Origin: a virus
Length of the DNA: 53,903 bases
IMG/VR virus record: IMGVR_UViG_3300034404_000011
Location: 1 to 53,903 of that record
Strand: one strand, 5' to 3'
Shown here: positions 1 to 53,903 of the stretch, piece by piece
Layout: the number at the start of each line of letters is the position of its first letter
How positions within the stretch are numbered: position 1 is the first letter of the stretch
The notes under the pieces: generated by a model
Told to the model about the DNA's origin: nothing
What the model saw: only the letters and a program-made list of their open reading frames with translations
Database searches by the model: none
Made by a program: the position numbers and the translations under genes

Positions 1-285
1 CTAAAAACAGAGGCAGAAAAACTCGCAGAGGAAAAGCAAAAGAAACTCGCAGAACTGAAAAGTTATGTAGCAAGCATGCTTGAACCGACTGATTATGTGA
101 TTGTTAAAATCGCAGAAGCGCAAGCGCTTGGAGATACAGAAAATGTAGAACAGCTTAAGCAAAAATACGCAACACAGCTTCAGCAAAGACAAGCAATCAG
201 GCAATGGAACGAACAAATGAAACAAGCAATCAAAAACGCACAGACTTTAGAAGAACTAAGAAGTATAAAAATCAGATATGGCTAA
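1..285 (+). CDS. C-terminal part of an unidentified protein, 5' end outside window
   Basis: The frame is open from the first base to a TAA at 283-285, so only the last 94 residues are seen. They begin with a charged, Lys/Glu/Ala-rich helix likely to be a coiled coil, then a segment TDYVIVKIAEAQALGD followed by Gln-rich helix. The TDYVI pattern loosely resembles C-terminal segments of tail fibre assembly proteins, but this is weak. GC content and codon choice are higher than in most of the window, like the gene at 5906 and the ribonucleotide reductase, which suggests a separate origin. The region just downstream is insertion sequence debris. Confidence 0.75.
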   Translation, partial: LKTEAEKLAEEKQKKLAELKSYVASMLEPTDYVIVKIAEAQALGDTENVEQLKQKYATQLQQRQAIRQWNEQMKQAIKNAQTLEELRSIKIRYG

Positions 286-339
286 GGGGTTGCAATTGTT
301 GAGCTTAACTTCACAGGCTTCCAAAAGGAGGTATAAAGC

Positions 340-369
340 ATGATTGTTAATATAATCTGCCAGATCTAA
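340..369 (+). pseudogene. Truncated gene start with a strong ribosome binding site
   Basis: A near-perfect Shine-Dalgarno, AAAAGGAGGT at 323-332, stands 7 bases before an ATG at 340. The frame ends after only nine codons (MIVNIICQI). Such a strong site in front of a nine-codon frame suggests the start of a gene whose body was lost when the adjacent insertion sequence arrived. A leader peptide is the alternative. Confidence 0.35.
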
Positions 370-623
370 AAAAGTCATAGAAAGCAAAAAAATAAGGAAT
401 AGCAAGGCTTTCAGAAAATGCGGGAGTGTTGCAGAATTTCTGCAAAATTACAGAGGACCAGCTACAGCAACATCATATTGGATTGGAACTTGATATAATC
501 AAGTAGTTAACCTAAGCTCACAAGAAGTCTCCATCTTCTATAAGGTGGAGATGAATTGCGAAGGACTTGACAGGGTTCTTATTTTGGGTTATACTAATCT
601 ACGTCCCGATAATCAAGGGACCT
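370..623. other. Non-coding insertion-sequence-associated stretch
   Basis: No convincing gene is present on either strand. The stretch contains one clear hairpin (528-551) of the kind found at the ends of IS200/IS605-family elements and otherwise unassigned sequence. The base composition is higher in GC than the phage average. It is best read as debris of one or more insertions between the gene ending at 285 and the phage gene ending at 716. Confidence 0.4.
528..551 (+). repeat. Imperfect palindrome resembling an IS200/IS605 end hairpin
   Basis: TCTCCATC at 528-535 pairs with GGTGGAGA at 544-551 with one G-T wobble, around an eight-base loop. Elements of the IS200/IS605 family carry such subterminal hairpins at their ends, and the TnpB remnant 75 bases downstream supports that reading. 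Confidence 0.5.
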
Positions 624-706
624 AGGAGCGGCCCGAAGTTAAGCCTGTGGAGAGGAGAGGATGCTGCCCTCTGTGAAGCAGGAAGCTCCCAGGTGGAGCA
701 GCTCAC
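624..706 (+). mobile_element. Solo 3' end of a TnpB-type insertion sequence (putative omega-RNA end)
   Basis: Read from 629 this encodes RPEVKPVERRGCCPL then TGA, the typical last residues of an IS200/IS605 or IS607 TnpB protein. It matches the C-terminus of the TnpB remnant at 12931-13281 almost base for base (GAAGTTAAGCCTGTGGAGAG, then GAAGCAGGAA and CTCCCAGGTGGAG). The rest of tnpB is absent. In this family the 3' end of tnpB overlaps the guide (omega) RNA, whose guide is taken from flanking DNA. Here the flanking sequence is the 3' end of the gene at 716-1264. The exact right boundary is uncertain, about 706. Confidence 0.6.
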
Positions 707-715
707 GATAAAAAA

Positions 716-1264
716 TTACACTGCTACTTTTCCACTAGTCCAATCAAGTAAATGCACTTTTATATCTTTTTTTGTTGATTTCAAATACTTTTCAAAATCC
801 AAATCATATAAAAGATATATATGCCAAGCATCCAATCTATCAATATAGGGTAATTTATCTCTTATAATCTCAAAAACTTTTAGTTGTTCAAAATCTATTT
901 GTTTTTGTTCAAGATTCCTAAAATCAATATTCTCCTGATAAGCTCTAAACAACATCTCAGGATCAATTAATTTCTCACTATCAGTATATTGCAATCCATA
1001 CTTTAATATGTATGGAATTAAATCCAATTGTTCATTTGTAATTGCTTTGTATAGAATTTTGAAGATAGTTTGATTAGTTAGAATATAGTATGCTAACAAT
1101 ATTCTGGCTATGCTTGTTTGCATATTTTGCTTAATTGATTCAAAAACAATAGGAATTTTACTTTCATCTTTAACTATCAATAGTGTTATAATTTGTAGTA
1201 ATGTAGCAAATGGATTTGTTGTAACTGAATCCAGACTTGTTCCATATCTTCGTTTTATGTTCAT
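716..1264 (-). CDS. Unknown helical protein, element A gene
   Basis: A 182-residue protein, mainly amphipathic helix, with no motif I recognise. Two in-frame ATGs lie close together (1270 and 1264). The second is chosen because TCTAAATTT at 1271-1279 then stands exactly six bases away, as in other element A genes. The 3' end abuts the insertion sequence remnant at 624-706, so the last codons could have been altered by the insertion. Probably an early or middle gene by its start element. Confidence 0.75.
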   Translation of the reverse strand: MNIKRRYGTSLDSVTTNPFATLLQIITLLIVKDESKIPIVFESIKQNMQTSIARILLAYYILTNQTIFKILYKAITNEQLDLIPYILKYGLQYTDSEKLIDPEMLFRAYQENIDFRNLEQKQIDFEQLKVFEIIRDKLPYIDRLDAWHIYLLYDLDFEKYLKSTKKDIKVHLLDWTSGKVAV

Positions 1265-1270
1265 GATCAT

Positions 1271-1279
1271 AAATTTAGA
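1271..1279 (-). promoter_or_regulatory. Element A for the gene ending at 716
   Basis: TCTAAATTT, spacer ATGATC, then ATG at 1264. Confidence 0.7.
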
Positions 1280-1296
1280 TTAGATGCAAAAAAACA

Positions 1297-1977
1297 TTAT
1301 TGGGCGAAAGGTTTAAACCAAACAGTCCATATAACTTCTATTCTTTTCAAATCATATTTATAAACAGGAACAGGTAGTGTTGTGTAAGCTATCATCTTAG
1401 GAGTTTGATCATTTATTGACACTAACAAATCTAATTCAGTTATAGCTACGTATCTTCTACCACCACTTTCACAATATCCTGTAAATGATGAATCTTGGAT
1501 ATCTATATTTGCTTCTGTGTAATCTATATCAAACAGTAATTGTATTCCTCCAATGGTAGCGGTATAGCTACCACAATCACTTGATTGTTCAACAAATCTT
1601 ACTTTGCTTGCAATTTTTAGATCTGAACTGCTAGTAATACGAATTATGTTATTGCGAGACGGATTATCTGATAAGTAACTTGTTGGTATAGTAAAAACAG
1701 GGTTATAGAAACAACTAAAGGAATTAAATCCTGTATGACTTAAACTTAAATACCAAACTAAATTATTCACACTATTTGTAGAGTTGTAACTAGAAAAGTC
1801 TGTTTCCTCTCCTGGCCAAACACCAAGTATTTGTTTGCCCAGTAACATAGATAGAAAGTAAGAGAATGATGGCAATGTTGCATTTGTTGTAACTATATAA
1901 TCCATCAATTCATTCTCTTTATTATAGGTATAAACATAAACTAAGTTTAATATCTCCGAGTGATCTACTATTTTCAT
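1297..1977 (-). CDS. Unknown virion-like protein, element B gene
   Basis: A 226-residue protein rich in Ser, Thr, Asn and aromatic residues with a predicted beta-strand pattern, typical in feel of tail or baseplate proteins. It has no motif I can name. AGC followed by 12 bases precedes the ATG (AGCAACGTTTAAACAATG). The stop lies 13 bases downstream of the ATG-side neighbour pattern of tightly packed genes, and the next gene upstream on the same strand is the papain-fold protein at 1991. In style it resembles the protein at 16754-17323. Confidence 0.75.
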   Translation of the reverse strand: MKIVDHSEILNLVYVYTYNKENELMDYIVTTNATLPSFSYFLSMLLGKQILGVWPGEETDFSSYNSTNSVNNLVWYLSLSHTGFNSFSCFYNPVFTIPTSYLSDNPSRNNIIRITSSSDLKIASKVRFVEQSSDCGSYTATIGGIQLLFDIDYTEANIDIQDSSFTGYCESGGRRYVAITELDLLVSINDQTPKMIAYTTLPVPVYKYDLKRIEVIWTVWFKPFAQ

Positions 1978-1990
1978 TGTTTAAACGTTG

Positions 1991-2533
1991 CTAGAGTAAT
2001 TCAATAATTGTCTTTTGTTTGTTGTTCTTATCATAAACTACTTTTAATAGTTTTATGCGTTCAGCTTTCATAGTTGTTAGTAATTGTTTTAGCATATCAG
2101 GATTTATTTTCCAACCTTTAATTTCATCAGACAATATACCTCCAAACTTCAATCCTTCAACAACACCTTCTGAACAAAAGTAACCACCATTGCTAGTAAA
2201 CACAGGTAGCACAAAACCAATAACACCAAACCAATTATATGGCACATTATTCTTTGCAAGATAGTTATAAAATCTCATAGCATAATCATATTCCTGATCA
2301 CTAACACTTAATTTATATACTTCTATAATAGTATCAACAGAATGATCAAGCAATGTAAAATAATTCCAATATGTCCTACATAAACTACCATTTGGATAGA
2401 CTTCAATAGTTTTATACGGATACTCCAATTCCAATATTATACCTGCATGACTAATATCTGATCTTGTCCAAAAGTTTATTAGTCTGGAAAATAGAGATCT
2501 ACCCTTAAAGAGACCAATGTATAAGTCTTGCAT
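1991..2533 (-). CDS. Permuted NlpC/P60 (YiiX/DUF830-like) papain-fold hydrolase
   Basis: 180 residues. An N-terminal SDISHAGIILE segment (about residues 26-36) supplies the catalytic His, and YFCSEGVVEGL (about residues 118-128) the catalytic Cys, in the His-then-Cys order of circularly permuted NlpC/P60 proteins such as YiiX. Such proteins act on peptidoglycan peptides or lipids. In a phage, cell-wall cleavage at entry or exit is likely, although amidase or acyltransferase activity is possible. The start has element B (AGC, 11 bases, ATG), which fits a late or virion protein. Confidence 0.75.
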   Translation of the reverse strand: MQDLYIGLFKGRSLFSRLINFWTRSDISHAGIILELEYPYKTIEVYPNGSLCRTYWNYFTLLDHSVDTIIEVYKLSVSDQEYDYAMRFYNYLAKNNVPYNWFGVIGFVLPVFTSNGGYFCSEGVVEGLKFGGILSDEIKGWKINPDMLKQLLTTMKAERIKLLKVVYDKNNKQKTIIELL

Positions 2534-2608
2534 TTATAGTTTATGCTTATAAAATAAAATCTAAACACCGCTGATAAGTTATCGTTAGCTTACATAGCTT
2601 AAAAGCAA

Positions 2609-2617
2609 TCTAAATTT
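2609..2617 (+). promoter_or_regulatory. Element A for the gene at 2624
   Basis: TCTAAATTT, spacer TTTTCT, then ATG. Confidence 0.75.
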
Positions 2618-2623
2618 TTTTCT

Positions 2624-3157
2624 ATGAGATGTTTGTTAAACGACAATAAATTAACCTTTGCATTTAAATCCTCTTATGTTACATGTCATAATTATGATTA
2701 TGTTTGTTATCAAACGAATGGATTATTATCTTTTGCTGTCATGGATTTAGCTTTTAAAATTATAAAGCAACAAAAAAGAAAATCTATTATTTTAAAAAAG
2801 AGAAAACCGATCATACATTTGTTAAATTATGTTGATACACTCAATTTCAATTTCAATAGTAACAGATTTGACATTACCTTTTCCTTAAAAAATAACTACA
2901 GAACACGATTAACATATAACTTGTATTTATACCGAAGTTTATACCGAGGAAGATATTATGAGAACTTTTCTAGAGACGGCCTAATAGTTATTGAACGCGA
3001 AAACTTATGTATCATTAGAGCTGAACATGATTATGCTAGTAGAATACAACCAAAGAATTTAAATTTAGCCGCTATGTTAATACATATACTTGCGAAGGAA
3101 GAGATTGATATGATAGATGGTAATGGTATAATATTTTATTGTGTATTTCTAATGTGA
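2624..3157 (+). CDS. Unknown small protein, element A gene
   Basis: 177 residues with alternating Lys/Arg-rich and hydrophobic stretches and many Tyr and Asn. No recognisable domain. It faces away from the papain-fold gene at 1991 and is followed by another element A gene at 3204. In length, composition and position it resembles the other small unknown element A genes (28316, 28909, 37790, 38304), which may be host-takeover proteins, but no function can be assigned. Confidence 0.75.
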   Translation: MRCLLNDNKLTFAFKSSYVTCHNYDYVCYQTNGLLSFAVMDLAFKIIKQQKRKSIILKKRKPIIHLLNYVDTLNFNFNSNRFDITFSLKNNYRTRLTYNLYLYRSLYRGRYYENFSRDGLIVIERENLCIIRAEHDYASRIQPKNLNLAAMLIHILAKEEIDMIDGNGIIFYCVFLM

Positions 3158-3188
3158 TAAACATTTTTTTTATACGTTCTACAATCTG

Positions 3189-3197
3189 TCTAAATTT
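3189..3197 (+). promoter_or_regulatory. Element A for the gene at 3204
   Basis: TGTCTAAATTT, spacer AGTGAT, then ATG. The TG before TCTAAATTT recurs at 6280, 8019 and 51062. Confidence 0.75.
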
Positions 3198-3203
3198 AGT
3201 GAT

Positions 3204-3932
3204 ATGATTATAATCCCTTTTACAAAGAACATTTACGTTATCAATTTAATTCCATCACCAAAATATGGTTATGCAATATTGTTTTATATTATTCCATTAA
3301 ACAAAGAATTGAGTAGTATAACTGAAAGACAGTACGAAGAAAAAATTGTTGAATCTGTTAGTGTAAAAATAAGAGAATTCAAACCAATAAATTTCATCGG
3401 AGCAAATATAATCAAGAAACCGATAAGAGATGTGTTTATTGAATTAGCTGAATTCATGAATAAAGAAGTAGGAACATTTGAACTACCAATTACAATTAAA
3501 AACGTTATGTTTAAAATGATTAAAAGTGGAAACATGTTCACTATAATAACAAAAGATAAAGATGGTAATGTAAAAGATTTTACTGATCGGATAGTTGTTG
3601 ACACATCAGTAATTGTCAATAAAATAAATCAGTTGCTAGCAAATCTTGATAGTGATCAATCGAATAACAATATGTCAGCAAATCAATTGGATACAATTAT
3701 AAAATTGTTGGAAAAGTTAAACTTAACTATGGAAAAGATAAACAATAATCTAGAAAAGATTTTAGCTAATAAGGAAACAATTGGAAATGAGATTGTGAAA
3801 GAGACATCACCTATTGAACTTGTTACAAATGTAGAGAAAGATAATCAAAAAGATATTGCTCAAGATGATATTAGTTTACTCCAAGATCAATTAGATTTAC
3901 AAAACATTAGTGTTAATGATCTCCTATCATAA
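3204..3932 (+). CDS. Unknown protein with C-terminal coiled coil, element A gene
   Basis: 242 residues. Residues 1-130 look like a mixed alpha/beta domain with a hydrophobic start (MIIIPFTKNIYVINLI). Residues 150-200 form an Asn/Lys/Leu-rich heptad region likely to be a coiled coil, followed by an acidic tail. No enzymatic motif is visible. The downstream neighbour at 3974 uses element B, so the two may be expressed at different times despite being 41 bases apart. Confidence 0.75.
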   Translation: MIIIPFTKNIYVINLIPSPKYGYAILFYIIPLNKELSSITERQYEEKIVESVSVKIREFKPINFIGANIIKKPIRDVFIELAEFMNKEVGTFELPITIKNVMFKMIKSGNMFTIITKDKDGNVKDFTDRIVVDTSVIVNKINQLLANLDSDQSNNNMSANQLDTIIKLLEKLNLTMEKINNNLEKILANKETIGNEIVKETSPIELVTNVEKDNQKDIAQDDISLLQDQLDLQNISVNDLLS

Positions 3933-3973
3933 TTTTTTTATAGGATGCTAGCTGTTATGATAGCACTTTGAGA

Positions 3974-5146
3974 ATGCTTAAGAGATTAAGATTATCCGAT
4001 GATAAGATTATAGCTCACAGATACTATCAGAATTACTATGAGCTATTGCTCTCTTACTTACCCTATGTTAAAAGAGTGTTTGCAAAACTTTATATGCCTT
4101 ACATACAAGCAGCATCTCCCAACAGAGACTATTTAAATCTTAATTTACCAACTGTTGCAGATATTTTGGAAAATAGTTTATATAATACTGTTGTAGATAA
4201 TTCAACAGAAATAAAAACTGGAATGGTTCAATCTCCATATGCATTAACAGGTGTACAATACCTAACTATAGATGATTTTCCAATCTATTTAATTGATACA
4301 AATATTGCTGCAAATCCTTTACGTATTTCTGATTCAACTGTATCCTATGATAATAATTCAACAATGATGCTGCTACGCAAATTCCCTAGAGATGATTACA
4401 CCTTCAATATATTTCCTGGTATCAAATCCTTTCTTGATTGTGTGATAGAATTTTATGATGATACAAGCAACATTAGAAGATATAAAATCGTAGCCGAAAG
4501 TAAATATAATGCTCTCGGAGATAAGATTGATACACTATATCATTGTACAACAACTCTGCTAACCGATGAATTCTCACCTAGCATATACACCACAAGATAT
4601 TTATATAATCAGAATGTAGATCGCATATTGGATACAGATACAAATCAGTTACTAGAGAATGCACTAACAATAATAAACAATGTTGATAAAGATTTCAAAA
4701 CAGGTGCTAGATTGTTTGGATATAAAAATGAAAGTATAGTTCTTGATGCTTATGTTTTAACTCGTTTATTGGACTTAAGCTACAACAGTTATAATTTTAG
4801 TTCTTGGCCATATATTGATCAACCAACTATAGATGTTTTAATATCTACGGCCAGTGTCGCCTATGCAAACTTAGCTAATACAATTAGAGACTTAAACATA
4901 GACTTAGATAGTATAACATTATCGACATATTATATTTATCCTGTAAAACAGCATTATAGAAACTTTGTTGGAAACAGAATTAGTTTTGTTGAATCAATAA
5001 TAGCACCTGATTTGATAAATTTAACTAGTTTGTCTGTTCCGTTGAATGTAGATGATCATGTGTCAGGTGCAAATGCTATAACACCAAACATGAAGTATTG
5101 GTTCAAATTCATTCGTAGCATATACATAACAAAACTACTACAATAA
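3974..5146 (+). CDS. Unknown virion-like protein, element B gene
   Basis: 390 residues, rich in Tyr, Asn, Asp and Leu, without a recognised domain. The start at 3974 is chosen because AGCACTTTGAG leads into ATG with a nine-base spacing and an upstream in-frame TTG is less likely. The late-type start element, size and composition (like 33214-35229 and 26844-28037) suggest a structural protein. Followed by a short hairpin and the gene at 5167. Confidence 0.7.
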   Translation: MLKRLRLSDDKIIAHRYYQNYYELLLSYLPYVKRVFAKLYMPYIQAASPNRDYLNLNLPTVADILENSLYNTVVDNSTEIKTGMVQSPYALTGVQYLTIDDFPIYLIDTNIAANPLRISDSTVSYDNNSTMMLLRKFPRDDYTFNIFPGIKSFLDCVIEFYDDTSNIRRYKIVAESKYNALGDKIDTLYHCTTTLLTDEFSPSIYTTRYLYNQNVDRILDTDTNQLLENALTIINNVDKDFKTGARLFGYKNESIVLDAYVLTRLLDLSYNSYNFSSWPYIDQPTIDVLISTASVAYANLANTIRDLNIDLDSITLSTYYIYPVKQHYRNFVGNRISFVESIIAPDLINLTSLSVPLNVDDHVSGANAITPNMKYWFKFIRSIYITKLLQ

Positions 5147-5160
5147 CATGTGAGCATGTT
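5147..5160 (+). repeat. Small hairpin between the genes at 3974 and 5167
   Basis: AACATG and CATGTT pair around the loop TGAG just after the stop codon. The AGC in the 3' part of the hairpin is also the element B of the next gene (AGC, 11 bases, ATG at 5167), so the stem could act as a weak terminator or as part of the start signal. Confidence 0.35.
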
Positions 5161-5166
5161 ATTTAT

Positions 5167-5874
5167 ATGGTTAGTTGGCTTATTGGTGTTGGAGACATAG
5201 GAGATGAAACAGATTTTGCAAAAATCAGACAATATGGGTTTGTTTATGTTTTTAAGTTAGGTTCAGGTAATAATCCAGTAGCAATAGAAATAAAAAACAA
5301 TCTAAACGAGGTTTTATTTAAAACATTTCAGAGAATAACATTACCGGAATGGCCTCAACAATTTGCTACACAAGATGTATATACACTTAGAATAGAACAA
5401 CCAGTTATAACTGGTATTGGTGAGCAATTTACTGTTGAATATTTATCTGTTTTCAAAAAAGTAGGAGCGAATACAGCATACAATTTTGTAGTTAATAGTT
5501 TGCTAAAATGGAAGTATTATTTGGATACATCTATTGAGAAAGGTTGGATGCCACATACAATAGATCCCAGAGAGAGAACTGCTGTAATAGGATATGTTTT
5601 ATTGTCTCCTGACCTACAGGAGATATGGGGTGGAGAAGTATTCGGTGGATGCAATTTAACTGAAATTGATACAGGACATAGATATACGGCGGGACAAGTA
5701 GAGTTAGCTGTAGCAAGAGCTACATTTGAATTTACTGAGAGAATTCCATTATTAACTGCGATAAGAGGACAATTAAGAGATACTCTATTTAATTCTGATA
5801 TAGATTATTTAACAGAAATCCAAAGAGTTATTGAGAAAGCAAAGTCTATATTCACATTTGCAGATCAGGGATAG
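5167..5874 (+). CDS. Virion-like protein, possibly tail tube or sheath-related
   Basis: 235 residues with predicted beta-rich N-terminal half and a segment LTEIDTGHRYTAGQVELA near residue 170, followed by helix. The general pattern recalls tail tube-type proteins, but this is impression rather than a motif match. Element B start (AGCATGTTATTTATATG). It ends in TAG immediately followed by a T8 run and the terminator at 5876-5905. Confidence 0.65.
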   Translation: MVSWLIGVGDIGDETDFAKIRQYGFVYVFKLGSGNNPVAIEIKNNLNEVLFKTFQRITLPEWPQQFATQDVYTLRIEQPVITGIGEQFTVEYLSVFKKVGANTAYNFVVNSLLKWKYYLDTSIEKGWMPHTIDPRERTAVIGYVLLSPDLQEIWGGEVFGGCNLTEIDTGHRYTAGQVELAVARATFEFTERIPLLTAIRGQLRDTLFNSDIDYLTEIQRVIEKAKSIFTFADQG

Positions 5875-5875
5875 T

Positions 5876-5905
5876 TTTTTTTGCAAAAAAAGCCCCGCGA
5901 GGGGG
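5876..5905. terminator. Bidirectional terminator between convergent genes
   Basis: TTTTTTTGCAAAAAAA (5876-5891) adjoins a GC hairpin, GCCCC and GGGGG around GCGA (5892-5905). Read on the minus strand this is a classic intrinsic terminator, GC stem followed by seven T, placed exactly at the stop codon of the gene at 5906-6247. The plus-strand gene at 5167 runs into its T-rich side. The TTTTTTTGCAAAAAA core recurs at 8110 and 16739. Confidence 0.75.
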
Positions 5906-6247
5906 TCAAGTTTTGTTCTTTATTAGCTCTCGTAAACTGAATCCTTCTTGAGTGGGAGCTTGCTTAGGAGATTGTTCTTGCTCGGGATTTTTCTTGACAT
6001 AGGGAAATGTTACGATTACCAATAGCCCATCAAAATTAAGTAATATTCTTTTTCCGGGGGGTGGCTTTGGCATAAATATTGCTGTTTGTGATGGATAGCG
6101 CCTACGCAATTCCGTGATTATCTCTTTTGCTTTTTCTCTGCTAACTTTGCTCGGAAATGTGACAAAGTAGACTTGGGTTTCTTGCTGGGCTTGTTGGGTT
6201 TGTTGGGCTTGGGTTTGGGTTTGTTGGGTTTGGTTTAGTTTCTTCAT
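5906..6247 (-). CDS. Gln-rich small protein with canonical ribosome binding site
   Basis: 113 residues. The first 30 are a Gln/Thr repeat (QTQ, QQTQQAQQ), followed by a compact alpha/beta segment (YFVTFPSKVSREKAKEI) and a charged tail. No known function. It has AGGAGGTG seven bases before its ATG, whereas almost all other genes here lack a Shine-Dalgarno, and it has a GC-stem terminator and a higher GC content. A copy of element A lies 33 bases upstream of the ATG rather than six, which gives it a 5' leader. Confidence 0.8.
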   Translation of the reverse strand: MKKLNQTQQTQTQAQQTQQAQQETQVYFVTFPSKVSREKAKEIITELRRRYPSQTAIFMPKPPPGKRILLNFDGLLVIVTFPYVKKNPEQEQSPKQAPTQEGFSLRELIKNKT

Positions 6248-6279
6248 GGCTACACCTCCTATTGGTTTTTCTTGTATAT

Positions 6280-6288
6280 AAATTTAGA
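6280..6288 (-). promoter_or_regulatory. Element A positioned as an upstream promoter of the gene at 5906
   Basis: TGTCTAAATTT followed by TATA lies 33 bases before the ATG at 6247. If transcription starts seven bases after the element, as implied elsewhere, the mRNA has a leader of about 26 bases carrying AGGAGGTG. This separates the element from the start codon and argues that it is a promoter, not a ribosome binding signal. Confidence 0.65.
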
Positions 6289-6333
6289 CAGTTTTCTAAC
6301 ACATTCTTAAAGTGGATTATAAGCAAAAATTTC

Positions 6334-6747
6334 ATGAATGAACTACAACATATAATAAACTACATTAACGAAGCAAAACAAGACCTCGGTAAAACAAAAA
6401 AGATTATTGAACAACTACAAAATCGTATAGAGCAAATTCTTAACAAAGAGAAACTATCTACATTTGATTTACATCAACTTAGAATATTTAGTGAATTGCT
6501 TGACAGCATAAACAATAGAGAAAACAACATAAACAATGCTATCATAAAGAAGATTGATGTATTGGTTAAATACTCAGAGCAACTTGGCATATCTGCTTCC
6601 AGTATGGATTTGAATGAATTGTTAAAAACAGAAAAGATTAATTTGTTTGTTGATAAGGGTATAACAGATCCTAAAACTTTCACTGAAGAGAGAATAAAGA
6701 ACACAATCTTTATAAATAATGATAATGAGGAAAATTTTACTGGCTAG
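6334..6747 (+). CDS. Coiled-coil protein of unknown function
   Basis: 137 residues, almost entirely helical with Gln/Asn/Lys/Leu heptads from residue 5 to 90. An upstream in-frame ATG at 6262 exists, but AGCAAAAATTTC directly before the ATG at 6334 gives the usual element B spacing of nine bases and matches neighbours. The protein could be a structural or assembly factor. Small terminase subunits are also short and helical, but nothing specific supports that. Confidence 0.65.
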   Translation: MNELQHIINYINEAKQDLGKTKKIIEQLQNRIEQILNKEKLSTFDLHQLRIFSELLDSINNRENNINNAIIKKIDVLVKYSEQLGISASSMDLNELLKTEKINLFVDKGITDPKTFTEERIKNTIFINNDNEENFTG

Positions 6748-6770
6748 CAACATGACTAAAATTATAGATT

Positions 6771-7988
6771 ATGGATTTGTTAAACAGCTTTGTAAACAAT
6801 TGGAATACGAAAATATTTTATGCTCACAATATGAGTTTATTTGATAAGTATGTTCCTGAGAATGTATTCAAAGAATTGGGAGTTGGTTATCTCATATCAT
6901 TGGGAACATATCTAACAAGTAAAGTGAATTTAGACACCTTCAAAATAATTATTAAAAATCTTGAGAAATTACCGTACGCAGCTATTTATATTGACAGTGG
7001 CGGATTTCAGTACATAAAAGGTAAACTAACAAAAAAAGATATTGATAACCATATTAAAGTTTATTTTGAGTTAATTGACTATATAGATGCTCAATACAAG
7101 CAACAAAACATATCCAAACCAATCTTCGTATTCAGTTTGGATATTCCTGCATGCAGAGCTAACAATGCAGATGATGTTGTAGATGAACAAACAAGTATTA
7201 GTGCATCATACAATGTATACTCAGAAATTGCTAGAAGATTTAAGGAATATGAAACTCAAAGACAATTTATAATAACCGTATTACATTTTTCACCAAGTAT
7301 AGTCTATCAAAATTGGAAGCAAATATATCAACTTCCAAATTTAAACATGGCTCAATATGTAGCAACTGGATCATCATGGTGGATGCATAAAAAGCCAATT
7401 TCAATTGGAGCATATAATGTCTTGCATTACTGTTTATTAAGAGCAAACGGATTTAAAAACATAAAATTATACCATATACTAGGAACAAAAAGCTTAGATA
7501 GATTATATCCTTCTTATGATGTGCTAACAATGTATGGCATAAGTATAACACATGATACAACACCATATACTTATTACAGACCAATACTAGTTCCCATCTA
7601 CAACAAAACAATTGATAGATATAATGTAACAAAATTGGATATACGTAGCAATAAACTACAGTTAATCAAAATTGTTGATGAATTACTCGGAGATAATATT
7701 GCAAAATGGGTTGAAAGTATGTTTGATGAGTTAAATGATTTGAATAATGTCAAGCATATAACCAAAACAAAAAACATAAAAGTAAGTAAAATGTTGTATG
7801 TATCTTTGCTTGATATTTTATCAACATTATTGATAAACAAGGTTATTGATAAGATTGACAGAAGCATATACACAGAATTTAAAATCAACAGAGATTATCA
7901 ATTTAAATTATTGGAGTTAGCAGATCAGGATCCAGAGAAATTAGAACAATTATTATTGCCCTATCTGGATAAGTTTATTGAGGATTAG
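6771..7988 (+). CDS. dpdA: DpdA-like tRNA-guanine transglycosylase family protein (DNA 7-deazaguanine insertion)
   Basis: 405 residues. The TGT-fold motif DSGGFQ is at about residues 75-80 (YIDSGGFQYI), a probable nucleophile Asp lies in FSLDIPA (about residue 124), and further barrel motifs are VATGSSWWMH (about 195-205) and HILGTKS (about 234-240). Phage members of this superfamily, DpdA, exchange guanine in DNA for a 7-deazaguanine base. QueE at 17357 and QueD at 40467 in the same genome make that role much more likely than tRNA modification. The C-terminal 130 residues are helical and unassigned. The start is preceded by a weak variant of element A (ACTAAAATTATAGATT). Confidence 0.75.
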   Translation: MDLLNSFVNNWNTKIFYAHNMSLFDKYVPENVFKELGVGYLISLGTYLTSKVNLDTFKIIIKNLEKLPYAAIYIDSGGFQYIKGKLTKKDIDNHIKVYFELIDYIDAQYKQQNISKPIFVFSLDIPACRANNADDVVDEQTSISASYNVYSEIARRFKEYETQRQFIITVLHFSPSIVYQNWKQIYQLPNLNMAQYVATGSSWWMHKKPISIGAYNVLHYCLLRANGFKNIKLYHILGTKSLDRLYPSYDVLTMYGISITHDTTPYTYYRPILVPIYNKTIDRYNVTKLDIRSNKLQLIKIVDELLGDNIAKWVESMFDELNDLNNVKHITKTKNIKVSKMLYVSLLDILSTLLINKVIDKIDRSIYTEFKINRDYQFKLLELADQDPEKLEQLLLPYLDKFIED

Positions 7989-8018
7989 TTTTTTACTTTA
8001 AGATCAAATAAAAATCTG

Positions 8019-8027
8019 TCTAAATTT
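8019..8027 (+). promoter_or_regulatory. Element A in front of a very short gene
   Basis: TGTCTAAATTT, spacer ATATCA, then ATG at 8034. A perfect copy with perfect spacing that would otherwise have no gene. Confidence 0.65.
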
Positions 8028-8033
8028 ATATCA

Positions 8034-8078
8034 ATGAGGGTTCGTCTTAGGTTCAGGAAAATCAAATGCTCGAAGTAA
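8034..8078 (+). CDS. 14-residue basic peptide
   Basis: MRVRLRFRKIKCSK ends at TAA 8076-8078. It is called because a perfect element A sits six bases before the ATG. Half the residues are Arg or Lys. It overlaps the ATG of a second short frame at 8066, an arrangement like a coupled leader. It could equally be a non-coding promoter remnant. Confidence 0.4.
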   Translation: MRVRLRFRKIKCSK

Positions 8079-8155
8079 TCGTTATTTTGATTTTATTATA
8101 TTTCTTATTTTTTTTGCAAAAAATTAGCTTACATTGCTATAACATATCCTGCTAG
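8066..8155 (+). CDS. Possible 29-residue membrane peptide
   Basis: After MLEV the frame encodes a hydrophobic run (IVILILLYFLFFL) and a short polar tail, so a single membrane span is expected. It overlaps both the peptide at 8034 and the 3' end of the opposing RNA polymerase gene, and its middle is made of the T-rich terminator sequence, which by itself translates into Phe and Leu. Weak candidate. Confidence 0.2.
   Translation: MLEVIVILILLYFLFFLQKISLHCYNISC
8110..8123. terminator. T/A-rich palindromic terminator between convergent genes
   Basis: TTTTTTGCAAAAAA, a perfect palindrome inside a longer T run, just outside the stop codon of the beta-prime gene at 8129. Same core as at 5876 and 16739. 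Confidence 0.5.
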
Positions 8156-9496
8156 TGAATCATACAATATGTTAACATTTAAACCTCCATGTGGAACAAA
8201 TAAATGTTTTGATACATCAAACTTATCATTTTTGCTATCAAGATAGAATAAGACAACTGTATCACCATCAGCATCTGCATTGTATCCTTCCCATACCAGT
8301 TGATTCATTTGTATTGCAAATCCATCGTACACTCCAGCTATTTTGAATTGCATTGTAGAAGGCAAATGTAATACAGGTTGTCTCATAAGCAATACGTAAA
8401 CATCTTCTTTGTTTATTATCTCATCAATTATTTTTTTGATTGTTTCATCTACCTTTAAAGTTTGGTAGACATAATCAATTCTTTCAGTTATATTATTTTG
8501 TTTCTGCTCAATTAGTTTGGATATGATTTTGTCCTCTAGTAACATGAAAGCACAAATATAAGGAACAACTACTTCCTTTGGTTTGATAGCAGGATTTCCA
8601 ACCAAAACAGACCTAGTGCTTAAATCAATTCTTCTACCTAGCGTTTTACCTCTAATTGGACCTGTTTTCTTTTTTATGAAGGATGATATTATTTTGTGCT
8701 CTATTTTGTATAGTTTATGTAACATATTACCATATATAAAGTATTTTGTAGATGTTTCATCTATATCAAGTTTCTTGTTCGCAGATAAGAGATCAAGATA
8801 ATCTCTGTTGATCTCATGCAGATTTAAAACGGTTAGATTTTTACCAAATGCAATATTAATATCTCTGACTCCAGCAGGTAATACATTAACATATTCCACA
8901 AAAGCATTGTCAAAGCTAACATTGTTTTTGATGGCTTGTATTAGTTGTTTGTTATCATTCAGTTTATTATAAATGAGCGATGAAACTTGTTCATATAAGT
9001 CCAAATCCTGATCTAAATATAAACCTTTCTCCAAAGCAATTGAACCAAATTTATCAATCATTGTTTGTATGGATACATTATATATCTTAGCAAGTAAATG
9101 AAGCCATATACCAAAAGGAGATAAAACCTTCTTCTCAATATACAAACCAAGTGATTTATCCTGTACACCATTATTCTCATCATAAGTATACATTCCAAAT
9201 AAACTTTCATATTTACGAAGTATTAACAATATTAATGGATGTGGAACAGGAACATTCAATTTAATTTTACCGATTGTGTATGCTCTCATGTATGCAGGTT
9301 TAGATTCAACATTGCAAACAGGACAAATATATTTTGGTGGGCGAACTATATTGCAAGCACAAGTATAATCATATATTGGACCAAATATAGTCTCACTAAA
9401 TATACCTAATGGATGAAATCTCCATGTTAATCCATAATTTTCTGGCTTAATATTTGATCCCTCAAATATAAGTGGTTCTGTGATAAATAAACTCAT
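8129..9496 (-). CDS. RNA polymerase beta-prime subunit, N-terminal catalytic fragment (putative non-virion polymerase)
   Basis: 455 residues covering the beta-prime clamp start to the active site. FGPIYDYTCAC with a later CPVC (about residues 39-61) matches the zinc-binding start of beta-prime. KTLGRRIDLSTRSVLVGNPAI (about 292-312) matches the GKRVDYSGRSVIVVGP switch region. RQPVLHLPSTMQF and YNADADGDTVV (about 375-412) match the rudder-to-catalytic-loop segment with the three Mg-binding Asp. The Phe of NADFDGD is Ala. It ends at DSLAGYVIAM, equivalent to PSQDIVLGLYY. Start at 9496 from GCTAAATTT seven bases upstream. The rest of beta-prime is not in the window. A paralogue is at 43906-45201. 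Confidence 0.88.
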   Translation of the reverse strand: MSLFITEPLIFEGSNIKPENYGLTWRFHPLGIFSETIFGPIYDYTCACNIVRPPKYICPVCNVESKPAYMRAYTIGKIKLNVPVPHPLILLILRKYESLFGMYTYDENNGVQDKSLGLYIEKKVLSPFGIWLHLLAKIYNVSIQTMIDKFGSIALEKGLYLDQDLDLYEQVSSLIYNKLNDNKQLIQAIKNNVSFDNAFVEYVNVLPAGVRDINIAFGKNLTVLNLHEINRDYLDLLSANKKLDIDETSTKYFIYGNMLHKLYKIEHKIISSFIKKKTGPIRGKTLGRRIDLSTRSVLVGNPAIKPKEVVVPYICAFMLLEDKIISKLIEQKQNNITERIDYVYQTLKVDETIKKIIDEIINKEDVYVLLMRQPVLHLPSTMQFKIAGVYDGFAIQMNQLVWEGYNADADGDTVVLFYLDSKNDKFDVSKHLFVPHGGLNVNILYDSLAGYVIAM

Positions 9497-9503
9497 AACA
9501 AAA

Positions 9504-9512
9504 AAATTTAGC
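9504..9512 (-). promoter_or_regulatory. Element A for the beta-prime fragment at 8129
   Basis: GCTAAATTT, spacer TTTTGTT (seven rather than six), then ATG at 9496. Confidence 0.65.
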
Positions 9513-9629
9513 ATATGTGTAAACAACTACTATCTCAGTAGCAGACCATATAATAACAATTTAAATTTGTCGGATTTGTTTGATTTTGAAAAAAAGGGTG
9601 AAGGAAGGAGGAGAATGCTTTTTTTATCT

Positions 9630-9884
9630 CTATGCATTCAACGAATCAGCTAATCTCTCAATACATGATTTATCGTATTTTAGGCTGTATCTTATCATGT
9701 CGCTTGCGGAGATAAGATCTATCTCTCTACTCCAGAATGCTTTTTGAATACATTTCCTTAATTCCTTGCTAAGATAAATATACGCCCATAGTTCAGGTTT
9801 ATCTTCATCTATTTCTATTTTCTCCACATATCTTTTTATGAGTTCAGGACTAATTTCATACAGCATGTCCAGAAATCCTTCCAC
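9630..9884 (-). CDS. Small protein of unknown function downstream of ribonucleotide reductase
   Basis: 84 residues from a GTG at 9884, helical and acidic, ending KYDKSCIERLADSLNA. The frame stays open upstream through a protein-like segment (VKVRYYSNNDLVWIEESEL) to the end of the reductase gene. That region carries TCTAAGTAAATTAGT, very like the element A of the gene at 42585, but the codon six bases later is AAA (9957-9959) where ATG would be expected. So the true start may be non-canonical or mutated. Host-like composition, same strand as the reductase. Confidence 0.6.
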   Translation of the reverse strand: MEGFLDMLYEISPELIKRYVEKIEIDEDKPELWAYIYLSKELRKCIQKAFWSREIDLISASDMIRYSLKYDKSCIERLADSLNA

Positions 9885-9985
9885 CTTACCACCCGAGCTT
9901 TCTATCAGCTCGCTTTCTTCTATCCAAACCAGATCGTTATTGCTATAGTAACGAACTTTTACTAATTTACTTAGACAGTTTTTGT

Positions 9986-12289
9986 TTATGAGCTACAACT
10001 TTCACATTCCTCTATCTCTGTTAAGCTTTTACTTCTGCAGTAATACACGGTTTTTAACCCAAGCTCCCAAGCAAGTTCATAAAGTCTTGAGAGTTTAGGT
10101 CCATCAATCTGCTCTGGGTCTATAAACAAGTTCAAAGATTGGGCTTGGTCTATCCACTTTTGACGCTCCGCCGCAGCACGAATGACCCACTCTTGGTCTA
10201 TGTTATAGGCGGATTTGTAGTGCCAGTAGTATTTGTCTATTTCTGGTGGAACTTGTGGGAGAATGCCAGACATATTTTCTTCCTTGTAGTATTTGGCAAA
10301 GATGGGATCAATGGACGGAGTGGCTCCTATTATCAGAGATGTGGAGCCTGTGGGCATCAAGGCAAGCAAGTAGGCATTTCTCAGTCCATATCTCTTGACA
10401 TCCTCCGCAAGCCCTATCCAGTCTAAGTTGTTGCCATTTTCTTCAGATATTTTTTGGTTTTCTTCTGGCTCTCTTCCAAAGAATATGCCTTTGTTCCAAT
10501 CTGAACCTTCAAACAAAGGATAAGCTCCTCTTTCTTTTGCCAACTGCATAGAGCCTTTTATAGCATAGTAAGCTATCCTTTCAAACAAGGCATTGGCAAA
10601 CCTAAGGTGTTCTTCTGACTCCCAAGAAATTCCGTTTTTCACGAGGCAGTAGTGGTAGTTGCTAACACCTATGCCTATGGCTCTGTAGCGTTTGTTGGTA
10701 TATTCCGCTTCCTTTATGGCATAGTAGTTAATAGATATAACATTGTCAAGCATCCTGACCAATATTGGCACCACTCTCTCAAGGTCTTCTTTTGTGTAGA
10801 CTTTGCCAAGGTTGATAGAGCCAAGGTTGCATACAACCACATCTCCTGACTTCTTCTTATGGGTGATTATGCCTGTCTCTGGGTCAAAGTATTCTTCTAT
10901 GTGTGTGGTCACGGACATATTTTGCACTATCTCGTGGCAAAGATTGGACGAGTAGATCATACCGCAATGCTTGTTAGGATTTAGTCTGTTGGTAGTGTCT
11001 CTGAAGAAGATGTAAGGCTCTCCTGTTTCAAATATCACTGTCAAGAGTCTCTTCCATAGCTCAAAGGCATCCATTTCTTTTTTGGTGTTTGGCGGAAGTT
11101 CTCGCTCAAGCCTTTCATAAAGCTCTTCAAACTCTTGACCGTAGAAGTCCTCCAGGTTTTTGCCGTCTTTTACATTCTTGCAGTAATAGGGATCAAAGAG
11201 CGTCCACTTTTGTCTGTTTTTCAGTCTTTTCATAAACAGGTCTGGTATGGATATGGCAGGATGTATGTCGTGAGCCTTCTTTCTCTCATCGCCCACGTTG
11301 GTTTTGACCTCCAAAAAGTCCAAAACATCCTTATGCCATATATCCAGCGTGATTGACGCACTTCCCTTCCTCATCCCAAGCTGATCCACATACACCATCA
11401 CATCGTTGAGAATTTTAACCACAGGTAAAACACCAGAGCTTGCTCCTTTGAACTTCCTTATAGGAGAACCTGTAGCTCTAATTTTGCCAAGGTATATACC
11501 AAGACCTCCTGCAAACTTGGATATTTGTCCTGCCTTTTGCACGTTGTCAAAGATGTCATAAAGGTCATCATCTACTGTTAAAACAAAACAAGAAGAAAGT
11601 TGACTATGTTGTCTTCTTGCATTCATAAGTGTAGGAGTTGCCAGAGAGATTTCATGATTTGACATAAGGTCATAAAAGAGTTTTGCATATTTTAGCCTTT
11701 CCTCCTTCTTTTCAGGAATAGCCAAAGTCATAGCAATAAGCATATACATCTCTTGTGGAAGCTCTATAACATTTCCATTCTCATCCCTTACTAAATACCT
11801 ATCGTAGAGTACTTTTATACCCGTATAATTGAAAAGAAGGTCTCTGTCTGGATTTATGTAGCTGGCAAGAGTATCAAACTCTTCTTTGGAGTATTCCCTT
11901 AGCAAATACTCACCGTATATACCTCTGTCTGTGTAGGTCTTCACAAGAGTGTAAAAGCTTTTTGGATTGTAAGGCTTGTATTTACCATTTATCTTGTCTT
12001 TTACCTTATAGCCTCTTATATATCCCACATCCTTATAAAGATCGTAAAGAAGAAGTCTTGCTGCTACATACTGCCAATCTGGTTTTTCTGGAGATACCTT
12101 TTCCGCAGCAGTTCTTATGAGCAGCTGCTGTATTTCTTTGGTGGTGATGTCCTCTCTGAATTGTATGCGAGCATCCATCTCAAGCTCATAAGGGTCAACT
12201 CTAAGTCCGTTGCAAGCAAAATTGACAATAGATCTGATTTTATTAATTGATAATGATTCTATATAACCAGTTCGTTTTATAACTCTCAT
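9986..12289 (-). CDS. nrdA: Class Ia-type ribonucleotide reductase large subunit
   Basis: 767 residues, close to the usual NrdA length. An N-terminal ATP-cone ([20 protein letters not shown]) is followed by the ten-stranded barrel. [11 protein letters not shown] has one active-site Cys, SNLCHEI the Asn/Cys/Glu trio and [10 protein letters not shown] the second active-site Cys. MPTGSTSLI is the phosphate-binding loop, VYYC the paired Tyr of radical transfer and ESCSS the C-terminal redox Cys pair. It reduces ribonucleotides to deoxyribonucleotides. The small subunit is not in the window. Element B start (AGCAAAACTAAGAATG). GC content is visibly higher than in flanking phage genes, suggesting recent acquisition from a bacterium. 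Confidence 0.93.
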
Positions 12290-12329
12290 TCTTAGTTTTG
12301 CTCAAAGCGTTCAGTAAGAACAAAAAAAG

Positions 12330-12929
12330 TTAAAGCTTTAAATTATAACATTCTTTATATCCAATCATTTGTTCGATAGCTTCAGCAAATTCTCTTATCT
12401 CAAATTGAGCGTGTTTATGTTTACGTAACTTTATAAAATTGTCTATAGATATTCTTGGAGCTGTCCAGTAAAATCTTGTTTTCATAAATTGTGGTAAAAC
12501 ACCACGAGCTATCTCTTTAGCAACATCTAATTCTCTTAATAAATTGTAAATAACTTTCATAGTTTTAACACTTGTTTGCAATAAGCTAACTAGCAAAGTA
12601 TTTTGTTCATTGTCTAGATAATTATCATCTGAAGCTTGCTTGTTGTTTTTTGATTGCAGTCTCAACTTTTCTGGAATATAGAAACCCAAATCAACATCTG
12701 TATATCTTCTGCTGACTTCATTAAAAGAACCAAATCTGTGTCTGAACCATTGTCTTGCAACAAACAATGGACATTCTACAATAAATGTATAGTGATCTAA
12801 GCATGTTCCAAGTTCTAGTTTGTCCAATAATTTTATCCAACCACTACTTGTTGTTATGATTTGATTGTTTTGATCTTTATCTATTGTGTAATTATTTATA
12901 TTACTTTTGCCTAAAACAAAGCTCATCAT
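12330..12929 (-). CDS. thyX: Flavin-dependent thymidylate synthase ThyX, N-terminally truncated
   Basis: The ThyX signature RHRFGSFNEVSRRY (RHRxxSxNExSxRY) is intact, with CPLFVARQWF before it. ThyX methylates dUMP using FAD and methylene-tetrahydrofolate. Families usually have about 30 more residues at the N-terminus ending in a segment like ARxSF. Here MSFVLGKSN directly follows the boundary with the TnpB remnant at 12930. Upstream codons on this strand are antisense TnpB, not ThyX. The remaining Met at 12929 or 12926 would originally have been internal. The native start element is gone, so the gene may be inactive or expressed from the inserted sequence. Confidence 0.8.
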   Translation of the reverse strand: MMSFVLGKSNINNYTIDKDQNNQIITTSSGWIKLLDKLELGTCLDHYTFIVECPLFVARQWFRHRFGSFNEVSRRYTDVDLGFYIPEKLRLQSKNNKQASDDNYLDNEQNTLLVSLLQTSVKTMKVIYNLLRELDVAKEIARGVLPQFMKTRFYWTAPRISIDNFIKLRKHKHAQFEIREFAEAIEQMIGYKECYNLKL

Positions 12930-12930
12930 A

Positions 12931-13281
12931 GACGAAAACCAAGTCGTGGTGGTGGAGGACATAAATGTGAAGGGACTGCTGCGGACACACCTTGCTAAGT
13001 CCATCTCGGACAGTAGCTGGTCAAAGTTTTTGACCTATCTCAGGTATAAGGCAGAGTGGTATGGGAGAACTTTTATTCAAGTAGATAGGTTTTTCCCATC
13101 TTCCAAGCTATGCCATTGTTGTGGTTATAAAAAAGAGGATTTGGCTTTGCATCAAAGAATTTGGACTTGTCCTGTATGTGGGACAGTCCACGACAGGGAT
13201 GTAAATGCATCTATAAACCTATACTTGGTAAGGTTGGAACGACCCGAAGTTAAGCCTGTGGAGAGGCGGAAGCCTCTATGA
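12931..13281 (+). pseudogene. tnpB: TnpB RNA-guided nuclease, C-terminal remnant
   Basis: About 116 codons of the usual roughly 400. VVVVEDINVKGLLR contains the RuvC-II Glu, CHCCGYKKED and CPVCG form the zinc ribbon, and DRDVNASINL contains the RuvC-III Asp. It ends RPEVKPVERRKPL. The RuvC-I Asp and the whole DNA-recognition part are missing, so the protein cannot be an active nuclease. An ATG-like start within the remnant is not convincing, so it is treated as a relic. Confidence 0.85.
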
Positions 13282-13311
13282 AGCAGGAAACTCCCAGGTG
13301 GAGTAGCTCAC
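13240..13311 (+). ncRNA. Putative TnpB omega-RNA 3' scaffold
   Basis: The block GACCCGAAGTTAAGCCTGTG through GAGTAGCTCAC is shared with 629-706 although the protein-coding part is lost there, and it contains small hairpins (GAGGCGGAAGCCTC). TnpB guide RNAs end at the element's right boundary and take their guide from the adjacent DNA, here the antisense strand of terminase. Whether it is transcribed is unknown. Confidence 0.35.
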
Positions 13312-14985
13312 CTGGCTTAATGTTAACAATATGTCTTTATCGTTTATTATTCCTGCTATTTTAGCTAAATCCTCTAATATTTGTTCTTCTGTTTGATGAA
13401 CATTCTGAACAGCCTTTTGATAGATCAATAATTGACTGAATGCTGCTACTTCATTTACTGTTGTTTGTTCACTATCCTGATTAATATTTTCTAGCATACT
13501 ATCATGCTTTATTGCATACAAAGCAATACAGTAAGCCATTAATAAGTCATCATGTTCAAGTTCAGATACAATTTTTCCTTTTCTCTTTTTAAGTGATAGT
13601 ATTTGTATGGCTAGGTTTTTGCTTTTGATTGCATCTGGATTTTGATTAACAACATCATATAAAATAGAGAACATTTTCTCTTTACTTTTTTGTGTAATGT
13701 AGACACCCGGTTTTTGATCATTTAGATTATCCACATAAATTTTCTCTGCGTATGTTTGCTGCAAAATCTCAATAATATGTGAGCCTAGATTCCTCTCTAT
13801 AACCAATTTACAGTTACGAAACTGTTTAGCTATTTCTGACAATATTCTCAAAACAGATGTTACGTCTATGTTGCTAGCTTGCCATTCAAATACTAAATCA
13901 CCATTCTGTGGATCAACACCAACAATAGCATAGCTATCCTTACCATAAGCAGTAGCTATGTCAACTCCAATGTAAATTGTTTTTTGAAACATATACAACT
14001 CTATATCACTATACACATTTAAAGCAGTTATAACTTCTCCAAAATCATCTTTCAAAAAGTATGTTTTTTGTTTAATATTATTGTTAATCCTAACTAATTT
14101 GTTCAAAACCTCATCATCATCAATGAAACTATCGCTATCAGGTAAGAACATACATTCATAGTTTATTAAAATCTGCCTGAGGTTTCTTGTTCTCTTATAT
14201 TCCTCTTCAATGTGTTTGTTAGCTTGTTCGTCATCTAGTAAGTCTCTGTAGTAGAATAGTATAGGAGTATATGCTGTTAGACCTTGTGTGCTATCATACC
14301 ATAATTTGAATGCAAATCTAGCTTCATCATTAATCAAAGCAGCAGCGTTAGACAATAATATTAATGATGTTGGAAATATATTGCGCATCATACTACGTGT
14401 AGCAGCCAATCTTGTTGTTGCTAATTCCAACATTCTCCAATTACTCTTAATGTTAGCAAACTCATCTATAATCAATATTTGAACAGTTAATTGTTTGAAT
14501 AGATAGCTTGGATCTTTGTAGTGTTTATTGATACCACTAACTCTGAAAACTGAATTATTCTCAAATAATATAACTTTGTTTTGAAATGGTTGTCTTTTGT
14601 ACTCAACCTTTATAGCGGGAAACATATTATCGATGATACGCAAGACTCTGCTCTGGAAGTCCATAGCCAATTCATCTTTTAACGATAGGTAGTAGACATG
14701 TATTCCTGGATATGCAATTAAAACATATGCTGTTAGTAAAGCAGCAGCTGTAGTTTTGCCAGCTATCTGAGTTGAACCTAGTGCATATATATCATTAGAT
14801 TGTAGTGCATTAGTTATTAACAATTTTTGAGGAACGTTTAATGTTATACGAACTTTTTTGTTATCATCTGTTGGAGCAGGCATTAAAAACAAATTCTCTA
14901 TAGTCTCAATAGGATGCTGCCTAATATATTGTAACAACAAATCTTTGTTTTGTATGTAGTTTTTTAATCCATCTATAAAATTCAT
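13276..14985 (-). CDS. terL: Terminase large subunit (DNA packaging ATPase-nuclease)
   Basis: 569 residues. The Walker A-like loop is GSTQIAGKTT (about residues 72-81), Walker B is ILIIDEFA (about 175-182), followed by a coupling motif (SLILLSNAAA). The C-terminal RuvC-like nuclease has YIGVDIATAYGKD, LVIERN and HDDLLMAYCIALYA. It packages DNA into proheads. The last dozen residues (SYSTWEFPAS) are encoded by the insertion sequence remnant, so the native C-terminus was replaced. Start ATG at 14985 has element B (AGCACACATAATTG). Divergent from the portal gene. Confidence 0.92.
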   Translation of the reverse strand: MNFIDGLKNYIQNKDLLLQYIRQHPIETIENLFLMPAPTDDNKKVRITLNVPQKLLITNALQSNDIYALGSTQIAGKTTAAALLTAYVLIAYPGIHVYYLSLKDELAMDFQSRVLRIIDNMFPAIKVEYKRQPFQNKVILFENNSVFRVSGINKHYKDPSYLFKQLTVQILIIDEFANIKSNWRMLELATTRLAATRSMMRNIFPTSLILLSNAAALINDEARFAFKLWYDSTQGLTAYTPILFYYRDLLDDEQANKHIEEEYKRTRNLRQILINYECMFLPDSDSFIDDDEVLNKLVRINNNIKQKTYFLKDDFGEVITALNVYSDIELYMFQKTIYIGVDIATAYGKDSYAIVGVDPQNGDLVFEWQASNIDVTSVLRILSEIAKQFRNCKLVIERNLGSHIIEILQQTYAEKIYVDNLNDQKPGVYITQKSKEKMFSILYDVVNQNPDAIKSKNLAIQILSLKKRKGKIVSELEHDDLLMAYCIALYAIKHDSMLENINQDSEQTTVNEVAAFSQLLIYQKAVQNVHQTEEQILEDLAKIAGIINDKDILLTLSQVSYSTWEFPAS

Positions 14986-15034
14986 CAATTATGTGTGCTA
15001 TAACATATTTTCCTTACTTCAAGCTGCTGTAAAA

Positions 15035-16735
15035 ATGCAACCTAGCAATAAGGATTTTGAAAAGCTATCCAATGTTGAAAGATTGCTTAAAGGTTTAGTT
15101 CAAAATAAGTTAGAACAACAAGATGCTGGTATATCAGAAAGATTGTTAAGAGTTTTAGAAGAAATAGCTCCTACTCTGAAATCTGATTTGAGCAATATAT
15201 TAAGAAGCACAAATCAAACAAGCATAACAATTGAAACACTATATGGAAATCCTATATTGCAAAGAATATTTGAAATATATATGACCAATTTAGCACCTCA
15301 ACTATATAATGGTGATAGATATATCATAACGCTTGATATGGAAATAGACAAAGATATAGTATTTAACTTAGCAAAATCACTAGACTTAAACAATATAATC
15401 TATGAAGTACTATCTACACTTATAGTAGATGGAAAGTGTTATGTTTGGCTAGTTAACTACAGTAACATTGAGAAACTACTAAATGTAAACAAAGAAAGTT
15501 ATGTTTATATAGAGAATACACAAGATTATGATTTTGCTTTCATGCAATTGCGAAATCTACAGAATAGTAACAAAAAAAACGAAAACATTAAAGTCACAAT
15601 AAGCAATAATAAGTTTCACAAACACACAATGCTATATAAAGCACATATTGTTAACAAAACAAGAGTTAAAGCTCTTACTTTAGGTAAATTAACAATTGCT
15701 TATCTTGTTGTGGGTAATCCATTTACTCAAGATTTGCATACACCTATTAACAGAGAACAAAATAATCCAGAAAGAGAGCAATTACTAAGGAATATAACAA
15801 ATGCTCTTGCGAATGCTATATTTGAAGGCAATGAAGAAATGCTAAAGAAAATTAAACAAGATTTAGCAGATCATTTTAGTGAGAATATCTTTTTAGTTCC
15901 TGTAAATAAGATTGTTGAGTTTAGTTTTCCTAAACCTTATGATGAGGGTTTAATAAAAGACATTATTAGTCTGAGTAACTTGTATAATTTGTTGATACAG
16001 AAGATAGCTACAGATATTGTCAACGAAAGAAAGGTATTAAATGTTGCTGTGGAAGTTTCTAATCTATCTAATGCTCATGTATCACATTATCTGCAGCAAG
16101 CACTCACAATGTTTAAAAGTGAATTAATTCCAGTTAATGATATTATACCAGCTCAGACATTTCCCAAATTCTTAACACCATACAACATACTTATCATACC
16201 AACAAAGAATGGACAAAAATATTTTAACATTGAAGGTTTTACACCTATAGGAGAATATAATCCAAACTTACAATCTTTATCCGATATGCTACAAAGTATT
16301 ATAGGTAAGGTAGCTGGCTTACCAGCTTCACATCTAATACAAGAAACAGAAACGGCTCTATTAGGAATAGTGTCTAGCTACTTTCTAGAGAAAATAATAA
16401 TGTTACAAGAACCAATTAATCAAGCACTAACAAAACTTATGTTGTATTACATGTATTTGCTAGATAAAGATCTTTACTATATGTATGCAGAACTACTTAA
16501 AATTGAATTAACGAAACCTGTAAATCTGATATTTAACACACTGTCTGAGATATTTTCATCTCTATCTACAATGCAGTCTATACAATTGCAAAAGAATGTT
16601 AATTTTGATAATCTCATAAAGCAAATACTCGGAGAAAAGTTTTATGAGATGTTAACAAAAGAAAACATAAACCTTAATACAAATAATACTGAAGCAAACG
16701 AAACTTTTACAACTGAAGAATTTCCTTATCCCTAA
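15035..16735 (+). CDS. Portal-like protein
   Basis: 566 residues from the ATG at 15035, which has AGC ten bases upstream. An in-frame ATG at 14993 would overlap the terminase start signal. Position next to terL, length, and the segment IIGKVAGLPASHLIQETETALLG (two parts, around residues 425-447) followed by a long helix and LMLYYMYLLDKDLY are typical of portal proteins, where this region forms the crown-proximal stem. No strict motif exists, so the call rests on context and layout. Ends at TAA directly before the palindromic terminator at 16739. Confidence 0.65.
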   Translation: MQPSNKDFEKLSNVERLLKGLVQNKLEQQDAGISERLLRVLEEIAPTLKSDLSNILRSTNQTSITIETLYGNPILQRIFEIYMTNLAPQLYNGDRYIITLDMEIDKDIVFNLAKSLDLNNIIYEVLSTLIVDGKCYVWLVNYSNIEKLLNVNKESYVYIENTQDYDFAFMQLRNLQNSNKKNENIKVTISNNKFHKHTMLYKAHIVNKTRVKALTLGKLTIAYLVVGNPFTQDLHTPINREQNNPEREQLLRNITNALANAIFEGNEEMLKKIKQDLADHFSENIFLVPVNKIVEFSFPKPYDEGLIKDIISLSNLYNLLIQKIATDIVNERKVLNVAVEVSNLSNAHVSHYLQQALTMFKSELIPVNDIIPAQTFPKFLTPYNILIIPTKNGQKYFNIEGFTPIGEYNPNLQSLSDMLQSIIGKVAGLPASHLIQETETALLGIVSSYFLEKIIMLQEPINQALTKLMLYYMYLLDKDLYYMYAELLKIELTKPVNLIFNTLSEIFSSLSTMQSIQLQKNVNFDNLIKQILGEKFYEMLTKENINLNTNNTEANETFTTEEFPYP

Positions 16736-16738
16736 TTA

Positions 16739-16753
16739 TTTTTTTGCAAAAAA
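16739..16753. terminator. T/A-rich palindromic terminator between convergent genes
   Basis: TTTTTTTGCAAAAAA fills the whole space between the portal stop codon (16735) and the opposing stop codon (16754), embedded in a longer near-palindrome. Confidence 0.55.
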
Positions 16754-17323
16754 TTATGGATACAAATCAGCTGTCAGTAGAATATTAACAGATGCGTTAT
16801 ATATAGTTGTAGAAGTGTCTATATCTAGTGCTAGTATAGGTATTCTACAATTTGGAGTAGTACTTAAGTCAAATCTTTTACTTTCAGATCTAGTAGATAG
16901 AACCCATTCCATGTTTGTTGTTTTGATACCATCATTACATCCTATTATATTTGTTTGTACACAGAGATAAGTTGTAAATAGATTTGTTGTTATATTGTTT
17001 ACTGTTTTGTAACTATCTATCTCACTTTGTGTTATTGTAATTGCTTTTCGTTTAGGTATTATTAGTCCAAAACTTTCACATTGGGCTAGCCCAGGTTGTA
17101 TTGTAACAACAATATCATTTGGAGAAGATACCACAACTGCAGGTAGAAATCCCTTCAATGGTCCTATGAAGTCAAAACGACCTGTAATAGCAAAACCTGG
17201 AAAGAGATACTTTATTCTATCAGGTGTGTATTTATAAATGTCATCAAAGACAAATAAATAATCTTCATTATTCATTAATTGATCTAGTGTTCTTATATCC
17301 TGTTGAACAAGTGCTACAGGCAT
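16754..17323 (-). CDS. Unknown virion-like protein
   Basis: 189 residues, mostly beta-strand pattern with Thr/Ser/Ile-rich stretches, a Gly-Pro-rich middle (FIGPLKGFLP) and no motif that I recognise. The start has AGC 13 bases upstream (AGCACACAGATTTGATATG), a slightly long element B spacing. A tail or baseplate appendage protein is plausible given its neighbours, but unproven. Confidence 0.7.
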   Translation of the reverse strand: MPVALVQQDIRTLDQLMNNEDYLFVFDDIYKYTPDRIKYLFPGFAITGRFDFIGPLKGFLPAVVVSSPNDIVVTIQPGLAQCESFGLIIPKRKAITITQSEIDSYKTVNNITTNLFTTYLCVQTNIIGCNDGIKTTNMEWVLSTRSESKRFDLSTTPNCRIPILALDIDTSTTIYNASVNILLTADLYP

Positions 17324-17356
17324 ATCAAATCTGTGTGCTTACAATAAACAAAAAAT

Positions 17357-18118
17357 TTATCCTATGAATTCTTTCTCCTTAAAATCCTGTAAAATATGTA
17401 ATCTGGGACTGAATATCAAATTATGTTTTGTGCAGAATAATAGTGTCTCATAACTATTGTTTAATTGTTTTTCTCTCGTTGCTCCTTCTGGCATAACAAA
17501 TATGCCAACAGCTTTATTTCTTACTTTTTCTGCTAATGTCAATATAAATTCCTGGGTTTGTGAACTTTCATAAACAAATTTAAGGGAAAAGCTTATGTTG
17601 TTTACATTCATATTGTTTAACTGATCTACGAGTTTTGGATACGTATCTACATATTTATGTTGATATCTCATTTCTTTTGGTGATATGCTAAAATGAAATT
17701 TTATGTTATTACAATAAACAAAGTCATCTATTATAGGGTTTGTTCCATTTGTTTCTATTATGACAAAATCTTTTCCACTATATTCATTCCATAGTTTTGA
17801 TACTTCAACTATGAATGCTTGTCTATCTTCTGTTATTAAAGGTTCTCCACCAGTAAACATAAGCAAATAATCATTTAGCTCATAACTAACATTCTGAACA
17901 GAATCAACTATATGGTTTGTTAATATGTAGTTTATCAGTTCCTCAGGACTAAAATCTTTACCTGGATTTGACCAATTCTCGTAGCTATCACAGAATTTAC
18001 ATCTTAGATTACAACTAGCAAATCTGATTAACAATACAGGTAATCCTATATATGCTCCTTCTCCTTGCAGTGTCTTGAAAATTTGATAAATACGCTGTTT
18101 ATTAACTTTGGTTGTCAT
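17357..18118 (-). CDS. queE: 7-carboxy-7-deazaguanine synthase QueE
   Basis: 253 residues. TLQGEGAYIGLP (about residues 16-27) is the QueE opening. CNLRCKFCDSYENW carries the three Cys that bind the radical-SAM iron-sulfur cluster (CxxxCxxC). MFTGGEPL is the SAM-binding GGEP motif and VIIETNGT the next strand. It converts carboxytetrahydropterin, the QueD product, to 7-carboxy-7-deazaguanine. QueD is at 40467 and the DpdA-like protein at 6771. QueC and a GTP cyclohydrolase are not in the window and may come from the host or lie elsewhere. Confidence 0.92.
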   Translation of the reverse strand: MTTKVNKQRIYQIFKTLQGEGAYIGLPVLLIRFASCNLRCKFCDSYENWSNPGKDFSPEELINYILTNHIVDSVQNVSYELNDYLLMFTGGEPLITEDRQAFIVEVSKLWNEYSGKDFVIIETNGTNPIIDDFVYCNNIKFHFSISPKEMRYQHKYVDTYPKLVDQLNNMNVNNISFSLKFVYESSQTQEFILTLAEKVRNKAVGIFVMPEGATREKQLNNSYETLLFCTKHNLIFSPRLHILQDFKEKEFIG

Positions 18119-18124
18119 GCTAAT

Positions 18125-18133
18125 AAATTTAGG
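18125..18133 (-). promoter_or_regulatory. Element A for queE
   Basis: CCTAAATTT, spacer ATTAGC, then ATG at 18118. Confidence 0.75.
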
Positions 18134-18215
18134 TATGTTGTAGCAAAAAACTAATCTAAGTGGTATTTATAGGCTTTTTTGATTATTTTTGTGTCCTACA
18201 TATTTAGTTGCTATT

Positions 18216-18806
18216 CTACCCTGAAGATAAATACCCGTCAATCTTTTCGCAATCATCTCCACCTTTATGGAGGATGGAGACATCAAGCATAGAGGTTAAA
18301 CTTATAGTCTTGTACTCGTTATCAAGTTGATCTTTAGCTGATTTTCCGTTTGCTGTAACTAGCAAAGGTTCGTTACGTGTAAAACCTTTAATGATAGCTC
18401 TGTTTTCCAAAACAATGGGAGCATTTGACCAATTGTAAACTGGGATCGGATTTCTTTTCTCTATCTTCAATACCTGAGATAAAGTGAACATACCAATACT
18501 TTGATAGAGATTAATTTTAGCCCAGAAATTTTTGTTGTTAAGTAGGTTATGATGTAGTTGTTCAAATGTTAGTGAAGCTATACCATGTGGAACATATATT
18601 GTAATTCGTGTATCAGCAACACCTGTTATTAAACAACTATCTTTATTGTTTGCTGCAAAGACTAACAGATATAATTCATTAACAAATTTTACTTCTATAT
18701 CAGATAACTCTTTTGCAATATAATTTCCATTTACAATAAATATTTTTTTGTCAAAATTCCAATATTTTCGTATGCTTTTCTGTATTTGTTCTCGCAATAT
18801 CTGCAT
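18216..18806 (-). CDS. Unknown virion-like protein
   Basis: 196 residues with a helical start (MQILREQIQKSIRKYW), then a beta-rich body containing ITIYVPHGIASLTFEQ. No named domain. Element B start (AGCGACTAAGAATATG). It lies between QueE and the frameshift-containing baseplate-like gene, on the same strand, so it may belong to a tail or baseplate cluster with 19049 and 20563. Confidence 0.7.
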   Translation of the reverse strand: MQILREQIQKSIRKYWNFDKKIFIVNGNYIAKELSDIEVKFVNELYLLVFAANNKDSCLITGVADTRITIYVPHGIASLTFEQLHHNLLNNKNFWAKINLYQSIGMFTLSQVLKIEKRNPIPVYNWSNAPIVLENRAIIKGFTRNEPLLVTANGKSAKDQLDNEYKTISLTSMLDVSILHKGGDDCEKIDGYLSSG

Positions 18807-18854
18807 ATTCTTAGTCGCTGTTAGTTGCTTTATATAATATCTAGATAAAAAATT

Positions 18855-19070
18855 TTAGAATACAAAAGGATGATTAATTTTTTGTTTAGATTGACTAGAT
18901 AATTTATGTTCTAATTCTTTTTGTTTCTCTACAATTTTAGTTGCTTGAACATGAAATATAATCATAAAACTAGCAGGTAAATTAAAAATATCTAAATCTT
19001 TAATTTCCAAAACCAGAGCATTGCTCAAAAATGTTATTGGACTTAATTTTACTGTATGAAGATGTTGAAA
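18855..19070 (-). CDS. Minus-one-frame extension of the baseplate-like gene (programmed frameshift product)
   Basis: After the slip site at 19067-19073 the -1 frame runs open for about 70 codons (QHLHTVKLSPITFLSNALVL and onward) to TAA at 18855-18857, whereas the zero frame stops at 19049. It has no good start codon of its own or start element of either class, so it is best explained as a C-terminal extension. It is amphipathic, with a Lys/Glu/Gln-rich helix near the end. Without it a 240-base gap would be empty, which is unusual for this compact genome. Confidence 0.6.
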   Translation of the reverse strand, partial: FQHLHTVKLSPITFLSNALVLEIKDLDIFNLPASFMIIFHVQATKIVEKQKELEHKLSSQSKQKINHPFVF

Positions 19071-19933
19071 AAATGTTGTATAGGTTCAAATGTAATCTCA
19101 TTTTGATTTCCACATTCCTGACACGTAAACATATACTTTAAATTAATTCTTTCCTGACGATAAGGTTCAATAGCTTTGTTGAGTTTTCTTGTTATGATTT
19201 TGACTAGACTTTCAGGTAAATCTCTTAATACAGATACGTTTCCACTTGTAGCATTATACATCAGTTTAATTTTCTCCTGAGGTCCAGTTTCAAATATATA
19301 TAGACTGTGAACATACTCAAAATTTGTAAAGGGAGCATTTATTATATCCTCAATATTTATACAAGCCAATGGAAAGCCAACTTTTATTCTAATATCTAGA
19401 TTTTCCACATTTATATTTATATCTGTTGGTTCAAGACTCTTTTCTGGTAATTCAAAAATCAGTGAATAGATAGGTTTCTCTATCTCAAATTGCTCTCTTA
19501 GGTTTTTTATATGTTCAAGTATATCAATATTGGGATCGTTGAATAAATTCAAATCATATGTGAGCACAAAATTATTTTCACTATTGCATTTGGAACAATA
19601 TTCCTTCACTTCAATAACAGTTAATGTTGCTAGCAACTCAATTATCGGTAATATGAGATAATGTTTTTCTTCTAGTGTGATTTTTTGACCAACTTGATCA
19701 TACTCTTCTACACAATTCTCAACATAGTTATCTATGATTTTATACAGGAACTTTATTCTCTCTAGACTTTTTTCTTCCTTATCTACATTACCAGCTGTTT
19801 GCAATGCTAAAAGATTGTTCATAATATTTATTCTTTGTTTTGCTAGTGGTTCTTTTACTGTTACGTATTGATTACTTTGAGGTAGATAAACTCTGATTCT
19901 CTTGCGAAGCTCTTCAAACTTACTCTTTTGCAT
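19049..19933 (-). CDS. T4 gp26-like baseplate hub or tail chaperone-type protein with two CxxC knuckles
   Basis: 294 residues in the zero frame. CSKCNSENNF (about residue 125) and CQECGNQNEITFEP followed by HFF (about residue 273 to the end) are zinc-knuckle-like pairs. A CxxC motif followed by an F-F end recalls the T4 baseplate hub family (gp26), but I cannot test the match. The start is at 19933, where AGCAATACCAAAC precedes the ATG with ten-base spacing. An upstream ATG at 19969 is less likely. The 3' end contains T TTT TTC, a canonical -1 slip heptamer. Confidence 0.6.
   Translation of the reverse strand: MQKSKFEELRKRIRVYLPQSNQYVTVKEPLAKQRINIMNNLLALQTAGNVDKEEKSLERIKFLYKIIDNYVENCVEEYDQVGQKITLEEKHYLILPIIELLATLTVIEVKEYCSKCNSENNFVLTYDLNLFNDPNIDILEHIKNLREQFEIEKPIYSLIFELPEKSLEPTDININVENLDIRIKVGFPLACINIEDIINAPFTNFEYVHSLYIFETGPQEKIKLMYNATSGNVSVLRDLPESLVKIITRKLNKAIEPYRQERINLKYMFTCQECGNQNEITFEPIQHFFNIFIQ
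19067..19073 (-). promoter_or_regulatory. Minus-one ribosomal slip heptamer
   Basis: T TTT TTC in the zero frame of the baseplate-like gene (codons CAT TTT TTC), six codons before its stop. A -1 slip re-reads TTT TTT and enters the open frame at 18855-19070. No strong stimulatory hairpin is evident within the next 40 bases. Confidence 0.55.
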
Positions 19934-19978
19934 GTTTGGTATTGCTTTGTATTGTATAAAAAATAGCAAACATTTATT

Positions 19979-20023
19979 ATGAAGGACAAGAAGAAGAAGA
20001 AGAAGAAAGGCGGAAAAAAGTAA
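19979..20023 (+). CDS. 14-residue lysine-rich peptide
   Basis: MKDKKKKKKKGGKK then TAA. It is called because AGCAAACATTTATT precedes the ATG with the exact 11-base element B spacing, on the plus strand between two minus-strand genes. Ten of 14 residues are Lys. It could bind DNA in the capsid or RNA, but no function can be inferred. The (AAG)n tract is also a simple sequence repeat, so chance cannot be excluded. Confidence 0.45.
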   Translation: MKDKKKKKKKGGKK

Positions 20024-20029
20024 TCAATA

Positions 20030-20524
20030 CTATATAACCATAATAGTTCTATGATTAATCAATTTTGATAGTATAACCTCATATCTTGTAATGCGAATAT
20101 GATAATTTTTATTCAATATTGTAATGTAGTCTTTAATTTTTTGTTCACTACACAAAACAATTATTGAATCTGTGGTCATATCTTTAATCTCCGTTTGATC
20201 AAAATAATCTACTCTCAATATTCTTTTGTTTATTTCTGCTACATAGTTTGTTTTGAATTTTTTGTGAAATTCTATCATCAGTGATTTCTTATCTCTGCTA
20301 GCCGTGATACCAAAATCACTACTCAAAATGTCATTGTATTGGTCTGATTTAATGAAGTCAACTAACCTATCAAACTTTCTAACATTTGCTGATAAATATC
20401 TCATAGTTTGAAAGAAGCCATCAATTAAATCTATCTCAAATAGGTAGGGATCTTTAAATACATACACGGATGGTAAAATACCATTATTGCGGAATACATG
20501 TTTAATCAATGTATCTGATAGCAT
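20030..20524 (-). CDS. Unknown protein, element A gene
   Basis: 164 residues, mixed alpha/beta, with no recognised motif. It contains SLMIEFHKKFK and DSIIVLCSEQKIKDYI, suggestive of a small Rossmann-like or ferredoxin-like fold. Lies between late-type genes but has an early-type start element. Confidence 0.7.
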   Translation of the reverse strand: MLSDTLIKHVFRNNGILPSVYVFKDPYLFEIDLIDGFFQTMRYLSANVRKFDRLVDFIKSDQYNDILSSDFGITASRDKKSLMIEFHKKFKTNYVAEINKRILRVDYFDQTEIKDMTTDSIIVLCSEQKIKDYITILNKNYHIRITRYEVILSKLINHRTIMVI

Positions 20525-20530
20525 ATAACT

Positions 20531-20539
20531 AAGTTTAGA
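20531..20539 (-). promoter_or_regulatory. Element A for the gene at 20030
   Basis: TCTAAACTT, spacer AGTTAT, then ATG at 20524. One base differs from consensus, as at 41067. Confidence 0.65.
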
Positions 20540-20562
20540 TATGTTGTATAAGCATCGTAATC

Positions 20563-21819
20563 ATGTTTAAATTGGGTAACTTTGCTTTTGTTGGTAAAGA
20601 TGTATCAGACAGATATAAAGATATTGATCACTTTCTGTATCAACAACATCTTGATGTACTAGCAACATCAAACTGGGTATTATTCAAACCATTTTATCAA
20701 AAAGATATTAACACTTCTAGATTGCATAATAAAATCAAAACGCTATTAATAGTTATGTTGCTTGTTAATGATCCCGGCTATACAAATTTAGTAAATTGGT
20801 TCAAAGGTGTAGACGGATTGCAAGTAGCTGATTCAATTCCACATCTTATATTGCAGCATTTCAAAGTTCTTGAACAATATTTAAGGGAAGGTGTAAATTT
20901 TACAGGTGTAACAAAATTTACAACAAACAGTTTCAGTAAACAATTAGCCAAGGCAAAAAACAAACTAACAAATGTAAGTAACTTAGTGTACTTAGCTAGA
21001 GAACTGGATATCAGTCTGCAGTACAACAATACACTAGAAAATGATGCAGGTATACAATTATTAAATTTTGGTATAGAGATGGCATCGGGTATTATTACAA
21101 ATGTAGCAATATTAGCTGCTATTGGTAAATTGCTTGTAGATACTATTAATCAACTGATACCAAATCAAATATTTACTAGCTTAGATAGTGGTTTAAACAA
21201 AATAACTAACATTATTAGAAATTTAGTGTTAGCTAAACAACCAGCTTATCCTCAAGCATATGAGAGTAGTACATACTTACTATCAGTTAACATTAATATG
21301 AGATTTGTTGCAAACAGTTTCAATGAATTTGTTGAGAATATATTAGTACCTCTTATTGGTTTGTATATGATATCTGCTCCTACTTTATGGAGTGATTATT
21401 GGTCTAATAATGATGATGCTATATCTCAATTTCTTAAATCTGGAACATTTCTAAGCAGATTATTTACTGCTCCACCTTATATGTTTTCATGTCTAGTTCC
21501 AGGACAAGTTTTTATACCAGTAGCCGCAGTTCAAAACATTAGTTTTACTCCATCTAAAGAGACTTTTATTTCAGGTCATCCAAAGTATGTTGATGTAAAT
21601 ATGACTGTCATTGATCTCATACCTGTTTTATTGTTTTCATCAACAACAAAAGATGGAACACCATCATTCAATCCTCTAGCAGGAGGTTTCCAAGCTCCAA
21701 GTAACTATAGAAAGCGATTCATAGAGGAGTTAATGAAACTTGAGAATGAATTTGAAGTTAAAGAGGATGCTCAAAAAATTTTAGTGTTAGGTCATCCTAT
21801 ACTTAAAAATATAAAGTAG
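20563..21819 (+). CDS. Baseplate or tail-tube-initiator-like protein
   Basis: 418 residues. Residues 175-205 contain a hydrophobic helical stretch (GIITNVAILAAIGKLLVDTI). The C-terminal part has VQNISFTPSKETF, GHPKYVDVNMTVIDLIPVL, a pattern of strand, Ser/Thr, GxPxYVDV and a hydrophobic strand that recalls T4 gp48/gp54-type baseplate-tail junction proteins. This is a pattern judgement, not a motif match. Element B start (AGCATCGTAATCATG). Ends TAG, 22 bases before the UDG-exonuclease gene. Confidence 0.55.
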   Translation: MFKLGNFAFVGKDVSDRYKDIDHFLYQQHLDVLATSNWVLFKPFYQKDINTSRLHNKIKTLLIVMLLVNDPGYTNLVNWFKGVDGLQVADSIPHLILQHFKVLEQYLREGVNFTGVTKFTTNSFSKQLAKAKNKLTNVSNLVYLARELDISLQYNNTLENDAGIQLLNFGIEMASGIITNVAILAAIGKLLVDTINQLIPNQIFTSLDSGLNKITNIIRNLVLAKQPAYPQAYESSTYLLSVNINMRFVANSFNEFVENILVPLIGLYMISAPTLWSDYWSNNDDAISQFLKSGTFLSRLFTAPPYMFSCLVPGQVFIPVAAVQNISFTPSKETFISGHPKYVDVNMTVIDLIPVLLFSSTTKDGTPSFNPLAGGFQAPSNYRKRFIEELMKLENEFEVKEDAQKILVLGHPILKNIK

Positions 21820-21826
21820 CAACAAT

Positions 21827-21835
21827 ACTAAATTT
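21827..21835 (+). promoter_or_regulatory. Element A for the UDG-exonuclease gene
   Basis: ACTAAATTT, spacer TTGTAT, then ATG at 21842. Confidence 0.7.
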
Positions 21836-21841
21836 TTGTAT

Positions 21842-23662
21842 ATGAAGTTTGATAACTGTGCTTCATGTATGTTAAGAGATCGTCCTATTGTTATGGAGGA
21901 TTACATAGATAATGGTTCAGATCAAACTATTATGTTAGTTGGTGAAGCACCAGGCTACACAGAAGCAAAAACCGGTAGGCCATTTACAGGTAAATCAGGC
22001 TCCATAATTCGCAACATTATAAAACAAATCAAAAACTACAATATTGTAATAACAAATAGTGTTTTATGTCATCCAGATAAGAATGAAACTCCAAATGATA
22101 CTGTGTTAACAAAATGTAGACCAAACATCATTAATCAAATACAAAAATATTCACCAGTTAAAATTATTACACTAGGTAATAGAGGTTTGCAACAAATATG
22201 TAAAATTTACCAACTTAAGCATATCAAAGCATCACAAAAAGGATTTATAGACACTGTTTTGGATAGGAATACTAAACAAAAGATAGAAATTTATGCAACA
22301 TATCATCCTGCTTACTATTTGAGAAGTAGAGAAGAGGATATCATAAATCATATTTTGGATACATTTAAGCAAGCAACAAATAATCCAAATCTAGTCTACA
22401 TAGATACAGCAAGCAAAGTAGAAGCAGCAAAACAATTAGAGTTCTTACAATCAGAATATGATAGTGCTAAGAATTTAGATTTGGATATTGATTTAAATGG
22501 ATATGATATAATATCCTGCTTTGAATATGAAAATTATATGTTGTTATGTTTATACAAACCTGAAGCAGGCAAAAAGATTATCGGATTACCAATTCAAACT
22601 TTTGTACATAATTTTGATGCAGACAAAAAATTCAATTTTGCTACATTTGTAACAGGAGATAAAAAAGAACTCAGAATTGTTAGCAGAGACTACGGTAAAA
22701 TACTTAGCGACTACATAAAAAATATAAATAGTAAAAGCTCTTCATTTGGAGTTATAGAGGGCAGTTTAGTTCAGAATTTTGCATTATTCCTAGCAGTATC
22801 TAGAAATAGATCGTTTCACAAACCCAGTTATGTATATTTGGATATAGAAGTTTTAAACAATGAAGGAGAATTTCCAGATCCAGTTATAGCTGATAGACCC
22901 ATCATATGTTACAGTTATATGGATAACAATAAGAACAAAATATATAGTTGTTACTTGCAAACAAAACATATAGATTTACAAACAGTAAAAAAATATTTAC
23001 CAGAACAAGTTAATCAAGAAATTGAATTGATTGCTTTCGAAAATGAAAAGGATTTAGTTGTTCACATAACCAATAAAATAAAAGATGAGTTTGTTTTGTA
23101 TGTTGGTTGGAATGTTGGCTTTGACGTATCATACATCATAAACAGATACATAAAGCTAACAAACGATAGTTCCATTATTCCCTGTAAAGTGAATGATGAA
23201 AAGAATGTGGGTACAGATTGTGACTTGGTCTATGGTGCAACAATAGATTTGTTAAAGATGTATCGCAATATAAAACCAGATCTAACATCTTACTCTTTGG
23301 ATAATGTCTCAAAATTAGAATTAAAATCTAGCAAAGTAAAACTAAACAAATCCTTAAAACAAATCTGGGATGAAGACCCAAGCTTAGTTATTGCATACAA
23401 CATATATGACACTATTCTGGTTAGCATGATAGATGAAAAATATAAGTTTGTAGATCAATATCACTATTTGAGATCTTTGTATGAATTACCTTTTAATGAG
23501 AAATTTGTTAACAGTAAAGTTTTAGCTACAACTGTTAAGTTGATTGCAATTGCTCTGAGACATAATCTAATTCCAACTATGTTAGCTAGCAAAACAATTG
23601 ATTCGTATACAGGAGCATATGTAAGAGAGTTTATAAAAGGTGTGTTTAGAGTAGAATCTTAA
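21842..23662 (+). CDS. Family-4-type uracil-DNA glycosylase fused to the 3'-5' exonuclease half of a family B DNA polymerase
   Basis: 606 residues. Residues 1-185 are UDG: CASC plus Cys in VLCHP and KCRP give the four Cys of the iron-sulfur cluster, GEAPGYTEAKTGRPFTGKSG is the uracil-binding loop and YHPAYY the DNA-intercalation motif. Residues 330-560 are a DnaQ-like exonuclease: YLDIEVLN (ExoI), GWNVGFDVSYI (ExoII) and YNIYDTIL (ExoIII). It ends at GAYVREFIKGVFRVES, the stretch that in family B polymerases immediately precedes motif A. The polymerase domain begins at that motif in a separate gene at 45235-46791. The two proteins should assemble into one enzyme. Confidence 0.88.
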   Translation: MKFDNCASCMLRDRPIVMEDYIDNGSDQTIMLVGEAPGYTEAKTGRPFTGKSGSIIRNIIKQIKNYNIVITNSVLCHPDKNETPNDTVLTKCRPNIINQIQKYSPVKIITLGNRGLQQICKIYQLKHIKASQKGFIDTVLDRNTKQKIEIYATYHPAYYLRSREEDIINHILDTFKQATNNPNLVYIDTASKVEAAKQLEFLQSEYDSAKNLDLDIDLNGYDIISCFEYENYMLLCLYKPEAGKKIIGLPIQTFVHNFDADKKFNFATFVTGDKKELRIVSRDYGKILSDYIKNINSKSSSFGVIEGSLVQNFALFLAVSRNRSFHKPSYVYLDIEVLNNEGEFPDPVIADRPIICYSYMDNNKNKIYSCYLQTKHIDLQTVKKYLPEQVNQEIELIAFENEKDLVVHITNKIKDEFVLYVGWNVGFDVSYIINRYIKLTNDSSIIPCKVNDEKNVGTDCDLVYGATIDLLKMYRNIKPDLTSYSLDNVSKLELKSSKVKLNKSLKQIWDEDPSLVIAYNIYDTILVSMIDEKYKFVDQYHYLRSLYELPFNEKFVNSKVLATTVKLIAIALRHNLIPTMLASKTIDSYTGAYVREFIKGVFRVES

Positions 23663-23693
23663 TATTAGGATTTTTTTGTGTAATAGAAACTAC

Positions 23694-23702
23694 ACTAAAT
23701 TT
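23694..23702 (+). promoter_or_regulatory. Element A for the gene at 23709
   Basis: ACTAAATTT, spacer AAAGAT, then ATG. Confidence 0.7.
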
Positions 23703-23708
23703 AAAGAT

Positions 23709-23912
23709 ATGAGTAGTTTGTCTAGGACGTATTACATCTTATTAAATAATGGTTCAAATGAAGATAATTTGTCTAGCATTATACAATTTGTTAGAGAACA
23801 ACTAGGACCAAATGCTAATATAAAAGTTATAAGAAAGCCACCACAATATATTGATCCGCTGTTCCGATTGATATATAAAAGAACTATAATAGATATTTAT
23901 GAAGAAGTTTAA
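23709..23912 (+). CDS. Small unknown protein
   Basis: 67 residues, starting MSSLSRTYYILLNNG, with an alternating strand-helix pattern and a terminal acidic end. An upstream in-frame GTG at 23676 is rejected in favour of the ATG that carries element A at the standard spacing. The stop is 12 bases from the opposing stop of the RNA polymerase gene. Confidence 0.65.
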   Translation: MSSLSRTYYILLNNGSNEDNLSSIIQFVREQLGPNANIKVIRKPPQYIDPLFRLIYKRTIIDIYEEV

Positions 23913-23924
23913 CAAAAAAACATC

Positions 23925-25367
23925 TTAAACTATTTCATAATCCCAACCAAATAAATTGAAGAACTTCTTTCTACCATGAACCATAAATAATATGGCAGGA
24001 TTAAGTTCAACTCCAACTGTGTATATTTTTGATGTCTGTTTTTTAGGATTGTATGTTATTATTGCAACCTGATACATTGTATGTATCCTAACTGTGTATG
24101 GTTTTACAATCGTTATTGGATCTGAGAGTAACTGATAAGTCATTATCTTTCTACGACCATTAACATAGAAGTAATAGTTGTCAATTAACTGAGGCAGTTC
24201 AACCTCTAATATATCTTCTTGACCTCCTGGTAGTTGTATGTGAAATCTAACTTTTGAGACTAATGTAACTCTGTTATTGTTAAATGGTTTAACATGATCA
24301 ATGTCAACTTTCTTAATCTTTATACCTTGATCTTCCATAATTCTAATCATTGCAGGTATTATGGTGCTATATTGTTCAATCCTATCATTCTTTATGATTC
24401 TCTCATCTTTCTGAGTTAAAAATCTAGAGATTGTTAGTATATGCAATTCTTTTCTCTCGAATGTTATGCTGCTAATATCAGGTATATGTTTTCTCTCTAG
24501 TGAGATATTTAATGTATGTGAAGCAGATATAAACTTTTTGAATTGATATTCTGTTTTGTTAGTCGGTTTATAGTTTGTAACATTTTGATCTGCTATTGAG
24601 TATAATTTGTTTGTAATAGTTGTTTGTTTATCTGTCTCCTCGGGAGCAAACTTTTTAAGATATTTATCCAAAATTTCTATAATCAAATAAGGTTGTCTGC
24701 TAACATTTGTTAGTTTAAGTATTTGCATTTTTACATCATTATCGTAGCCTCTACTTGTAACTATTGCCACGTATATTTCCGAAAACAAATTAAGCCAATC
24801 GCTTCCATAATAGAGAATTTTACCGATAACATCATTTCTGATATTGTTTATGTTTAGTATATTTGCTGCAAACTGAGGATCAAATATCAATACTAAAATG
24901 TTATTACTGTTTTGTTGCAAAACAAAATGATTCTCAATTATTTTGGTTAATGTTCTGTTTAGTTGTATGTATCTGGATTGATAATAGTTATGTAAACTGC
25001 TAAATATTAGTGTTAAGTCTATGAAGTTAGCAACAGTCAAACTAAGTTTGTTATATGCTTTCTCTGGTTCTGCTACATCATCATTACTTTGTGATAGCAT
25101 AGGAATTTTTGTTCTCCAATTTAAAACTGTAATGCCCTGTTGTATTAAGGCTTTACGATATTCTATGTATGCGTTCTGATTAGTTATAGTTAGCTTTGGA
25201 ATAACAACCGTTGGTCTTAGCCTTGGTTTTATGTAATTGTTTATAAGTGACTTTATTGTATTGTAGGTGTTAAAGGTTAAATCAAGTAGAAATATCTTTT
25301 GATTGTTAGATCGGATATAGGGTATTCTTACAATTCTTGGCTTTTGATTACTTTTGGTAGATAACAT
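23925..25367 (-). CDS. RNA polymerase beta subunit, N-terminal fragment (putative virion polymerase)
   Basis: 480 residues. The segment DNYYFYVNGRRKIMTYQLLS (about residues 405-425) matches the beta-subunit pattern [20 protein letters not shown]. The preceding VSKVRFHIQLPGGQEDILEVELPQ fits the beta lobe leading to it, and the end HGRKKFFNLFGWDYEIV would lie before the fork. Split beta subunits are typical of phiKZ/AR9-type phages. No catalytic residue falls in this fragment, so the call is by pattern only. Its ATG overlaps the stop of the gene at 25367-25603 by one base and it also has element B (AGCAACAACATATAATG), as does the beta-prime gene at 43906. Confidence 0.65.
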   Translation of the reverse strand: MLSTKSNQKPRIVRIPYIRSNNQKIFLLDLTFNTYNTIKSLINNYIKPRLRPTVVIPKLTITNQNAYIEYRKALIQQGITVLNWRTKIPMLSQSNDDVAEPEKAYNKLSLTVANFIDLTLIFSSLHNYYQSRYIQLNRTLTKIIENHFVLQQNSNNILVLIFDPQFAANILNINNIRNDVIGKILYYGSDWLNLFSEIYVAIVTSRGYDNDVKMQILKLTNVSRQPYLIIEILDKYLKKFAPEETDKQTTITNKLYSIADQNVTNYKPTNKTEYQFKKFISASHTLNISLERKHIPDISSITFERKELHILTISRFLTQKDERIIKNDRIEQYSTIIPAMIRIMEDQGIKIKKVDIDHVKPFNNNRVTLVSKVRFHIQLPGGQEDILEVELPQLIDNYYFYVNGRRKIMTYQLLSDPITIVKPYTVRIHTMYQVAIITYNPKKQTSKIYTVGVELNPAILFMVHGRKKFFNLFGWDYEIV

Positions 25368-25603
25368 TATATGTTGTTGCTGTTTGTGTCTTTGAGATCT
25401 GTAGTGTATAAAGGTTGTCCTTTACTGTAGTCTACAATACCATCAACAATGTAAGTTGGTTTGTTGTATTTTTGCTCGATCTCCTTAATCAGGTGAGCAT
25501 ATTTGCTTCTGACTAATATACAATCATCAATCAATAAACCAAAAACATCACAACTAGTATCAGTCTTAATAAAATCTTTGAGTATATCGCCCAGTCTGAA
25601 CAT
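25367..25603 (-). CDS. Small unknown protein coupled to the beta N-terminal fragment
   Basis: 78 residues with hydrophobic core segments (CDVFGLLIDDCILV) and a polar C-terminus. No motif. Element B start (AGCACTAATACTCTATG). Its TAA overlaps the ATG of the RNA polymerase beta fragment, so the two are likely translated together. Confidence 0.65.
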   Translation of the reverse strand: MFRLGDILKDFIKTDTSCDVFGLLIDDCILVRSKYAHLIKEIEQKYNKPTYIVDGIVDYSKGQPLYTTDLKDTNSNNI

Positions 25604-25638
25604 AGAGTATTAGTGCTCATCTAAAAAAAGTAAAAAAA

Positions 25639-26820
25639 TTATGTTGAAACAATTACCAATCTAGGTAATGTCTGTATTTTTTGGTTTACAAGTTGATTGT
25701 ATTTTTGTTCGTACTCTTGATGTTTTTGTTTATTTCTGTGTATTCTGTTTTCATTAGATCTATCTCTCTTATCTCTGTTTTGTCTATCATCCTGTTGTTG
25801 TTGTTTCTTTTGTTCTTCTAATGCTTTGACTGTAATCCAATATAGCGGAACATCTCTGAAAATATATGCTAGTGCTATAACAGCAACAAGTATCAATATT
25901 TTGAAGCTAGTTATTGCGTCTATTACAGTGGTGAAAGCATGTTCAGCAAATTTGATGAAGCGCGCTATAAGATATCCTACAACAGCAACGCTAGCAATTG
26001 CTACTACAACTAAAGTTGCTATTGCTACTAGATGTGCTTTATTTTCTGTGTCTTGTTTTGAAGTAGTTTCACTATCATTTTGTTTGTTATTATTCTGATC
26101 ATTTTGTTTGGTGTTATCCTGTCCTGTATTTCCCTCAGTTTGTTCAACTTTAATTGATTGATATACAAAACTATCCAATGATATGTTTTCTTTAATTAAC
26201 ATTTGTTGATATTTTTTAAGTTCTTGACCGTTATACACTAATGCAAAGCTTAAAACAGTCATCAGTTCCATATTATTTAATTCCATCGGTACTTGTCTGA
26301 ATTTCTCTATTTTTTGATAGATTAATGATCTTCCAAATAGGAATTTAAAACCTAATCTTGCAATTAGATTTTGTCCCATTATCATTTTGTTTGATATAAT
26401 TCTTGCTACTTGTTTAGAATCATGAGTGTAGATGAAGAATCTTAGTATTGTTAGATGCAATGCTCCGTAGTCAACAAATTTTTGTTTGTGTTCTTCTTCC
26501 TTAACCACATTCATCAATTTACGATGCATTGAATCATAAAACTTATTTAAGTCTCCACATTGTTTTATTATATTAACTGGTTCTTTTAAAACTTGAGTAT
26601 CAACTAAATATAACTGACCACTACTATGTTGTATAATGACGTTTGTATTTCTGCTAACAAGATTTTCTAAGTCTCTAATTTTAAAACCTCTTTCCAGATC
26701 AAGAGTTGAAAATTCAGCTACTGCAAAATTTTCTGGTTTAGTCTTCCTTCCAAACTCTTCTACAATTTTATCAAGATATAAAGTATACAAAGCGTTTATA
26801 TTTACAGTTACAGTTGACAT
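25639..26820 (-). CDS. Membrane-spanning virion-like protein
   Basis: 393 residues from the ATG at 26820 (AGCTACAAAGTAAA before it). Residues 1-220 form a soluble mixed domain. A Gln/Asn/Lys-rich linker (about 220-258) leads to two hydrophobic spans (about 260-285 and 305-322), then a strongly charged Gln/Arg/Lys coiled-coil tail. The layout, N-terminal domain plus membrane spans plus charged helix, resembles the protein at 38806, and the N-terminus may be a distant relative of it. Possibly an ejected or internal virion protein. Confidence 0.7.
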   Translation of the reverse strand: MSTVTVNINALYTLYLDKIVEEFGRKTKPENFAVAEFSTLDLERGFKIRDLENLVSRNTNVIIQHSSGQLYLVDTQVLKEPVNIIKQCGDLNKFYDSMHRKLMNVVKEEEHKQKFVDYGALHLTILRFFIYTHDSKQVARIISNKMIMGQNLIARLGFKFLFGRSLIYQKIEKFRQVPMELNNMELMTVLSFALVYNGQELKKYQQMLIKENISLDSFVYQSIKVEQTEGNTGQDNTKQNDQNNNKQNDSETTSKQDTENKAHLVAIATLVVVAIASVAVVGYLIARFIKFAEHAFTTVIDAITSFKILILVAVIALAYIFRDVPLYWITVKALEEQKKQQQQDDRQNRDKRDRSNENRIHRNKQKHQEYEQKYNQLVNQKIQTLPRLVIVST

Positions 26821-26827
26821 TTTACTT

Positions 26828-26836
26828 TGTAGCTTG
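26828..26836. promoter_or_regulatory. Shared element B of a divergent gene pair
   Basis: GTAGCTTG holds the self-complementary AGCT. It places AGC 10 bases before the plus-strand ATG (26844) and 11 bases before the minus-strand ATG (26820), so one site would serve both directions. Confidence 0.5.
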
Positions 26837-26843
26837 TTTGTCA

Positions 26844-28037
26844 ATGTTGTTACTGCAAAATAAACAAAGCTTTATTGTTAGATACACTGCAAGCAATGTC
26901 AAACAGTATGCATCGTATATTTTGAAAAGGTTGTTTGATAGAGATGTTGAATTTATGGATTTCGAGAATAATAAAACAAGACTTGATAGAATTATATTCC
27001 TATCTGGTCAACCATCTATAATTGGTTCATACAGTGAATTGTTAGCCAGAGGTTTACCTAAACCATTTTGTGTTGTTTTTGATGAAAAAATAATGGATAG
27101 ATATGAGCAACCGTTTTTAGGTCAGTTTCATGCTTCAGGTTTTGAACAACCTTTAATAAAATTATACCTTGCTGCTAGAGATGACTCACTAATAAACTTA
27201 TCTGATAATAATACAAATGTAGCAGGTTATACGAACTTTCAGATTGAGATTGTAGCTCACATAACTAGATTACCCTATCAAATGGATTTGGCTTTGCATT
27301 ATAGTACACAGGCTCAGATGATTGAAAGTCAAACAACCATAACAAATCTATTTACAGTTGGTAGATATCACCTAATCAAAATTCCTTATATAATATATCT
27401 ACCTAGAGAATTATTCGTTGCTACAGAAAATAACGATTTACTTGGTAGCATTGATTTATACAATACACTCAGAGATGATACAGAAACAGTAAAGGTTTAT
27501 CCTGTTTCTGGACAAACTAATCAAGTTGGATTAGTTATAAATATGCATGCTTACGTTAGAATAGATGCTGCATCATGGACACAGAACATAATTGTTGATA
27601 GTCAGGAACAGACTTTTAGAAGTGATTGGTCTGTATATGTTGATATGCCCTACATTAAATTTATTGATTTGATAACTTACATTCCAATTAGAGGTGTAAT
27701 TATTAAGATACTTATCAAGAATGATGTAACTGCAGAACCTTTATTGGTCCCTACTAGTATTAATGATTTGACATTGTTTCATATACAAGAGATTAATATT
27801 GATACATTCTATGCTAGAGATACATTCGTGATTGATATACCTACAGACATAAACTTAAGTGATACGAAAAAGATAGAAGTTATAAACTTTAGCAGTCAGA
27901 TAACAGATCCAGGCACTAACTTTATAGGAGGTATGTTAATTAAGAAACTGGAATATACATTAGATAGTAATAATGGACGTATACAGGTTTTGAACGAAGT
28001 ATATCCAGGTAAAGTTAGGGTTTATTACTGGCGTTAG
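26844..28037 (+). CDS. Unknown virion-like protein
   Basis: 397 residues, predominantly beta pattern, with aromatic and Asn/Asp-rich loops. No recognised domain. The ATG at 26844 has AGCTTGTTTGTCA upstream, and the same AGCT serves the divergent gene at 26820. Resembles in style the structural candidates at 3974 and 33214. Its 3' end overlaps the last codons of the antisense speD remnant. Confidence 0.7.
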   Translation: MLLLQNKQSFIVRYTASNVKQYASYILKRLFDRDVEFMDFENNKTRLDRIIFLSGQPSIIGSYSELLARGLPKPFCVVFDEKIMDRYEQPFLGQFHASGFEQPLIKLYLAARDDSLINLSDNNTNVAGYTNFQIEIVAHITRLPYQMDLALHYSTQAQMIESQTTITNLFTVGRYHLIKIPYIIYLPRELFVATENNDLLGSIDLYNTLRDDTETVKVYPVSGQTNQVGLVINMHAYVRIDAASWTQNIIVDSQEQTFRSDWSVYVDMPYIKFIDLITYIPIRGVIIKILIKNDVTAEPLLVPTSINDLTLFHIQEINIDTFYARDTFVIDIPTDINLSDTKKIEVINFSSQITDPGTNFIGGMLIKKLEYTLDSNNGRIQVLNEVYPGKVRVYYWR

Positions 28038-28270
28038 TTACTTGCAAATGTATTTCTTTTTTTACAAACATATATCTCAATTTTTCTCTCAAATAATCCA
28101 AATAAGCAAATGCTTTTCAAAATCACCACAGACAAATATGTGCAAAGCAGCGTAATTATATTCAGGCCAAGTATGTATACTGTAATTTGACAAATTTGCA
28201 GGTTCTTTACATGTTCCTGTCTGGACAGGGCTCGTCAGGGTGGGTAATTAGATTCGAATCTACAATACAT
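28018..28270 (-). pseudogene. speD: Decayed S-adenosylmethionine decarboxylase (speD-like) with frameshifts
   Basis: On the minus strand, codons between about 28247 and 28089 give EPANLSNYSIHTWPEYNYAA then LHIFVCGDFE. SIHTWPEYxYAAxxxFxCGD is the hallmark of pyruvoyl-dependent AdoMet decarboxylase, whose Ser before Ile-His is the self-cleavage site. One base back in frame the sequence continues KAFAYLDYLREKLRYMFVKK, the expected C-terminal helix, to TAA at 28018. A third frame supplies an ATG at 28270 (MYCRFESNYPP). About 30 N-terminal residues are missing. SpeD makes decarboxylated AdoMet for polyamines. It has two frame changes and no start element, so it is a pseudogene unless recoded or mis-sequenced. 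Confidence 0.65.
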
Positions 28271-28300
28271 TGATCTTTTGAGATAAACTTTTACAATTAC

Positions 28301-28309
28301 ACTAAATTT
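28301..28309 (+). promoter_or_regulatory. Element A for the gene at 28316
   Basis: ACTAAATTT, spacer TTTATC, then ATG. Confidence 0.7.
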
Positions 28310-28315
28310 TTTATC

Positions 28316-28765
28316 ATGAAGCAAACAGACAAAATACAAAAATTTATTCATGATTTTCGTTTGCAAATTGATTATGAGCGCAAACTAATTACAGTAGATA
28401 AACACTTTTTAAATTTATCTGATAAGATATATGCTCCAGTATTTAAGTATCATGATGTGGATTATGCTCTTAGGTTTATAGCTAATGTTGTATTGCATCA
28501 AGATAAGTTGGATACACATCAATTAAAAGAACTACCTTTGGAGGTTATTAATGTGGCCAATAAGTTAAAAAATTTCAAAGTTTATGTTGCTAACTCAAAA
28601 AAGAATTATTGTGTTTCAATTTATTATAAAGGTAGAGAATATCAAACATTAACTGATGTTAAAGTTGTATGGCTCTGGTGTTTATATGATTTGATAGTTT
28701 ACTTGACTAATGCAAAAAGTCATCTAAATTTATATGCATGTCAGACAGAAGACAGGAAGAGTTGA
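28316..28765 (+). CDS. Small unknown protein, element A gene
   Basis: 149 residues, Lys/Tyr/His/Val-rich, with segments FKVYVANSKKNYCVSIYYKG and a hydrophobic C-terminal helix (VVWLWCLYDLIVYLTNA). No known domain. First of three consecutive short element A genes (28316, 28738, 28909). Its last 28 bases overlap the start of the next. Confidence 0.7.
   Translation: MKQTDKIQKFIHDFRLQIDYERKLITVDKHFLNLSDKIYAPVFKYHDVDYALRFIANVVLHQDKLDTHQLKELPLEVINVANKLKNFKVYVANSKKNYCVSIYYKGREYQTLTDVKVVWLWCLYDLIVYLTNAKSHLNLYACQTEDRKS
28723..28731 (+). promoter_or_regulatory. Element A inside the 3' end of the gene at 28316
   Basis: TCTAAATTT, spacer ATATGC, then ATG at 28738. It lies within coding sequence of the upstream gene. 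Confidence 0.65.
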
Positions 28766-28893
28766 TAAAAATGCTTAGAATGTATACTCATTTACTACAT
28801 TTGAATAGACCAACAATTCAAAATCATAAACAGGATAATCTAGATACATTGATAAAATTACAAATGCAGTTATTCAAGAAAATGAAGAAATAA
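28738..28893 (+). CDS. 51-residue basic helical protein
   Basis: MSDRRQEELIKMLRMYTHLL, then a basic helical tail ending KKMKK. It was found by following the perfect element A six bases before its ATG. It overlaps the previous gene by 28 bases in another frame and ends one base before the element A of the next gene (28894), fitting the spacing of the region. Function unknown. Amphipathic and positively charged at the C-terminus. Confidence 0.65.
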   Translation: MSDRRQEELIKMLRMYTHLLHLNRPTIQNHKQDNLDTLIKLQMQLFKKMKK

Positions 28894-28902
28894 TCTAAAT
28901 TT
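28894..28902 (+). promoter_or_regulatory. Element A for the gene at 28909
   Basis: TCTAAATTT, spacer TTTTAT, then ATG. Confidence 0.75.
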
Positions 28903-28908
28903 TTTTAT

Positions 28909-29343
28909 ATGCACACACTATACAGATTACTAGACGATTATTTCACGATTAGACTTAGTGATAACAAAATTATTTTGAGCTATCAGATTAGTTACAACAT
29001 TAATAGATTATTAACCATTGAATATGTAATACGTAGGCACCTATATAAAATACCTAATCATTTTCAAAAATATTTCATACACGTAACATTAAACTGTTTG
29101 AACTTAAAAAGTAACATACAATTTGACTTTGCAGGAAAAGAAGTAGTTATAATAACAAGACAAAAAAATGTAAAAGTGTTAGAAGAATTTTTAACTACCT
29201 ACAAATACAAGTTTCCATATGCATATTGGTTCAAAAGTTCTATGTTAACAATGATATTTCCTCTGTTTATAGAGAATCAAATTAATGCAGAAACTATACT
29301 GTGGTATGTTTTGCTAATGATACATCCTATCAATCAATTTTAA
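28909..29343 (+). CDS. Small unknown protein, element A gene
   Basis: 144 residues with the pattern of short helices, strands and Lys/Tyr/Asn-rich loops common to the other small unknown genes here (2624, 28316). The C-terminal part holds hydrophobic helices (MLTMIFPLFIENQ, ILWYVLLMI). No motif recognised. Confidence 0.7.
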   Translation: MHTLYRLLDDYFTIRLSDNKIILSYQISYNINRLLTIEYVIRRHLYKIPNHFQKYFIHVTLNCLNLKSNIQFDFAGKEVVIITRQKNVKVLEEFLTTYKYKFPYAYWFKSSMLTMIFPLFIENQINAETILWYVLLMIHPINQF

Positions 29344-29396
29344 AAACTAATGTTGCAGTTATAGAAAAAACAATACAAAAAAAGTAAAATAAGTTT

Positions 29397-30344
29397 TTAC
29401 GACATTAATAGATCTACTATTAAAGCAGCAGCGAACCAATTTCCTATATCATCGTATTCATCTTTAGTTACATTAAGTTTTTTGATTTTGTCTAGTTGCT
29501 TTTTATCTAGGTTGCTAATAATGGAAGATATGTTTCTAATAATATCGCTAGTTGCTAGAGGGTGTTTGCTCACAATAGAACGAATTATATTAGTTAAATC
29601 TTTTCTATCATCACTGTTAATATAATCCATAACTTTTAGGTACTCCAATTTGTTATACATTTCCTGAGCAAATATCTTATTCTTCGTTTTTGTATACAAT
29701 ATGGCATAAACGAAAGACATCACTAATCTTGTTCTATCATAGTTATCGTTTATGTTCAGTTTTATCTTAGATTCTGTTTTTGTTGCAGGTTGTTCTTCGC
29801 TAGATTCTTTGACTAGTATAGAATCGTATACTTTCAATTTGTATATGTTGTATGATACCAAATCTAGTAAGGAATTTTCTGCATTAGGATCAAACAATTT
29901 ATAGATACCAAAAATACTCTTTGGTCTCAATAATCTGAATGTAACTCTATCTTTAACAAGTTTGCGTAACAAATCCGTATTTGTTATGGGTATGTTAATC
30001 TCTTCAGTGAAGCCTGTCGTACTTATAGTCATCTGAGCAACATTCACATTCATTAATGATAGTCTATACAATCTACCTAGGATTAAGTTTATAGCAAAAA
30101 CTATGTCCTGTATAAGTTTATCAAAACGTGTTTCCTTATTTGTTTTGATTTTGATTGTTATTCGTTCATTCTTGAGATTTATTGTTGCAAAACTTAACTG
30201 TTTTTCAATGTCATCTAGATTGATTTTTTGTTCGTTTTCGATGTTTATTGAGAATGACGGAGTCGTAAGTTTTGTTACATTACTAAAAAAGTGATAGTAG
30301 ATTGAAGATAGTAATATATCATTTGCATTACTTATTCTAGACAT
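29397..30344 (-). CDS. Unknown protein, translationally coupled to the acidic protein
   Basis: 315 residues, mixed strands in the N-terminal half (ITIKIKTNKETRFDKL) and helical in the C-terminal half. No known domain. Its ribosome binding site GGGAGGAG is made of the last codons (Arg-Glu-Glu) of the upstream gene, and the ATG lies two bases past that gene's stop. It has neither start element A nor B, so it is presumably read from the same mRNA as the gene at 30347. Confidence 0.75.
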   Translation of the reverse strand: MSRISNANDILLSSIYYHFFSNVTKLTTPSFSINIENEQKINLDDIEKQLSFATINLKNERITIKIKTNKETRFDKLIQDIVFAINLILGRLYRLSLMNVNVAQMTISTTGFTEEINIPITNTDLLRKLVKDRVTFRLLRPKSIFGIYKLFDPNAENSLLDLVSYNIYKLKVYDSILVKESSEEQPATKTESKIKLNINDNYDRTRLVMSFVYAILYTKTKNKIFAQEMYNKLEYLKVMDYINSDDRKDLTNIIRSIVSKHPLATSDIIRNISSIISNLDKKQLDKIKKLNVTKDEYDDIGNWFAAALIVDLLMS

Positions 30345-30346
30345 TT

Positions 30347-31282
30347 TTACTCCTCCCTATTTCTATTTTGTAAAATTTCTACAAGTAAATCATTGAAGTC
30401 AGATTGCGATGCAACATCTCCCTCCGGAGCATAATCTACTACATTAACATTACCTTCCCTATCTATTATAACAGTTAGGTTGACAGATGGTATATACACA
30501 GCATACTCATTATCATTTTTCTTATAAATGATGTATTCACATTTGTTTGCCTCTATTGGAACAACGGAAGTTACTTCAAGTCTTTTTTCATTCAAATCAA
30601 CTTTGATTACAGGAGATATGAATAGTGATGTTATGAATATGCTATCATTTGTTGCGTATATGTTTATGAATTGATTGTTTGGTGTAAATGTTCCAGCAAT
30701 CATAAGACTATCATCATTACTGTTATCGATCTCTATTTGAGTATCATCTTCTGTTTCGGCTTGTTCTTCTTCTGATTCAAGAGTTTCACTTTCAGATTCA
30801 AAATCAAATTTATCATCAAAGTTGAAGTCAGCTAAGTCGTCTAGATCATCTAGATCTGTTTCCTCTGTATTATTGGGTGTTTCATCTTCCATGTATAGAT
30901 CACTTAAATCCAATACTTCAACATCATTTTCTTCTTTAATTTCTTCATCCTCTTGTTCATCCATAAAATCAAAATCAAAATCAAAATCGTCTAAATTATC
31001 TACTTCCTCATTATTTATTGCATCTTCTTCATTTTCATCTTCTACTTCCTCATCGATATCATCCTCATCTATATCTATCACAATATCCTCTTCCTCATTG
31101 TTTATCAATTCTTCTTCTTCAATATCAACTTCAATATTATCAGGTTCATATTGTTCTTCATCCTGTGGTAAATCAGGTTCATTAATTACCTTATCTTGTT
31201 TAATCAATTCATCTTCCTGTATATCTTTAGATTCATCAAAATTTTGAAAATTGTCCTGTGAAAGATACTCTTTTTCGTCCAT
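30347..31282 (-). CDS. Highly acidic protein
   Basis: 311 residues. Roughly residues 1-185 are dominated by Asp and Glu (runs such as DIVIDIDEDDIDEEVEDENE). Residues 190-300 form a beta-rich domain. Such acidic tracts occur in scaffolding or prohead core proteins and in DNA mimics, and the late or early timing is unclear: GCTAAATTT precedes the ATG by six bases, and the same site contains AGC. Start at the ATG 31282 rather than the TTG just upstream. Confidence 0.75.
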   Translation of the reverse strand: MDEKEYLSQDNFQNFDESKDIQEDELIKQDKVINEPDLPQDEEQYEPDNIEVDIEEEELINNEEEDIVIDIDEDDIDEEVEDENEEDAINNEEVDNLDDFDFDFDFMDEQEDEEIKEENDVEVLDLSDLYMEDETPNNTEETDLDDLDDLADFNFDDKFDFESESETLESEEEQAETEDDTQIEIDNSNDDSLMIAGTFTPNNQFINIYATNDSIFITSLFISPVIKVDLNEKRLEVTSVVPIEANKCEYIIYKKNDNEYAVYIPSVNLTVIIDREGNVNVVDYAPEGDVASQSDFNDLLVEILQNRNREE

Positions 31283-31288
31283 CAAAGA

Positions 31289-31297
31289 AAATTTAGC
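31289..31297 (-). promoter_or_regulatory. Element A (with an embedded AGC) for the acidic protein gene
   Basis: AGCTAAATTT, spacer TCTTTG, then ATG at 31282. It matches element A with its standard spacing, and AGC lies within the possible range for element B, so dual use is conceivable. Confidence 0.55.
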
Positions 31298-31400
31298 TAT
31301 GTTTAAGTGGATAAGTTTTGCAAACCTGTTTAGCTTTCATGAATAAGATTAATATAGCCAAATGATTGTATTTTTGTCAAGAGTTTCTAAATACAACTAT

Positions 31401-31409
31401 ACTAAATTT
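31401..31409 (+). promoter_or_regulatory. Element A for the FEN-type exonuclease gene
   Basis: ACTAAATTT, spacer TTGTAC, then ATG at 31416. Confidence 0.7.
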
Positions 31410-31415
31410 TTGTAC

Positions 31416-32513
31416 ATGTTTCGGTTATCTACTCTAGATGCAAAAAATATAGTCGATGCTATCGATTCAAGGTTTGAGAAAATTACTGTCTTTTTGGATA
31501 TTGATAATTTATTCTTTGATTTCTACTATGATAGCATATATGCTGACATCAACGATTTTCTTGCCCAATTAAGAAAGTCTGCTCAGGAAGTGTTGTATTC
31601 TCTATTTAACTTCCAACAGTATCTAGTTCAAGAGTCACAGAAAAATAATTTAAAGTATCCAACCATCATTTTATACACTAATTTTTCTGCTCCAAATAAA
31701 ATACTTAAAATAATGCCAAAATATAAGCAGCATAGACAAACACTCAAAATATTACCGTCTACACAATTAATCAAATTTCTCAAAGCTAAATATGGTGAGT
31801 TTAATGTTAATGAGATAAAATTTGTAGCAAAGAGATACTTCTACAAACTGATACAAAACATAATAAACAATAATTTTCGAAATACAGTTTTTGTTATAAG
31901 TAGGAATATGGATAGTGATTACATACCATATCTTATACTAAAAACATATATGAAAAATATGAATGCTTACTTCATTGTTAGTTGGGATAAAGATTACATA
32001 CAATTGTTAGCCTACAATAACGTATTCATATATCGCAGGCGCAATATAAAAGTTGAGAATGAATTGATAGGAGATTACATGAAGGTTGATTACAAAATAC
32101 TAACAGGCAAAAATTTAGACATTAAACTGAAGCATCCTTTATTGCATCCTATATATCTAGCATTAGCGGGAGATAGTAGTGATAATATACCTTCATTAAG
32201 AAAGAGATTAAACATTAAGAAAGTTGAAGATATCTTAAATAATTATGCAGATGATTTGATTAAAGCTATGCAAAAAGAAAGTATTGATGATGTCATGCAA
32301 ATATTATCTAATATTTTCAAAAAATCTGTTGATGAACCAATTATGCAACAATTGAAAACAAATCTAACTGTAACAACGTTCTTTGCACAAGATAGTTTAT
32401 ATGATCGGATTGATAAAAGTTTTGTATTAAATCAATTAAAATTTCTAAACTCATATCATGAAAATTTAACTAGAGAAAAACTTGATGAAATTATAGCTCA
32501 GAATTTGATTTAG
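31416..32513 (+). CDS. 5'-3' exonuclease / flap endonuclease (FEN, T4 RNase H-like)
   Basis: 365 residues from the ATG at 31416. An upstream in-frame ATG at 31362 lacks the start element. KITVFLDIDNLFFDF carries the first acidic residues, VSWDKDYIQLL (about residue 193) the second acidic cluster, and LALAGDSSDNIPSLRKRLNI (about 250-270) the GDxSDNIP helix-hairpin-helix of the family. It would remove RNA primers and flaps during lagging-strand synthesis. Confidence 0.88.
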   Translation: MFRLSTLDAKNIVDAIDSRFEKITVFLDIDNLFFDFYYDSIYADINDFLAQLRKSAQEVLYSLFNFQQYLVQESQKNNLKYPTIILYTNFSAPNKILKIMPKYKQHRQTLKILPSTQLIKFLKAKYGEFNVNEIKFVAKRYFYKLIQNIINNNFRNTVFVISRNMDSDYIPYLILKTYMKNMNAYFIVSWDKDYIQLLAYNNVFIYRRRNIKVENELIGDYMKVDYKILTGKNLDIKLKHPLLHPIYLALAGDSSDNIPSLRKRLNIKKVEDILNNYADDLIKAMQKESIDDVMQILSNIFKKSVDEPIMQQLKTNLTVTTFFAQDSLYDRIDKSFVLNQLKFLNSYHENLTREKLDEIIAQNLI

Positions 32514-32518
32514 TTTTT

Positions 32519-33193
32519 TTATCTGAGGAATGTGAATAGATTTCTGCTTATAGTTCTAGTAAAGTATGGTGTAAGCATTTTCGGTGAAAGTTGTTGCAGA
32601 TTATCCAATTTCATTTGTGGTCTACCCTTGTATATTCTCTGAAATCTGAAATAATAGTTATCATCAAAACGATACAGGCTATAAAAATTTCTCTCTTTAA
32701 TGAAATCATAATAGAGTGCATACACAGAACCCTGATTTATCAGCAATGGTATCAAACCTGAATGTCTTTCAAAATACAATATATAAACAATCATAGGCTG
32801 TTTAACATATAAATCCAGTAGATAAACATAGCCTGTTTCTGCTATCTTCCAATTACCAGGTGGATAATCTCTTTCTCCTTTGAATTTAAGTTCAGTAAAT
32901 GGAACAACGTATTGTGTTATTATCATCATTCTGTCTTCATGCAAACTTTTTGGCCAGTGTCTACATACTAATACTCTGTATAATGCTTGTCTATCATCAA
33001 AATAGAATGTTTTGCCCAACGAAAGAAACCTATTTGCAAGCAACGGATTAGGTAAAGCCATATACAAATCAATTAGTAATCCTTTCTGTGGATGATGGTT
33101 TAGTTTAATAGTGTAAAAGCTGCGAAACAAAGGTATGTATAGTTTTTTGTTATTGAAATTAAATCTTATATTTAGATGCCTATGTTCTTCCAT
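32519..33193 (-). CDS. Unknown virion-like protein
   Basis: 224 residues, strongly aromatic (Tyr/Phe) and Arg-rich, mostly beta pattern, with PPGNWKIAETGYVYLLDLYV in the middle. No motif. Start at 33193 with AGCAGCTGAAAGT before it. The gene diverges from 33214 with only 20 bases between the start codons. Confidence 0.7.
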   Translation of the reverse strand: MEEHRHLNIRFNFNNKKLYIPLFRSFYTIKLNHHPQKGLLIDLYMALPNPLLANRFLSLGKTFYFDDRQALYRVLVCRHWPKSLHEDRMMIITQYVVPFTELKFKGERDYPPGNWKIAETGYVYLLDLYVKQPMIVYILYFERHSGLIPLLINQGSVYALYYDFIKERNFYSLYRFDDNYYFRFQRIYKGRPQMKLDNLQQLSPKMLTPYFTRTISRNLFTFLR

Positions 33194-33195
33194 AC

Positions 33196-33207
33196 TTTCA
33201 GCTGCTT
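33196..33207. promoter_or_regulatory. Shared element B of a divergent gene pair
   Basis: TCAGCTGCTT contains AGCTGCT. It gives AGC 11 bases before the plus ATG (33214) and AGC ten bases before the minus ATG (33193). Confidence 0.5.
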
Positions 33208-33213
33208 TACAAT

Positions 33214-35229
33214 ATGCCTTTTATTGTGGATGCAAAAGCATATAGTCCATTTGTAAAAGATCGTATCAAAAATCTTGAAGTTGAGTATGATGAATTGTAT
33301 GTTGACACAAATAGTATAACTTACAACTTTAGAGTTGACAGTTATTATAGTGATAGTTCTGCTCCAGTTTTATTTGTTAACAGAACAATTGATCTCAAAG
33401 TGATAACCAAAAAAGTAAATACTTTCAATAGATTGCTTACTGATATAGAGAATGAAGCTTTTGGTTCCTATATTTGGAAGTATCAAAATACAATACTAGG
33501 TCTTGGTAGAAGAATTTCAGATCGTATTGCTTACACAGACTTTGATATAGAGCATACGAACTCTTATCCGTCAATCAAATTAAGATTTCAACTGGATAGA
33601 TCATTATTACCTATTGTTGATGTTCGCACTATATACACTTCACAACGTTTATCAGTTTCAGATATTATGAACAAAACTATTAATAAATTTAACGAATTGA
33701 TAAGTAGTTTTGCTATCTCAAAGATAAAATTTCTGTCGCATCCTTTTAATGATGTTGAAGCAAGCTACTTTACAAAAAGTTATAGAAATGATTTAGTGCT
33801 CACATTGTATGATATACTAAACCTCTGTGTGCAAGACCATAAGCCTGTAGATTTATCTCTGTTATCTTATATTGCTCAACAAGAGAATGAATTAACTTTA
33901 TATCTAATTCCGCTTACTGTTGATAATATAAATCCTAATTCAGATTTTCCTGTTTTAACAAATATATTTGTTGATCAAAACATTTATCTTACAGAGAATG
34001 AATACAGTTTTAAGAAATATGATGATGTGATCGAAATACTCAAGAGTAACGCTTCGCAACATACTAAACACAAAGCCATCGCTATTTTTAATCACAATTT
34101 ACAACAACCAGATACAAATACACAAAGAAGAACAGATGTTGTAGATAGTGATGGAAATTATTTGTCTGCAATGGAAAATAGCTCCAATGAATCTAGTAGT
34201 ACGTTTGATTATAAACAGATAACAGAATCACTACTAAAACTCAATACTTTTGTAACAAGAAACTCAAAACTAATTAAGTTTAACAATGATGATGTAATTA
34301 TGGTTTATAATGATCGATATAGCAGTGAGCTAGACCTAGATTTTGATTTTCCATTTTTATGTAGATACAGTGAATTTTATTTACGACCTACGTCCAATTC
34401 TACAATTATTAGGATAGCTAATTTGGTTATTCCATTTAATCTAACAATAGGTTTAGTAAATATATTGGATGTTGATCTAACTCCATCTACAAATAATACA
34501 ATCACACCTCAATCATCTAGCAATAATCTTTATAAACGAGTAGAACAGGGATTAGAACAAAGATTGAATGAGTATATGCAAGCAAATAATCTGCAAGAAA
34601 AAAGAGTCATCAAATACTATAGGGTTCTACCAAATGATTTGGATAACATTACTCTAATAGTTAATGTGTTAGAGAGAAATCTTGTGTTAGCACATCAGTT
34701 AGCTAAACCAGATGAAAAGCAAATGTATGCTAGAAGAGCAGAACAATTGCTAAATGAGAATAAAAGCAGTATTGCACCCATTATAAATATTACACCAACT
34801 AACTTTTCCAATCTTATCAAGAATTCACATAGCACACTATCTGATTTGTTGAGAAAAGATTATTATCATTTTGGTACACCTGAACAAGTTTCTATTATTT
34901 TCACATCGCTAGGCAATCTTGGTAATATCAATCAGCAATTATATAACCTAATAAACGTAATTAAAGATGGATCAGGATCAGAACAAAACATATCAGAAAT
35001 GTTAAATCAGTTTGCTACAAACATTAACAATATTTTACGACTTTTTACTTATCTACCAGATAACAATGAGCAAATTCTACGAAATATTATAGATGATGTC
35101 CTAACAAATTTAAACTATCTGCTAGGATCGATTGACAAAATTATAACAACAGATACCACAAGATCTATGATAATAAATCAAATTGAGAGCACTATGTATA
35201 GTATACAGCAAAAAACGAGTTTTGTTTAG
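33214..35229 (+). CDS. Large virion-like protein of unknown function
   Basis: 671 residues. The first 300 show a beta pattern (LYVDTNSITYNFRVDSYYSD). A low-complexity Ser/Asn/Thr stretch lies near 300-330. The last 220 are helical with Asn/Gln/Leu heptads. No recognised domain. Element B and size suggest a structural tail or baseplate component. Confidence 0.7.
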   Translation: MPFIVDAKAYSPFVKDRIKNLEVEYDELYVDTNSITYNFRVDSYYSDSSAPVLFVNRTIDLKVITKKVNTFNRLLTDIENEAFGSYIWKYQNTILGLGRRISDRIAYTDFDIEHTNSYPSIKLRFQLDRSLLPIVDVRTIYTSQRLSVSDIMNKTINKFNELISSFAISKIKFLSHPFNDVEASYFTKSYRNDLVLTLYDILNLCVQDHKPVDLSLLSYIAQQENELTLYLIPLTVDNINPNSDFPVLTNIFVDQNIYLTENEYSFKKYDDVIEILKSNASQHTKHKAIAIFNHNLQQPDTNTQRRTDVVDSDGNYLSAMENSSNESSSTFDYKQITESLLKLNTFVTRNSKLIKFNNDDVIMVYNDRYSSELDLDFDFPFLCRYSEFYLRPTSNSTIIRIANLVIPFNLTIGLVNILDVDLTPSTNNTITPQSSSNNLYKRVEQGLEQRLNEYMQANNLQEKRVIKYYRVLPNDLDNITLIVNVLERNLVLAHQLAKPDEKQMYARRAEQLLNENKSSIAPIINITPTNFSNLIKNSHSTLSDLLRKDYYHFGTPEQVSIIFTSLGNLGNINQQLYNLINVIKDGSGSEQNISEMLNQFATNINNILRLFTYLPDNNEQILRNIIDDVLTNLNYLLGSIDKIITTDTTRSMIINQIESTMYSIQQKTSFV

Positions 35230-35231
35230 TA

Positions 35232-35852
35232 TTATTGTTCAAGCATTGTTATGTCAATACAAATACCTAGATCTGCATACTCTAATGTTGAGTATAATGT
35301 GATATGATCTTGTATGAGATATTTGTCTTCACTAAACAAAACAATTAGTATTCTCTTGTCTTTTATATTGTTGTTGTAATTTTTTTGAATGATTTTATCA
35401 TCGGTTGATATATAGAAAGCTACAATTTTGTTTTCATATTCTAATATTCCTTTGTCAAATATTAGTTGATCGTTATTGATTAATACATCTAGTTTTAATG
35501 AGCAAGGGTAGTTATTGTTTACATTGCCAAGTATATCATTCAGTATATATGTTAATTCATCAATGATTTTACATTTATTGTTTACATTATTTAATGTCTC
35601 AAACTTACAAGCAAACGATAGATTTTTGCTTACAACTACTTTGATATTTGCTCTGCAATAATCACTTATTAGATTTTTGTTTAATATAATCTTGTCATCA
35701 TATAAAATACCTTCAATGTAATTTTTGTAAACTATTGGTTTTCCTTGTTCTGTTACAATAGTAAAATTTTTTACATCACTAGGTAAATCAATTAATGGAT
35801 CTTTGATTTGAATAAATTGTGAGTTGCTTAATACATAGGCATATATATTCAT
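35232..35852 (-). CDS. Unknown protein, element A gene
   Basis: 206 residues, alternating strands with Asn/Asp/Lys loops, no motif. Its stop lies three bases from the opposing stop of the gene at 33214, with no room for a separate terminator. Confidence 0.7.
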   Translation of the reverse strand: MNIYAYVLSNSQFIQIKDPLIDLPSDVKNFTIVTEQGKPIVYKNYIEGILYDDKIILNKNLISDYCRANIKVVVSKNLSFACKFETLNNVNNKCKIIDELTYILNDILGNVNNNYPCSLKLDVLINNDQLIFDKGILEYENKIVAFYISTDDKIIQKNYNNNIKDKRILIVLFSEDKYLIQDHITLYSTLEYADLGICIDITMLEQ

Positions 35853-35858
35853 ACAAAA

Positions 35859-35867
35859 AAATTTAGT
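35859..35867 (-). promoter_or_regulatory. Element A for the gene at 35232
   Basis: ACTAAATTT, spacer TTTTGT, then ATG at 35852. Confidence 0.7.
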
Positions 35868-35879
35868 TTAGTTGCTAAA

Positions 35880-37763
35880 CTATTGGGCTAGCATATGTTT
35901 CCAATCAATGTTTCTACTAGCAGGAACTTCAAACAATTGTTTCACCTTTTCCTTAAACTTTTCAACTAATAGTTCTTGTTTTTGTTGAATAGTTACTTTA
36001 TCAGATTTTAGTTTTAGGTAGTATATGTATGTCTCTTTTGTTTGCGAGAATCTATATACTCTGGCTATTGCTTGATGCAGATCTACATCTCTAAAGGGTA
36101 AGTCTGCATATATAACTATTCTACCTTCTGTTAAAGTAAAACCAAATGATAAAGATGAATATGTTGCTATCAGTATTGTTCCTGGCTGCTGCTTGAATGT
36201 TTGAATTGATTTTTTACGTTCTTTCAAAGATTGTTCTCCTGTAACAGTTACAATATTCCTAATACCATGTTTCTCAAGAGTTTGTTTTATGGCTTCCAAT
36301 GTGTATTTGTAGTTCGTGAATATTATTATTCTTTCCTGCTTGGAAACTAAATCTTTTATGAGCTTAATATTCTTTTCATATAACTCCATCACTAACTCTA
36401 TTAATCTTTGTTTATATATACTACTTAATTCTTTAGTGAAACAAATCAATTTACCCATAAATAGTTGCGACATTGCTTTGTTAAATTGTTCAGCTAAAGT
36501 ATGTTCGTTTCTACTTTGCAGAAAATCATAGATTTGTTTGCGAGCGTAAACTAAATCTCTTGTTAATTTAATTTGATTTTGTTTGGCGTTTTCCCTAATC
36601 ATTTTTACATAATCACTAATTTGATTATCTGTAGCAACTTGTTCTATTTTTGATAGCACATCAATTAGGTTTTGTTTATAGGTGTTGTAGTTTTGATTTA
36701 CTTGTTGCAGACAACCTGATGACTGATCTCTGGCTTGCTCAATAATACTATCAACTATGTATTTATCAATATTATCTACATTTGTTTCTATAACTATTTC
36801 ATGTTTTGGTGGTAAGGATAGACTGCTACTAATTTGACTTCTTGTTACTCTGATCATACTTAAACTAAGTCTATGCTTTATCAAATCTATAGCATGTGTA
36901 ACATAAGCTGAATTATAGGCTTTAATGAAATAAGGGTAAGCATCCATATCAAATAAAGGATCCAACAATAAAAATGCTCCTGATAGTTCAGCATATCTAC
37001 CTTTGACTGGAGTTCCAGATAACAATAATATATCATTAATGTTGTTAGCAATGACAAATTTGTATAGAGATTGCATTGTCTGTGTATCAGCATATCTTAT
37101 GACTTGAGCCTCATCTATGATAAGGAAAATTCTCTCAACATTATAGTTCCACGGAACATGTAGTTTTGAAACATTATTAAAGTTTGTTACGATTGCAATA
37201 TGATTATGGTTTGGCTGATCTAAAGGAAAAGCGCAAACCTGTTCTCTTGGTATGTTGGTTAATTTCTCAAATTCATCTAGCCAATTTAATATAAGTGTTT
37301 TGGGACAAACAACAATAACTTTTGTTCCATAGGCCAGTGATGTATATAGAGATGTCAGTGTTTTACCTGTGCCAACATCAAAGGCCAAATAATAACCTCT
37401 TAGTTTGAGGTTATCCTTATATTCACCGTAATGCTGAACAAATTTATTTTGATGTGGCATTAACTCAACTTTGAAGATTTGTTTCGCTTTATCTAAATAT
37501 TTTGGTGTATCTGGTTTATGATCAAACAATATATGATGTAATACAGTATTCTCAATTAGTTCACGAGCAATTTTTAGTTGATTGTTGGATATTAGTGATA
37601 GAACAATCTCAACTGTAAAAAAGCGATGAAATTTGTAGTATGTTTTGCTTCCTACGCTTACATCATTGATAATTATTTTTAAAAAATTTTTGTCCTGTTC
37701 ACTAACATAATCTAGCAAATTCAAATCCGTTAGATAGAAGTTTTTGCTTTCAATTATTTGCAT
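35880..37763 (-). CDS. SNF2-type superfamily 2 helicase/translocase
   Basis: 627 residues from the ATG at 37763, which has AGC 11 bases upstream. Another in-frame ATG at 37805 overlaps the upstream gene. Motif I is AFDVGTGKTLTS (about residues 128-139), motif Ia VVCPKTLILNW, motif II LIIDEAQ (DEAQ box), motif III LLLSGTPVKG, motif V SFGFTLTEG and motif VI QAIARVYRFSQT. It would translocate on or remodel DNA, for example in recombination-linked replication or transcription. Element B hints at late expression, unlike the other replication genes. Confidence 0.88.
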   Translation of the reverse strand: MQIIESKNFYLTDLNLLDYVSEQDKNFLKIIINDVSVGSKTYYKFHRFFTVEIVLSLISNNQLKIARELIENTVLHHILFDHKPDTPKYLDKAKQIFKVELMPHQNKFVQHYGEYKDNLKLRGYYLAFDVGTGKTLTSLYTSLAYGTKVIVVCPKTLILNWLDEFEKLTNIPREQVCAFPLDQPNHNHIAIVTNFNNVSKLHVPWNYNVERIFLIIDEAQVIRYADTQTMQSLYKFVIANNINDILLLSGTPVKGRYAELSGAFLLLDPLFDMDAYPYFIKAYNSAYVTHAIDLIKHRLSLSMIRVTRSQISSSLSLPPKHEIVIETNVDNIDKYIVDSIIEQARDQSSGCLQQVNQNYNTYKQNLIDVLSKIEQVATDNQISDYVKMIRENAKQNQIKLTRDLVYARKQIYDFLQSRNEHTLAEQFNKAMSQLFMGKLICFTKELSSIYKQRLIELVMELYEKNIKLIKDLVSKQERIIIFTNYKYTLEAIKQTLEKHGIRNIVTVTGEQSLKERKKSIQTFKQQPGTILIATYSSLSFGFTLTEGRIVIYADLPFRDVDLHQAIARVYRFSQTKETYIYYLKLKSDKVTIQQKQELLVEKFKEKVKQLFEVPASRNIDWKHMLAQ

Positions 37764-37789
37764 AAACATAAATCGCTGAGATATTAGCG

Positions 37790-38278
37790 TCAAAACAACA
37801 AACATAAATAATAGGCAAAACTATTTACAAAAACTACTTGTGGTATGTATTTATATTTTTGCTCTGCAATTAGGTTAAGAAATATACTAGCTATCAAATT
37901 ATTTTCTACAACTACAGAATGATAACTATGAATTTCGAGATTACTAGTTTCCATATCTATAGTAATACGTTTTTTGTAATACATAAGTAGTATTGTTAAA
38001 TTTTGAAGGTAGTTGGTTTTCAGTGTGTTTGGAAATGCTATGGATGGTAATATAGGAATATATATATTTGGACAAAATTTGCTCAACATTATGTAAACGA
38101 TAAATTTGGAGTAATCAACATTTTCTATTTTGTTACAATTAGCTAGTAGATCTAGCAGAGTATCTTCAAAATTATTGCTGTAGCCAAAACCATCAAACCA
38201 TACGTCTACATAGGCTGAATTATAGTGTATAAATTTGATAAGTCTATTTATCGTTTCGTAAACAGATTTAATGATCAT
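37790..38278 (-). CDS. Small unknown protein, paralogue candidate of 38304
   Basis: 162 residues. It contains a helical hydrophobic segment (KFIVYIMLSKF), then YLQNLTILLMYYKKRITI, VVVENNLIASIFLNLIA and a hydrophobic end. The order and spacing of these blocks mirror the next gene at 38304. No known domain. Confidence 0.7.
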   Translation of the reverse strand: MIIKSVYETINRLIKFIHYNSAYVDVWFDGFGYSNNFEDTLLDLLANCNKIENVDYSKFIVYIMLSKFCPNIYIPILPSIAFPNTLKTNYLQNLTILLMYYKKRITIDMETSNLEIHSYHSVVVENNLIASIFLNLIAEQKYKYIPQVVFVNSFAYYLCLLF

Positions 38279-38284
38279 AACAGA

Positions 38285-38293
38285 AAATTTAGA
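38285..38293 (-). promoter_or_regulatory. Element A for the gene at 37790
   Basis: TCTAAATTT, spacer TCTGTT, then ATG at 38278. Confidence 0.75.
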
Positions 38294-38303
38294 TCATTTT
38301 TCA

Positions 38304-38774
38304 TCACATGAGTAGCGTTATGTAACTCAATATTGTAGCACCAAAATCTCTGACATAACTATTTATCAAAGCAACATTCGCAAATAAGTTTGCAAGTATG
38401 ACATTCTGTATTGGTATTACTAATGAAGGTGATAATATTAACTTAGAATTTTTATGTTTGTAATAAATTAGTGTTTTCATTTTGAGAGACAACTCATAAA
38501 GTATAATATGATGCAAATTTTTGTTTATGTTTTTGCATAATATTATCCTTGTATTATCTAGCAAATCGACATTACGAAAATCAATATCTGCTGTGTAATC
38601 TGCTTGCAACAATAACATGTAAGTTATTATCTTTTCAAATGAATCAACACTATCTAACAAACTTAACATAACATTACCAAATTCTGATGATTTATAGTAA
38701 AGTCCGTAATACAAATAAGGATAATGTAGTTTTGAGAATAATACATCCTGTAACAAAGTCAGACTGGAATACAT
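38304..38774 (-). CDS. Small unknown protein, paralogue candidate of 37790
   Basis: 156 residues. Blocks IITYMLLLQ, MKTLIYYKHKNSKLIL and VIPIQNVILANLFANVALI correspond in order to IVYIMLSKF, LTILLMYYKKRITI and VVVENNLIASIFLNLIA of the neighbour, suggesting an old tandem duplication. Function unknown. Confidence 0.7.
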   Translation of the reverse strand: MYSSLTLLQDVLFSKLHYPYLYYGLYYKSSEFGNVMLSLLDSVDSFEKIITYMLLLQADYTADIDFRNVDLLDNTRIILCKNINKNLHHIILYELSLKMKTLIYYKHKNSKLILSPSLVIPIQNVILANLFANVALINSYVRDFGATILSYITLLM

Positions 38775-38780
38775 GACAAA

Positions 38781-38789
38781 AAATTTAGT
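38781..38789 (-). promoter_or_regulatory. Element A for the gene at 38304
   Basis: ACTAAATTT, spacer TTTGTC, then ATG at 38774. Confidence 0.7.
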
Positions 38790-38805
38790 GTATTTGTAAA
38801 AAAAA

Positions 38806-40425
38806 TTATTTGCTTATGTATGCGAATGCAAATACTCTATTATTCATATTCTTAACATCTTGCTTAACTTTGTTTATATCCATAGAAGTAGATACGATGC
38901 GTCTTTTACGTAGCGTTTGTAGTATCTTTGCTCCAATCAATATTACACCTATACCAACCAATCCTGCGACACCTACTTTTGCCAAAGTTGGTATATCGGA
39001 ATATACTTGCTGCAATTTCTCTATTAGAGATTTACCAGTAGTTTGAACTTTTTCTGCTACATCACCAATCTTTTCAACAACTTCACCAGATTTTTGTTCT
39101 ACATTAGCAGCAGTATCTTGAACTTGTTTAGCAGCTTCCACTATTTTATCTGTATTCAACGCTGTAAGCAAGCCAATTATAAAACCAAATATACCAGCAC
39201 CAACAACTGGAATAGCAGCTTTCAATATACCAACTAGAGCTGGTATTATACCTGGATTTGCTTTTCTCTGACTAACTTTTACGTAAGCTTCTTTGCTTAC
39301 AAATTTACTTGCTAGCTTTTTGTAATTGTTTATTCCTTTCTTACCAGCTTGTTCGAAAATCGATACAGCTTCTTTTGTTACTTGTTTGACATTCAAAGTA
39401 GGATTTGTTACAATAAGAACACTAGCTATATCATCTAGCACAGCATATGTAAGTTTGTCATTAGGTATGCTTGCAAATTCTCTAGCTGCTACTCTTACGG
39501 CTCTCTTCTTCATAATAAGCGTTATTATTCCGACAATGCTCGCTGTTGCAACTGCTGTTACGATGGTTGGATAATGTGATACAAAATCTTTTATAGGCTT
39601 AACTATAAGTTCAAACTGTGATCCTATTTTTGAAAGTATTTGTGATAACTCGGCTTTTAGTTTGCCGAAGAATGTAATTACCTCTTGGATGAATCTTTCA
39701 ATAATATCACGAACCTTCATATAAACCTTCACGAATGGATCTTGTAGAACTCGTTTTTCCTCGGGAGTTAATACCATATCTTTTACTTTTTCTTTAGCTT
39801 CAACCTGAAATTTTTCCCAATCTTGCTTAAAGTTCTCTGCTACTCTGCCAGCATTGTCTTTAATCTTTTCCGAAATGTTTTGTGAATCTTGTTCCATTTT
39901 TACATCATAAACTTTGGATATATAGGAAGATGCAATAGCTGCAAAGTATGATTCGACATTAATCATAGACTCAACATTTGCTTCCTCACCCTGTTCAACG
40001 TTAATTACCTCTATAGTAAATGCAGCATCTTGCTCACCATATTTTGATCTAACATGAGATTGATCAATCATTATATGCAAACTTTCACCTGGATTTGTAA
40101 CTATGCTATTAGCCACTACTGCAGCACTATATATAAATTCTTTAGGATTTTTTATGAATGGTATTGATGGATTTGCTACGTTAACATAAACATCTACTTC
40201 TGATACTGGCAGATCTACTTCACCTACAACCACATTATTAATTTTTACTGTTGCTGATTGTTTTGAAGCTTCAAATACTATTGTCTCATCTAAATCATCA
40301 AATACATCAAAATCTTCTATTGCTGATTCTTTGGTTGTTTTACTATTGCTGACAATGGTTCTGATTACTCCTAAATATTGTCCTATCAAAAGACTATAAG
40401 GTGAAAGATATTCAGCTGTCAACAT
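38806..40425 (-). CDS. Multi-span membrane virion-like protein with coiled coils
   Basis: 539 residues. The N-terminal 85 residues form a beta domain (SATVKINNVVVGEVDLPVSE) shared with the gene starting at 53634. Residues 190-260 are amphipathic helix, three hydrophobic spans lie at about 285-305, 395-425 and 485-505, and a Val/Glu/Gln coiled coil precedes the last span. The layout suggests an internal or ejected virion protein that inserts in membranes, but no family is recognised. Element B start (AGCTAACTAAAAATATG). Confidence 0.7.
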   Translation of the reverse strand: MLTAEYLSPYSLLIGQYLGVIRTIVSNSKTTKESAIEDFDVFDDLDETIVFEASKQSATVKINNVVVGEVDLPVSEVDVYVNVANPSIPFIKNPKEFIYSAAVVANSIVTNPGESLHIMIDQSHVRSKYGEQDAAFTIEVINVEQGEEANVESMINVESYFAAIASSYISKVYDVKMEQDSQNISEKIKDNAGRVAENFKQDWEKFQVEAKEKVKDMVLTPEEKRVLQDPFVKVYMKVRDIIERFIQEVITFFGKLKAELSQILSKIGSQFELIVKPIKDFVSHYPTIVTAVATASIVGIITLIMKKRAVRVAAREFASIPNDKLTYAVLDDIASVLIVTNPTLNVKQVTKEAVSIFEQAGKKGINNYKKLASKFVSKEAYVKVSQRKANPGIIPALVGILKAAIPVVGAGIFGFIIGLLTALNTDKIVEAAKQVQDTAANVEQKSGEVVEKIGDVAEKVQTTGKSLIEKLQQVYSDIPTLAKVGVAGLVGIGVILIGAKILQTLRKRRIVSTSMDINKVKQDVKNMNNRVFAFAYISK

Positions 40426-40466
40426 ATTTTTAGTTAGCTAAGATAATAAGTTCAATCAAAAAATAA

Positions 40467-41060
40467 TCATAGAATCAATTCAACATAAGTTTTCTGTGTC
40501 TCATAAAGTCTAATTTTACTAAGTTGTATTTTTGCTGGAATTAATCCTATAGTTTTCATTCTATCAAATATTTTTACAAACCAATTACATAAATTTTCTG
40601 CAGTCGGAATAAAATCAACGATTATGAAGCTCTGTTTATGTTCATTGTTAAATTCTTCATAATGTCTATTGAATTTTGAAAATAGAGAGTTTTCCTTATC
40701 TGTTAATATTAACTCTAGCTTACCATCCATCTCAGTAATGGTGTAATAAACTAAGCATTTAGACCAATCTAGTCTGTTATTTGTTACTCCGGTTATTGAT
40801 TCAAACAATGGATCATTTATATCCAAGATGAATTTATGATCGATAAATCTTTGTATAAAATCGTTTAGATAGTTGAAAAATGTGAAGTCTAGCACCATAC
40901 CGCTTTCATCTAGATCAGATGTAATAAATAATTCCAACACATATTCATGTCCATGTAGAAATCTACATTTATTTGGTCCCAATGATTTTGGTAAATTTTG
41001 CGAATGTACCCTGTGACCTGCAACAAAATTAATTTTTTTGGTTATAAGCATTTCACTCAT
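40467..41060 (-). CDS. queD: 6-carboxy-5,6,7,8-tetrahydropterin synthase QueD
   Basis: 197 residues. FVAGHRVH and CRFLHGHEYVLEL supply the three zinc His and the catalytic Cys. VLDF, DHKFILDINDP, PTAENL and LYET are the other family blocks. It is longer than typical QueD (about 120-140) because of an insert around residues 85-125. It turns dihydroneopterin triphosphate into carboxytetrahydropterin, the substrate of QueE (17357). The ATG at 41060 is chosen by element A. An upstream ATG at 41093 overlaps the preceding gene. Confidence 0.92.
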   Translation of the reverse strand: MSEMLITKKINFVAGHRVHSQNLPKSLGPNKCRFLHGHEYVLELFITSDLDESGMVLDFTFFNYLNDFIQRFIDHKFILDINDPLFESITGVTNNRLDWSKCLVYYTITEMDGKLELILTDKENSLFSKFNRHYEEFNNEHKQSFIIVDFIPTAENLCNWFVKIFDRMKTIGLIPAKIQLSKIRLYETQKTYVELIL

Positions 41061-41066
41061 ACAAAA

Positions 41067-41075
41067 AAGTTTAGA
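41067..41075 (-). promoter_or_regulatory. Element A for queD
   Basis: TCTAAACTT, spacer TTTTGT, then ATG at 41060. It overlaps the last codons of the upstream gene. Confidence 0.65.
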
Positions 41076-41781
41076 TTGGTTGGTTTGTTTCAAGTAATGT
41101 TGATGCTACCTCTGTAAGCAATATATCTCTTTCTGCCATATAACTTACTAACTCAAATTCATCTTTAAATACATCTTTTACAAAGAGTTTATCAATAGCT
41201 TTACCATAAACATAAACGGATGTTAACACATCTCTATATACATCAGCATCAATAGCATTTTCCATGCTAATCATTAATTCTATATTCTCTAGCTCATCAT
41301 TAGTTAGTTCATTCTTGGCTTCATTCACTATTTGAGCAACCCGAAGTTTTATATCATCTTCCTTGATGTAACAATACTTTGGTAGCAGATTTTGTTCAAT
41401 CTTTTCCTGAACAGTTACTATTATGTTATCGATCAATGTGTTTATATTTTCATACTCCTTAGCTAACGACACATCTTCAAAGAGCATATACTCCAAAGCC
41501 TTACGATAAAATTCTTTCACATCAGTGATATAAGTTTGCTCCTCTTTAATCTCATTTTTGCTATTGTTTTCTGTTTGTTCTTGTTTTACTATCGATTTTA
41601 TAACTTTTGCAAAGGATAATAAATTTTCATCTATTGTCGAACTCGCTTCATTTATAATTTTCATTTGAATTTCTACTATCTCTTTATCTTTTTGTTCTAT
41701 GGGTAACGGGACTATTGAGGATGATTTATCAACATTTTCATCGCTGTTTAGAATAACCTTAAGTAAATCATCTCTAAGCAT
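41071..41781 (-). CDS. Acidic helical protein of unknown function
   Basis: 236 residues, Glu/Lys/Ile-rich and almost wholly helical with an Asn/Glu-rich linker near residue 75. It resembles scaffold or assembly proteins in composition only. Element B start (AGCTACAAGTAAATG). Its 3' end overlaps the element A of queD. Confidence 0.7.
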   Translation of the reverse strand: MLRDDLLKVILNSDENVDKSSSIVPLPIEQKDKEIVEIQMKIINEASSTIDENLLSFAKVIKSIVKQEQTENNSKNEIKEEQTYITDVKEFYRKALEYMLFEDVSLAKEYENINTLIDNIIVTVQEKIEQNLLPKYCYIKEDDIKLRVAQIVNEAKNELTNDELENIELMISMENAIDADVYRDVLTSVYVYGKAIDKLFVKDVFKDEFELVSYMAERDILLTEVASTLLETNQPI

Positions 41782-41816
41782 TTACTTGTAGCTTAACATT
41801 CTAAGCAATGAAAAAA

Positions 41817-42506
41817 TCAAATCTGTTGCTGAGACAATTTCAATAACAAATAGTTTCTGTATTTTAGGAATTTACTATCTACTCTTTTATTTTGAGGAAC
41901 ATTTTTTATATTTATCACAGAATTGATTTCTACTGATATGGATACAGTGTAATCATATAATAGGTATATGATCAGTATAGCTATATGTCTATCTGTTTCT
42001 GTATTGTATTTGTTTGATGACAGTAGTTTAATGGTATGATAAGTGAAATATGCTAAAGGTAAAGACCCATAATATACCATTGGAGACAAATCTTTGTTAA
42101 CAGTATAATTACTTTTGTATGTTATTAATGAAGGCTCCTTTAAAACAATTGGATATTGTTTACTCATACTAATAGCCATACCAACTCTATCAAAAGCTAA
42201 TCCTAATACATCATAATTATCAAAGAAGTTTAATAATTGCTCAAAGGGAACAATATAATAATCATTTGTTTCTAATTCATCATTTACACAGTGTAATAGG
42301 TAGAGAATAGATGTCAAAGCCAAATCAGATTTTGGATCTACAATTACATGATTGATACCATTTATGGATTGTATGATAAATTTTTTGTTTGTATTAATGC
42401 TAATTTGTTTTGGGAGCTTAAAGTTAACATTTTTATCATAAGGAAATCCAAAATATTTCAAAGCCATATCAATGTTAGCAAATAGATTTGGATTTCTGAC
42501 TAGCAT
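41817..42506 (-). CDS. Unknown protein, element A gene
   Basis: 229 residues, mixed fold with short Asn/Asp/Tyr-rich loops, hydrophobic helices (LALTSILYLLHCV) and no motif. It is divergent from the ring nuclease gene at 42585, each with its own element A. Similar in style to other small early-type unknowns. Confidence 0.7.
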   Translation of the reverse strand: MLVRNPNLFANIDMALKYFGFPYDKNVNFKLPKQISINTNKKFIIQSINGINHVIVDPKSDLALTSILYLLHCVNDELETNDYYIVPFEQLLNFFDNYDVLGLAFDRVGMAISMSKQYPIVLKEPSLITYKSNYTVNKDLSPMVYYGSLPLAYFTYHTIKLLSSNKYNTETDRHIAILIIYLLYDYTVSISVEINSVINIKNVPQNKRVDSKFLKYRNYLLLKLSQQQI

Positions 42507-42512
42507 ATCTAA

Positions 42513-42521
42513 AAATTTAGA
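42513..42521 (-). promoter_or_regulatory. Element A for the gene at 41817
   Basis: TCTAAATTT, spacer TTAGAT, then ATG at 42506. Confidence 0.75.
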
Positions 42522-42569
42522 GTGGATGTGGTGTTATTTATTGTCACTTTAAGATTGTTTTACAACGGA

Positions 42570-42578
42570 TCTAAATAT
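42570..42578 (+). promoter_or_regulatory. Element A for the ring nuclease gene
   Basis: TCTAAATAT, spacer ATTAGT, then ATG at 42585. Confidence 0.65.
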
Positions 42579-42584
42579 ATTAGT

Positions 42585-42899
42585 ATGTTGTACGTTTTCA
42601 ACTCACAAATTATACCACTGAATTGGCAATTAGCAGATTCTTATACCGTTAAGATTAAAAGGATTGATGTGAATCAGGCGAGACAATTAGTTAATCAGAA
42701 TCAATTTATATCCGCCATCGGACATGAATCAACAGCGAAATTGCTGTCAATGTTGTTAGGGATAGACATTTCAACGAATAGAATTCAAGTTGAAATGGTT
42801 TCGGGGGATATAGGGTTACATTTTGTATTAAAAAAGAGATTACAAGAAGGACAAATAATTAAAATTGGGTTTGATTTAGTAATGAGCGAAGTTTTATGA
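42585..42899 (+). CDS. acrIII-1: AcrIII-1-type viral ring nuclease (DUF1874 / STIV B116 family), anti-CRISPR
   Basis: 104 residues, the normal family length, beginning MLYVFNSQIIPLNW. The family core is seen as AIGHESTAKLLSMLLG with the catalytic His in IGHES, then NRIQVEMVSGD and a closing FVLKKRLQEGQ. Members (SIRV1 gp29, STIV B116) are dimers that cleave cyclic tetra-adenylate and so shut off type III CRISPR effectors. This start removes 21 N-terminal residues of a longer frame from 42522 that are foreign to the family. The element A suggests expression early in infection, when host defence must be blocked. Confidence 0.9.
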   Translation: MLYVFNSQIIPLNWQLADSYTVKIKRIDVNQARQLVNQNQFISAIGHESTAKLLSMLLGIDISTNRIQVEMVSGDIGLHFVLKKRLQEGQIIKIGFDLVMSEVL

Positions 42900-42929
42900 T
42901 CAATATTTTCATTTCTATCCATTTTTCAG

Positions 42930-42977
42930 TTTTTTTGTGAAACAAAAGTAACTCAAGGAGTTAGCTTCACAAAAAAA
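42930..42977. terminator. Long hairpin terminator between convergent genes
   Basis: TTTTTTTGTGAA (42930-42941) and TTCACAAAAAAA (42966-42977) pair over 12 bases. An inner stem, TAACTC with GAGTTA around AAG, lies inside. It sits between the stop of the ring nuclease (42899) and the opposing stop at 42987, so it can act in both directions. Confidence 0.7.
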
Positions 42978-42986
42978 TAGAATTTA

Positions 42987-43787
42987 TTATCCTATTGCTT
43001 CTGCTAGCTCATCTAAATCTTTTAGCAAATGATTTACTTTTGATTTGTTAGCATCATCAAGTAAACTCCACATATCAACATAAACTTGTGTATCATTCAA
43101 TGCATAACTGAACAATATTAACATTAACAAAACATCATAGTTTTTATTCTGTTTAATTTTGTTTATGAATAACAATGTTTTACTAGCAATCATACGGAAA
43201 ATCTTTCTTGATGGTAAGGTATAATCAAAAGTTAGTTTTAATGCTTCAGTTAAATCTTCTATATTCAAATCAGAAGCATTTATGTATCTATATAGATGAT
43301 ACAATCTCTTATCGAGATTTAATAATTCTGACTCGTTTAATTTTAATCCCAGGTCGATCTCAATAATTTTATAGTGTTTACTCAATACATCAGATAAAGC
43401 TAAATTTTCCAAACCAAATGATCTTAATAATATGTTTAACTCATTGTTAAGTTGTTTTAAAATCGATGTTAAGATATTTATTGTATTTTGATTGGGATCA
43501 TCCTTGAATGAATAATACATAAAATAGTATACATCAAGTATAATATCCTTTGATGGATGAGAATTAATTTTTTGCTCCAGTGTGTCTAGCATCTTTTCTG
43601 CGTAATCATATCTACCTATTTGCAGCATAGCAAGGAAGATTTTATTGAATAAGGTTTTGTCAGGTATGTCATATTCATGTTTAAACACATCTTCAACAAT
43701 AACTTCAAAATCAGTTTCATCAAGATTCGATGTTATCTTATAGAAGGCTCTAACCTCAGCTAAACTGTTTAGTAGCCTCCTATACAT
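42987..43787 (-). CDS. Helical repeat protein of unknown function
   Basis: 266 residues, almost entirely helical in a pattern of paired helices (IFLAMLQIGRYDYAEKMLDT resembles a TPR unit). Start at MYRRLL, ATG 43787, fixed by element A. A longer in-frame reading from 43817 would run through that element. No catalytic motif. Possibly a scaffold or host-interaction protein. Confidence 0.7.
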   Translation of the reverse strand: MYRRLLNSLAEVRAFYKITSNLDETDFEVIVEDVFKHEYDIPDKTLFNKIFLAMLQIGRYDYAEKMLDTLEQKINSHPSKDIILDVYYFMYYSFKDDPNQNTINILTSILKQLNNELNILLRSFGLENLALSDVLSKHYKIIEIDLGLKLNESELLNLDKRLYHLYRYINASDLNIEDLTEALKLTFDYTLPSRKIFRMIASKTLLFINKIKQNKNYDVLLMLILFSYALNDTQVYVDMWSLLDDANKSKVNHLLKDLDELAEAIG

Positions 43788-43793
43788 AATAAA

Positions 43794-43802
43794 AAATTTA
43801 GA
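43794..43802 (-). promoter_or_regulatory. Element A for the gene at 42987
   Basis: TCTAAATTT, spacer TTTATT, then ATG at 43787. It lies four bases past the TGA that ends the read-through extension of the beta-prime gene. Confidence 0.7.
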
Positions 43803-43806
43803 TATG

Positions 43807-43905
43807 TCAGTATCCAAGCATTGCTAAATACAATACCATTAATGGATTTGTAGTTGTTTTACCTAGTATTGTTATATCATTTGCTTTTGATGTAACTTTT
43901 TTACA
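43807..43905 (-). CDS. Possible read-through extension of the beta-prime fragment
   Basis: In frame with the gene above, after its TAG. 32 codons, ending LYLAMLGY before TGA at 43807-43809. The run NPLMVLYLAMLGY compares with QDIVLGLYYLT of bacterial beta-prime and with DSLAGYVIAM, the last residues of the paralogue at 8129. It fills the gap exactly up to the element A of the next gene. Other TAG codons here end genes normally, so a global code change is unlikely. Programmed read-through, suppression, a recent nonsense mutation or a sequence error remain. Confidence 0.5.
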   Translation of the reverse strand, partial: CKKVTSKANDITILGKTTTNPLMVLYLAMLGY

Positions 43906-45201
43906 CTATTCATCATTTATACTCCCTTCAACGAATTGCTTTGGAATAGCTATTACAAGTCCTATTGGTAAATCTCTGAAGTAAGTTATTTTATTTGTTT
44001 TTTTGCTTTTAACTCTAATTGTTATATTTGCATCAACGCTATCACCATCAAAGTCTCCTCCCAGTGGTGCACAAGCTAACGGATGTATTTGTATTGTATC
44101 TTGATCTGCTATAACTGGTTTTGCTGCTAGCCAAGATGTCTTATGCAAAGCTGGGTCTCTTTTATAAACCACTACAGCATCTGGTAAAACATCTTGCTCT
44201 AAAACCTTTCTAAAGAAGTTTATCAATTCTTGTGGAAACAGAGTAGGATAATTGGAAATCTTGTTTATAAGCTTAGTTATATCATTAACAGTAGGTTTAA
44301 TCTCTTGTCTTGCAGTTTTTGTTATCTCTATAAATTCTTGTTTGTGTTTTGTTAGTATGCTATTAATTATTTGTGGCTTGTATAGTTGCAACAGAGCCGT
44401 AAATGGAATAGCAATTTGGTCTATCTCGAGATTTGGATTAGGACTAATAACAGATCTTGCTGTGTAGTTAACTGTTTTGCTAGCAAGTTGTTCTCTAATA
44501 AAACCTGTTTTTGTTCCAAATTGTTCTGCTAACAAATCTATTAGTTTAACGATCAACCTATACAATTTTGAGCTATTAGCATTACCAACTTCAAAAGTTT
44601 TGTTTTGTTCTATTATTTTTGAGTAAACATCTGTTAACGGATGTATTGATATTTTGTTGTCTATCTTTGAGTAATCTCTCCAACCAGGAGGAAGCACAAT
44701 TATTTTGTTTGTTATCAAATTCTCAACTTTATTGTTTGATAATTTGATTATCTCATTTATTAACTGACCGGATACACTATTCTGTTGAGCAATATACTCA
44801 ATCAATTTAATCAGTTTGTTTTTCTCAAAGAAGTCTGCGAAGCCTTGCATCAAGATTTTATGATTTGTGTAGCTAATCTCTTTCGCATCTTCCAAAACTA
44901 AATTCCCTTCTTCATCAATTGCTAAAATCCTATCTGGTCTGTTTCTGAATGCTCTGATTGTGGGTAAATTATCCAGAATCATCAACACAGGAAACTTAGG
45001 GATATATACATTCAACGGTATATATCCCATTTGCTCAAACCATTTTGAACTTTTTCTCTCACCAAATAGATATTGTGAGTACAATCCATTTATTTGGCTC
45101 AGTAACTTTTGTTCGTTTAAGTTTGCAGGTAATGGTTCCATAATAGCTGGAGCATTATGCTCCTTAATAAATTGTTCCACATTTAGTAGTTCAAAAATCA
45201 T
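43906..45201 (-). CDS. RNA polymerase beta-prime subunit, N-terminal catalytic fragment (putative virion polymerase)
   Basis: 431 residues to a TAG. EQLASKTVNYTARSVISPNP (about residues 240-260) matches the beta-prime switch GKRVDYSGRSVI. YKRDPALHKTSWL and IQIHPLACAPLGGDFDGDSV (about 345-385) match NRAPTLH and the catalytic NADFDGD loop, with all three Asp. There is no zinc-binding N-terminus as in the paralogue at 8129. After the TAG (43906-43908) the same frame continues for 32 codons (VTSKANDITILGKTTTNPLM and onward) to TGA at 43807. That stretch resembles the usual segment after the catalytic loop. Element B start (AGCAATCAAAATCAATG). Confidence 0.83.
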   Translation of the reverse strand: MIFELLNVEQFIKEHNAPAIMEPLPANLNEQKLLSQINGLYSQYLFGERKSSKWFEQMGYIPLNVYIPKFPVLMILDNLPTIRAFRNRPDRILAIDEEGNLVLEDAKEISYTNHKILMQGFADFFEKNKLIKLIEYIAQQNSVSGQLINEIIKLSNNKVENLITNKIIVLPPGWRDYSKIDNKISIHPLTDVYSKIIEQNKTFEVGNANSSKLYRLIVKLIDLLAEQFGTKTGFIREQLASKTVNYTARSVISPNPNLEIDQIAIPFTALLQLYKPQIINSILTKHKQEFIEITKTARQEIKPTVNDITKLINKISNYPTLFPQELINFFRKVLEQDVLPDAVVVYKRDPALHKTSWLAAKPVIADQDTIQIHPLACAPLGGDFDGDSVDANITIRVKSKKTNKITYFRDLPIGLVIAIPKQFVEGSINDE

Positions 45202-45234
45202 TGATTTTGATTGCTCGAGAAAACAGCAAAAAAA

Positions 45235-46791
45235 CTAAAGCATATCTTTGATTGATTTTACGAATTTATTCACATATTCTTGTTCCAAGCCAACTACATA
45301 ATTTTGAACAAAGTTTATTGCTTCATCGCTATCCTCAACAACAATCACAGACGCATTTTTTGCTTTGTTAACAACAAGCATAACAATATCCAAAGGTAAA
45401 TGTTGTCTCAATTTGTCTGATAACTCATTTAAAAACTTTAGTGAATATTTTCCTTTTAGTGATAGACCTCTGCTTCCATGACTGAACACAGGACCAACTA
45501 TTAGATTGTATAGCAACATACCAAAGATATGCGGTGCAATTGACTTTAATATTTTTTCAGCTTCACTTCTGTTTTTAGCCGCTTTCAATATGGATATTAA
45601 ATCATTGCTAGTTAATGTTGTAGTTTTCCAAGCAACCATACCTGATATATCTCGTAATGTTGTAAGATCAAGATTTGCATTATAATCTTTCAATATACTT
45701 ATTAACTCCATTTTTATGATATGTTCCAACATAGTTAACTTAACCTCTCCTCTACATATACGTTTAAACAGATTTATCAAATACTCATTCAAAAAGTCTG
45801 GATTTTGTCTATTCAAAAAGCCTGCTAGCTTATACTCATCAGTCTGAGAGTTATATAGGAAATATCTCTTCTTAACTCCTGTTCCAAATGCAGAGTCTCC
45901 AACAAATTCCAATTTAACTTTTGGATAATGTGCTAGTACTTTTTGTTTGTATGTGTTTGTAGCAAATCTATGAGCATAAGTGTAAACCAAGGGTAAAATA
46001 CTATTATTCAAAACATCTTCATGCAAAATATCATATTTATCGTAAACAAAGAAGCTATCTGTATCGTTATACATTATGAATTGAGTATTTGCATCAAACT
46101 TTTTACGAGCACTAATAAAATCATTTATATTAACAGACAAATCATTAATATTTTTTGTTTGTATATAACGATTAATCAAAGCTGATGTTGTTAGAGATAT
46201 ATATTGTCCTGTTATTGTTATGGCTTCAGCAATGTATATATTGTAGAATGAAAATGAATCTGTTCCGAAGACACCGTACATGCTATTCATGGCAAGTTTG
46301 GTTGCATTCTGTATGAGATCTGCAACTTGATCGCCTTGCTTTGCCTTTGCCTTATATATATCTCTCATTTTAATCCATTCAACTAAAGTCTTTTCTAGTA
46401 AGATAGATAACTGATTACCATTTGTTAGTAATCCATTAGGAGTAACAATTATGTTTTTGTTTTGTATTAAGTCCAGTAAATCTTGTCCATTCATTTCATG
46501 ATTGGTAAATCGTTTTGTTGTTATAAACCATTTGTATTTGACAATTTCATCATACAATCCAAACCAAAACAATGTTCCAAATATCCTACCTGCAAACCTA
46601 CCTTTTGCAAAATTATTCCAATAGGTTAAATCAGCTTCATTATTTGTTTCAATACATAACAATTCTTGCAAGTATTTCTCTTCGTTTTTTATGTTTGATC
46701 CTGATACAAATCCATGAACATCTAGAATATTGTTTGCTACCATGAGATTTGGATATAGTGAATTTACGTCAAAAACTTTTATTGTTGGCAT
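45235..46791 (-). CDS. Family B DNA polymerase, polymerase domain only
   Basis: 518 residues starting just before motif A. KVFDVNSLYPN (residues 5-15) is motif A, TKLAMNSMYGVFG (about 165-178) motif B, IMYNDTDSFFVY (about 237-248) motif C with two catalytic Asp, and GVKKRYFLYN (about 303-312) the KxY motif. No exonuclease domain: it is encoded at 21842-23662, fused to a UDG, and ends exactly where this protein begins. Replicative polymerase of the phage. Divergent from the primase gene, each with element A. Confidence 0.93.
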   Translation of the reverse strand: MPTIKVFDVNSLYPNLMVANNILDVHGFVSGSNIKNEEKYLQELLCIETNNEADLTYWNNFAKGRFAGRIFGTLFWFGLYDEIVKYKWFITTKRFTNHEMNGQDLLDLIQNKNIIVTPNGLLTNGNQLSILLEKTLVEWIKMRDIYKAKAKQGDQVADLIQNATKLAMNSMYGVFGTDSFSFYNIYIAEAITITGQYISLTTSALINRYIQTKNINDLSVNINDFISARKKFDANTQFIMYNDTDSFFVYDKYDILHEDVLNNSILPLVYTYAHRFATNTYKQKVLAHYPKVKLEFVGDSAFGTGVKKRYFLYNSQTDEYKLAGFLNRQNPDFLNEYLINLFKRICRGEVKLTMLEHIIKMELISILKDYNANLDLTTLRDISGMVAWKTTTLTSNDLISILKAAKNRSEAEKILKSIAPHIFGMLLYNLIVGPVFSHGSRGLSLKGKYSLKFLNELSDKLRQHLPLDIVMLVVNKAKNASVIVVEDSDEAINFVQNYVVGLEQEYVNKFVKSIKDML

Positions 46792-46797
46792 AAATGA

Positions 46798-46806
46798 AAA
46801 TTTAGA
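46798..46806 (-). promoter_or_regulatory. Element A for the DNA polymerase gene
   Basis: TCTAAATTT, spacer TCATTT, then ATG at 46791. Confidence 0.75.
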
Positions 46807-46827
46807 TTGGATGCAAAAAACAAACCG

Positions 46828-46836
46828 CCTAAATTT
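46828..46836 (+). promoter_or_regulatory. Element A for the primase gene
   Basis: CCTAAATTT, spacer TTTTGT, then ATG at 46843. Confidence 0.75.
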
Positions 46837-46842
46837 TTTTGT

Positions 46843-47841
46843 ATGCTAGACGTTAGGAATATCTTTAACTACTATGTATATAAGCCTATTTATTACAAAC
46901 GAAATCACATATTAATACGGTGTCCTTTCTGTGGAGATAGTGTTAAAAATGTTATGCATGCTCATTTGTATATTGAACCAGATTTGATGGTATTTTGGTG
47001 TGCAAGATGTTATGAAGGTGGTTCGCTAGCCTATCTGCTAACCAAAATCAGAGACAGATTTTCAATTGATGTAAATCCGATAATAAACCAATTACGTAAT
47101 GTTATAGTTAGTAATATTAGCTTACAAAAATCAAAACAAATAAACTTAGATATAACTTACATTGAGATGCAAAAACTAAAACAAAAATTAAGTCAAGAAT
47201 CTATTGTTAGGTATAGAAATGAGCTAGAGTATTACTTCATCAAAAAGCAAATCAATATCAGTGAACATGTATTACATCAATTACCGATTGCTATGTATGA
47301 TGTAGTGTACGATTATTTGCTACCACATAAAGATAGATTGGATAATTCACTAGTCGTATTTACAATTGGTAGTAAAGTAATTTACAGATATGATTATTTG
47401 AGTTTGTTACATAGCTTCAAAACAGAAAGAAGGTTTATGAATCTCTATCTAGCAATAGGTAAAAGTTATCAAGCTCTACAATATAGTTTGTTTACATTGC
47501 TACCATACAACTTTGATAGAAAGTTTTATCAATCATATAATCTAAGCAGAAAAAATTTACTACTTGTTTCTGAAGGATTAACTGATATGATATTGTATGC
47601 AGAACATTTACTAACAAGTATAGATACACCAATAACTTGCTTAGTGTTAAATGGTAAATGGTATGAAATTATAAAAGACTTTGAACCTTTGTTTGACAAT
47701 ATTATAGTAATTGTTGATAATGATGCTGCAACTAAAGCATACATAGCTGGTCTCAAGATAAACAGTAAACTAAGTTTTGTTATACCAGTTACAGGTAATG
47801 ATCTTAGAGAGAGTAAAAAATATCTTGAAGTAGAAATTTAA
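46843..47841 (+). CDS. DNA primase (zinc-ribbon and TOPRIM type)
   Basis: 332 residues from the ATG at 46843. An N-terminal zinc ribbon (IRCPFCGDSVKNVMHAHL then FWCARC, residues 25-60) is followed by a helical linker and a TOPRIM domain, with LLLVSEGLTDMILYAE (the Glu, about 240) and IIVIVDNDAATKAY (DxD, about 286). This is the architecture of DnaG- and gp4-like phage primases, without a helicase domain. It primes lagging-strand synthesis for the split DNA polymerase transcribed in the opposite direction. Confidence 0.88.
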   Translation: MLDVRNIFNYYVYKPIYYKRNHILIRCPFCGDSVKNVMHAHLYIEPDLMVFWCARCYEGGSLAYLLTKIRDRFSIDVNPIINQLRNVIVSNISLQKSKQINLDITYIEMQKLKQKLSQESIVRYRNELEYYFIKKQINISEHVLHQLPIAMYDVVYDYLLPHKDRLDNSLVVFTIGSKVIYRYDYLSLLHSFKTERRFMNLYLAIGKSYQALQYSLFTLLPYNFDRKFYQSYNLSRKNLLLVSEGLTDMILYAEHLLTSIDTPITCLVLNGKWYEIIKDFEPLFDNIIVIVDNDAATKAYIAGLKINSKLSFVIPVTGNDLRESKKYLEVEI

Positions 47842-47857
47842 TGAGCACATTTTTTGA

Positions 47858-48751
47858 ATGATAGATTCACTACAACAAAACTATTCTAAATTGAAAGCGA
47901 TAGAAGAGTTTAGTTTTAAACATATGCTTAGTTCATCAGCAGCTAAAGACTTTATTGATAACTTAGTTGCAGAACAAAACAACGCATATTTAAGCAAGAT
48001 ATACAATCATCTTATAGATAACAACATATTAGTTATAACATATGACAGAAATTTGATTAGCAGAACTATAACATACTTTCTTGGTTTAATAGTTGGAGGT
48101 CCTATGGTTTTAGGTTTCCATAGTCCAGAGAATAAAAAGATTTATTTATTGCTAGATAACAACTACATAATATCCAAGCGTACAAACCAACATATTAATA
48201 AGAGAATTATACAAACATTAATACATGAAACTGTTCATTATTTTGCTACAGTAAAACCAAAAGAATTTTGTAAACAATTTGATACAATAATACAACGATT
48301 CTTCAAACTTGTTTTCTCAAACATAGACCCTAGGTTGGAGTATTATAAAATTGCAGATAGTTATTATGATTTGTTATATAACAGTAGAAAACAAATCTTT
48401 ACAAAAAGTTATTATCAGACTTGGTTTGATACATTTATAAACTATGAACGTGATGAAGTATTAAATGCTTTTGTTAAAGATTCACAGTATGATAAGGCAT
48501 TTAACTACATGATTAAACATCCAGTTTATTTAAAGATTGTTGCTACACTCTATGTGGCAAATGGAAAAAGAGAAGCTATACCCTATTCTTTCTTTGCTGA
48601 TATGTATAATGCCTATGTTAAGCTAACAGGTCAGTTAACAATTAACCTATACTATCAGGAATTATTTTATCCCGATGAAGTAATATGTGTGCTATCAGAA
48701 ACAGATAAAAAGAGAGACAATATATTACAAAAGTTGTTACACTTGATCTAA
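47858..48751 (+). CDS. HExxH-containing putative zinc metallopeptidase
   Basis: 297 residues. QTLIHETVHYFA (about residues 120-131) fits the HExxH helix of zinc metallopeptidases, and later Glu/Asp/Tyr residues (YERDEVLNAF, about 200) could provide a third ligand. The rest is helical and unassigned. Element B (AGCACATTTTTTGAATG), so late. A prohead or virion protease or a lysis function is conceivable, but the motif alone does not tell. Confidence 0.6.
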   Translation: MIDSLQQNYSKLKAIEEFSFKHMLSSSAAKDFIDNLVAEQNNAYLSKIYNHLIDNNILVITYDRNLISRTITYFLGLIVGGPMVLGFHSPENKKIYLLLDNNYIISKRTNQHINKRIIQTLIHETVHYFATVKPKEFCKQFDTIIQRFFKLVFSNIDPRLEYYKIADSYYDLLYNSRKQIFTKSYYQTWFDTFINYERDEVLNAFVKDSQYDKAFNYMIKHPVYLKIVATLYVANGKREAIPYSFFADMYNAYVKLTGQLTINLYYQELFYPDEVICVLSETDKKRDNILQKLLHLI

Positions 48752-48755
48752 ATTT
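48747..48755 (+). promoter_or_regulatory. Element A for the RNA polymerase beta C-terminal fragment
   Basis: TCTAAATTT, spacer TTTTGT, then ATG at 48762. It overlaps the stop region of the upstream gene. Confidence 0.75.
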
Positions 48756-48761
48756 TTTTGT

Positions 48762-50354
48762 ATGAGTAATTTGACATATAAGCCGACACAGTTATTAACT
48801 GCTACTATGTTATGCGTTCCATTTCTAAGATTTAACGATCCAAATAGATTGCAGATGGCTTCCAACCATCTAAGACAATCCCTACCTTTGATTAATGCTG
48901 AAATCCCGAGGATAAGAACTGGATTTGAGAATGTAATTGTTGAGAAAGCAGAAAGCTTTTACATTGAGACAAATACTTTTGAGAAAATTGATGAATTTAT
49001 AGTTAAAACAGATGAAGGTTTGAAGTTTAATGCTATGTTTTTAAAATATGATGAGAAATTAAAAGTTGCATACAATCCTTATCATATATGTTTTGTCAGA
49101 GATATTGTTAGCGGTGGTTGGTGTCCTGAGCTCAAACTAGGAGTAAATGCTTTAGTTGGTTATATGTCTTACTATGGTTTCAACTATCAAGATGCCGTAG
49201 TAATATCTGAATCTTTTGCTAAAAGACTAAAACATATCGAGAGAAAAGTATTTGTTATTAGATTGCCTGCAAATAGTCAATTAAAACATATCAGTAGTAA
49301 TGACGATACTATTAGTTTGATACCAATACCAGGTAAAACATACAATACACTAATATCCTATGAGTATATTGAAGCAGGTATATTACAACGAAAACAAATT
49401 AATGTTGACAATTTGCTTGTAGTTGATGTAAGAGTTAAAGCTCTACCAAATTACAGATTACCTGCATCAGTAGCAGAATTCATCAAGAAAGCAAAGAAAC
49501 CATTCAAACTAGCAAAATTAGAAACAGAACCTACACAAAAATATCCTATTGTTATACAAATAATTGGTTATGTTACCAGAGAAGCAACAATAGGAGATAA
49601 ACTAACAAATAGACATGGAAACAAAGGAGTCATTGGCTTGATTGTTCCTGATGAAGAAATGCCCAAAACAAAAGACGGAAAGATATTAGATATATTGTTC
49701 TCTCCTCTTTCTGTTCCATCCAGAATGAACCTAGGCCAATTAATGGAAAATTTGCTTGCAAAAATTGTCGTTAAGGTTGAACAACAGGTATTAGATTTGC
49801 TTGATAGGAATATGAGGGATAAAGCTCAAAAAATGTTGCTAGACTTTTTAAAGAGAGTTGAAAAACGAAGTTCATTTCATCATTTAATTGACAGTGTTTT
49901 AACTAAAAGATGGGATTTATTGGAGTATAACCTAACAAAATATGGATTGAGCATCATACAACCACCTTTTAGTGAATTGAATGCAGAAGAGATAAAACAA
50001 TTAGCCAAAGACTATAATGTCAAGGAAATAGATTATGTTAAAGTAGATAATTATGATGTTAGCATCAATGTGGGTTATCAAACTATATTAAAACTAGAAC
50101 ATTTAGCATCAAGCAAAGTAACAGGAGCAGGCATAACAAACAATGAATACACTAATCCACAAAGAATCGGAGAAATGGAAACTTGGAATATCATTGCTCA
50201 TGATTATGATGAAATTAAGAGATTATTCCGCAGAAGTTATGAATTTGAAAAACTATCCTACTATAGCGATAAGTTTGGCTTTGATAGTTATATATTCAAA
50301 CCTGATGTAAATAATGTATATCAAGTTTACAAGAAAGTTTTATTCAATGAGTAA
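48762..50354 (+). CDS. RNA polymerase beta subunit, C-terminal fragment (putative non-virion polymerase)
   Basis: 530 residues. [20 protein letters not shown] (residues 19-38) matches [36 protein letters not shown] (about 131-145) matches GYNFEDAIxxSE. [20 protein letters not shown] (about 278-298) is the invariant GDKxxxRHGNKG block with the catalytic-site Lys residues. [18 protein letters not shown] and RIGEMETW are the C-terminal blocks. A complete beta C-terminal half. Element A links it with the beta-prime fragment at 8129. The matching beta N-terminal half is not seen in the window under element A. Confidence 0.92.
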   Translation: [530 protein letters not shown]

Positions 50355-50382
50355 TCTTTTTTTATTACAGCACAAAATGTAG

Positions 50383-51048
50383 ATGCATATAACAGAAGTT
50401 GTTGAGTATGTAAAAGGTATACTAACAGGCTATGCAATTGATTTGGAGATAGATGATCAACAAATACAGAACATCATAAAAAATAGTGTCATATCGATAC
50501 TAAACCAATATGTTCCACAAGTTAAGATCAGAACAATACCTCAAGCAAATTTTGATAATACAACTTGGACTGTGGAATTACCTGAACAACAAGTTGTTAA
50601 TATATTACATGTTAGCACGAAGCCATTTCCTTTGTATCCGTTAATGTTGGCTAATCAACAAAGTTTGATAATTGCTCAAGAATTTGTTTCGAATGGAATT
50701 ATAGATAGTTACTCCTATATATTTGATGTTAGATTTAGTTTCATACCTCCAAACAAATTACAACTATACAGTCGACCAATGTCTGATATAGTTGTAATGT
50801 ATAGTTGCAGTTACAAAGATGATTTATCGGATGTTCCAAACAGTCTTGAATATTTGGTTAAAGCTCTTGCTCTTGCAAACGTTAAAATAGCAATAGGCAA
50901 TATACGTACAAAATATCAAAGTTTCGACACTCCATTTGGAAGCATAACACTAGCATATGATATAAAACAAGAAGGTATGGATGAACTGAGAACAATAATA
51001 GAGGAATTGAAAGTATCTCCTCCACCTATACTCGTTATAGTAGTGTAA
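50383..51048 (+). CDS. Virion-like protein, possibly neck or head-tail connector
   Basis: 221 residues. A helical start (EVVEYVKGILTGYAIDLEID), a beta-rich middle and an end with a long helix (LVKALALANVKIAIGNIRTK) followed by TPFGSI and another helix (EGMDELRTIIEEL). This pattern is common in phage neck proteins, but the resemblance is general. Element B (AGCACAAAATGTAGATG). Confidence 0.6.
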   Translation: MHITEVVEYVKGILTGYAIDLEIDDQQIQNIIKNSVISILNQYVPQVKIRTIPQANFDNTTWTVELPEQQVVNILHVSTKPFPLYPLMLANQQSLIIAQEFVSNGIIDSYSYIFDVRFSFIPPNKLQLYSRPMSDIVVMYSCSYKDDLSDVPNSLEYLVKALALANVKIAIGNIRTKYQSFDTPFGSITLAYDIKQEGMDELRTIIEELKVSPPPILVIVV

Positions 51049-51061
51049 GTATAGCAACTTG

Positions 51062-51070
51062 TCTAAATTT
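51062..51070 (+). promoter_or_regulatory. Element A for the gene at 51078
   Basis: TGTCTAAATTT, spacer ATATTAC (seven bases), then ATG. Confidence 0.65.
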
Positions 51071-51077
51071 ATATTAC

Positions 51078-51476
51078 ATGAGTACTTTAAGACAAGCACT
51101 TTACATGATTGTTAGGGATCGTCAGACTGGTAAACTTGGCTTATGTGCACCATTCACTATCAGGAATATTGTATTACCTCTAAACATTAATCAATATAAA
51201 ATCCATTTCATAACAAGATTTGATGAAAACAAACATGAAAAAATAATAGAGGTATTTCTGATAGATGAAGAATTACAGAAACAATTGAAAAATATGTCTC
51301 CATATGTTTACATCATACAGGATACAGAAACAAACTACTATGGCTTAAATGTACCCTTTTATTTTAGATATGAAACTCCATTTCAATTAAGAGTTGATGG
51401 AGAGATATACACTATCACATTCATACGCTATGGTAAGATAAAAGATAAAAAATACAAAAAAGTAAGAAAAATATAA
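51078..51476 (+). CDS. Small unknown protein, element A gene
   Basis: 132 residues, beta-rich (YMIVRDRQTGKLGLCAPF), with a Lys/Arg-rich end (KDKKYKKVRKI). The paired GLCAPF and GLNVPF segments suggest an internal two-fold repeat of about 80 residues. No known domain. Confidence 0.7.
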   Translation: MSTLRQALYMIVRDRQTGKLGLCAPFTIRNIVLPLNINQYKIHFITRFDENKHEKIIEVFLIDEELQKQLKNMSPYVYIIQDTETNYYGLNVPFYFRYETPFQLRVDGEIYTITFIRYGKIKDKKYKKVRKI

Positions 51477-51492
51477 AAAAATCTCTTTTTTT
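51475..51492. terminator. A7/T7 hairpin between convergent genes
   Basis: AAAAAAA, loop TCTC, TTTTTTT, starting in the stop codon of the gene at 51078 and ending just before the opposing stop. An AT-only stem is weak but fits the terminator style here. Confidence 0.4.
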
Positions 51493-51493
51493 G

Positions 51494-52528
51494 CTAGGCT
51501 AGGTTTGTGGATAATAACACTACTAACAAATCTCTGTATAACGGATGACTCTCATCAAGATATGTAGATAGGTTATTTGATAGTTCATTTGCAAAAGTTG
51601 TTAATCTATTATCTTCTATGTCAAATGAAGTTGTGTAGTATATGTATGCTCTTGGATTAGTAGCAAACAGTGTAGCTAGAAATTCAATTAACTGATTTGA
51701 GACATTACCAAATGTTATAGTTATTCCTGATGGCGTATTTGTTAGCAATGCTTCCAAGGATTGTAAGTATTGATCTCTTGTAATGGTAGGCTGTATCGTT
51801 TCAGGTAGAATAGCAATTCCTACTAGTAAATCCTTAACTCCGCTTATAGCGTTATCGCAATACGGAGATCGTATTAGGTTAGTGTAAACATGATCATAAA
51901 ATCCTATTGTATCCAATAGAGTTCTACAAGAACCACCTGTTAAACACTCAGACCTGTAAATTTGTGGACTAAAACAAATCGATGTTTCTACATTATCATT
52001 TATACATATGAATGTATCCGTATGTATGGTATAGGATTGTTCGTAAAATTGTTTCTCGTATTCCAAAAATCTGTTATTAATCTCATGTAACATCAAGTAT
52101 AAAATTTTGTAAATAGTTGCCATCTGTTTATTATGTTGTTCAATATAATCTAGCAAATCATAAACATATTTATCTACTCTTTGTGGACTAAAACAAATTG
52201 ATGTTTCTACATTATCATTTATACATATGAATGCATCTGTATGTATGGTATAGGATTGTTTTAGAAAATCATAAAATTGTTTTTTGTATTCCAAAAATCT
52301 GTTATTAATCTCATAGACTGAATCACAAATTGTACTCATACTGTTTGTAGAATTCAAGCAAATATTATTGGTAAAACCTAAATGTAAAAGTAAAAGTTCG
52401 TCTTTTTGATTGTTATATAGTATGTTCTCAACTAAAACAGAACAATCAATATTATCTGAGTCTTCATTACTACAACTTGAACAATATATGTTTCTAATCA
52501 AGTCAACTATATAAAAATATTGCTTCAT
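51494..52528 (-). CDS. Cys-rich protein with an internal duplication
   Basis: 344 residues. Two near-identical copies of EINNRFLEYKKQFY through FICINDNVETSICFSPQ, about 42-45 residues each, follow each other with a 73-residue period, corresponding to DNA repeats at 51961-52086 and 52180-52314. The N-terminus has CSSC and further Cys. The C-terminal 150 residues form a different domain without a known motif. Element B start (AGCAACTACCAACATG). Confidence 0.7.
   Translation of the reverse strand: MKQYFYIVDLIRNIYCSSCSNEDSDNIDCSVLVENILYNNQKDELLLLHLGFTNNICLNSTNSMSTICDSVYEINNRFLEYKKQFYDFLKQSYTIHTDAFICINDNVETSICFSPQRVDKYVYDLLDYIEQHNKQMATIYKILYLMLHEINNRFLEYEKQFYEQSYTIHTDTFICINDNVETSICFSPQIYRSECLTGGSCRTLLDTIGFYDHVYTNLIRSPYCDNAISGVKDLLVGIAILPETIQPTITRDQYLQSLEALLTNTPSGITITFGNVSNQLIEFLATLFATNPRAYIYYTTSFDIEDNRLTTFANELSNNLSTYLDESHPLYRDLLVVLLSTNLA
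51961..52086. repeat. Direct repeat copy 1 inside the gene at 51494
   Basis: About 126 bases, over 90 percent identical by eye to 52180-52314 except for a nine-base deletion. The shared stretch begins TTTGTGGACTAAAACAAAT and ends TCTGTTATTAATCTCAT. Confidence 0.85.
52180..52314. repeat. Direct repeat copy 2 inside the gene at 51494
   Basis: About 135 bases, starting 219 bases after copy 1. It contains nine extra bases (in frame), so both copies encode the same block with a three-residue difference. Confidence 0.85.
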
Positions 52529-52561
52529 GTTGGTAGTTGCTTACTGGTTAGCACAAAATTT

Positions 52562-53374
52562 ATGCTTGCACAGCAAAAGCCAATATCATCTAAGCTAAGA
52601 AACAAGCTATTGGTATTGATAAATAGATTAGGAGTAAGAAGTTTGAATGATCTCATACTAAATCAAAAAATAAACAAGAAATTTTACAAGTATGTATTTG
52701 ACATACATGTTAATGCAAACGATATTAGTGAAACTCTTGTTAACAATCTATACACAAACATAAAGCAATTTTATGCAAAACATGGATTAAATATAACTTT
52801 AAATAGTTCAGATATTGCAACTCTGATAGGACTTAGGGCTGGAACCTATGCAACCTTAAAGCTTATTAAACAAAAAGTTTTGTTTGATGAAAATTATGCT
52901 CAGATAAAACTTAGTTCTGATGTGACAATAGATAGTTTTATAGAATCTGCTATTACAACAAAGGATTACAATATATCTTACTTCTTACTGTATTTGGATT
53001 ATACACCTGATGATTTATTAAATTTGTTGCTTGATGGTATTAACATACTTACAAAAGCAGACAAGTATGATAGCGATTACAATTTTGCTGCTGTAACAAT
53101 GATTTTGTATATATCCGTGATTGTTAAAACTATTCGTGATAGTTATAGTAGATTGGTTAGATCGTCTCCACTATATGGAACAATATTGTATTTATCCTTC
53201 ATGATAAGATATTATGTTGTATTATTGGATTTGAGAAACAATTTAAAAAATATAATGACTAAAATTAGTGACACTGAAATAGAGGGAACAACATTAAAGA
53301 AATATAAACAAATAAAACAGGATTATCTCGGATTTCTAATACAACCCACAAAAATTTATCCATCAAGCATATAA
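52562..53374 (+). CDS. Unknown helical protein, element B gene
   Basis: 270 residues, helical throughout, with hydrophobic stretches near residues 185-225 (AAVTMILYISVIVKTI, YGTILYLSFMIRYYVVLLDL) that could be membrane-associated. The ATG at 52562 follows AGCACAAAATTT. A longer in-frame reading from 52520 overlaps the divergent gene's start. No domain recognised. Confidence 0.65.
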   Translation: MLAQQKPISSKLRNKLLVLINRLGVRSLNDLILNQKINKKFYKYVFDIHVNANDISETLVNNLYTNIKQFYAKHGLNITLNSSDIATLIGLRAGTYATLKLIKQKVLFDENYAQIKLSSDVTIDSFIESAITTKDYNISYFLLYLDYTPDDLLNLLLDGINILTKADKYDSDYNFAAVTMILYISVIVKTIRDSYSRLVRSSPLYGTILYLSFMIRYYVVLLDLRNNLKNIMTKISDTEIEGTTLKKYKQIKQDYLGFLIQPTKIYPSSI

Positions 53375-53376
53375 AA

Positions 53377-53592
53377 TTATACTACATTTTCGGCTTTAAC
53401 AGGAACAAGTATTATATCTGCCATAATCGCTTCACAATTATTCTTTTCTTCTTCATCTAACTCAATAATTTCTCCTGGATATATGTAGTTGAGTTTACGA
53501 ATAGGATTATCTTCTTTTACATCTAGCATGCTAATCAATATTGGTTGATTTGATCCACTTTTACGATTGATGATATATTTTTGTCTACGCAT
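53377..53592 (-). CDS. Small unknown protein, element B gene
   Basis: 71 residues, basic at the N-terminus (MRRQKYIINRKSGSNQPILI) and acidic in the middle (ELDEEEKNN). The fold looks like a small beta barrel with PGEIIELDEEE, reminiscent of short phage head-tail or tail-completion proteins, but not specific. Start with AGCATTTACTTACA. Two bases separate its stop from the opposing stop. Confidence 0.65.
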   Translation of the reverse strand: MRRQKYIINRKSGSNQPILISMLDVKEDNPIRKLNYIYPGEIIELDEEEKNNCEAIMADIILVPVKAENVV

Positions 53593-53633
53593 TGTAAGTA
53601 AATGCTAAATAGGTAAAAAAAGCTAACAAGGTT

Positions 53634-53903
53634 ATGGCTTCATTGCAAGCAAGTGATCTAGTAATAGCTTACAATGTTGGGAAAATACTTAAAAATGTCA
53701 AAATATACACTAGTAAACAAGAAGTTGCTCTTACAGATGATGTAGATATATTGGATGTATTACTTGAACAAACATCTAGTAATGCAACAGTACATATAAA
53801 AAATGTAGCCATAGGTAAAACCAGTATACCCGTTTCTGATATTAGCGTAGAGGTAGAAGGTAATGTAAATAGAGTTGTTACATTTAAAGACGAAAATCAA
53901 GTT
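53634..53903 (+). CDS. N-terminal part of a paralogue of the protein at 38806
   Basis: 90 codons up to the window end. ATVHIKNVAIGKTSIPVSDI (residues 53-72) aligns with ATVKINNVVVGEVDLPVSEV of the 38806 protein, and the preceding DDVDILDVLLEQTSS aligns with EDFDVFDDLDETIVFEASK. So the N-terminal domain is shared. Element B start (AGCTAACAAGGTTATG). The remainder lies outside the window, so membrane spans cannot be checked. Confidence 0.7.
   Translation, partial: MASLQASDLVIAYNVGKILKNVKIYTSKQEVALTDDVDILDVLLEQTSSNATVHIKNVAIGKTSIPVSDISVEVEGNVNRVVTFKDENQV

Follow-up and report, generated by a model that had tools for sequence, protein, structure and literature searches.

The question raised by this locus is whether a tail gene on the minus strand gives two products, the second of them made by ribosomes that slip into the -1 frame near the 3' end of the gene. 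The DNA analysed here, called the window, is the whole 53,903-nt stretch of the IMG/VR virus record IMGVR_UViG_3300034404_000011. The initial annotation, made from the letters alone, had proposed a candidate programmed -1 frameshift in a baseplate-like gene, with a zero frame that ends six codons after the heptamer T_TTT_TTC and a -1 frame that stays open for about 70 further codons in an otherwise empty gap. Direct reading bore out both details of this layout (Table 1). The zero-frame end reads ..CAA CAT TTT TTC AAC ATC TTC ATA CAG TAA, and the peptide read after a -1 slip is QHLHTVKLSPITFLSNALVLEIKDLDIFNLPASFMIIFHVQATKIVEKQKELEHKLSSQSKQKINHPFVF, with its stop codon at 18855-18857. The -1 frame is all that occupies the stretch from the zero-frame stop to the start of the next gene (18806). 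The zero-frame protein does have the CxxC knuckles and F-F end that had been pointed out in it; an alternative upstream start for this protein is present at TTG 19969. The gene downstream of the gap had no family match in PHROGs or Pfam.

Table 1. Features of the locus with the proposed slip site; positions are those of the window.
Feature	Position	Strand	Details
Zero-frame gene, predicted gp26-type tail assembly chaperone, short form (TAC-N, 'G'-like)	19049..19933	(-)	294 aa; ATG 19933; PF12322 and phrog_150
Slippery heptamer T_TTT_TTC	19067-19073	(-)	Direct reading; kept in L001 and L002; aligned with the FF columns of T4-like loci
Zero-frame stop TAA	19049-19051	(-)	Sixth codon past the heptamer; direct reading
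-1 frame extension (putative TAC-C, 'T'-like domain)	18855..19067	(-)	70 codons after the slip, plus stop; open in three contigs
Next gene downstream, bounding the gap	18216..18806	(-)	196 aa; ORF with its own start and an upstream AGCA-type motif

The short protein matched the Pfam family PF12322 (T4_baseplate, T4 bacteriophage base plate protein) with an E value of 1.8e-5 and 24.9 bits, only just above the curated cut-off of 24.5 bits, in an alignment spanning profile positions 40-218 of 219. Both near relatives of the window (described below) also matched PF12322, with neighbouring pieces. Membership in the family is marginal by the cut-off and independently supported by a jumbo-phage profile of the same gene, since none of 2000 shuffles reached the score of the window protein. 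The PHROGs match of the short protein was phrog_150, 'baseplate hub'. A direct tblastn search of the window protein against named phages gave no match, and the AlphaFold model of the short form was poor (pLDDT 41) and unusable for a fold search. The term 'baseplate-like' of the initial annotation is correct as a database name and misleading as a function: the protein is better described as a predicted gp26-type tail assembly chaperone (TAC) than as a baseplate component. No tape measure gene was recognised among the genes searched near the chaperone gene, the window being a fragment.

Conservation of the heptamer and of the overlap in related genomes had been set as a check on the frameshift proposal. 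Near relatives of the window are the records IMGVR 3300005856_000023 (129 kb) and 3300042858_000011 (88 kb), with 96-99% identity in the chaperone gene; scans with the terminase and the ribonucleotide reductase returned only the same two and one distant contig without PF12322. In both, the heptamer is preserved and the -1 frame stays open (loci L001, 96% protein identity, and L002, 99%). Among the three sequences, the -1 region shows 4, 2 and 4 base differences over 194 nt, too few to show selection.

In a wider comparison, an IMG/VR scan with gp26 gave a set of 80 T4-like loci (L014-L093). TTTTTTC begins exactly 13 nt before the end of the stop codon in 80/80 of these loci, and a conserved domain, ..NFxLMQxHKYSLTEIENMIPWERDIYV.., lies in the -1 frame in 78; in the remaining two (L038 and L091) the -1 frame is cut by the locus end. 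The codon preceding the FF always ends in T, and Phe elsewhere in the genes of these loci is encoded by TTT 654 times and by TTC 245 times. Since the loci are related to one another, they are not 80 independent events. In the alignment, the FF of the window falls in the invariant FF columns of this set. An SD-like string encoding EG lies upstream of the heptamer in all of these T4-like loci; no SD-like stimulator was found upstream of the window heptamer. The same arrangement was observed with T_TTT_TTC in Vibrio PVA8, Aeh1 and phiW-14, with T_TTT_TTT in Cr30 and phiM12, with a T run in HTVC008M and with variant slip sites in Ackermannviridae.

T4 itself covers phrog_150 twice, at positions 14-235 with gp26 and 13-280 with gp51. 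The two are paralogues that encode the short and the long form as separate genes 26 and 51, and gp51 has an extra C-terminal stretch, the part for which other phages use the -1 frame. Like T4, CP220 has a short gene and an in-frame long form. In the cyanophages S-RIM50 and S-RIM4 (L008 and L013), the annotated 'gp51' is a tiny ORF right after gp26 in the -1 frame; it is the -1 extension of gp26. Frameshifting would explain the short cyanophage gp51, whose length is just about 20% of the usual according to a 2010 comparison (PMC3037559). A T4-type pair of separate gp26 and gp51 genes was looked for and not found: one PF12322 copy only was present in each of the window, the 129-kb relative and the 88-kb relative (G000, G001 and G002, records that are possibly incomplete), so that no separate long-form gene was seen.

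The family of the window gene, the position of its FF at the T4-like slip site (80/80) and the paralogy of T4 genes 26 and 51 make -1 frameshifting with TAC-N and TAC-NC as products the most likely reading, and programmed frameshifting very probably makes both forms from this one gene. We infer the shift itself, its rate and the chaperone function in the window phage. The initial proposal of a frameshift of the tail-assembly type is thus supported by the heptamer and frame of the near relatives and by the same site in T4-like loci. Most ribosomes would complete the zero frame and yield the 294-aa short form (TAC-N). A minority would slip back one base on U_UUU_UUC, where the two Phe-tRNAs on UUU UUC could re-pair with UUU UUU, and would produce a long form of 359 aa (TAC-NC) whose C-terminal domain would be helical. 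With moderate confidence, AlphaFold2 predicted for the -1 peptide a helix at 11-22, a loop and a helix at 33-65 (mean pLDDT 66; blocks 31-60 at 81-87). By analogy with gpG/gpGT of lambda, the short form would coat the tape measure protein, the rare long form would recruit tail tube subunits, and both would depart before the tail is completed. A TAC-N/TAC-NC product pair is known from lambda G/GT (PMC5009743), poly-T sites in the TAC-N genes of T4-like phages have been called known -1 signals (PMC12846349), and T4-like TAC genes were identified by Vladimirov and colleagues in 2022, as cited in PMC10885494 and PMC12846349. Frameshifting in tail chaperones is well known already, and the window gene adds a very divergent lineage. 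It would extend gp26-type frameshift chaperones to highly divergent phages that have their own RNA polymerase and whose tail genes are otherwise unannotated, and would explain what a 'baseplate hub' protein and a seemingly empty gap are for.

We compared the window locus with named systems. Lambda gpG/gpGT and other TACs of long-tailed phages likewise have a short gene whose slip site lies close to the 3' end, with a -1 frame C-domain preceding the next gene; a low-level -1 shift is expected. Lambda differs in its heptamer, and its G and T show no detectable relation, whereas the window gene belongs to PF12322 and has no identified tape measure gene adjoining. In SPP1, a -1 shift at the identical UUUUUUC is proposed for the tail chaperone gene gp17.5/gp17.5* (PMC6316719), but this phage is a siphovirus with a longer extension and no sequence relationship to the window gene shown here. 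T4-like TAC genes are of the same protein family as the window gene, and those of cyanophages share T_TTT_TTC at the FF and the -1 C-domain; T4, in contrast, uses two separate genes without a frameshift, and the C-domain of the window is too diverged for a sequence match to the T4-like ones. AR9/PBS1 (g231-g230), Staphylococcus PALS_2 and Machias resemble the window in their multisubunit RNA polymerases and in a single PF12322-related gene with a -1 C-domain and poly-T near its end. They differ in their CTT_TTT_C or similar non-canonical site and in a longer N-terminal region and, unlike the window, carry baseplate wedge and GroEL genes nearby.

Alternatively, the -1 frame could be a small independent gene with a start of its own at TTG 19028 or 19010 or at ATG 18965. 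Start-like codons are present in the frame, and cyanophage annotators call the equivalent stretch a separate small 'gp51' gene. However, no ATG occurs in its first 34 codons (none before 18965) and it has no Shine-Dalgarno sequence, a signal that is nearly absent in the window (1/33 genes). The window contains 29 copies of CTAAATTT against about 9 expected; 16 genes carry this motif, and in 12 of them it ends exactly 6 nt short of the start codon; either CTAAATTT or an AGCA-type motif was found upstream in 39/50 window genes, which suggests that these motifs may be per-gene phage promoters with very short leaders. Examples of genes with CTAAATTT upstream are 17357-18118(-), 20030-20524(-) and 48762-50354(+). 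In the -1 frame, the CTAAATTT-N6-start motif is absent and an AGCA-type motif, whose background rate is 12%, occurs only before the weak TTG 19010; both points speak against an independent gene. In the relatives, moreover, no stop interrupts the frame as far as the heptamer or within it, and the heptamer never varies, neither of which a separate gene needs. We thus regard an independent gene as improbable.

We see an equally small chance that heptamer and open -1 frame coincide by accident in an AT-rich genome and that the gap is untranslated. Single slippery heptamers are common in DNA of 30% GC: when sequence was simulated from the dinucleotide composition of the window itself, an in-frame heptamer fell within the overlap at 8.2% of gene ends. 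But a -1 extension of at least 63 codons arose at only 0.66% of simulated gene ends, and both features jointly at 0.055%, i.e., 5.5e-4 per gene or about 0.03 per window. Among 57 non-overlapping window ORFs, a heptamer and a long -1 extension are both present in the chaperone gene alone; six ORFs have a longer -1 extension (all >115 codons, resembling the next gene on the same strand), and none of the six has an in-frame heptamer. At another window gene, 28316-28765(+), the -1 frame continues open for 41 codons beyond the stop, and an A_AAT_TTA heptamer is located 40 nt upstream of the gene end. RNA structure downstream and upstream of the chaperone heptamer gave no signal (z -1.05 to +0.69).

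The coincidence reading is also favoured by the lack of strong homology of the -1 peptide. The peptide had no match in PHROGs, and the fused product matched phrog_150 no better than the short form alone. Against the T4-like C-domain profile it ranked 543 of 1001 with shuffles, which is not significant. Against the AR9-type C-domain, 106/5000 shuffles scored as well (p about 0.02), a marginal result that is weaker than this number suggests because several profiles were tried. As a control, C-domain comparisons between accepted groups were also weak by the shuffle method (20 to 696 of 5000). What stands against coincidence, beyond the joint chance, is that the window has it at the homologous site and in the one family of genes known here to show the arrangement widely. 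Finally, it is very improbable that an ancestral fused frame was broken in the window copy, genuinely or by assembly: CP220 and T4 gp51 do have in-frame fused long forms, but contigs of different datasets, three in all, agree exactly in frame structure, all three would have to share a one-base indel in the T6 run, and, with a single PF12322 copy found, loss of the short form would be unusual.

We next consider the proposed -1 frameshift among phages with their own RNA polymerase. The window encodes pieces of a multisubunit RNA polymerase at 43906-45201(-) and 48762-50354(+); the 129-kb relative also has a second, larger beta-like gene (G001 104312-106024(-)). Of 50 viral contigs sampled first, each with a beta subunit distantly related to that of the window (about 23-36% identity), 18 had one PF12322 gene above the cut-off (L223-L240, with L229 and L230 near-identical). 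In the 17 readable gene ends the site ends in FFR or LFR, and the frame past the stop is open in +1, not in -1. A second scan gave 80 loci (L244-L323) with the site TTT TTT CGN (77) or TTC TTT CGC (3). The second Phe is TTT and the Arg is CGN in 80/80, whereas Arg elsewhere in the genes of this clade is AGA/AGG in 599/764 cases (CGN 22%). The +1 extension is visible in 79/80 (L289 runs off the contig end), and the C-domain carries MPVKRF..YLKWK..LEEEK. In bacteria, +1 slips are known to occur readily at UUU_Ynn, and influenza PA-X has the site UCC_UUU_CGU (PMC5009743, PMC3498833). By its letters, the gene end of this clade looks like a programmed +1 frameshift at a PA-X-type motif in phages. 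A -2 reading is less likely, since TTC TTT CGC and TTG TTT CGT sites block re-pairing of tRNA-Phe two bases back.

In AR9, BpSp, PALS_2 and Machias, the C-domain is in the -1 frame. AR9 g231/g230 (L326), PALS_2 263/264 (L327), BpSp 286/285 (L328) and Machias 197/196 (L329) are adjacent 'hypothetical proteins'; each pair looks like one tail chaperone gene with a -1 C-domain at a CTT_TTT_C-like site and is unannotated as such. In a tree of the short proteins, all sampled +1 users formed one group (support 0.96) with the AR9 group and the window as neighbours, and T4 gp26 and gp51 fell among the -1 users; the deep branching is tentative because the alignment is of short, divergent proteins. The direction of slippage has probably switched within one tail-chaperone family: the window, AR9-like and T4-like phages would use -1 on poly-T, a monophyletic group of RNA-polymerase phages would use +1 at UUU_UUU_CGN at the same FF position, and the window would be a deep-branching -1 member of the RNA-polymerase phages. 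HSTV-2 is thought to use +1 (PMC5009743). We found no report of the +1 UUU_CGN clade or of a direction switch in the open-access literature searched. The family would offer a testable experiment of nature: homologous genes arrive at one outcome, some by -1 and others by +1 slippage, on nearly identical letters.

Two further observations concern other genes of the window. A uracil-DNA glycosylase domain and the exonuclease domain of a family B DNA polymerase are joined in one gene, and a polymerase domain lies in a gene of its own at a distance of 22 kb (21836-23662(+) and 45235-46791(-)); the two would make up a split polymerase. The gene at 17357-18118(-) encodes a QueE-like radical SAM enzyme of the deazaguanine pathway.
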